Source: Desulfobacterales bacterium | GTDB lineage: Bacteria > Desulfobacterota > Desulfobacteria > Desulfobacterales > JAHEIW01 | Length of the DNA: 35,930 nt | Direction of reading: 5' to 3' | Assembly: GCA_030601425.1 (NCBI GenBank) | Contig: JAUVTR010000003.1 | Location: forward strand, 1 to 35,930 | Shown: positions 1-35,930 of the stretch, piece by piece | Layout: every line of letters begins with the position of its first letter | Position numbering within the stretch: the stretch's first letter is position 1 | Notes under the pieces: model-generated | What the model saw: only the letters and a program-made list of their open reading frames with translations | What the model was told of the DNA's origin: nothing | The model's database searches: none | Position numbers and translations under genes: made by a program

Positions 1-13
1 TATTAGAAGTACG

Positions 14-1291
14 CTATGCGGTCGCCAAAATAGGTTCGACCTTCTTAACAAACTCCAAAAGATCAAACGGCTTGTAGATAACGTTGCTAAAACCCATCTT
101 GGCCATTTCATCCAGCTTGGGGTGTTCCGGATAACCGGTCGAAATGATGACCTTCATATCGGACAGCTCGGGTTCATTCTTGATAATGCGACAAACTTCG
201 AGCCCATCCATTTCAGGCATAAAGATGTCCAGAATCAAAAGGTCCGGACGATAGGTCCCCAGCTTAATGGTGGCCTCGATCCCGTTGGCCGCCTCCTCAA
301 TTAAATAGGGCCGATCTCGATTTAGCGTCAGGGCTTCGATCAGCATCTTCCTTATGGTCTGATCATCATCCACGATCAGGATCTTAATCGCTTCACGCTT
401 CAATAGGGTCGGGAATAAAACGGTAAAAGTCGTCCCGTTGCCTTCCCGAGTTTCAAATGAAATATCCCCACCATGCGCCTGTACCAGGCCATAGGTTACG
501 GAAAGACCAAGGCCGGTACCGCCTTCTGCCTTTTTATCGGTGACAAACGGCAAAAACAGCTTATCGGCAATCGCGTCTGATATACCGCTGCCGTTATCGG
601 TGATTTGCAGACAAATGCGCGCGTCTTTTCTTTGAAATCCGGTGGTAATCCGGATGATGCCATCCATATGATCAATCGCTTGAATCGCATTGATGATAAT
701 ATTTAGAATGATTTGTTCGATGCTCTGGAGGTTTCCTTTGATTAAGGGCAGATTTTCGTCCAGGTCCGGCTGGATTCGTACGCCGGATTTTCTTAACGTC
801 GTTTGCGCCAGTCGCATGGCATTTTTAACCGCCGCATTAACTTGCATCGTTGACTTTTCAGCAACATTTGACTGTTTGGAAAAGTTTTTCAGATCGGAGA
901 CTATTTTGGCAACCCGATTGGCGGCCATATCCATGTCCGCCACCAGCTGGGTTAGATTATCTTCTAAAAATTCATAAGTAAACCCGCCAAATTTCTGATG
1001 CGGCACCCTTTCTTTTTTCTCCATCAGTACCGGCAGAAGGTCAGACCAGATTTTTTGAATCAATGGCAAATTGTACATAATCAGGTTTATTGGATTATTA
1101 ATTTCATGAGCCACGCCCGCCACCAGGGTACCCAATGTTTCCATTTTCTGGGCATGGTGCAGCTGTTGCTGGCTTTCCTTCAAGGCTTCTTCCACATGCC
1201 GCTGCTGAGATTCCAGCTGTTGCGCCTTCTCCCGTAACTCCATCAGTTCCCTGATGAGTCGTTGCCTGGATTTTTCCTGATCTTTCATCAT
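14..1291 (-). CDS. Hybrid sensor histidine kinase / response regulator (HisKA + HATPase + C-terminal receiver)
   Basis: 425 aa ORF; H-box 'AGVAHEINNPINLIMYN', ATP-binding 'DNGSGI' and 'GGTGLGLSV', C-terminal receiver 'ILIVDDDQ ... DLLILDIFMPEMDG'. Confidence 0.93.
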   Translation of the reverse strand: MMKDQEKSRQRLIRELMELREKAQQLESQQRHVEEALKESQQQLHHAQKMETLGTLVAGVAHEINNPINLIMYNLPLIQKIWSDLLPVLMEKKERVPHQKFGGFTYEFLEDNLTQLVADMDMAANRVAKIVSDLKNFSKQSNVAEKSTMQVNAAVKNAMRLAQTTLRKSGVRIQPDLDENLPLIKGNLQSIEQIILNIIINAIQAIDHMDGIIRITTGFQRKDARICLQITDNGSGISDAIADKLFLPFVTDKKAEGGTGLGLSVTYGLVQAHGGDISFETREGNGTTFTVLFPTLLKREAIKILIVDDDQTIRKMLIEALTLNRDRPYLIEEAANGIEATIKLGTYRPDLLILDIFMPEMDGLEVCRIIKNEPELSDMKVIISTGYPEHPKLDEMAKMGFSNVIYKPFDLLEFVKKVEPILATA

Positions 1292-1368
1292 TTGCCATTA
1301 AAAAACAATACCCAGTGCAGTGCCTGGCTCCAAATATCCAAACACAAGCACCGGGTTCCAAACACAGG

Positions 1369-2154
1369 CTATATCTTTACGCAATTAAATTCTACTTTTG
1401 TTTTTAAGGTCATGGTGGCAATCTTTTCAAATTGATCTGTAACATCGGATACAAAAAGAGTCAGCTTGCCATTTTTTCCAAGCTGTTTGTCGACCTCAAT
1501 GTGATTTTCAAGAAACTTTTTAATGTCACCGGCGACGCTGATTGAGGAGTCGATCAAATGAACCCGTCTGCCGGTTTTTCTTTGGATGACTTTTTTCAGA
1601 AGTGGATAATGCGTACATCCCAAAATAAGCGTGTCTATCTGGCGGGTTTTCAAGGGATGCAGATATTTTTTCACGATCATCGCCGCTTCCGGTTTATTCA
1701 ACCATCCCTCCTCAACCAAAGGCACCAGGAGCGGACAGGCAATCGAATAGACTTTGGCGGCCGGCTGCATTTCAATAATCTTTTTTTCATAAATACCGCT
1801 GGTTACGGTGGCGCGGGTGCCGATCACGCCGAATCTAAAATTTTTTGAAGTATTTACGGCGAGTTCAACTGCCGGCGTAATCACTTCAAAAATAGGAACA
1901 GCAAATCGCCCGAGAACCTCTGCAGTGGCGACACTCGAAGCCGTATTGCAGGCAATTACGATTACACTGGCCCCCTGGCTCAGGAGAAATTCAATATTAT
2001 TCACGGTGTAACCAATCACCGTCTCGGAGCTTTTAGTGCCATAAGGTGTATGGGCTGTATCACCGAAGTAAACAATGTCATACCCCGGTATCTTTTCCAT
2101 AATTGCCCTGGCTACGGTTAAGCCGCCAACTCCTGAATCAAAAATTCCAATCAT
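1369..2154 (-). CDS. murI: Glutamate racemase
   Basis: 261 aa; 'MIGIFDSGVGGLTVARAI', 'YFGDTAHTPYGTKS', 'IACNTASS', 'LILGCTHYPLL'. Confidence 0.97.
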   Translation of the reverse strand: MIGIFDSGVGGLTVARAIMEKIPGYDIVYFGDTAHTPYGTKSSETVIGYTVNNIEFLLSQGASVIVIACNTASSVATAEVLGRFAVPIFEVITPAVELAVNTSKNFRFGVIGTRATVTSGIYEKKIIEMQPAAKVYSIACPLLVPLVEEGWLNKPEAAMIVKKYLHPLKTRQIDTLILGCTHYPLLKKVIQRKTGRRVHLIDSSISVAGDIKKFLENHIEVDKQLGKNGKLTLFVSDVTDQFEKIATMTLKTKVEFNCVKI

Positions 2155-2166
2155 AGTATGGAAAAT

Positions 2167-2571
2167 TTAACGGGATTTATTTAAAACTTCATTGACACAT
2201 CTTTTTACTTGATTGTGGCTAAAATCTGTTCGCATCCCAGGACACGAAGCAGCCATTGCCTGCCAGTTCGTTGCATCTACCAAAATATTTTCAATAAAAG
2301 GCCAATTTTTACACATTCGTGGTTTTACGGGATGAATGGTGCACACTTTATCCCATAATATACAATAACCGTTTAATCCCTGGGCAACAACCGGTCTGTC
2401 GCCTGACATCTGACAGTAGCGTCTGATAAATGTGTTACGTTCCAGGCCCAGGTACCGGCAGATATTATCGATCTCGTTTTCAGTAATATAGGTGCCGCCA
2501 TACCCTTTGCAGCAGTCCCCGCAGCATCGGCATGAAAACAAATCACCCGGTCTGACAGAATCAGAGGTCAT
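2167..2571 (-). CDS. YkgJ family cysteine cluster protein
   Basis: 134 aa; CxxCCGDCCKG N-terminal cysteine cluster and 'CTIHPVKPRMCKNWPF'. Confidence 0.85.
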   Translation of the reverse strand: MTSDSVRPGDLFSCRCCGDCCKGYGGTYITENEIDNICRYLGLERNTFIRRYCQMSGDRPVVAQGLNGYCILWDKVCTIHPVKPRMCKNWPFIENILVDATNWQAMAASCPGMRTDFSHNQVKRCVNEVLNKSR

Positions 2572-3160
2572 GACGCGCTTCCATGGCTTTTTTTAACGTC
2601 ACCTGGTCCACATATTTAAGGTCACCCCCCATCGGCACACCGGACGCAATTCGTGTTACTTTTAACGAATAGGTCCCCAAGCGCTCGGCAATGTAAGACG
2701 CTGTTGCTTCACCTTCCACGCTCGTGCTGGTAGCCAGTACAACCTCTTTGATCCGGCCTCGCTGTATTTTGGCGATTAATTCACCCATGCGAATATCTTC
2801 AGGGCCCACGCCGTTCATGGGTGAAAGCACGCCGGACAAGATATGATAGCGGCCGATAAAAGCGCCTGATTTTTCCATGGCCACCATGTCCGCCGGTTGT
2901 TCAACAACGCACAAAAGCGAGGCATCTCTGGTAGGATCCGTACATAGCTTACAGACTTCATCGTCGCTAAGACCATAACACAGCTTGCATAAACGCACTT
3001 TTTCCTTGGCCTCAACGATACTTCTGGATAATTGCTCGGCTTCTTTGCGCGGCGCCCGAAGGATATGCATGGCCAGGCGTTCGGCGGTCTTTTCTCCAAT
3101 CCCGGGCAGTTTGGAAATGTTTTTGATTAAATTGACGATTGTCGAAGGGTAAGGGCTCAT
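2561..3160 (-). CDS. recR: Recombination mediator protein RecR
   Basis: 199 aa; 'LPGIGEKTAERLAMHIL', C4 zinc finger 'CKLCYGLSDDEVCKLC', Toprim 'LCVVEQPADM'. Confidence 0.97.
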   Translation of the reverse strand: MSPYPSTIVNLIKNISKLPGIGEKTAERLAMHILRAPRKEAEQLSRSIVEAKEKVRLCKLCYGLSDDEVCKLCTDPTRDASLLCVVEQPADMVAMEKSGAFIGRYHILSGVLSPMNGVGPEDIRMGELIAKIQRGRIKEVVLATSTSVEGEATASYIAERLGTYSLKVTRIASGVPMGGDLKYVDQVTLKKAMEARHDL

Positions 3161-3183
3161 AGGAATTATTGTTTTATTTGTTC

Positions 3184-3498
3184 TTACATTATACCCGGAA
3201 TATTCAGACCGCCGGTCAATTTGCTCATTTCAGCGGCAACCATTTCCTGAGATTTCGTGAGGGCCTCATTTATTGCAGAAAGTATCAAATCTTGAAGCAT
3301 CTCCACATCTTCGGGATCGACGACCTCTTTTTCGATCTGAATGGACATGATTTGCTGTTTACCGTTGGCAACGATTTTTACCATCCCGCCCCCGGCTGAA
3401 GTTTCCACTGTTTTCTCGGCCATCTCTTCCTGCATTTTTAACATTTTTGATTGAAGCTGCTGCGCCTGCTTCATCATGTCGCCCATGCCTTTCATCAC
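3184..3498 (-). CDS. YbaB/EbfC family nucleoid-associated protein
   Basis: 104 aa; '[25 protein letters not shown]', adjacent to recR and dnaX as is typical. Confidence 0.95.
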
Positions 3499-3566
3499 CG
3501 TACCTCCTATATTTAAACACCTATATATGCAAATAATGACTTTGTCGATATCATCGTGATAATCGG

Positions 3567-5243
3567 CTAAAGGATTTTGACATCGATCAGTTTGCCGTTG
3601 AAAATCTCAATAGCATCTGCCACCCTTGGATGGCTTATCGCCTTTTGCTTTAAGAGGCTGTCATTTTGAGATTTTTTTTTTGGGCTCTCAGCATCAGTCT
3701 CCGGATGGGTGGTCAGCACGATGTCTACATCTTTGCCGAAATACTCCGTGCAAATTATTTTTAAAACAGCCTTATTTTTTTCGCGTTGAAGCATATTTAG
3801 GGTAAAACCATTGGCGTGCACTTCGATTTCGATGCTATCAGCGGTTACCTGCTTCAGTCGACATTTAGATAGACTTGCCCCCAGCGAGGGATTTTCCCGG
3901 GCGATTATTTCATAGAGTTGATTCCAGATTACATCTAAATTTTCCGTAAAGTTATCCGCAATCGCCGGAGCTACAGGCATTGAATGCGCGGGTTCTGCCG
4001 GAGCGTCTGAATTTCTTTTCCCCGCTTTGCGCCCTGGCGCATGCGTCTCGGATTTCACATCCGGTTTCCGATTTGAAAGTTCACTTTCGGGCTGGTTATA
4101 AAATTCCTGTCTCAGATGATCCAGCCTGTCGATAAGCACACCAATCGGCAACGCCGGTTTGATCTGATCCATTCGGATAAATGCCATTTCAAGAGCAAGC
4201 TTGGCATCAGTTGACAGCCGGATCGATACCCCTTCACGATACAGATAGTCAAATATGTGGTTTAAAGCAGCCAAGGATACTTGGCCTGTTTGTTCATCCA
4301 TCTGCTTTAATTCATATTCAGGAAGATCCACTAATTTGCTGATGTTTTGGCCTATTTTAACGACGATCAGATTTCTGAAATGTTCGAGTAAATTGGTGTA
4401 AAGCTTTTTCAAATCATGCCCGCGATTGTAACTATCATCTAACATGTTCAGAATGGCGGAAATATCACCGCGCAAGATAGTGTCGCAAAGATCGAACACA
4501 TATTTTCGGTCAATTACGCCTAAAATATCGAGAACCTGATCATGGCTAACCGAGTCCTTAAAGCACGCCAAAACCTGATCAAGCAAGCTTAACGCATCAC
4601 GCATGCTACCTGTTGCTTCTCGCGCAATCAGTGCCAGGCTTTCATCCGAAATCTTGAATTTTTCCTCCTCGCAAATATAAACCATATGTTGAATTATCGA
4701 ATTCAAACCGATACGCCTGAAATCGTGTCTCTGGCAGCGAGAAAGAATCGTTATCGGGATTTTGTGTGGTTCGGTCGTCGCAAAAATAAACATCACGTGA
4801 GGCGGCGGTTCTTCAAGAGTTTTTAGCAGCGCATTGAAAGCCGGCGTGCTGAGCATATGTACTTCATCAATGATGTATATTTTGTAAAGGCTGTGAGCGG
4901 GCATGTACTTAACATTTTCGCGTAATTCTCTAACCTGATCGACGCTGTTGTTGGAAGCCCCATCAATTTCAAAAACGTCAACGGCATGGCCGGATGTGAT
5001 CTCTCCGCACGAACGGCATTCATTACAGGGTGCCGGAATAGGCCCCTGCTTGCAATTCATCGCTTTAGCCAAAATGCGAGCAACGGTGGTCTTGCCGGTT
5101 CCCCTTGGACCGGAAAAAAGCACTGCATGGGCAACGCGTTCGGAAGATATCGCATTGGATAGTGTGCGGGTTACATGGTCTTGCTCAATAACCTGGCCAA
5201 AGGTTTGTGGACGGTATTTGCGCGCAAGCACGAGATAGGACAT
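3567..5243 (-). CDS. dnaX: DNA polymerase III subunit gamma/tau
   Basis: 558 aa; '[27 protein letters not shown]', Walker A 'GPRGTGKTT', zinc module '[10 protein letters not shown]', 'IDEVHMLS'. Confidence 0.97.
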
Positions 5244-5270
5244 AATGAAGTGCCTTATATGTGGTTTTAG

Positions 5271-5393
5271 GCTTCAGAAGACAGAGGTCAGAGGTCAGAT
5301 GACAGATGGAAAAAACTGGAAGATGAAGCACTCTATCTGACTTCTGTTTTCTGTCCTCTGTCATCTGCTTACTGACACCCGACACCTGAAACC
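5271..5393. repeat. Mirror-array element, class CAG/CTG (7-bp period)
   Basis: Left heptads GCTTCAG AAGACAG AGGTCAG AGGTCAG ATGACAG (5271-5305); right heptads CTATCTG ACTTCTG TTTTCTG TCCTCTG TCATCTG CTTACTG ACACCCG ACACCTG AAACC (from 5333). Confidence 0.85.
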
Positions 5394-5460
5394 AAAAAGC
5401 CTTGAGAACGGCAATCGTTTAGCGTTAATAAAATATGTTAAGGTAATTTGCTTTTGAATA

Positions 5461-5554
5461 TGGCGGAGAGAGAGGGATTCGAACCCTCGGTGCCGCTTTT
5501 GACAGCACACACGATTTCCAGTCGTGCTCCTTCGGCCAGCTCGGACATCTCTCC
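5461..5554 (-). tRNA. tRNA-Ser (anticodon GGA)
   Basis: Reverse complement GGAGAGATGTCCGAGCTGGCCGAAGGAGCACGACTGGAAATCGTG...GGTTCGAATCCCTCTCTCTCCGCCA; long variable arm, encoded CCA. Confidence 0.96.
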
Positions 5555-5610
5555 TAAAAACCTTTGATACTCAAAGCTTTTTAATAAATAAAATTACGCA
5601 GTAATTTTAT

Positions 5611-5702
5611 TGGCGGAAGGGGTGAGATTCGAACTCACGGAGAGCCGAAAGACCCTCAACGGCTTTCGAGGCCGCCGCCTTCAACCGCTCGGCCACCCTT
5701 CC
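5611..5702 (-). tRNA. tRNA-Ser (anticodon CGA)
   Basis: Reverse complement GGAAGGGTGGCCGAGCGGTTGAAGGCGGCGGCCTCGAAAGCCGT...GAGTTCGAATCTCACCCCTTCCGCCA; long variable arm, encoded CCA. Confidence 0.96.
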
Positions 5703-5759
5703 GGCAATTTAGTTCGTTTGATTTCGGGTAGTACTGAATAACCCCTTTGAAACGCACTG

Positions 5760-6491
5760 TCAATGCTCTTCTGGCATGAACATTTTCTCAATTTCGGCAG
5801 AGTATTGACCGTTCGCATTATAAATGATCAGCGGAGGGCCGATTTTTACACCCGGCCGCGCGCCCTTTATCCCTGCAACTAAAATGAGTTTGGCATCAGA
5901 GTCCGCCTGCGAATGAATGACGCGTACAAACTTCGGTTCAATTCCATCCAAACGCATTTGGGAAAGCAACTCGGCAGCGCGCTCTGCGGTGTAAATGGTA
6001 ACAAATCTCCCGGCGGTTCGCAGCATGCAACGGACCGTCTGGAGCACATCGGTTAGGCTCACCTTGATTTCATGCCGGGCTACCGCTCTTTGCGGGTCCG
6101 GATTTAGTCTTCCGGAATTCGGTTTGCGGTAAGGTGGATTGCAAACAATCACGTCAACCGGACCACCGATCATATTGGGTTTCAACTCTCGCATATCCCG
6201 ACAAAGAACGGTAATGCGTTCCTGCATGCTATTTTCGTTTACATTCGCAACTGCCAATTCGGCTAATTCAATTTGTATTTCAATACCATATACCCGAATG
6301 TCCGGATTGCGGTATGCCAGTATTAGCGGGATGATGCCGCAGCCGGTCCCTAAATCAAGTAATCTTTCCCCTGCTCGCACGTCGGTGTGACTGGCCAGCA
6401 CAATGGCGTCGATAGAAAAACGGTAGCCCGATGAGCCCTGCTTGATGTGCAGTCTACCCTTAAAAAATGTATCTTTCGTTAACGAATTCAT
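5760..6491 (-). CDS. tRNA1(Val) (adenine(37)-N6)-methyltransferase-like (TrmN6/YfiC family)
   Basis: 243 aa; SAM motif 'LLDLGTGCGIIPLIL', 'VDVIVCNPPYRKP'. Confidence 0.87.
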   Translation of the reverse strand: MNSLTKDTFFKGRLHIKQGSSGYRFSIDAIVLASHTDVRAGERLLDLGTGCGIIPLILAYRNPDIRVYGIEIQIELAELAVANVNENSMQERITVLCRDMRELKPNMIGGPVDVIVCNPPYRKPNSGRLNPDPQRAVARHEIKVSLTDVLQTVRCMLRTAGRFVTIYTAERAAELLSQMRLDGIEPKFVRVIHSQADSDAKLILVAGIKGARPGVKIGPPLIIYNANGQYSAEIEKMFMPEEH

Positions 6492-6802
6492 AACGGTCCG
6501 ATTTTGAATTTTATTTCTTCCACCAGCGGTTTACCGAGGGCAGCGTTTAATTTGGCCATCAGATCGTTTTTCAGAAATTGAAGCTGATGAATCCAGGTTG
6601 AGCTGATAACATGCACAATGAGGAGCTTACCTTTAAAAGCCGCCGGTCGCGCATTTGAAGCGATCGTTTCCCCCACAGCTTCATCCCACAGGCGCCAGAC
6701 TTTTGTGAGTTCACAATCAGGCTCCGATCGGTAGTTTTTTAAAACCCTATCAATGACATTTCCAATTTGGACAAAATCTGATTTTTTATCTTGTTTTCTC
6801 AT
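6488..6802 (-). CDS. DUF721 (DciA-like) domain-containing protein
   Basis: 104 aa; 'VWRLWDEAVGETIASNARPAAFKGKLLIVHVISSTWIHQLQFLKNDLMAKLN'. Confidence 0.82.
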   Translation of the reverse strand: MRKQDKKSDFVQIGNVIDRVLKNYRSEPDCELTKVWRLWDEAVGETIASNARPAAFKGKLLIVHVISSTWIHQLQFLKNDLMAKLNAALGKPLVEEIKFKIGPL

Positions 6803-6952
6803 AATTTCAAACTATACCAGAATTCTCACTTTTCTTGAACCTGAAAGGTTAAATTCGTTTTTGCTTGACTTGCTGGCTCGGGTAACTTATTTTACTGGTG
6901 ACCGACTGTCATTTTCTAATACTCATGAAAATCAGCTGGAAGGAATACGCAT

Positions 6953-8002
6953 ATGAGTTGGGATTGGGATAAACTAAAACAGCAACAACAAGGCAGGGGT
7001 GGCGTTCCGCCGCAGATGGGTGAATTTGTGGAAAAAATCAAACGGATCAAGTTCCCGGGCGGCCCCTTGTTTATTGTGGTTGTTATCCTTGTTGCCATGG
7101 CAATAACAACCTTTTATACGGTTAAGCAAAATGAAGTCGGCATTGTTCAGTTTTTCGGCCGCTATGTACGTACGGCACAACCCGGCCTTAACTTCAAACT
7201 GCCCCTTGGCATTGAAAAAGTTACCAAGGTCAACGTCCGTGAAATTCAAACGGCAGAATTCGGGTTTAGCACTGCCAGAGTCAGTACGCGGTCCCGATTT
7301 CAGTCCGGGGGGGAAAACGTCGGCGAATCCCTCATGCTGACCGGGGATTTAAACGTGGCCGTGGCGCCCTGGATTGTCCAATATCGGATTAAGAACCCCT
7401 TTGATTATCTGTTTAAAGTTCGCGACGCCCGCCGCTTGCTGCGCGATATGTCCGAATCCACGATGCGGCTGGTGGTCGGTGACCGCAGCATTAACGAAGT
7501 TATCAGCAAACGGGATGAAATCGCAGTGGAGGCCAAACTCCTCTTACAAACCGAACTGGATCAGGCCGAAACCGGCATTCACATCGTAACCATCGAGATG
7601 AAAAAGACAAATGTCCCTCCGCCGGTACAGCCCTCGTTCAACGAAGTTAACCAGGCTGTCCAACAGAAGGAACAAATGATTTATCAGGCCAAAGAAGACT
7701 ATAATAAAGCCATTCCAACCGCCAGGGGTGAAGCCGAAAGAACCATCAAAGGCGCCGAAGGGTACGCATTAGATCGCGTGAACCGGTCCAAAGGTGACGC
7801 TTCCAGATTTGTGTCTATTTACAAGGAGTATGTCAATGCCAAAGACGTCACCAAACGACGGCTTTATTTAGAAACGATAAAACAAACGTTTCCCAATCTG
7901 GGTCCGAAATATATTATTGACTCCGATCAAAAAAATGTCTTGCCGTTACTGAACCTGGGAAAATCCATCAACCTTGGACAGCAAAACAGTGGTGAAAAAT
8001 GA
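6953..8002 (+). CDS. hflK: FtsH protease activity modulator HflK
   Basis: 349 aa; N-terminal TM, SPFH domain 'TVKQNEVGIVQFFGRYVRTAQPGLNFKLPLGIEKVTKVNVREIQTAEFGF'; followed by hflC. Confidence 0.95.
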   Translation: MSWDWDKLKQQQQGRGGVPPQMGEFVEKIKRIKFPGGPLFIVVVILVAMAITTFYTVKQNEVGIVQFFGRYVRTAQPGLNFKLPLGIEKVTKVNVREIQTAEFGFSTARVSTRSRFQSGGENVGESLMLTGDLNVAVAPWIVQYRIKNPFDYLFKVRDARRLLRDMSESTMRLVVGDRSINEVISKRDEIAVEAKLLLQTELDQAETGIHIVTIEMKKTNVPPPVQPSFNEVNQAVQQKEQMIYQAKEDYNKAIPTARGEAERTIKGAEGYALDRVNRSKGDASRFVSIYKEYVNAKDVTKRRLYLETIKQTFPNLGPKYIIDSDQKNVLPLLNLGKSINLGQQNSGEK

Positions 8003-8940
8003 AGCCCAAAAGCATCTATCTCGTTATTTTAGCGGTGATCGCCTTTGCTATTTATGGCGCCGCATACACGGTCGATGAAACCCAACAGGCGGTGATCACC
8101 CAATTCGGAAGAATTGTCGGCGCACCCGTAAAGGATTCCGGCCTTCACTTTAAGATCCCTTTCGTACAGAAAGCCAACTACTTCAATAAAAACTTACTGG
8201 AGTGGGATGGCGACCCGGGACAGATCCCCACTTTGGACAAAACTTTTATCTGGGTGGACACCTTTGCCCGCTGGAAAATTGTGGACCCGGTTAAGTTTTT
8301 CCAGACGGTAAACAACCGATTCAATGCGGTTGGAAAACTCAATGACATTATCGATCCGGCTGTCAGGAACTTCATTACGTCTCACCATTTGATTGAGGCG
8401 GTTCGAAAATCAAACCGCGAAATCGATACCACCGAAATCGGCATCGAAAAATCAGAACGGGATATCCGGGACACTTATCACATCACAGTCGGCCGTCAAA
8501 AAATCACCGAGGGAATTCTGGAACAGGCCCAGCCGAAGCTGGTCGCATTTGGCATCGAACTGGTCGATGTCAAAATTAAGCGCATAAACTATGTGGAGGA
8601 GGTCCGAAAGTCCGTCTACGGGCGCATGATCGCAGAGCGAAACCAAATCGCAGAGAAATTTAGGTCCGAGGGCCAAGGTGAGGCCCAAAAAATTCTGGGT
8701 GAAAAAGAAAGAGATTTGCAGCGCATCACATCAGAGGCTTATAAGAAAGCCCAGGAAATTAAAGGAAAAGCCGATGCCGAAGCAACTATAATTTATGCCA
8801 AAGCTTACGGCCTGGATCCTGAATTTTACTCATTTGTTCAAACGCTTGAACTTTACCGCGAGATATTGGGTAAAGACAATTCACTTGTCCTGTCAACTGA
8901 TTCGGAATTTTTAAAATACCTCAAAGGGTACACCAAATAA
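7999..8940 (+). CDS. hflC: Protease modulator HflC
   Basis: 313 aa; 'YTVDETQQAVITQFGRIVGAPVKDSGLHFKIPF', SPFH; overlaps the hflK stop by 4 nt. Confidence 0.95.
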   Translation: MKPKSIYLVILAVIAFAIYGAAYTVDETQQAVITQFGRIVGAPVKDSGLHFKIPFVQKANYFNKNLLEWDGDPGQIPTLDKTFIWVDTFARWKIVDPVKFFQTVNNRFNAVGKLNDIIDPAVRNFITSHHLIEAVRKSNREIDTTEIGIEKSERDIRDTYHITVGRQKITEGILEQAQPKLVAFGIELVDVKIKRINYVEEVRKSVYGRMIAERNQIAEKFRSEGQGEAQKILGEKERDLQRITSEAYKKAQEIKGKADAEATIIYAKAYGLDPEFYSFVQTLELYREILGKDNSLVLSTDSEFLKYLKGYTK

Positions 8941-8948
8941 CCGCATAA

Positions 8949-8978
8949 AAAAAGTACCGTTTTAAAACGGTACTTTTT
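8949..8978. terminator. Bidirectional Rho-independent terminator
   Basis: Perfect 30-nt palindrome AAAAAGTACCGTTTTAAAACGGTACTTTTT between convergent hflC and the small ribosomal-type gene. Confidence 0.85.
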
Positions 8979-9009
8979 ATCAATCGCACACAAAAAACTT
9001 AGGGGATCG

Positions 9010-9108
9010 TTATTTGCCTTTCCTTCTTTGATGACGTGTTTTGGCCAAAAGCTTTCTGTGTTTATGCTTTCTCATTTTTTTCCTGCGCTTTTTAACAACA
9101 CTACCCAC
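9010..9108 (-). CDS. bS22 / AURKAIP1-COX24-like small ribosomal protein (32 aa)
   Basis: Read manually, absent from ORF track: GTG start, product (M)GSVVKKRRKKMRKHKHRKLLAKTRHQRRKGK*; RBS GGAGG 7 nt upstream; matches remembered KKRRKRMxKKKHRKLLRxTRxQRRK pattern. Confidence 0.88.
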   Translation of the reverse strand: MGSVVKKRRKKMRKHKHRKLLAKTRHQRRKGK

Positions 9109-9327
9109 TGGTTCACCTCCTTGACCCAAATTATATTAAACAACAATGTGATTCTTTAACATAACTGGAAGTTGGATGTCTACATTTTTTTTTAGAATTG
9201 GAAACCGGCAGCAGCTTGTGCTATAGTGAAATGCCGGCCGGCGTAAAAACCTGGTCTCTGGTTAGGAGCTACGCCCCAATAGACTTCTGGCCCGCAGGGC
9301 CTGCGCCCCGGAGGGATTTTTGGAATT

Positions 9328-9831
9328 ATGGATAACGGTATAATTGTAACAAGTTTGGCAATCGGCGCGGCTATATTTGCGGGTCTGGTCATATTTTGGT
9401 TTTTTAATGCGTATGTAAAACGAAAACTGGGCACCGACCAATCGGTTCAATTGGCAACAACTTCCCAAAAGTCTTACTGGGAAGAAAAGCGCCGGCACCC
9501 CAGAGTGGTAATTTCCTGGCCGGCTATGTTGGAACCTCCATATGAACATATTCAGGTACAGTTTAAAGATATCAGCCTCGGGGGGGCGTTTGTTGTCTGC
9601 CGGAAACCCTTGCCGCTGAAAGAAAAAATCCGATTCTGCATTAAGATGCCGGAACGGGAGGAGCTCTTGCTTAATGCGGAGGTAATTTGGTCAAATACCA
9701 ATGTTCCCCAAGATAAGGTGATCAATCGCGGAATGGGTGTGAAATTTGTTCAAAACACAAACAAGGCTCGCCAGCACCTCGAAAAGGCCATCTCTGACCA
9801 TCTAAAGGAAAATAGCACAGAAGCAGACTAG
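9328..9831 (+). CDS. PilZ domain protein with N-terminal transmembrane helix
   Basis: 167 aa; TM 'SLAIGAAIFAGLVIFWFF', PilZ 'EEKRRHPRVVISWPAMLE' and 'FKDISLGGAFV'. Confidence 0.87.
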   Translation: MDNGIIVTSLAIGAAIFAGLVIFWFFNAYVKRKLGTDQSVQLATTSQKSYWEEKRRHPRVVISWPAMLEPPYEHIQVQFKDISLGGAFVVCRKPLPLKEKIRFCIKMPEREELLLNAEVIWSNTNVPQDKVINRGMGVKFVQNTNKARQHLEKAISDHLKENSTEAD

Positions 9832-9912
9832 TGTTGTGTCCCACAAAAATGTTACAAAAGTCGTGTGGTATATTTTAGCTTAGTTGAGTTCTTTAAACAA
9901 CACAATGTCTAT

Positions 9913-10117
9913 GGTGTCAGGTGTCAGTGTTCAGGTGTCAGGTGCCATGAAGATACAGCGGACAGAGCACAGAAAACAAATGACAGCCTGCGACGAGCTC
10001 CCCTCGACAAACTCGGGGCTTGAGCCCGTCGCAACCAGTCGAGTCGAAGACAAAGGGCAGACCGTTTCTGTTTTCTGCCATCTGTTATCTGACACCTGAC
10101 ACCTGACACCAGAAACC
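9913..10117. repeat. Mirror-array element, class CAG/CTG (7-bp period)
   Basis: Left GTGTCAG GTGTCAG TGTTCAG GTGTCAG (9914-9941), then after a 3-nt slip GATACAG CGGACAG AGCACAG AAAACAA ATGACAG (9952-9986); right GTTTCTG TTTTCTG CCATCTG TTATCTG ACACCTG ACACCTG ACACCAG AAACC (10064-10117). Confidence 0.88.
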
Positions 10118-10201
10118 TACTTATTCCTGACACTTAAAATAAAACGAATTAACATTAATAAACCCACTCCGTATTTTGTAAATTACTTGTGGAACATAAC
10201 A

Positions 10202-10492
10202 CTAGTCGATACCCTCTAGAGCAACAAATTGTGCGAGCGCAGCCCCCTCACGAATCTTTTTGGCATCGGTGTATTCCGGCGAATAGTAGAATTCTTTGGC
10301 TTTTTCAAGATCGGGAAATTCGACAACAACGATCCGCCATTTTTCTTCAGGCCCCTCCAGGGTGACCGTTTCGCCCCCGCGGACGATAAATCGGCCGCCA
10401 AATTTTGCGATTATCTCCGGCGTGACTTTGATGTATTCGTTGTATTTGTCCCAATCGGTCACGCTGACTCTGGCGATGATGTATGCAGCCAT
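10202..10492 (-). CDS. DUF1330 domain-containing protein
   Basis: 96 aa; 'AAYIIARVSVTDWDKYNEYIKVTPEIIAKFGGRFIVRGGE ... VVVEFPDLEKAKEFYYSPEY'. Confidence 0.92.
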   Translation of the reverse strand: MAAYIIARVSVTDWDKYNEYIKVTPEIIAKFGGRFIVRGGETVTLEGPEEKWRIVVVEFPDLEKAKEFYYSPEYTDAKKIREGAALAQFVALEGID

Positions 10493-10689
10493 CTGTCTAT
10501 TCCTCCTTTATGTACTTTCATGATTTAGCTTTTTGCATAATCGCAATGCCTTAACTTTTACTCCTGCGAAATCACAATAGGTTTGTCCGTCCGGAATGAA
10601 TCCCAGGCTCCTAAACCATTCTTTTAAATACAGTCATTATCAGGACCAAACTGCCCTAAACAATGCGTCAATATTCCTGCGGCGATCTG

Positions 10690-11121
10690 CTATGCGCTGT
10701 AAGGTTCATCTTCCTCGAGGCGCTTGCCCAATCCAATTACATGATCATCTGCATAACCGAGGGACTGATAAAACTTAATGACCTCTTTGTTGGCTGCCCG
10801 AACCTGGAGATTAATTTTAGGGCAACCTTTCGATCGGATGCGTCGTTCGACCTCTTCCATTATGAGACGGCCATATCCATTCCTGCGATAACCCGGATCT
10901 ACCGCAAGATAATTAATCCAACCGCGGTGCCCCTCATAGCCGCCCATTACGGTGGCGACAATCTTTTTGTCTAAAATGCCAACCAGAAATAGGTTGCGAT
11001 CTACTTTAAGCTTGCGTTCAATATCCTTGCGGGGGTTGTTCGACGGCACGACAAGCTGGCATTTAACCCAGAGTGCAATAACCTCCTTAGTGTCTTTTTC
11101 TTTAAATTCTCGAATTTGCAT
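10690..11121 (-). CDS. GNAT family acetyltransferase (YpeA-like)
   Basis: Start placed at MQIREFKEKD (11121) rather than the track's 11193; 'INYLAVDPGYRRNGYGRLIMEEVERRI ... VIKFYQSLGYADD'. Confidence 0.9.
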   Translation of the reverse strand: MQIREFKEKDTKEVIALWVKCQLVVPSNNPRKDIERKLKVDRNLFLVGILDKKIVATVMGGYEGHRGWINYLAVDPGYRRNGYGRLIMEEVERRIRSKGCPKINLQVRAANKEVIKFYQSLGYADDHVIGLGKRLEEDEPYSA

Positions 11122-11148
11122 TTTGGGACGGATTACACTGGAGGTCAA

Positions 11149-11180
11149 CCGCCAAGCTAAAGCTTCGGCTAAGGTGGGTC
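11149..11180. repeat. Short dispersed palindromic motif (copy A)
   Basis: CCGCCAAGCTAAAGCTTCGGCTAAGGTGGGTC, related to 15264-15290. Confidence 0.5.
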
Positions 11181-11444
11181 GATTTGCTGGCACCGGTTAG
11201 AAGCAAAGTTATCTTAACGACGCGATGACCTGATTAACCCGGGAATCGCTGCCGTGGTTAGAATAGTGTCCGGATCCAGCATGGATGCCGGAAAAATCCA
11301 TACCCGTTTTGCTTGAGAGTCAGGTTTGCGCGCAACTCAACCTGTCGGGGCAAAATACCCAGAATCATACAGCACCAAACACGGCCGAGATTATCTCACC
11401 ATTGGTGTCAAGGCCATCGGTGTAAAAAATCTAAATCAATAGCG

Positions 11445-11588
11445 CTATTTACTCTTACCTATCCTGAACATCTTGGTGCCGCAGGTTGGGCATACGCCTT
11501 GAGTTGCGGGTCTGCCATTTTTCATGGTTATTTCCTTGGGCTCCTTCATTTCTCTCTTGGCTTTGCATTTCACACAATAAGCTTCCAT
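11445..11588 (-). CDS. DUF5679-like small zinc-ribbon protein (47 aa)
   Basis: Read manually, absent from ORF track: MEAYCVKCKAKREMKEPKEITMKNGRPATQGVCPTCGTKMFRIGKSK*; two CxxC pairs; RBS AAAGGAG upstream of ATG. Confidence 0.9.
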   Translation of the reverse strand: MEAYCVKCKAKREMKEPKEITMKNGRPATQGVCPTCGTKMFRIGKSK

Positions 11589-12258
11589 CTGTTTGTCTCC
11601 TTTAGTTTCTGTTTTGTTAAATCATTTGCGCCGCAGCGGGCGCTGCGAACTCGTGCGTAGGATCCATTATTTTTGAAAATAGACAAATGTTAAAAAAGCG
11701 AAGATTGATTATTAGCGTTACCATGAATTTTATACAGAAAATCCTGGATTTAGCAACAATATAAAAGTGAATCACTTATCAATTGGATTAAAGCTTTGGT
11801 AAAATCAAGAACAAATTGAGTATGAATAAATGGAATCCGACTATAATCTCCAATAGTTATGATTCTGTATACGCAGAGGTATAATTTTTCGTACACGCAG
11901 ACGTCCGGATATTAATTCAACACGAGTTGTATAGATTCTGTGATGGAAAATTGGTTTGTAACTTAGAAAATTTGAAGGGCCTAACGATTTGATTATGCGG
12001 AAGTTTTGGGGGCTTGGGGAAAACCATGGCTACAATCAGTGCGTCCCTTCGTTTGCGCATCGTATCAACTTTTTCATTTGGTACTCATTTTGCACTTGAT
12101 TCTAGCGCCAGCAAAGCGACACTTTTCTTTCTGGATGATTGGAGCCGGCAAACAGCCGGGGGGGCTTTTGCGGTTCTTGCGTCCATGAAATTGTAACGAT
12201 CAATGTCGGAGAATTGTTAGAAGCATTTTTAAGATAGCTTCACAAAAGGAGATCAGCC

Positions 12259-13665
12259 ATGAGGCCTTCCTATTCCGCTTTGGTGGCGGTTCCGGTGGCT
12301 TTAGTTATTTATGCAATCACGGCATGGGGGCAACCGCCGCCGGAAACCGTCACCATTACAAAAGAATTTGAATTCAGCGATGCCTCCAAGGTAACCGGCA
12401 GCGACTGGCAGACGCCGGTGGCCACATACAACGGTGCTATTTACTATGTATATGTAAACCGGCAATTAAAGACGCTGATTGTCAAGAAATCATCAGACGG
12501 TAGTGTATCTAAAAACGTGATCTTTGAGGAGACCGACAGCGACCCCTGGCATAACGGCGCGTCTGTGGGTATTGATCGCAACGGGTATATTCATGTGGCC
12601 GGCAACATGAATCACTCCCCGTATAATCATCCCAAAACCGGCAACCCCTACTATGAATATGCCTGGCAATACATGATCTCCGATAAACCGGAAGATATCT
12701 CTTCCTTTAAGTTTGTCGGCGATGATGAATCCCGGACGATCCCGGGGACCTGGATCACATATCCCTCATTTGCCCGGGATTCAAACGGAGTGCTTTTCAT
12801 AACCTTTCGCCACCGGGTTAAATTCGACACCGGGTGGTCTCCCGGAATCATGGCCGCCGCAATTGCCAGGTATGATGCCGACGCCAAAATCTGGGTGATG
12901 TTAGGTGACACGGAATACGCTCATGGGGTTAAAACCTTCTTCTGGAACGATTCCGGAGCCGATGGCACCGCCTATCAACCCTATCGACCGCGTATCTTCT
13001 TTGACAGCGATAACCGCATGCACGTTACCTGGGTGGTGGATGACGGCAATGGTTCTTCAGGCTATCACACCCATGTGCTTTATGCGTATTCGGATGACGG
13101 CGGGGACTCGTTTAAGCGCGCGGATGGTTCTCTCTACGAAACCCTGCCGATTACCCTCGAACGCGGTGATGTAGTTGTGGGGCCTGACTGGTGCGGCAGC
13201 GACGGCAGCCTGTGGTACACCAGCTACGTTGGGGTTACTGCAGACGGGCATCCGGCAGTATCCTTTGCTGATAACAGTAACGATACAGCCTGGTGGTCTC
13301 TGTGGCGCCCCGGGATCGGCTGGTCTGCGCCCGCAAAACTGCCCTTTGAATACATTCCGGCCAGGATCCTGACAGACGCAAACGGCATCATTACTGCCGT
13401 TGACGGCCACAATAAGCTGCACCGCAGCTTTAACAACGGCATAAGCTGGCTGTCCTATCATGTTGAGACCCTTGGCATCCATTCCACCAACTTTGACTAT
13501 ACGTACCTGTTGGATACCGGTAATCTACGGTTTCAAACCTATTCAACCACTACCGGTAAGGTCAAAGTCTGGACAGTTGAATTTGCAGGGAATAGATCGC
13601 CGGACGCAGAAACATCGGAGACTTCTCAAAAGATAAGTGCCAAACATAAAGCAATGCAGGAATGA
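12259..13665 (+). CDS. Secreted BNR_4-type beta-propeller protein (possible polysaccharide lyase)
   Basis: 468 aa; signal peptide 'ALVAVPVALVIYAITAWGQ'; 'DPWHNGASVGIDRNGYIHVAGNMNHSPY', 'WITYPSFARDSNGVLFITFRHR' typical of PF15892-like proteins; lyase role is inference. Confidence 0.75.
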   Translation: MRPSYSALVAVPVALVIYAITAWGQPPPETVTITKEFEFSDASKVTGSDWQTPVATYNGAIYYVYVNRQLKTLIVKKSSDGSVSKNVIFEETDSDPWHNGASVGIDRNGYIHVAGNMNHSPYNHPKTGNPYYEYAWQYMISDKPEDISSFKFVGDDESRTIPGTWITYPSFARDSNGVLFITFRHRVKFDTGWSPGIMAAAIARYDADAKIWVMLGDTEYAHGVKTFFWNDSGADGTAYQPYRPRIFFDSDNRMHVTWVVDDGNGSSGYHTHVLYAYSDDGGDSFKRADGSLYETLPITLERGDVVVGPDWCGSDGSLWYTSYVGVTADGHPAVSFADNSNDTAWWSLWRPGIGWSAPAKLPFEYIPARILTDANGIITAVDGHNKLHRSFNNGISWLSYHVETLGIHSTNFDYTYLLDTGNLRFQTYSTTTGKVKVWTVEFAGNRSPDAETSETSQKISAKHKAMQE

Positions 13666-13694
13666 ACTGGCCAAGAAAGCGCTGCAGGCATTTA

Positions 13695-13886
13695 GAAGCT
13701 ATCTCAAAAATGCATCTAACGCCCAATAGCTTCGTTGCCCCGTGAAGCGGGATTTGCGCCAATTTTATTACACTATGGTGCATCATGAGCCTCCTTAAAA
13801 TGCTCACATACTAACATGTATGCTGCGCTTTTTCGTCGGCCCACGCCTTGCTCTTGGGCGTGATCTGCTATTTTTGAGATAGCTTC
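13695..13886. mobile_element. MITE-like element copy 1 (192 bp, TA-flanked)
   Basis: TA|GAAGCTATCTCAAAAATGC ... GCTATTTTTGAGATAGCTTC|TA; internal 39-nt core (13797-13835) matches 27089-27127 in inverted orientation at 36/39. Confidence 0.85.
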
Positions 13887-13903
13887 TAGAAGCTTTGCGA
13901 CCT

Positions 13904-15037
13904 TCAGGAATCAGCCGTTCTCTTCTTAAGATATTCCTCGCCGTAATCAATCTTTAATTCCAGCCACATCGTCAGGTGGTCCGACATCTGCCGCCGCCGC
14001 CAGTGGTTGCGGTAGTAGGCCCGACGCTGTTTTTCGGTGCGAACGTTGCCCTTGGTGTCATACACAAAAGGGTTGCTGGAATCATCTTCTGCCTTGCCCC
14101 CCATCATGGCCGGAATATAGGCTTCATAGTCTTCAATTCTGTAAATCAGATTAAAATAGTCAAAAACACCGCCGCGGCCGGTAGGGGCCAGATGGTTTTG
14201 CCGCACCTTCAGTGCGATTTGATCATAAAAGCGCGGTTTTTTGCCGACATTGGAAGGGGGTATGTTTCGCAAGGCTTGCGGTATTTGAAAACCGTTTTGG
14301 GTAATGGCGTTAAAAGCCGCGTTAGCCGGATCGGCAGAAAAAATATTGAAATCACCGAGCAGAATTAAATTTTGGCTCCATGCGGCTTCGTCTTCGGACC
14401 GATCTTTGAGAAATTTGGCCAGGGCTTCAATTTCGGCCACGCGGGTTGGATGCTCCTCTACGCCTTCACCCCAGATAATGTGAACGGTGGACAGCATAAA
14501 GCGGAACCAGCCGGCCTCAAAGCCGACAATGTTGGGCGTGCGTGCCAGCTGATTGGCGGGTGCAATGGTTTTGTCCTTTTTGTCTTGGATCGGCGGAATG
14601 ACGATTTCACCGGCCACTCCGCTGAAGCGGATTTTGCGGCGGTCAAATAAAAAGGCCAGGCGCTCCTGGTTGCCGGCAGAGCCTTCGGTTACATCGCTGA
14701 CCACAAATTTCCAGGTGCGCCCCAGCCGGGCCTGCAGCTTATTCAAGGCCCCCAGGTGGGCACCGACTTCCTGAATGGCAATCAGGTCAAAGTGCGAAAT
14801 GATCTCGGCGATATACCAGTAGGATTCTGCCGTGCGCTTGTCATTTTGGCCGCCTTCGAATTCTTTTAGATTCCAGGTAGCCAGCAGCAGGGTGTCAGTG
14901 GCATTTTTGTTGGGCACACTGCGTTGAGGTCCGTCCGGATGATTTCGCAACGAGTTGCGCAGCGCTTCCAGACGACCGGCGACTCTGGCGGTGTCTTTTC
15001 CCAACCCGTCAAGCTTGTAAAACAAAGGCATCGGCAT
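13904..15037 (-). CDS. Endonuclease/exonuclease/phosphatase (EEP) family protein
   Basis: 377 aa; 'LLLATWNLKEF', 'FDLIAIQEVGA', 'LILLGDFNIFS', 'MSDHLTMWLEL'. Confidence 0.9.
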   Translation of the reverse strand: MPMPLFYKLDGLGKDTARVAGRLEALRNSLRNHPDGPQRSVPNKNATDTLLLATWNLKEFEGGQNDKRTAESYWYIAEIISHFDLIAIQEVGAHLGALNKLQARLGRTWKFVVSDVTEGSAGNQERLAFLFDRRKIRFSGVAGEIVIPPIQDKKDKTIAPANQLARTPNIVGFEAGWFRFMLSTVHIIWGEGVEEHPTRVAEIEALAKFLKDRSEDEAAWSQNLILLGDFNIFSADPANAAFNAITQNGFQIPQALRNIPPSNVGKKPRFYDQIALKVRQNHLAPTGRGGVFDYFNLIYRIEDYEAYIPAMMGGKAEDDSSNPFVYDTKGNVRTEKQRRAYYRNHWRRRQMSDHLTMWLELKIDYGEEYLKKRTADS

Positions 15038-15263
15038 TCTCCAGCCGAGAAGAAGAAGTGAAGTCGTATAGCTTCAAGAAGATATCTATATATCAATATA
15101 AGAAGAAAGCTAATACTGCTATCTTGCATGTCAATCTAAAATCTTCTGGAGAGAAGAATTTTATTTTTCTTAAGGAAGAAAAAGCTAAGTGGAACCATTT
15201 CTTTGCTCTTGTAACGAATTGTCGCTTTCCGGTATGTGTCCTGTAGGACCATGGCTTGCCTGT

Positions 15264-15290
15264 CCGCCATAGCTTAAGCGACGGTGGGTC
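15264..15290. repeat. Short dispersed palindromic motif (copy B)
   Basis: CCGCCATAGCTTAAGCGACGGTGGGTC, related to 11149-11180. Confidence 0.5.
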
Positions 15291-15424
15291 TTTTTCCGTC
15301 ATGAGCCCAAGCAAAACAAGACGCAGAAAAAACTAATTCCCGCTCGACATGTAAAACGAATTCTGGTACAACAGAATAAACTAATAATTGCACGACTCGA
15401 TAAACGAAAGAGAGCACAAACAAC

Positions 15425-16984
15425 ATGGTAAGCCCATCGGAAAAATTAGCCTCATCCCTGGATGTCCTGCGGAAGCTACAGGATCTAGATGTAGTCGCTA
15501 TTCGAACAGGAGACCTGACCCGCACCCACCGGGAGCGCCTCCTCGCGAACGGCTTCCTGCTGGAAGTCATGAAGGGTTGGTACATACCGTCCCGGCCGGA
15601 CGAGGCGACTGGTGACAGCACAGCGTGGTATGCTTCTTTCTGGGACTTTTGCGTCGCATACCTTCGCGAGCGTTTTGGAGAAGACTGGTGCCTCTCGCCG
15701 GAGCAGTCGCTGTCATTGCATGCCGGCAACCGGACAGTCCCGCGCCAGCTCCTTGTACGCTCTCCAAAAGCGCATAACAACATCACGGCGTTACCACATG
15801 ACACATCGCTGCTCGACGCCCGCGCCTCCTTGCCGGCAACCGGGGAGATTGAAGAAAAAGAAGGCATGCGTCTTTTCTCTAAGGCGTCTGCTCTGATCAC
15901 GTGCTCCGCGCAGTTTTTCACGAAGAATCCGACCGATGCCCGTGCCGTACTTTTGACGGTTCGTGACGCCTCCGAGGTTCTTGACCGGCTTCTGGAGGGC
16001 GGACACAGCAAGATTGCAGGTCGCATTGCCGGTGCGTTCCGCAATATCGGCCGCCACCGTATCGCCGACGACATCGTGAAGACGATGCGCGCCGCAGGCT
16101 ATGACGTACGGGAAAACGATCCGTTCGAAGCAAAGTCACCTCTCATTTTTCCCGGACGGGAAATTTCGCCTTACGTCAATCGCATCCGCTTGATGTGGCA
16201 AGAGATGTGCGGACTGGTGATCGAACGATTTCCAAAAGAGCCGGAGCGACTGAAAGACATCGACGCCTATATGGAACGCGTCGAGGAAATCTATGTGAAA
16301 GACGCTTATCACTCACTATCGATCGAAGGCTATCGCGTCAGCACTGAACTCATTGAACGGGTCCGAAACGGCGCGTGGAACCCGGATGACAATGAGGACA
16401 ATCGTGAACAGCGTAGCGCTCTTGCTGCGCGCGGATACTGGCAGGCCTATCAAAGTGTAAGAGAAAGTGTCCTCCGGGTCCTGCAAGGCGCAAACTCGGG
16501 TACCGTCGCCGAGGAAGACCACAGCACTTGGTATCGGGAAATGTTCGCACCGGGTGTGATTGCTGGCTTATTGAAGCCCGCCGACCTTGCGGGTTACCGC
16601 AATGGTCCAGTTTGCATTCGCAGTTCCATGCATGTCCCGCCAAGCCGTGAGGCAGTCCCTGATGCTATATTGGCATTCTTCGATTTGCTGAGCGAAGAAA
16701 CGGAAGTCTCGGTTAGAATCGTGCTCGGACATTTCATATTCGTTTTTATCCATCCTTATATAGACGGCAATGGCCGTATGGGACGATTTTTGATGAATTT
16801 GATGCTGGCGGCCGGAGGCTATCCGTGGACGGTAATTCCCGTGGAAGAACGGAATGCCTATATGGCTGCCCTGGAAGAAGCGAGTGTACAGCAGAATATC
16901 GGTCCCTTTGCCGAATTCATCGCTGACCTCGTCGAGAAGGGACTCCAAGGCGAGCCCCCACTCAAGGTGCCCGGCGAAGCCTAG
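15425..16984 (+). CDS. Fic family protein with AbiEi-like N-terminal winged-helix region
   Basis: 519 aa; Fic motif 'HPYIDGNGRMGR'; inhibitory motif [ST]xxxE[GN] as 'SLSIEG' upstream of the Fic core; N-terminal 'RTGDLTRTHRERLLANGFLLEVMKGWYIP'. Confidence 0.9.
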   Translation: MVSPSEKLASSLDVLRKLQDLDVVAIRTGDLTRTHRERLLANGFLLEVMKGWYIPSRPDEATGDSTAWYASFWDFCVAYLRERFGEDWCLSPEQSLSLHAGNRTVPRQLLVRSPKAHNNITALPHDTSLLDARASLPATGEIEEKEGMRLFSKASALITCSAQFFTKNPTDARAVLLTVRDASEVLDRLLEGGHSKIAGRIAGAFRNIGRHRIADDIVKTMRAAGYDVRENDPFEAKSPLIFPGREISPYVNRIRLMWQEMCGLVIERFPKEPERLKDIDAYMERVEEIYVKDAYHSLSIEGYRVSTELIERVRNGAWNPDDNEDNREQRSALAARGYWQAYQSVRESVLRVLQGANSGTVAEEDHSTWYREMFAPGVIAGLLKPADLAGYRNGPVCIRSSMHVPPSREAVPDAILAFFDLLSEETEVSVRIVLGHFIFVFIHPYIDGNGRMGRFLMNLMLAAGGYPWTVIPVEERNAYMAALEEASVQQNIGPFAEFIADLVEKGLQGEPPLKVPGEA

Positions 16985-17142
16985 TTCACGAATAACTGTG
17001 CGAGAAATCCGAGTTGTTTTTTAACTTTCTTATTACCTGAATTTTGCACGAGTCGGAGGCTTTCATATTCTCATTAATTTTCATGAAAGATTCAGGTATT
17101 AAATGACTTGTCACCCACCGCGATGTTTCGCGTCCACTCCTC

Positions 17143-20142
17143 TTAGCTTGTAATTCGTTCCGCTTTTTCCACTGTCAGCGTCAATGCGCCCCAGTCTTCT
17201 TCGACCTTGCCGGTTAGCAGATAAGGCCGCTGGCGATCGATGATGTGGCAAAACCGACGGTAGGCTTGCGGGAAAAAGGTGGTCTCCACGATACCGGTTT
17301 CATCTTCAAAGGTTAAAAACTCCATAGGATCGCCCTTTTTGGTGGAAACCACCTTGCCGGTGATCAGCCAGCCGGCCAGGCGTACCTGCCGGCCGATAAA
17401 ACGCGGCAGGTCCACGGCCTTGACGGTGCGACGCTTTTGCAACTTTTCGGCAAACAGCTCCATGGGGTGACGGTCGCACAGAAAACCCAGCACGGAAAAT
17501 TCGCGCCGCAGGCGCTCGCGCTCATCTTCGGCAGGCAGCGGCGGCCGGCAATGGCCGGCCGTGTCGGTGCGGTCAAACAGGGATTGTGCGGCCGTCTTGG
17601 GCCGTTTTGATTTCAACCAGCAGGCCAGGTCCCACAGCAGCGATGCACGGTTGCCGCCGGGATTCAGAGCATCCAGGGTCCCGCAGTTGATCAAAGAGCG
17701 CGCTTCGTCTTCGTCGGGGCGCACGCGTTCCAGAAAATCCCGCAGGCTGCTGCAGGGCTGCCGCCGGCGTAGCGCAACGATGCGCTCCCGGGTGTCGGCC
17801 CCCAGGCCTTTGACGGACAGCAATCCCACCCGGACGGCTTTGCCCTGGCCGGTCCAGCGAATGTCGCTGATGTTGATGTCGGGCGGCAGCACCGTCAGGC
17901 CCATGCGCCGGGCTTCAGAGACATAGGCAAAGGTGCCGTAAAAACCGCCCTGATTGCTGATCACCGCAGCGATAAATTCGGCCGGGTAATGGACCTTGAG
18001 GTAAGCGGCCTGAAAGGATACCCGGGCATAAGAGGCGCTGTGGGGCTTGCAAAAGGAATAGCCGTTAAAGCTCATCATCATATCCCAGATTTCGGCGACC
18101 TTGCCGTCAGGCACGCCGCGCTGTCTGGCGCCGCTGTAAAACCGCTGCTGAAAGTCCCGCAGCTGGTATTCGCGATCCTTTTTGGTCAGAACTTTGCGCA
18201 GGGTATCGGCTTCGGCATGGGAAAAACCGGCGATAACCACGGCCGCGCGCGAGACGTCTTCCTGATAGACCATGATGCCGAAGGTTTCATCCAGCACTTC
18301 GGCCAAAAAGGGATGAATCGGGTCCCAGCGGCCGCCGTGCAGGCGGCGGAGGTATTCCTGGATAGATTCATTAGCGGCCGGGCGGATGATGCTGCTGTGG
18401 ATGACCAGATGCTCAAAATCCCCCACTTTGGACTTTTGCTGCAGCAATCGCATGGCCGGGCTTTCGATGTAGAAGCAGCCCATGGTGCGGCCCTGGGCCA
18501 GGGCCTCCTGGGTGGCAAAATCGTCTTCCGGTTCCCAGTGCAGCTCGTTAAAGGTGATGCCGTTGTCGCGCAGATTGGCCAGGGCGTCGCGGATGACCCC
18601 CAGGCTGCGGTTGCCCAGCAAGTCAATTTTGACCAACCCGGCATCCTCGGTGGCATCTTTTTCCCATTGGATGATCGGAACCCCCTTGGGAGCGCGCTCA
18701 ACAGGCACGTACTCTTCAATGGGCCGCGGGGTAATGACCACACCGCCGGGATGTACGGACATATAACGTGGCGTGCCGATGAGCCGCTGGGCAAATTGTA
18801 AAATATCGGGCCAGGGCGGAGGAAACTCCAGCTCTTTAGACTCGGGGCGGCGTTTCAGCTCAGTCAAAAATTCGGGATTGGATTCTTTCACGCGCCAGAA
18901 ATGCGGCAATCGTTTGGACACCTGTCCGATCTCTGCATCGGTCATGCCGAAGACCTTGGCCACCTCCCGTACCGCCATACGCGGCTGAAACAGCACGTGG
19001 CTGGAGACCATGGCGGCATGGCCCGCGTACTGGGCCAGGACCGAATCCAGTACGTCATCGCGTTCGTCCCAGGCAAAATCCACGTCGATGTCCGGCGAAT
19101 CTTTGCGGCCCGGATTTAAAAACCGTTCGAAATACAGGTTGTGTTTCAACGGACAGACATTGGTGATGCCCAGGCAATAGGCCACCAGTGAGGCGGCTCC
19201 CGAGCCGCGCCCGCAGGTGCGCGGACTGCGTTGGATAATATCGCGAACGATTAAAAAGTAGGCGGCAAACCCCATGCCCGTGATAATGCGCAACTCGTGT
19301 TCCAGCCGTTCCACCACCGCCTCGGAAAGTTCATCACCGTAACGGCGTCGTGCGCCGGCATAGGCGTCCTGCCGCAGATATTGTGCCGGATTGCTGTCGT
19401 TTTCGCCCAGTAGCGGCGGCATGACGATACCAAACTGCGGGCCGGTAAACGTCAAGCGTTCGGCAATTTGGTAAGTGGCGCTGACAGTCTCCGGACAGAT
19501 GGCAAAGCGCTGTACATATTCTTCGGGAGTTGCCAGCCACGCGTCCGCCGGAGCGACCTCAGCGTCCGCCAGACGCGAAAGGGAAGTGTTGCGCTCGATG
19601 GCCCGCAACATGCGGTGGACCGGCATGTCGTCAGGATGCAAAAAGAAACTGCCCGGTGTGGCCACCACCGGCAGTCCCAGGCGATTGGCCGTGCGGCGCA
19701 AGCGGTGAGTGGCGGGAAGAGGCCGGCGCGGCATGGCTGCGGCGACCGAAACGCCGGCAGCATGCCAGGCGCCTAACAGGTCGGCGCTCTGAGTAAGGAT
19801 CTCCAATCCGTTTGCATGGAAAGTTACAGCGGCCTCCAGATCAAAATCTTCGTTCATGTGGCGGCGGGTGAGCAGGCGACAGAGGTTGCGGTAGCCGGTA
19901 TCGGAAGCCACCAGGCAGACGGCACGCTGCTTGCGCTTGGGGTCGGTAACCTCCGCCCCCACAATGGGCGTGAGTCCTTCGCGTCGACAGCTGGTTAAGA
20001 AAGGCCACAGGCCGCAAAGATTGTCGGTGTCGGTCAGCGCCAGATGGGTATAGCCCAGGCGTCGAGCAGTCCGGCAGACCTGCTTGACCGGGGCTGTGCC
20101 CCACATGAAAGAATAGTTTGATCGTACGGTTAAAGGGATCAT
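17143..20142 (-). CDS. dnaE2: Error-prone DNA polymerase III alpha subunit DnaE2/ImuC
   Basis: 999 aa; 'CGRGSGAASLVAYCLGITNV', catalytic 'SPDIDVDFAWDERDDV', C-terminal OB fold; linked to imuB and lexA. Confidence 0.94.
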   Translation of the reverse strand: MIPLTVRSNYSFMWGTAPVKQVCRTARRLGYTHLALTDTDNLCGLWPFLTSCRREGLTPIVGAEVTDPKRKQRAVCLVASDTGYRNLCRLLTRRHMNEDFDLEAAVTFHANGLEILTQSADLLGAWHAAGVSVAAAMPRRPLPATHRLRRTANRLGLPVVATPGSFFLHPDDMPVHRMLRAIERNTSLSRLADAEVAPADAWLATPEEYVQRFAICPETVSATYQIAERLTFTGPQFGIVMPPLLGENDSNPAQYLRQDAYAGARRRYGDELSEAVVERLEHELRIITGMGFAAYFLIVRDIIQRSPRTCGRGSGAASLVAYCLGITNVCPLKHNLYFERFLNPGRKDSPDIDVDFAWDERDDVLDSVLAQYAGHAAMVSSHVLFQPRMAVREVAKVFGMTDAEIGQVSKRLPHFWRVKESNPEFLTELKRRPESKELEFPPPWPDILQFAQRLIGTPRYMSVHPGGVVITPRPIEEYVPVERAPKGVPIIQWEKDATEDAGLVKIDLLGNRSLGVIRDALANLRDNGITFNELHWEPEDDFATQEALAQGRTMGCFYIESPAMRLLQQKSKVGDFEHLVIHSSIIRPAANESIQEYLRRLHGGRWDPIHPFLAEVLDETFGIMVYQEDVSRAAVVIAGFSHAEADTLRKVLTKKDREYQLRDFQQRFYSGARQRGVPDGKVAEIWDMMMSFNGYSFCKPHSASYARVSFQAAYLKVHYPAEFIAAVISNQGGFYGTFAYVSEARRMGLTVLPPDINISDIRWTGQGKAVRVGLLSVKGLGADTRERIVALRRRQPCSSLRDFLERVRPDEDEARSLINCGTLDALNPGGNRASLLWDLACWLKSKRPKTAAQSLFDRTDTAGHCRPPLPAEDERERLRREFSVLGFLCDRHPMELFAEKLQKRRTVKAVDLPRFIGRQVRLAGWLITGKVVSTKKGDPMEFLTFEDETGIVETTFFPQAYRRFCHIIDRQRPYLLTGKVEEDWGALTLTVEKAERITS

Positions 20143-20152
20143 GGTTCGTTGT

Positions 20153-20378
20153 AAATTCGAAATCCGAATATCGCCTGATTTAATAAAATTGGTCGAAACA
20201 AATTCGAAATTCGAATATTAAATATTCCAAACGTAACAAACTCCGATATCTGGAAATTGAGCAGATGGAAAAGTCTTTACGCTTTGTTTTTTAAATCGAA
20301 ATGTGAAGTTTATAATTTCAAATTTTTGTCATTCGTATTTGTTTCGTGCTTCGGATTTCGTGTTTCGTATTTTTTATT
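20153..20378. repeat. Mirror-array element, class TTCG (7-bp period)
   Basis: AAATTCG AAATCCG AATATCG (20153-20173); AAATTCG AAATTCG AATATTA (20200-20220); right TCGTGCT TCGGATT TCGTGTT TCGTATT (20344-20371). Confidence 0.75.
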
Positions 20379-20422
20379 TTTGGATCAAACTGTTAGCGTA
20401 ATTGAACCCGGAAGTTTTTTGC

Positions 20423-21595
20423 TTATGCAGCCATGGTTCTTCCCATTTGCACAGCCTCATTGCCGAAGCGGTGGCGGATGGAGTCGATGGCAGTGATCAG
20501 GCCGGAGCGGTTGTCATTGGCTTTTTGATCGGCGGCAAACAGTTCCAGCTGAGCCGGCGGAAAGATCAGACGGTCACAGATCAGACGCATATGCCGGATG
20601 CGTACCCGTCGGACCCAGGCCAGCTGGAGGGTGCGTCGGGCCAGCTCAAAAAGGGTGAGGTCATTGGCGGTGGCCGGCCTGGCAGCCACCTGGCGGGCGC
20701 GGCGCATGCCATCGGAATAGTCAAGGATAATGGCAATGCGGCGCGCAGCCCGCCGGCGCCGGCGCAGCTGGCTGCCGACCTGCTCGACCAGGCCGTAGAG
20801 AACGCCTTCCAGGGTGTGCACGTTGTTAGTGTCATTGCCGAATTCGTGGTCTGCGATCACCTTCGGCGGTTTTTGGCCGACCGGCAAAACCGGAGACGGA
20901 TCGATGCCGCGCACCGCCTCGTAAAGTGACAGGGCGCGGGTTGCAAAAGGGATCTCCAGCTGCTCCAGACTCAACGCGGAGACCTGGAATGCATGGGTCA
21001 GGTTAAATTCCCGCAATCGCAGCTGGTCATTGTGCTCGATGCCCGGGACCAGATTGACCGGCAGCGGGGCCAGCAGCGATTCTTCTTCGCCGGCGGCGAC
21101 AATGTACTCTCCATCAGGTTTCACCAGGCGGGTGGCCGCTTTGGCAACCAGTTTGTTGGGCGCCACCGACCAGATCGGGTCCAGGCCAAGATCGGTTTTG
21201 ATCTGTTTGCGCAACCGCCAGGCCACGTCCATGGGCGGGCCGAATAGACGGGAGGTGCCGGTGGCATCCATGAACAGGTGGCCGTCGTCTTCGCCGGTTT
21301 CGATCAGGGGTGAATACGGCAGGGCGCGCTTGAGCACATCACGCATGGCCAGCTCATAGCGATCCGGATGGAGCGGCAGGATTTGAACATTTTTGCAAAG
21401 GCGCACGGCCCGGCGCAAAGCCATGCCCTTGCGAATGCCGGCCATGTAGGCCTCGTTGCTCATATCGTAAACAGCGGCCCGGGCGGCGCCTTCGGGTGCG
21501 ATGATCACCGGACGTTCGTTGAGCCGGTGATCCACCGCCCGTTCCACCGCCACGGCAAAATCAGCCACATTTAAATGGACAATTGAACGGTTCAT
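20423..21595 (-). CDS. imuB: ImuB-like inactive Y-family polymerase homologue
   Basis: 390 aa; Y-family fold 'PVIIAPEGAARAAVYDMSNEAYMAGIRKGMALRRA', degenerate catalytic motifs ('HLNVADF', 'DDGHLFMD'), C-terminal clamp-binding-like 'QLELF'; upstream of dnaE2. Confidence 0.9.
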   Translation of the reverse strand: MNRSIVHLNVADFAVAVERAVDHRLNERPVIIAPEGAARAAVYDMSNEAYMAGIRKGMALRRAVRLCKNVQILPLHPDRYELAMRDVLKRALPYSPLIETGEDDGHLFMDATGTSRLFGPPMDVAWRLRKQIKTDLGLDPIWSVAPNKLVAKAATRLVKPDGEYIVAAGEEESLLAPLPVNLVPGIEHNDQLRLREFNLTHAFQVSALSLEQLEIPFATRALSLYEAVRGIDPSPVLPVGQKPPKVIADHEFGNDTNNVHTLEGVLYGLVEQVGSQLRRRRRAARRIAIILDYSDGMRRARQVAARPATANDLTLFELARRTLQLAWVRRVRIRHMRLICDRLIFPPAQLELFAADQKANDNRSGLITAIDSIRHRFGNEAVQMGRTMAA

Positions 21596-21670
21596 CGTTT
21601 GCTTTCAAGTGACGAAATCGTCAGCGTATGGATTGAGGTTTCTAAAACTATCCAGCTGCTTGAAACAAAT

Positions 21671-21788
21671 GCCTAAAGTTTGAAGTGCCTAAAATGCCTA
21701 AAATTAAGGAATACTGTCATTTTAAAAAAGATGGAGCGAAGCGACACCATAACTTTAGGCACTTTAGCTCATTTTAGTCATTTTAGTC
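21671..21788. repeat. Mirror-array element, class GCCTAAAAT (9-bp period)
   Basis: Left GCCTAAAGT ttgaagt GCCTAAAAT GCCTAAAAT; right ACTTTAGGC ACTTTAGCTC ATTTTAGTC ATTTTAGTC. Confidence 0.82.
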
Positions 21789-21790
21789 AT

Positions 21791-22615
21791 TTATAAAAGA
21801 CCTCTTTCGATCAACTGACTGATCAGACGCCGGGCATTTTTGGGCGCCTGGGCGCGGACGTGGTTGTTAAAAAAAATAACTCCGCTGCCGGCGTGCCGGG
21901 TCATCGGGGTGATGGTTTTATCGGCCCATTCCCGCAACTCAGCATCACTGTAGTCGTAGTCGAATTGCATTTGCATATTGCCCGAGCGCCAGCCTCTGGC
22001 GTTGCGGCCGTGGAACCGAATATAGAAAAGATCCGGGTTGGTGACGACATCGAGTTGCGGGAACAAATCCGGCAGATTCGGCTCATCCACGGCTACCAGG
22101 GTGGTACGGCGGCGTTCGAGTTCGGCAAAAACCCTGTCCGTGGCCCAGGAGGCATGCCGAAATTCCACCGCCAGGGGCAGTCCGTCCAGTTCGTCCAGAA
22201 GGGCGGCCAAATAGTGGCGGTTTTTCGGCGCCCGGGGAAAGCTCGGCGGAAACTGCAGCAAAACCGCTGTCAGCTGCCGGGCCTGGGTGAGCGGCGCCAT
22301 GCCGTCCCGATACTGGGAGACCTGCCCGCGCCATTGGTTGGGATCCACCTCATGGGTTAAAGTGCGGGTCAGTTTGGCGGCAAAGCGAAACCCGGGCGGT
22401 GCATACTGGCGCATGCGTTCGATGGCAGCCGCTTTCGGCATCTGGTACCAGGTGAAGTTTAGTTCGGTGATCGGAAAAGTTCGGGCGTAAAGCGGCAGCA
22501 TCTGGCCGGAGCGGGTGCCCGGCGGGTAAAAGCCGGCATTTATCCACTCCGTATACGAATAGCCGCTGGTGCCGACCCAGAGGCGGCCGGGGGTTTTGGG
22601 TTGTTCACGGCTCAC
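21791..22615 (-). CDS. DUF72 domain-containing protein (YecE-like TIM barrel)
   Basis: 274 aa, GTG start; 'LWVGTSGYSYTEWINAGFYPPGTRSGQMLPLYARTFPITELNFTWYQMP', 'FYIRFHGRN', 'VIFFNNHVRAQAPKNARRL'. Confidence 0.94.
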   Translation of the reverse strand: MSREQPKTPGRLWVGTSGYSYTEWINAGFYPPGTRSGQMLPLYARTFPITELNFTWYQMPKAAAIERMRQYAPPGFRFAAKLTRTLTHEVDPNQWRGQVSQYRDGMAPLTQARQLTAVLLQFPPSFPRAPKNRHYLAALLDELDGLPLAVEFRHASWATDRVFAELERRRTTLVAVDEPNLPDLFPQLDVVTNPDLFYIRFHGRNARGWRSGNMQMQFDYDYSDAELREWADKTITPMTRHAGSGVIFFNNHVRAQAPKNARRLISQLIERGLL

Positions 22616-22670
22616 GTTAAATCTTTCTTTTTCTGGTTACGGCTTATAGCTTCCTGGCTGCATATATTAG

Positions 22671-22839
22671 GTTTCAGTGTTCAGGTGTCAGGTGTCAGCA
22701 AACAGATGACGGGGGATAGAAAACAGACTGCGACAAGCTCGGTCGAGTCGGGGTCGGATAGGCGATGTTTGATCCTCCGCTTGCAATATCTGTCTTTGAA
22801 CACTCGTCTGCACGGCCATAAGACCTGACACCTGAAACC
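22671..22839. repeat. Mirror-array element, class CAG/CTG (7-bp period)
   Basis: Left GTTTCAG TGTTCAG GTGTCAG GTGTCAG CAAACAG ATGACGG GGGATAG AAAACAG (22671-22726); right AGACCTG ACACCTG AAACC (22821-22839). Confidence 0.82.
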
Positions 22840-22876
22840 ATTTATTGTCTGGTTACCAGGAACGAGAGACTCGTTG

Positions 22877-22918
22877 CCAGTAGCCAGCGACCAGTCGCCA
22901 GTGACCAGCAACCAGCAG
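22877..22918. repeat. Tandem heptamer array, class CCAG, abutting the lexA stop codon
   Basis: CCAGTAG CCAGCGA CCAGTCG CCAGTGA CCAGCAA CCAGCAG, then CTA (lexA stop, minus strand). Confidence 0.9.
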
Positions 22919-23551
22919 CTACTTGATTCCTTCCGGTCCGCGGTGGATACCGATGATTTTGCCCTGGACCAGGACTTCGCCGAAGTCGTAGCGCATGGGG
23001 GAATAATCGGTATTTTCCGGACGCAGTTCGATGTGATCGTCACGTAAAAAAAAGCGTTTGACGGTTGCCTCTTCGCTGTTGATAAGCGCTACAATGATCT
23101 CGCCGTTTTGGGCGTACTGGCGCGGTTCGCAGATTGCCAGATCGCCGCTGAGGATGCCGGCATCCTTCATCGAATCGCCTTTGACGCGCAGAGCGAAAAT
23201 GTTTTGACTGCGGTAAACGGCGGCGTCCAGCACGATGCTGCCGTCCCACTCCGTCTGGGCATACATCGGCAGACCGGCTGTGACACGACCGATAATCGGG
23301 ATTTCGCGCCAGCGCTGCAAAGCCGCTGCCTCGTGGGCACGATTTAGCAGATAAACTTTACGGCTGTAACGCCCCTCCCGTTTCACATAGCCTTTTTCTT
23401 CCAGCACGCGCAAAAACTGAGCGATGGCGGCATGGCTGACCCCCAGATCCGCTGCAGCCTGTCGCAGGCTGGGGCACTGACCGGTTCTGGCGATTTCCCG
23501 CTGCAGATAATCCAAAAAACGCTGCTGTTTCGGTGTCAGCTGGGTTTGCAT
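22919..23551 (-). CDS. lexA: LexA-type SOS repressor
   Basis: 210 aa; N-terminal wHTH 'LTPKQQRFLDYLQREIARTGQCPSLRQAAADLGVS', cleavage site 'VTAG', catalytic 'GDSMKDAGI' and 'EEATVKRF'. Confidence 0.95.
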   Translation of the reverse strand: MQTQLTPKQQRFLDYLQREIARTGQCPSLRQAAADLGVSHAAIAQFLRVLEEKGYVKREGRYSRKVYLLNRAHEAAALQRWREIPIIGRVTAGLPMYAQTEWDGSIVLDAAVYRSQNIFALRVKGDSMKDAGILSGDLAICEPRQYAQNGEIIVALINSEEATVKRFFLRDDHIELRPENTDYSPMRYDFGEVLVQGKIIGIHRGPEGIK

Positions 23552-23566
23552 AATGTCTCCGATATA

Positions 23567-23634
23567 AGGTTTCAGGTTTCGGGTGTCAGGTGTCAGGAAT
23601 TAGTAGGTTTCAGGTGTCAGTGTTCAGGTGTCAG
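23567..23634. repeat. Heptad CAG arrays between lexA and the four-helix-bundle gene (left arm)
   Basis: GTTTCAG GTTTCGG GTGTCAG GTGTCAG then AGGTTTCAGGTGTCAGTGTTCAGGTGTCAG (23605-23634). Confidence 0.88.
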
Positions 23635-23673
23635 AATTGATAGAGCTTAAACCTGAACTCTGAAGCTTAAAAC

Positions 23674-24144
23674 CTACTCCGCAACTACAGGCCAGCCATG
23701 CGGTAGCGTTTCATCACTTGAGCCAAACACTGCCGGTTCCTCTGCTATCTGCCAGCGCTGCTCTCGCTCTGGGATCTTCCGTTCCAATGTTTTCTCCAGT
23801 CCATTCAGCATGCGAATGTATTCTTTGTAACGGCCCCTAAATTCTAAATATACCTCTTCTGAGATATATCCTTTGAGTTTCGCCATAAACAGGTGATGAA
23901 TTGTCTCACCTGCTTCGGCCCGGCTGCGATTTACGCCCTCAATTTTATTACGGATATGCCGATCATCATTGTTCTCGGCAAGCTGAGCAGGCGCGCTGTT
24001 TGACGAACGTCGTGCCTGGCTTCCCAACTCGTAATTCTCTTCTTGGGGCCACGCGTGTGTCAAATCGCAGACCGCAATGTGCAACCGGCACAACTTTTTA
24101 TAGACTTCAAGGTCCTCAACTTCCAAATAATTCTTCGCAGTCAC
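23674..24144 (-). CDS. Four-helix-bundle protein (S23 / TIGR02436-like)
   Basis: GTG start at 24144 with GGGAG RBS; VTAKNYLEVEDLEVYKKLCRLHIAVCDLTHAWPQEENYELGSQARRSSNSAPAQLAENN...; the track's N-terminal extension 'KVSGVSVQVSG' is translated repeat. Confidence 0.88.
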   Translation of the reverse strand: MTAKNYLEVEDLEVYKKLCRLHIAVCDLTHAWPQEENYELGSQARRSSNSAPAQLAENNDDRHIRNKIEGVNRSRAEAGETIHHLFMAKLKGYISEEVYLEFRGRYKEYIRMLNGLEKTLERKIPEREQRWQIAEEPAVFGSSDETLPHGWPVVAE

Positions 24145-24161
24145 TTCATCTCCCTCAAAAC

Positions 24162-24191
24162 CTGACACCTGAACACTGACACCTGAAACCT
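24162..24191. repeat. Right-arm inverted copy of 23605-23634
   Basis: CTGACACCTGAACACTGACACCTGAAACCT is the exact reverse complement (30/30) of 23605-23634. Confidence 0.93.
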
Positions 24192-24286
24192 TGCCAAGCA
24201 ATAATGTAAATGCTAATGTAAATATAAATGTATACATTCGGCATGTCAAGATCAAAAATTCAATAATGGGGTTTATTTGGAAAGGA

Positions 24287-25975
24287 TCAGGTTAGCAATT
24301 CGGACAGGCGTCTTTCACCAAAGCGCATCGGCATAGAAACAGCCAGCAGGCTGAGAACCAATACCAGGGTAAAAGAGCCGACAATCCAGATCCAGGCTGG
24401 GAAGGTGATTATTTTGTTGCGGATGCCGGCCATAAAAAGATTATAAACCGGACCGGCTTCGATGATGACCACCAGACCGATGTATCCGGCACAGGCGATC
24501 ATATATACCAGTCCTCCAAAACTGGTTATCGTCTGAGTTGGATTTTCAGCTTTGAAATCCGGGTAGGCGGCCCCCAGACCGACACCCATGGCCACAATAC
24601 CGGGAACAATAAAAAAAACGGTAAGGGTTGAAAGGATCATCATAAACGGGGTGACCTGAAGCAGGAGGTTGGTGGCAACGATCAGAATCTCGGTTAAGAT
24701 CAGCAGCGGCAAATAATAGATAAAGAATTTAATCCACAAAAACGTTCGTATGGATAACGGAGAGGTTTTGACCAGCCAGAAAGCCTCTCTTTCCAGACTG
24801 ACCGCCGGATAGGCAAACCGGGCGGTCACCGCTGTCAGAACAAATAACGCCAGTCCCATATTCAAAAATGAGAATAGATTCTGAAGGTACACGGTTTTGA
24901 TCGGCGATTTTTCAAGGGGCAGGACCTTGAAATTATAAACGTAAATTACAACCAAAGCGGCAATCAGAAAGATTTGGGTCCACTGGGTCTGGTCGCGGAG
25001 GAACGTTTTGATCTCTTTGACCGTAAAGGATTTTACGGGACCCGGCAGAAAATTAAAAATTCGGTTACTGGCGACATTCTTTTTAAACAGGCGGACCGGA
25101 GCGTTTTGGGTTTTTGAATATCCCTTAAAGTAAATGGCATCTGAAAGAAAAATCATGGCAGATACGATCATTCCGGCAAAACTCAACGACAGCGCCGTGA
25201 AAAACAAACTATTGCTGATCGAGCCGGAAAGAGCGGATCGGATGCTGTCATAGACCCAGCTGCTTGGCAGAAATGGTGATGAAGGTGTCTGCAGGGAGGT
25301 AATATAAACCATAACGCTGTCAAACACTTCCGGATCAACTAGCAATTCCGGCTGTGAAAGGCGAATCGCCAGATAAATCACCACAAAAAAAAGGATTCCC
25401 ATGAGAATAAATACGCTCTTCATCCGGCTGGCCGGTATGAATATGACGGCGGCCATAACCATCAGGGTGCTGATCGCCGATGCGATGACCGCCAGGCACA
25501 TCATGGATATCATGGTGTTGACATAGTAAAAGACGCCGGTTTGGTAAACGATGCCATAGGAAATGAAAACCGGCAAGGTGTAGATGATGACCATCCAGGC
25601 ACTGTCGATCGTACTGTCAATCCAGCGCGCGATAAAAATCTTGTAGCTGGAAACCGGCATGGAGTGAACCAGTAAAAGATCGCGGGAGAGATAGAGTTTG
25701 GAAAGAGATGTCAGGATGCTGCTGAAAAGAAGCAGGGCAAAAGATATGACCAGCATCATGGATAGTAGTTTATAACCCAGGATGTCGCCGATATCTTCAA
25801 TGCCCTTAAAATAAATGAGCACCCGCCAGGAAACGGCGAAAATGCCGCACCAGAAAAGCAAACCGAAGGCGCCGAGCAAAAGGAAACTTGCACCGCTGTT
25901 GCCGTTGGCTTTGGAAAGGCCGCGGTTCTTAAGCGGCCAGATTCGGGGTTTTAATAAGGTTAGGACTTCGTTCAT
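24287..25975 (-). CDS. ABC-2 type transporter permease
   Basis: 562 aa polytopic membrane protein; immediately downstream of the ABC ATPase gene. Confidence 0.82.
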   Translation of the reverse strand: MNEVLTLLKPRIWPLKNRGLSKANGNSGASFLLLGAFGLLFWCGIFAVSWRVLIYFKGIEDIGDILGYKLLSMMLVISFALLLFSSILTSLSKLYLSRDLLLVHSMPVSSYKIFIARWIDSTIDSAWMVIIYTLPVFISYGIVYQTGVFYYVNTMISMMCLAVIASAISTLMVMAAVIFIPASRMKSVFILMGILFFVVIYLAIRLSQPELLVDPEVFDSVMVYITSLQTPSSPFLPSSWVYDSIRSALSGSISNSLFFTALSLSFAGMIVSAMIFLSDAIYFKGYSKTQNAPVRLFKKNVASNRIFNFLPGPVKSFTVKEIKTFLRDQTQWTQIFLIAALVVIYVYNFKVLPLEKSPIKTVYLQNLFSFLNMGLALFVLTAVTARFAYPAVSLEREAFWLVKTSPLSIRTFLWIKFFIYYLPLLILTEILIVATNLLLQVTPFMMILSTLTVFFIVPGIVAMGVGLGAAYPDFKAENPTQTITSFGGLVYMIACAGYIGLVVIIEAGPVYNLFMAGIRNKIITFPAWIWIVGSFTLVLVLSLLAVSMPMRFGERRLSELLT

Positions 25976-25985
25976 TTTACTCGCA

Positions 25986-26069
25986 TCTGGTTCCTTGCTT
26001 CTGGCTTCCGGTCACCGGCTGCTGGTCTCCGGTCTCTGGTTGCTCGCTACTGGCGACTGGCCGCTAGCT
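25986..26069. repeat. Tandem heptamer array, class NCTGGNN, between ABC ATPase and permease genes
   Basis: TCTGGTT CCTTGCT TCTGGCT TCCGGTC ACCGGCT GCTGGTC TCCGGTC TCTGGTT GCTCGCT ACTGGCG ACTGGCC GCTAGCT; ATPase stop codon follows in phase at 26071-26073. Confidence 0.88.
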
Positions 26070-26070
26070 G

Positions 26071-26811
26071 CTAATTTTGCGGGTATGGAGTTTCTGAAGT
26101 AAGGTTTAGGAACACCCGTTCAAGATCGGCTTCGGTGACATTGGCTTCCCGCTGCAACTCTGTGGTCGTTCCCATGGCAATTAAACTGCCCTTATGAATC
26201 ACTCCGATTCGATCGCATATATCCTCGGCAACTTTAAGGGTATGGGTTGACATAAAAATGGTGACGCCCTGCTCAGCGAGCGTTTTAAAAAGATTCTTAA
26301 CCATGATAATGCCTGCCGGATCGAGCCCCACCATGGGCTCATCTACGATGATCACCTCGGGGTTATGCAGGAGAGCTGCCGACATAATAAGCCGTTGCTT
26401 CATGCCATGGGAGTAAGACTCGATGAGTTCATCAGCCCAATCCGCCAGTGAAAAATCTTTAAGGATTTTAAAAGCCGTTGCTTGAAATGCTTCTTCGGAA
26501 ACCCCGTACAGATCTGCGGTGAATCTTAAAAATTCCATGCCGGTGAGTTTTTCATACAGGTATGGGCGATCCGGGATAAAGCCGATTTTACTTTTGGCCT
26601 TTTCCGGTTCTTCTTGCATGCTGATCCCGGCAATGGTCACTGTGCCGGTCGTCGGTTCAAGAATCCCCCCCATGATCTTTATGGTGGTGGTCTTGCCTGC
26701 GCCGTTGGGCCCGATAAACCCAAAAACCTCTCCTTTTTTAACGGAAAGGTTCAGTTCATTCACTGCCTCAAAATCACCGTATTTTTTTGTCAGGTCTTTT
26801 AGTTCGATCAT
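26071..26811 (-). CDS. ABC transporter ATP-binding protein
   Basis: 246 aa; Walker A 'GPNGAGKTTT', signature 'SYSHGMKQR', Walker B 'VIIVDEPMVGLD'. Confidence 0.96.
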   Translation of the reverse strand: MIELKDLTKKYGDFEAVNELNLSVKKGEVFGFIGPNGAGKTTTIKIMGGILEPTTGTVTIAGISMQEEPEKAKSKIGFIPDRPYLYEKLTGMEFLRFTADLYGVSEEAFQATAFKILKDFSLADWADELIESYSHGMKQRLIMSAALLHNPEVIIVDEPMVGLDPAGIIMVKNLFKTLAEQGVTIFMSTHTLKVAEDICDRIGVIHKGSLIAMGTTTELQREANVTEADLERVFLNLTSETPYPQN

Positions 26812-26888
26812 AATATGAAATTTTAAAGTATTTTATGTATTATAGCATAATTCTGGGCTACTTTGTTTAAGTTCTAAAAGTAAGAAAC

Positions 26889-26986
26889 GGTCCGTTGTTT
26901 GTCGTCCGTTGTCCGTAGAAGACATCTAATCCCAATGGCGGTTTTTTACAGTTTACAACTGACCACTTACTACAGACAACTGACTA
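26889..26986. repeat. Mirror-array element, class CCGT/ACTG (7-bp period)
   Basis: GGTCCGT TGTTTGT CGTCCGT TGTCCGT (26889-26916) and ACAGTTT ACAACTG ACCACTT ACTACAG ACAACTG (26948-26982). Confidence 0.82.
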
Positions 26987-27237
26987 GAACCCATCTCAAA
27001 AAGGTGGATCAGGGTTCAGGGCCCCCGCAAGAAGCGGGATTTCGCATCAGATCTTATTATATTAAGGTGCTCAAAAGGCGCGGTTCGGCGAAAAAGCGGA
27101 GCATACACGTAAGTATGTGAGCATTTTGAATCGGTTTGACGAACCCATTATTATTCATAAAAATAGATGTGAGATCCCGCCCATATTGGCGGGGCAACAC
27201 CGCCATGGACACTTAGACGCATTTTTGAGATGGGTTC
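26987..27237. mobile_element. MITE-like element copy 2 (251 bp, TA-flanked)
   Basis: TA|GAACCCATCTCAAAAAGG ... CATTTTTGAGATGGGTTC|TA; internal core CGAAAAAGCGGAGCATACACGTAAGTATGTGAGCATTTT shared with copy 1. Confidence 0.88.
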
Positions 27238-28754
27238 TATTGTATCACCGTTAGCTGTACCTTTCCGATGACACCCATTAAGTCCAGCTGCTGGCTGGGA
27301 GAGCCGGTTGCAAAACGAAGGTGGCTGACATCAGCCGGCAGCTGGCCAAAAAGGGAGTCGGCGGTGACCCATTGTCCGAGATACATGAGATTCCAAGCGT
27401 GATAGTAAAATCGGCCCTTTAAATACACCATGCCGGCTTCAATTCGGGTGGGAATTCCGGCTGCCCGGCCAAGGGCCGCGAGCAGTACGGCGTGCTCATT
27501 ACAATCACCTACACGATTTTCAAGTGTGGAAAGTGCATCGGGCAGTGAAAGAACCGGCCGTTTTTCAATATGGGTGTGCACCCAATTCAGCAATTTTTCG
27601 GCTTTTTTTAAGGGGGTGGCATCGGGGGCATCTTCTAAAATTTCCTGTGCCAGATCCCGTATTTTTTGATGATCGGACTGGATAAACGGACCGGGCTTTA
27701 AAAAGATTTTCTCCAATGTCGCCAGATTTTCAGGCTTAAGATCAGCGGCCAGATCAGACAGAGCTTCTTTTTGAACGGTCAGAACCTGTTCCTTAAATGT
27801 CTGCCTGCCGCCCTGGAGCTGTACATTTTTAGATGGTATCCCCTGGATTTTAACCTTCAGCAGGTCCAGGGCTTCGACGTTTTCAAGCGGAATGTTGGAG
27901 GCGACCGAAACAATCCTGGTTAGATCCTGGCTTGATTCAATAGCAAGCCCGCCAAGGGCTTCCTTGCGATCCGATTTTATTAAGCTGATTCCCAGGAGCC
28001 CTTTTTCTTTGACAACTTCACCTTCTTTTCCAATCCAGGCCAGCTGAGATACCCCTTTAAAATTTAGAGAAATTTTTGTGGCCAGCTGGTTGAACCCTCT
28101 GATTTCAACGAGTTCCTCGCCGATAATTTCAACAATCACAGCAGCCTGTCCCATAGAGGCCGGGTCGAAAATATTAAAAGTATATTTATTACCGGGCTTC
28201 AGGTCGGTAGCTGCAATCGCATCCATAATTCCGTTGAACAAGTAGAGCTTATCTTTGATCGGAATAGCCAGACCGCGGCTCGAGCCGGCACTTTCAGTGG
28301 TTACCTGCAGTGTGTTTCCGTCAACAGATCCTCGGACGGAAAAGCTAAATCGGCCTGAATTGATTTCAAAATCAAGCTCCTTTAGAGTAAAATCCGGATT
28401 GAGCCAGCTTTTGGTCTTTAGGCTGATATCCTGAATCATACCCATTGTATTTATGCGCATATGAACCGCTTCGGTCAGGCGATATCCGGTTGTTTCAGTG
28501 TGAAATTGGGTGTGAGAGAAGCCGATTTTACGTTCGTTTTGAAAAATGTTCATCCAGGTGTCGCGCTCAGAGACCGCATTGATGGATTCCATAGAAAGGG
28601 TACGCGGGCGGGACAAAATTCTATCCAAAATCCCCAAGCGGATGATGAAAAGGACGGCAAACGTCAAGGTAAAAATGCTGCCGACAATCCAGAAGACTTT
28701 AGATTTGCGGATGGTCATACTTAAGATTGTAAATGATGACCGGTTACCTGTCAA
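27237..28754 (-). CDS. Transglutaminase-like domain protein
   Basis: 505 aa; N-terminal TM; catalytic triad context 'RVGDCNEHAVLLAALGRAAGIPTRIEAGMVYLKGRFYYHAWNLMYLGQWVTADSLFGQ'. Confidence 0.92.
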   Translation of the reverse strand: MTGNRSSFTILSMTIRKSKVFWIVGSIFTLTFAVLFIIRLGILDRILSRPRTLSMESINAVSERDTWMNIFQNERKIGFSHTQFHTETTGYRLTEAVHMRINTMGMIQDISLKTKSWLNPDFTLKELDFEINSGRFSFSVRGSVDGNTLQVTTESAGSSRGLAIPIKDKLYLFNGIMDAIAATDLKPGNKYTFNIFDPASMGQAAVIVEIIGEELVEIRGFNQLATKISLNFKGVSQLAWIGKEGEVVKEKGLLGISLIKSDRKEALGGLAIESSQDLTRIVSVASNIPLENVEALDLLKVKIQGIPSKNVQLQGGRQTFKEQVLTVQKEALSDLAADLKPENLATLEKIFLKPGPFIQSDHQKIRDLAQEILEDAPDATPLKKAEKLLNWVHTHIEKRPVLSLPDALSTLENRVGDCNEHAVLLAALGRAAGIPTRIEAGMVYLKGRFYYHAWNLMYLGQWVTADSLFGQLPADVSHLRFATGSPSQQLDLMGVIGKVQLTVIQ

Positions 28755-28912
28755 ATTTAGTTGGGATCGAATCCACAGTCATGTCGGCCGGGGCTGCCTG
28801 ATAATCGAATAGAGCCGGGTTGAAATGCTAAATTGTACATCAACCTGGATTCGATATTTATATTTTGTTTTCTGCTTATCTGGAAAATCCAAGTTCCATT
28901 AGATAAACCCTC

Positions 28913-28969
28913 TGTGGGAGCGGCTTCCAGCCGCGAAATCAACTGTCGCGGCTGGAAGCCGCTCCCACA
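28913..28969. repeat. REP-like perfect inverted repeat
   Basis: TGTGGGAGCGGCTTCCAGCCGCGA (28913-28936), 9-nt loop, exact reverse complement at 28946-28969. Confidence 0.93.
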
Positions 28970-29101
28970 TTCAATACCATTTGTTCTTTCTGGATAACCA
29001 GATTTTGTTTTTTTAATGAATGCTGTTTCTAGTGCATGATAAGGATAGAAATGATATGAAATGTCCAGGTAACCAAACGTTTTATTTGAAGGAAAAACAC
29101 T

Positions 29102-29446
29102 ATGACTTCCCAGAAAGATATCATCGATAATCCAATTGCGAATTACGACCCCGATCGCAAAGGAATATTTATCCATAAAAACCAGTTAAATGAGAGCAGT
29201 TTCAAAGTGGGTGACCGGTTTTCTGTAAAAGTGGGCAAACAGGACCTATTTGCCATATCCATTATAAAAGACGATAAGGGCGAAATCGTTTATGATAAAA
29301 ACGGAATATTTATCGAACGAACACGCAGGATCGACATTTTGCTGGGCGGTATTTTTGATGAATATGTTCTTTATATTGAATCCGATACACAGAGATCCAT
29401 AAAATTAAGGCCCCTGGAAGCGGTGATGAAAGATAATTACATGTAG
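29102..29446 (+). CDS. Hypothetical protein (114 aa)
   Basis: ORF with ATG preceded by 'GAAGGAAAAAC'; no family recognised. Confidence 0.65.
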   Translation: MTSQKDIIDNPIANYDPDRKGIFIHKNQLNESSFKVGDRFSVKVGKQDLFAISIIKDDKGEIVYDKNGIFIERTRRIDILLGGIFDEYVLYIESDTQRSIKLRPLEAVMKDNYM

Positions 29447-29595
29447 AGGAAGACTATGAGGTGATTGCCGCTGTCGCTGTAGGGCATCTGGGAGATTCAT
29501 CCCGGCTGCCGGATGATCTGCGCCGGATGGAACTGCCAAAAGACCGCAAAGAACTGGCTGAAGTGGTGTCTGATAAATTTCCTTTTGTGAAATGA
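29446..29595 (+). pseudogene. Nitroreductase C-terminal remnant
   Basis: Open frame EDYEVIAAVAVGHLGDSSRLPDDLRRMELPKDRKELAEVVSDKFPFVK* resembles nitroreductase C-termini; no N-terminal part or start. Confidence 0.6.
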
Positions 29596-29733
29596 AACCC
29601 TTAAAACAAAATTTTTTTGTTCGTGATACCCTAAGCCGTATGTAGTCAGATGAATAATACATTCGTTTTACACTTTTTTACTTCAACTGGTTTCAGAAGC
29701 ATTAGATTTTGTTAGATATGGCAAACCCATAGG

Positions 29734-29837
29734 GTTTGCCAGTTGTCCAGTTGAGCCCGTTAAAAAAGGATTGCTGTCTGGTTTTATTTTAACAAGACAA
29801 CGCGCTAACGGGCCTAACGGGCAAACTGGCTCAACCG
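29734..29837. repeat. Mirror-array element, class AACGGGC (8-9-bp period), copy A
   Basis: Left TTGCCAGTT GTCCAGTT GAGCCCGTT; right GCTAACGGG CCTAACGGG CAAACTGG CTCAACCG; aligns with 35713-35785. Confidence 0.75.
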
Positions 29838-29860
29838 AACCTCAGGAAGGAGGTATGAAG

Positions 29861-30139
29861 ATGGCACAAGACCCCAAATTAGGTTATCAAGTAAAGGCCA
29901 CAATTTTAGGGGTAAAGGGCGAATGCAGTGCAGGGCATAATGAGGGCGAAAGCTTTGAGATCAGCTGCCACAACCCGACAGGTTTATGCGGCTGGTTTTA
30001 CCATGATATTTTCCCAAGCCTGCAAACGTTTCAATTCGGCGGCAGTCTGCCGTGGTGGGAAGGGAATACGATTCAATTGCAATGCCCGGACCCTATTAAT
30101 CTTGTCACCATTCAATTACAGCGGTCAAAGCGAACTTAA
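29861..30139 (+). CDS. TIGR04076 family protein
   Basis: Start at ATG 29861 with RBS AGGAAGGAGGT; 'GYQVKATILGVKGECSAGHNEGESFEISCHNPTGLCGWFYHDIFPSLQTFQFGG'. Confidence 0.85.
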   Translation: MAQDPKLGYQVKATILGVKGECSAGHNEGESFEISCHNPTGLCGWFYHDIFPSLQTFQFGGSLPWWEGNTIQLQCPDPINLVTIQLQRSKRT

Positions 30140-30152
30140 ACGGAGGTTTCGT

Positions 30153-30980
30153 ATGGAAAGCAAAATAGCGGGTGCTATTTCTCTTAAATATCAGCCGGTC
30201 GCATTGATCTGGTCTGATGAAAAACTCGCAGAAGCCGTGCAGTTTCAGGAAGGGAAATGGGGCTGCATCATGTGGCTGGCTGCCAGTGCTGCTAAAGGTA
30301 AGGCCGCTGTCTGTAATCGTAAAACCTTCGGTTGCTTTGGCGGTGGTGTCGGCATGGGCTTCGGCGATCAGTATGTCAATTTCCCCGGTGGGAAAGAATG
30401 CTTTTGCCATTTTCTTTCGGCCGGTAATGACCAATGGGAGCAAGGACTACAGGCGGCTGAAAAGGTAAAACCCTTTTTGCGAAAAGAGGCTTATGACAAT
30501 TTTGTTTCCGGTGAACGTTACATAAAGACTCCGGAGCGGGTCCATCAGTTTATTGAAAACCTGCCGATAACCGACATACCGGCTGAATATGTAATTTTTA
30601 AGCCTCTTGCCGACGTTAATCCGGATCAGGAAACACCCCGGGTAATTGTCTTCTTTGCAGATCCTGATCAACTCTCGGCGATGGTGGTACTGGCCAATTA
30701 TGATCGACAGGACAATCACAACGTCATTATTCCTTATGCAGCCGGATGTCAGACCATCGGCATCTACCCATACCAGGAGGCCCAAGCCGAAAAGCAAAAG
30801 GCTGTTGTGGGGCTAACCGATCTTTCCGCGCGTGTCTACATTCGCAAACAGCTTGGAGACAACCTGATGACCTTTACGGTTCCGCTGGCGATGTTTGAAG
30901 AAATGGAACGCAATGTTGCCGGCTCATTTTTAGAAAGGCATACGTGGCAAACTTTACTCAAAGCTAAGAATGGCGAATAG
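30153..30980 (+). CDS. DUF169 domain-containing protein
   Basis: Start at ATG 30153 after GGAGG; 'KYQPVALIWSDEKL ... GCIMWLAASAAKGKAAVCNRKTFGCFGGGVGMGFG'. Confidence 0.87.
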   Translation: MESKIAGAISLKYQPVALIWSDEKLAEAVQFQEGKWGCIMWLAASAAKGKAAVCNRKTFGCFGGGVGMGFGDQYVNFPGGKECFCHFLSAGNDQWEQGLQAAEKVKPFLRKEAYDNFVSGERYIKTPERVHQFIENLPITDIPAEYVIFKPLADVNPDQETPRVIVFFADPDQLSAMVVLANYDRQDNHNVIIPYAAGCQTIGIYPYQEAQAEKQKAVVGLTDLSARVYIRKQLGDNLMTFTVPLAMFEEMERNVAGSFLERHTWQTLLKAKNGE

Positions 30981-31068
30981 AATCGGTTTTAAAACAGTTT
31001 TGCAACAAGCCATTAATACCTTAAAAATTACTCAGCTCGTATTAATCTATATCTAAGGGAGAGAGATT

Positions 31069-31824
31069 GTGATTCGAATTTACGATTACCGGATGTTGTT
31101 GGCTACCTTCATTGTTTTAGTGATGGCAATCGCAGGCTGTGCCACGACCGTTAAGCGTAAAGCAGTGGAGACGATTGAGCCTCCGCCGGCAGAAATCGCC
31201 TCATCAGCTGGATGGTGGTCTGCCCGCTTTCGTATGTATTGGCCGCCGGAGGAAGAACCCTTCTGGCATACGGATTTACTTATTGCCCATAAAATCGTAG
31301 CTCCGGTTCTCTTACAATACAAAGATCGCATTTATCTCTGGCGGTTTCACCGCCGGGCAACCCGGGACCGCGCCGGCCATCAGTTCAGCTTTATTTTCTA
31401 TGCTTCAGCACAAACCGCCTATCAGGTCTTTGAGACCTTGCGCTCGAATGCCTTATTATCAGAAATGGCGTATACGGGGAGGGTCATCGAAGAGGTGTAT
31501 GATAATCCGGACCGGATCACCAAACCCCGGATTAAAGACACCAGTGATCCGAACTGGCCATCTTTAATCCAAAAGAGCTGGCCTTATTATATAAAAGGGG
31601 TCAGCCAGATGTGGCTGAATTTAATTACCGAAACCGTTGCCGACATGCCGACCTCTGACGCCCCTTTGTCACTTGACGAATACGAGGAGCTTTATAAAGA
31701 AGTAAATGCCACCGTTACATCATTATGGGAAAATAACGGCCGCCACGCATTTTTGCATCATTTAAATGCCTTATTCGGATACAAGCCGGTCGTCTTTTAT
31801 GAAAAACGCATGCTGAAATTTTAG
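31069..31824 (+). CDS. Predicted lipoprotein, unknown function
   Basis: 251 aa; lipobox 'AIAGC' after an N-terminal hydrophobic stretch. Confidence 0.75.
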   Translation: MIRIYDYRMLLATFIVLVMAIAGCATTVKRKAVETIEPPPAEIASSAGWWSARFRMYWPPEEEPFWHTDLLIAHKIVAPVLLQYKDRIYLWRFHRRATRDRAGHQFSFIFYASAQTAYQVFETLRSNALLSEMAYTGRVIEEVYDNPDRITKPRIKDTSDPNWPSLIQKSWPYYIKGVSQMWLNLITETVADMPTSDAPLSLDEYEELYKEVNATVTSLWENNGRHAFLHHLNALFGYKPVVFYEKRMLKF

Positions 31825-31842
31825 ATCTTATAAAGGAGTGTC

Positions 31843-32988
31843 ATGAACTGCCTATTTGCTAAAACAATCTACACCGGCAAGAAAGTTGTTTTTGAAGCTT
31901 ACCTTCTGTTTAATGGAAAAAAGATCAGCGCAATATCGAAGTCAAAAAAAGGTCGCCAGATCGGCAAATTTGACGTGCTGACGCCCGCCTTTATCGATCC
32001 TCACAGCCACATCGGCATGGACCGCGCCGGAGAGCCCAGCACCGAGGGGGAGGCCAATGAGCATCAGGATTCTATTCTGGTGCTGACCGATGCGCTGGAT
32101 TCAATCCAAATGGATGACAAGGCGCTAAGAGACGCAGTGGAAATGGGCGTGCTATACTCATGTGTGATGCCCGGCAGCGGCAATATTATCGGCGGTCTTT
32201 CAGCGGTCATTCGAAATTACGCCGCCTCCAGCACAGATGCCTTAATTACCCGTGCCGGTTTAAAAGGGGCCTTTGGGTTCAACCCCATGAAAACAAAAGC
32301 CTGGAAAGGCAAACGCCCCACCACACGCATGGGGGCAGTTGCCATGCTGCGCAGCCGCCTGGATGAGGTGCGGCAGAAGATTCAAAAATACCGCAAAGCC
32401 AGAGGCAGCAAAAAGGAAGACATCCAGTTTTCTGCCGAAGATAGGGTGCTGCGGAATCTATTGGGTCGAAAAATTCGCCTGCGCGCGCATGTTCATAAAA
32501 TCGATGATATCGCCGCCCTTTTGCGACTGGTTGATGAATTTAAAATTAATGTTACCGTTGATCACGCCGGGGATGTTCACCGGCCGGAGATTTTTCAGGA
32601 ATTAAAAAAGCGTAAAATTCCGGTTGTTTACGGCCCAATTGACTCCTTCGCCTATAAAGTGGAACTCAAACATGAGGATCGACGCAATGTCCGCTACCTG
32701 TTGGAATCCGGTGTGGAATTTGGCCTCATGACCGATCATCCGGTAACCCTTGCGCGTCAGCTATTGCTGCAAACGCGCTGGTTTTTGCGGGCCGGCTTAT
32801 CCAAGCAACAGGCCATTGAATTGATTTCACGCCGAAACTCCAAAATCCTGGGTCTTGATGACCAACTCGGCACACTGGAAAAAGGCAAATGGGCATCTTT
32901 TGTTTGCTGGAACGGGGACCCTTTTGATCTGGCCAGTTATCCGGTGGCGGTCTACGGGGAGGGGGAGTTGCTTTATTCTGAGAGTTGA
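31843..32988 (+). CDS. Amidohydrolase family protein
   Basis: 381 aa; metal-binding 'TPAFIDPHSHIG', 'VTVDHAGDVHR', 'GLMTDHPVT', C-terminal 'LGTLEKGKWASFVCWNGDPFD'. Confidence 0.92.
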   Translation: MNCLFAKTIYTGKKVVFEAYLLFNGKKISAISKSKKGRQIGKFDVLTPAFIDPHSHIGMDRAGEPSTEGEANEHQDSILVLTDALDSIQMDDKALRDAVEMGVLYSCVMPGSGNIIGGLSAVIRNYAASSTDALITRAGLKGAFGFNPMKTKAWKGKRPTTRMGAVAMLRSRLDEVRQKIQKYRKARGSKKEDIQFSAEDRVLRNLLGRKIRLRAHVHKIDDIAALLRLVDEFKINVTVDHAGDVHRPEIFQELKKRKIPVVYGPIDSFAYKVELKHEDRRNVRYLLESGVEFGLMTDHPVTLARQLLLQTRWFLRAGLSKQQAIELISRRNSKILGLDDQLGTLEKGKWASFVCWNGDPFDLASYPVAVYGEGELLYSES

Positions 32989-33099
32989 TAGGATAAAGTT
33001 ATTATGTAGCTCATAATTTATTTCAAAATTGTAGACTGGAATCAGATATTAATCGTCGATATTTTATAGAGAACTGAATTTTATGTTGAGGTAGTAACA

Positions 33100-33834
33100 A
33101 TGTCTGATCATGATAAACGCGTGGCTTTGGTGACCGGGGCCAATCGGGGCATCGGGTATGCCACCAGCCGCCGGCTTGGCGAGCAAAACATTACGGTGAT
33201 CCTGGGAACCAGAGATTCGAACAAAGGTGAGGCAGCCTGTTCCCGCCTGCAGGGAGAAGGCCTGGATGTGCATTTTGAGCTGCTGGATGTCACCGCTGAA
33301 AAAAGCATAAAAGCGGCCATTGAAAGCATTCGGGCACAGTTTGGGCGGCTGGATATTCTCGTGAATAATGCCGGTATCATGATTGATGGAGAGGTAGATG
33401 CCCAGAATGTCGATCAGGAGACGATTCAGGAAACATTGCAAACCAACGTTATGGGGCCTTTGTTGCTATGCCAGCATTGCATTCCACTGATGAAAGCAGG
33501 CGGTTATGGTCGTATCGTTAATATGACCAGCACGCTGGGATCCCTGACGGAAATGGCCGATCCAAGATCAGAGTATGCCGGGGTGCGTACTCCGGCGTAT
33601 CGCCTCTCCAAAGCAGCGCTAAACTGTGTTACCACACTGCTGGCCAAAGAGGTCCGCGACGACAACATTCTGGTAAATTCAGCCTGCCCGGGCTGGGTAA
33701 GGACAGACATGGGCGGCGCCCAGGCGCCTCTGACTCCTGAGCAGGGTGCGGACACCCCGGTTTGGCTGACCACTTTGCCGGATGGCGGGCCCACAGGCGG
33801 CTTTTACAGAGAGCGTACGTTGATTCCGTGGTAA
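33100..33834 (+). CDS. SDR family oxidoreductase
   Basis: 244 aa; 'ALVTGANRGIGYATSRRLG', 'LVNNAGIM', 'YRLSKAALN' (YxxxK). Confidence 0.96.
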   Translation: MSDHDKRVALVTGANRGIGYATSRRLGEQNITVILGTRDSNKGEAACSRLQGEGLDVHFELLDVTAEKSIKAAIESIRAQFGRLDILVNNAGIMIDGEVDAQNVDQETIQETLQTNVMGPLLLCQHCIPLMKAGGYGRIVNMTSTLGSLTEMADPRSEYAGVRTPAYRLSKAALNCVTTLLAKEVRDDNILVNSACPGWVRTDMGGAQAPLTPEQGADTPVWLTTLPDGGPTGGFYRERTLIPW

Positions 33835-34033
33835 AATGAATCTTAATGGATCTGATTACAATTAAACTGTCAGGTGAAAACAAATTTAATGCTTAACGGG
33901 GTGCAGGTTGCCAGCCGACACCCCCATGTTTTTCGGTGTTGCAAATGCCAAATCGATGGGTATAATATTGTCAGCAAAATAGGATAAAAGTTATGCCCAC
34001 CTTAAGGTTTCCGGGCTTAAAAAAGGAGGTCGT

Positions 34034-34582
34034 ATGGAAAAGCGCTATCAACGTGTTATGGGACTGGTAATGCTTATCTTTGCAGCAAGCCTCATTACGG
34101 GCAGTGTATGTGCTGCAGGAGAGAAGAAGGATATGAAGGGCTGGGAAATCGATAGCCCTTACAATAAAAAGTACGACGTAAAAGAATATGAGAAATTCAG
34201 AGCCTGGGTAGTCGGATTTAAAGAAGAGCCGCCCATGCCGGGCATGTCAGATGCCACCATTATGATTGTGAAGGATGGGGAAGATCTCATCGATGTGCAC
34301 CTTTGTCCGACCTGGTTTGCCAAACCCGAAGATGTCGGTGTCAAAAAAGGCGATCGGGTTAAAATTAAAGGTGCCTGGGCCGAGATCAATGAAGAAGATG
34401 TTTTTATGGCATCGAAGGTCAAAAAGGGTGACTTTTTTGAATTTAAAGTTCGCTTAACCAAAAACGGTAAACCGTTTTGGACCATGAGCAAGGATGAGCT
34501 TGCCTGGGAGCGACTGCCGGATGAAGAAAAAAAAGCACGAATGGCAAAAGGGGAAGGACCAACCCAAACGAAATCTCAGTAA
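34034..34582 (+). CDS. Secreted hypothetical protein
   Basis: 182 aa; signal peptide 'LVMLIFAASLITGSVCAA'; RBS AAGGAGG. Confidence 0.75.
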   Translation: MEKRYQRVMGLVMLIFAASLITGSVCAAGEKKDMKGWEIDSPYNKKYDVKEYEKFRAWVVGFKEEPPMPGMSDATIMIVKDGEDLIDVHLCPTWFAKPEDVGVKKGDRVKIKGAWAEINEEDVFMASKVKKGDFFEFKVRLTKNGKPFWTMSKDELAWERLPDEEKKARMAKGEGPTQTKSQ

Positions 34583-34593
34583 AAATAGCAACC

Positions 34594-35589
34594 ATGGCGA
34601 AACGAGACTGGCATCCCGGAGAGCTGCTTGAATTATCGGGGTATTTCTGGAAGACCTGTACGCTGCATGCAGCCGTTAAACTGGATGTATTTACCCGCAT
34701 TGGTGAAAAGCAGCTAAGCGGTGTTAAGGTTGCAGAAAAATTAGACGCTGCGCCCAAAGGAGTAGAACGACTCCTCAACGCCCTGGTGGCTATGGAACTG
34801 CTGACAAAAGCAAATGATAGGTATTCAAACACGCCTTCCAGCTTAGAACTTCTTTCTAAAGATTCCCCTAAATATCTCGGCCACATCATCATGCATCACC
34901 ATCACCTCGTCGAACCATGGTCGCAGCTGGATCAGTCCGTTCAATCCGGACAATCGATCGGTGAGCGGTCATCATTTAGCAAGGAAGAGTGGAGAGAAAG
35001 TTTTTTAATGGGCATGTTTAACATGGCCATGAGCATGGCTCCTTTGCTGGTTCCCAAAGTAGATATTTCCTCCCGCCGGCACTTGCTTGACCTGGGAGGC
35101 GGTCCGGGCACTTATGCGATTCATTTTTGTCGCCACAATCCTCAATTAAAAGCCACTGTTTTTGATCTGCCCACCACCCGGCCCTTTGCCGAAAAGACCA
35201 TTAAGCGGTTCGATCTGGCCGATCGGATTGATTTTGTGGATGGAAACTATCTCAAAGATGATATTGAAGGGTCCTACGATGCGGCCTGGCTCTCCCACAT
35301 CCTGCACGGCGAAGGTCCGGATGGATGCCAGAAAATCATACAAAAAACCATTGCCGCTTTGGAACCTGGAGCCATCATTATCATCCATGAATTTATCCTT
35401 AATAATTCCATGGACGGCCCCCTTTTCCCGGCTCTTTTTTCCCTCAATATGATGCTGGGAACCGATTCCGGTCAGGCCTATTCGGAGCAGCAATTAATGG
35501 ATATGCTTGCTGCCGCCGGCGCAACAGACATTCAACGCCTGCCGGTCCAAACCCCCAACGATTCCAGCCTTATAACAGGTATCGTTTAA
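34594..35589 (+). CDS. SAM-dependent O-methyltransferase (Methyltransf_2 type)
   Basis: 331 aa; N-terminal dimerisation-like helix, 'HLLDLGGGPGTYAIHFCRHNPQLKATVFDLP', 'LEPGAIIIIHEFIL'. Confidence 0.92.
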   Translation: MAKRDWHPGELLELSGYFWKTCTLHAAVKLDVFTRIGEKQLSGVKVAEKLDAAPKGVERLLNALVAMELLTKANDRYSNTPSSLELLSKDSPKYLGHIIMHHHHLVEPWSQLDQSVQSGQSIGERSSFSKEEWRESFLMGMFNMAMSMAPLLVPKVDISSRRHLLDLGGGPGTYAIHFCRHNPQLKATVFDLPTTRPFAEKTIKRFDLADRIDFVDGNYLKDDIEGSYDAAWLSHILHGEGPDGCQKIIQKTIAALEPGAIIIIHEFILNNSMDGPLFPALFSLNMMLGTDSGQAYSEQQLMDMLAAAGATDIQRLPVQTPNDSSLITGIV

Positions 35590-35712
35590 TTCTCCTAAAT
35601 AGGCTTGAATTTGTATTAAATTTTCGCAATTAAATTATTAGCCAATTATCAACAGGTTGGTCCGCCTTTGGCGGATTAAGCCGGCCGAAGGTCCCCGTAA
35701 AACGGGATTTCA

Positions 35713-35785
35713 CCCGTTAAAAAAGGACAGCTGCCTAATTTTATTGCAACCGGCCGACGGGCTCAACGGGCAAACGGGATAACCG
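35713..35785. repeat. Mirror-array element, class AACGGGC (8-9-bp period), copy B
   Basis: CCCGTTAAAAAAGGACAGCTGCCTAATTTTATTGC...GCCGACGGG CTCAACGGG CAAACGGG ATAACCG; same order as copy A. Confidence 0.75.
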
Positions 35786-35930
35786 CTATACAGCCAGCGA
35801 GCAAAAGATGGGTTTTTAAATGCATTTCTTGACAATTGATAGGAGAGATGCTTTCCTTCGGTCCTTAAAGTCGAAGAGGCCTGCATCGGGGGTGTGGGGT
35901 TAATGAAAGGAGCATAAGCACGAATGGCAG

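Follow-up and report, generated by a model that had tools for sequence, protein, structure and literature searches.

S23-type genes between inverted heptad arrays as a likely new class of small mobile element

Genes of the PF05635/TIGR02436 (S23) family were found between inverted arrays of short tandem repeats, and we consider it likely that these units constitute a new class of small mobile element, in which the S23 protein probably acts as an array-binding mobility factor together with a host enzyme. Both the chemistry and the binding of S23 to its array are inferred. The element comprises an inverted pair of arrays, with the G-rich strand directed inward, and one S23/Avd-like gene between them. 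The family PF05635/TIGR02436 is an orphan of wide distribution, and its name, which dates from 1993, refers to insertions in rRNA. Because to our knowledge no mobile element combines an S23-type protein with heptad-array ends, we rate the S23-array element as an undescribed kind; in a stricter view it would be the general form of the 23S rRNA intervening sequence (IVS).

Results

The window, i.e. the whole stretch of DNA that was analysed (35,930 nucleotides of the Desulfobacterales genome G000), carries a complete gene-bearing element at 23566..24192 on the minus strand, consisting of array, S23 gene and inverted array, with the arms assigned by repeat comparison. It is flanked by a lexA-like gene and an ABC-exporter gene, and the sole gene between its arms is the S23/TIGR02436/PF05635 four-helix-bundle CDS (23674..24144, minus strand, 156 aa, GTG start). 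The 5' arm relative to this gene (24162..24191, minus strand) is composed of the heptads AGGTTTC AGGTGTC AGTGTTC AGGTGTC AG. Its perfect inverted copy, identical to the reverse complement at 30/30 positions, forms the 3' arm (23605..23634, plus strand, AGGTTTCAGGTGTCAGTGTTCAGGTGTCAG), and in both arms the G-rich strand points inward. The 3' arm is extended by an outer second array (23566..23597, plus strand, AGGTTTC AGGTTTC GGGTGTC AGGTGTC AG), which matches 24161-24192 to 84%. The sequence-only reading had claimed a perfect 30-bp inverted heptad repeat at 23605-23634 and 24162-24191 around one S23/TIGR02436-like gene, as well as the recurrence of a 25-mer of the arm at 9918-9942 in a gene-less element, and both claims held. 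The two arms are identical because both carry the consensus of a high-copy array family; taken alone the perfect 30-bp match is unremarkable and constitutes weak evidence, whereas the arrangement is far beyond chance. At the window's site, the orthologous position of G004 lacks both the element and such a gene, G001 contains an S23 gene that is truncated, belongs to another subfamily and has different arms, and the scaffold of G003 shows an N gap. The intergenic DNA of the G000 genus is too diverged to fix the exact insertion boundaries.

Profile searches matched the window protein to PF05635 (23S_rRNA_IVP; E = 3.5e-22, 79.1 bits, cut-off 33.8), its sole Pfam match, and to TIGR02436 (E = 3e-20, 72.5 bits, cut-off 24); no nuclease or polymerase domain was detected in it. 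Structure prediction (pLDDT 87) yielded a model of an S23-type four-helix bundle, whose best PDB matches were 2gsc (Xcc0516) and 2rld (BT_0352). Remoter structure matches comprised Avd (4dwl) and the Avd subunits of a DGR ribonucleoprotein (8ub7), with a TM of ~0.87 to the target. The PHROG 3206 (Avd) profile was matched with E = 1e-10 by a typical S23 protein and with 1e-5 by the window protein. Near-invariant S23 residues are Q43, R46, S50, N54, E57 and E80 (window numbering). Solved S23 relatives are pentamers, and the Avd of DGRs is known to handle nucleic acid. No S23 match was obtained by tblastn in phages, and comparison with a defence-system library gave nothing convincing.

The occurrence of inverted arrays was surveyed at the 30 best-per-genome loci and 79 further loci from relatives, plus loci from 80 named GTDB genomes. 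For each locus the 350-bp upstream flank was aligned to the reverse-complemented downstream flank, and a score of at least 17 was counted as a pass. The test was passed by 150/193 scorable S23 loci compared to 27/538 shifted-position controls; for the named genomes alone the value was 61/78 (Fisher p 7e-47), and for Y1_Tnp genes in the same genomes 3/29. No arms were found at 43/193 S23 loci at the threshold of 17. Chance or base composition as the cause of the flank matches was ruled out by shifted, mismatched and direct-orientation controls. The bacterial hosts of S23 include Bacteroidota, Bacillota, Cyanobacteria, Planctomycetota, Chloroflexi, Acidobacteria, Nitrospirota, Fibrobacter and Patescibacteria, the archaeal hosts Methanophagales. 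Evidently, the arrangement noted for the window is general across phyla and not window-specific.

The arms share several properties. Their best period was 7 in 225/290 and 8 in 42/290 cases, the array unit sometimes measuring 8-9 bp rather than 7, and the mean lag-7 identity was 0.59 vs ~0.25 at unrelated lags. On the inward strand G exceeded C in 270 arms and C exceeded G in 16. Whole elements are ~430-720 bp long (5th to 95th percentile). The arrays are not always of the GGTGTCAG type for which the sequence-only reading had proposed a survey: each S23 subfamily has its own, mostly 7-bp, unit. Since 7 is not a multiple of 3, the arrays often contain stop codons in all three frames (inward 35% and outward 24% of 290 arms, compared to 17% and 6% after shuffling), which possibly could make insertion at gene ends tolerable.

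Arm sharing between genera (score >=17) rose with S23 protein identity, from ~1% of the pairs below 40% and 6% at 50-55% to 46% at 60-70%, 71% at 70-80% and 93% above 80% (11,000 between-genera pairs; permutation test 0/2000). Among the 103 pairs with at least 60% protein identity, 92 had unrelated outer flanks, and 54/92 of these still shared their arms. For example, AGGCTGA arms are common to L031 and L037, AAGGATTCAAGGGGTC arms to L014 and L181 and, across phyla, AGGCACAAAGG arms to L010 from the window's order and the Nitrospirae locus L159. Arm sharing tracks protein identity at unrelated sites, and the arms are therefore inherited with the gene; gene and arms were moved together to unrelated sites, also across phyla. 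Orthology was rejected as the origin of the protein-arm correlation with respect to the exclusion of same-genus pairs of relatives and to the unrelated flanks of 92/103 close pairs. Flavobacterium loci from the named genomes were not treated as a single genus in this exclusion; several of the 11 related-flank pairs are theirs.

The window-type arms recur throughout G000. In the 3.1-Mb assembly the 23-mer AGGTGTCAGTGTTCAGGTGTCAG occurs 61 times exactly among 220 matches at <=3 mismatches, and the reversed-pattern control gave 0 matches. The full 30-mer was found in 10 distinct contexts within the G000 DNA that was retrieved. Where neighbouring arrays lay less than 700 bp apart (30 pairs), the orientation was inward ('+-') in 27 cases vs 3 for all other orientations. 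The DNA between the arms measures 12-234 bp in gene-less pairs and ~527 bp in the two S23-bearing pairs; in the G000 pairs examined (arms <700 bp apart) no gene besides S23 was evident there. Altogether, G000 contains ~100 gene-less copies with window-type arms, arranged in REPIN-like inverted pairs.

Three gene-less elements, to which no strand was assigned, lie in the window itself. The first (9914..10117) has inward GGTGTCAG arrays at both ends and a nested inner CAGANNA array. The second (22669..22839) adjoins the lexA-like gene and has the same arms as the window S23 element; the corresponding gap measures 317-336 bp in the window vs 125-135 bp in G001 and G004. The third (5274..5393) is a composite of a left CAGANNA-type and a right GGTGTCAG-type array. 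An inner CAGATGACAG-type array is present in many gene-less elements of G000, and its S23-bearing version was found in the congeners G001 and G003 (L310, L276). Next to the gene-less element 22669-22839, a period-7 array of another unit (22873-22919; CCAGTAG CCAGCGA CCAGTCG CCAGTGA CCAGCAA CCAGCAG) lies directly against the lexA-like gene's stop codon.

A second S23 gene with window-type arms was located at a different site, on contig C191, between unrelated genes. Its product shares 90% protein identity with the window S23 protein, and the dN/dS of 0.14 between both copies shows that S23 is under purifying selection. The C191 site exists in three states, namely gene-bearing in G000, gene-less with the same arms in the congener G003 and array-free in G005.

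In total G000 has 7 S23 genes; inverted arrays of short repeats enclose 7/7 of them, and five kinds of unit occur among these arrays. Arms of the CTAAAATGAG type (L003/L005) have ~50 additional places in G000; many of these dispersed copies form inverted, MITE-like pairs with a conserved interior. For the arm types of L001, L002 and L004, i.e. 3/5 types in G000, no dispersed copies were found. The L017 arm recurs at ~50 places in G045 and is absent from six other genomes, and two G019 arms are almost confined to G019. As side observations, L249-L257 represent the second dispersed gene-less family of G000, with CTAAAATGAG arms and the conserved interior GGTGTCGCTGCGCTCCATCTTTT ... AGAATTCCTTAAC, which is sometimes inverted, and very long arrays of GGTTGGATT units occur on the G019 contigs C46, C51, C63, C65, C73 and C86, several of them at contig ends, where the arrays may have caused assembly breaks.

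At sites that are nearly identical in all other respects, some replicons carry an element and others lack it, and the near-identical cyanobacterial plasmids show that the insertion lies exactly between the stop codon of one gene and the start codon of the next. In Trichormus variabilis (two strains) and Scytonema NIES-4073 the plasmid site is filled, and its empty counterparts are found on six plasmids of Tolypothrix, Nostoc, Microchaete and Aulosira with 97.4-97.7% identity to the filled ones. The junctions of the filled site read AAAAAGTAAT/AAATCAGAATTCAG ... TGAGTTCTTCTTT/GTAATTAAC and the empty site AAAAAGTAATTAAC, corresponding to a 5-bp target duplication (GTAAT) one base past the stop codon TAA in a single event. 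At the same insertion site, plasmid pC052_E of Nostoc C052 carries a decayed S23 element (L350): the left array and the 5' part of S23 were kept and the rest was deleted up to the start of the next gene, apparently at a short ATATATG-like homology. Furthermore, an element fills a 3-bp gap between two genes in Calothrix brevissima, a 12-bp gap between cas10 and cmr3 in Picosynechococcus PCC 7003 and the space between nrdA and nrdB in Nostoc edaphicum. Nostoc C052 and N. edaphicum are filled where the element is missing from C057 and ATCC 53789 carries one without a gene. Nostoc UHCC 0302 and ATCC 53789 each hold a filled plasmid together with a related unfilled one.

A target duplication was found in only 1 of ~7 comparisons; in the others 2-50 bp of the gap were lost or replaced, and no junctions of a uniform insertion chemistry are visible. 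In the wider set of loci the arrays commonly start within a few bases of a stop codon (in part of these data the minus-strand offsets are inaccurate by ~1 base). The exact placement between genes could result either from target choice or from purifying selection. Co-directional placement behind a gene was not significantly enriched (S23 141/15 vs other ORFs 149/28, p 0.10).

Apart from the array count at S23 genes against other positions, the sequence-only reading had called for a search for empty sites. Both were run, and every computable test it had asked for gave a favourable outcome. Its interpretation of the window element as a gene-bearing version of gene-less mirror arrays with a RAYT/REP-like layout is supported, the same site being found in gene-bearing and gene-less versions (G000 vs G003; Nostoc C052 vs ATCC 53789). 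Its suggested link of the four-helix-bundle protein to mobility is still inference as regards array binding and mobility role.

Discussion

In the mechanism that we propose, each S23 protein would recognise its own array as RNA or single-stranded DNA. Direct evidence for binding is lacking; it is inferred because it provides the simplest account of the protein-array association and of the Avd-like fold. The two arms would fold into a long hairpin in RNA or single-stranded DNA, and S23 would carry this hairpin nucleic acid to a strand exchange or insertion performed by a host enzyme. One S23 gene may also serve gene-less copies in trans. With no obvious promoter room and the usual co-directional position behind a host gene, the S23 gene is probably expressed by read-through from the transcript of that upstream gene. 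The strand-transfer enzyme is missing from the model because S23 has no known catalytic fold; reverse transcriptase (RT) and Y1 transposase do not fit the distribution, and the joining enzyme is probably a host protein. The imprecise junctions, the Trichormus case excepted, might indicate repair- or replication-based insertion and not a dedicated recombinase.

A bolder reading goes further, and as a joint claim we regard it as no more probable than its negation. It holds that S23 defines a new element class in bacteria and archaea based on an Avd-like, non-transposase oligomer, which would recognise subfamily-specific 7-bp arrays and mobilise its own gene as well as gene-less populations; insertion would take place between stop and start codons, and the 23S rRNA IVS and Avd would be offshoots.

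In functional terms, REPIN/RAYT (TnpAREP; PMC3116915, PMC2817692) comes closest to the S23 elements. Both combine a single protein gene with inverted repeats on either side of it, both have dispersed gene-less copies of the repeat in inverted pairs (here 220 array matches with 27 '+-' pairs), and in both protein and repeat are paired by type. In contrast, RAYT is a Y1 HUH nuclease and S23 an Avd-like four-helix bundle without nuclease motif, REPs are short palindromes whereas the S23 arms are period-7 direct tandem arrays, and each RAYT is single copy whereas S23 genes are multicopy in many genomes. In the Coxiella IVS a PF05635 S23 ORF lies between terminal inverted repeats with a 28-bp stem; IVSs are sporadically distributed, and their mobility was hypothesised (PMC4990558, citing 1990 and 1993 work, including Ralph and McClelland 1993). 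The window element likewise has terminal inverted repeats forming a stem around the S23 ORF. However, the IVS sits inside rRNA and the S23 elements described here between protein genes; no conserved 23S motifs were found in the S23 loci examined, and the window neighbours are lexA-like and ABC genes.

The Avd of DGRs (4dwl, 8ub7) has the same fold by structure search, and its PHROG profile matches S23. Unlike DGRs, the S23 element encodes no RT, and no template/variable repeats were seen around it, although no dedicated search was made; the sole RT match of G000 lies on contig C221 and not on the window contig. With classical IS/MITE elements the S23 element shares inverted ends and empty sites, the 5-bp duplication being restricted to one event and the other junctions being imprecise, but there is no transposase gene (DDE, HUH, serine or tyrosine) between the arms, only S23. 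Dispersed heptamer repeats are described for Beggiatoaceae, where TAACTGA was reported as direct repeats and discussed in terms of regulation (PMC4679880). These and the cyanobacterial STRRs, the reports on which likewise deal with direct repeats and regulation, resemble the arrays in being 7-bp tandem units that are intergenic, multicopy and of varied sequence; an S23 or four-helix protein is not mentioned in PMC4679880. No paper linking S23 to heptad arrays was found in the literature searched, which left out most subscription papers and all preprints.

Among the rival explanations the passenger model survives best, but we still regard it as unlikely. According to it, an unrelated transposase (Y1/RAYT or IS) encoded elsewhere moves the arrays, which serve as MITE-like ends, and S23 is cargo captured by chance. 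In its favour, a nuclease fold is missing from S23, 90/95 relatives have Y1_Tnp genes, gene-less copies greatly exceed gene-bearing ones and the 5-bp target duplication of the one case is IS-like. Against it, the captured gene is S23 across phyla, with a subfamily-specific array, and no other gene was evident inside the G000 pairs examined (arms <700 bp apart). The RAYT/Y1 version was rejected, given that Y1_Tnp genes themselves lack such arrays (3/29) and that four S23-carrying genomes (G016, G027, G047, G054) have no Y1_Tnp match.

A second alternative, retromobility, is very unlikely. Here, the Avd-like S23 would cooperate with an RT acting in trans, and movement would proceed via cDNA in a DGR-like or target-primed manner. 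The fold and profile likeness to Avd and the DGR ribonucleoprotein (4dwl, 8ub7; PHROG 3206) speaks for it, as do the inverted arms, which would yield a hairpin RNA. On the other hand, no PF00078 RT was found in the S23-rich genomes G045 (19 copies), G069 (16, single contig), G084 (14), G062 (12), G021 (11) and G088 (9), and the RT-free G045 carries ~50 dispersed arrays. The absence of RT rests on PF00078, a profile that a divergent RT could escape. As a separate observation, contig C1 of G053 contains 28 nearly identical RT genes of 484 aa, which probably arose in a group II intron burst.

Little also speaks for a non-mobile reading, which takes the arrays for sequences that act in cis on regulation or RNA processing, as hairpin insulators, RNase III sites or stop-codon insulators, and that were selected for next to S23 genes. 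It would fit that the window arms would pair in RNA at 27/30 bases, that 35% of the arms vs 17% of shuffled ones have three-frame stops on the inward strand, and that RNase III cleaves the Coxiella 23S IVS, which has an S23 ORF and 28-bp terminal repeats (PMC4990558). It is contradicted by elements present or absent at near-identical sites, by the recurrence of one gene together with its arms at unrelated sites of different phyla and by the dispersed gene-less copies. As sole explanation it is largely refuted; an RNA-processing role could coexist with mobility. A local origin, in which S23 or a partner drives slippage or fold-back synthesis of the arrays and the gene spreads by ordinary transfer or recombination, would agree with the very variable array length and unit and with arms matching better within one element than between distant relatives, but is most unlikely in view of the clean empty sites and of the arms that genera have in common at unrelated sites, the more so the closer their S23 proteins are in identity.

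The mobile-element reading, which we therefore prefer, gives PF05635/TIGR02436 a testable role together with cognate arrays and suggests an origin for many dispersed heptamer repeats. It leads to the question how DNA can move when no transposase is recognisable, and the elements may reveal the source of the Avd subunit in diversity-generating retroelements. Furthermore, it accounts for S23 in cas and nrd clusters by insertion. The 23S_rRNA_IVP family was listed as CRISPR-linked with 18 genes in cas loci (PMC3936711; see also PMC10910872), and the same family was found here between cas genes: S23 genes lie amid cas genes in Anabaena sp. 90, Pseudanabaena and Picosynechococcus PCC 7003, and the elements L344, L346 and L347 are located inside CRISPR-Cas operons of cyanobacterial plasmids (cas6/cas4, cas10/cmr3). 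Since these cas-locus copies have arrays and are absent from close relatives, insertion is favoured over a CRISPR function, and insertion into cas operons may explain the CRISPR-linked listing. The cas6-cas4 gap, which in Anabaena sp. 90 holds an S23 element, seems to collect elements; in Dolichospermum UHCC 0315A (L359) it holds a different hairpin repeat, GTAGGTTGGGTTG ... CAACCTAC.
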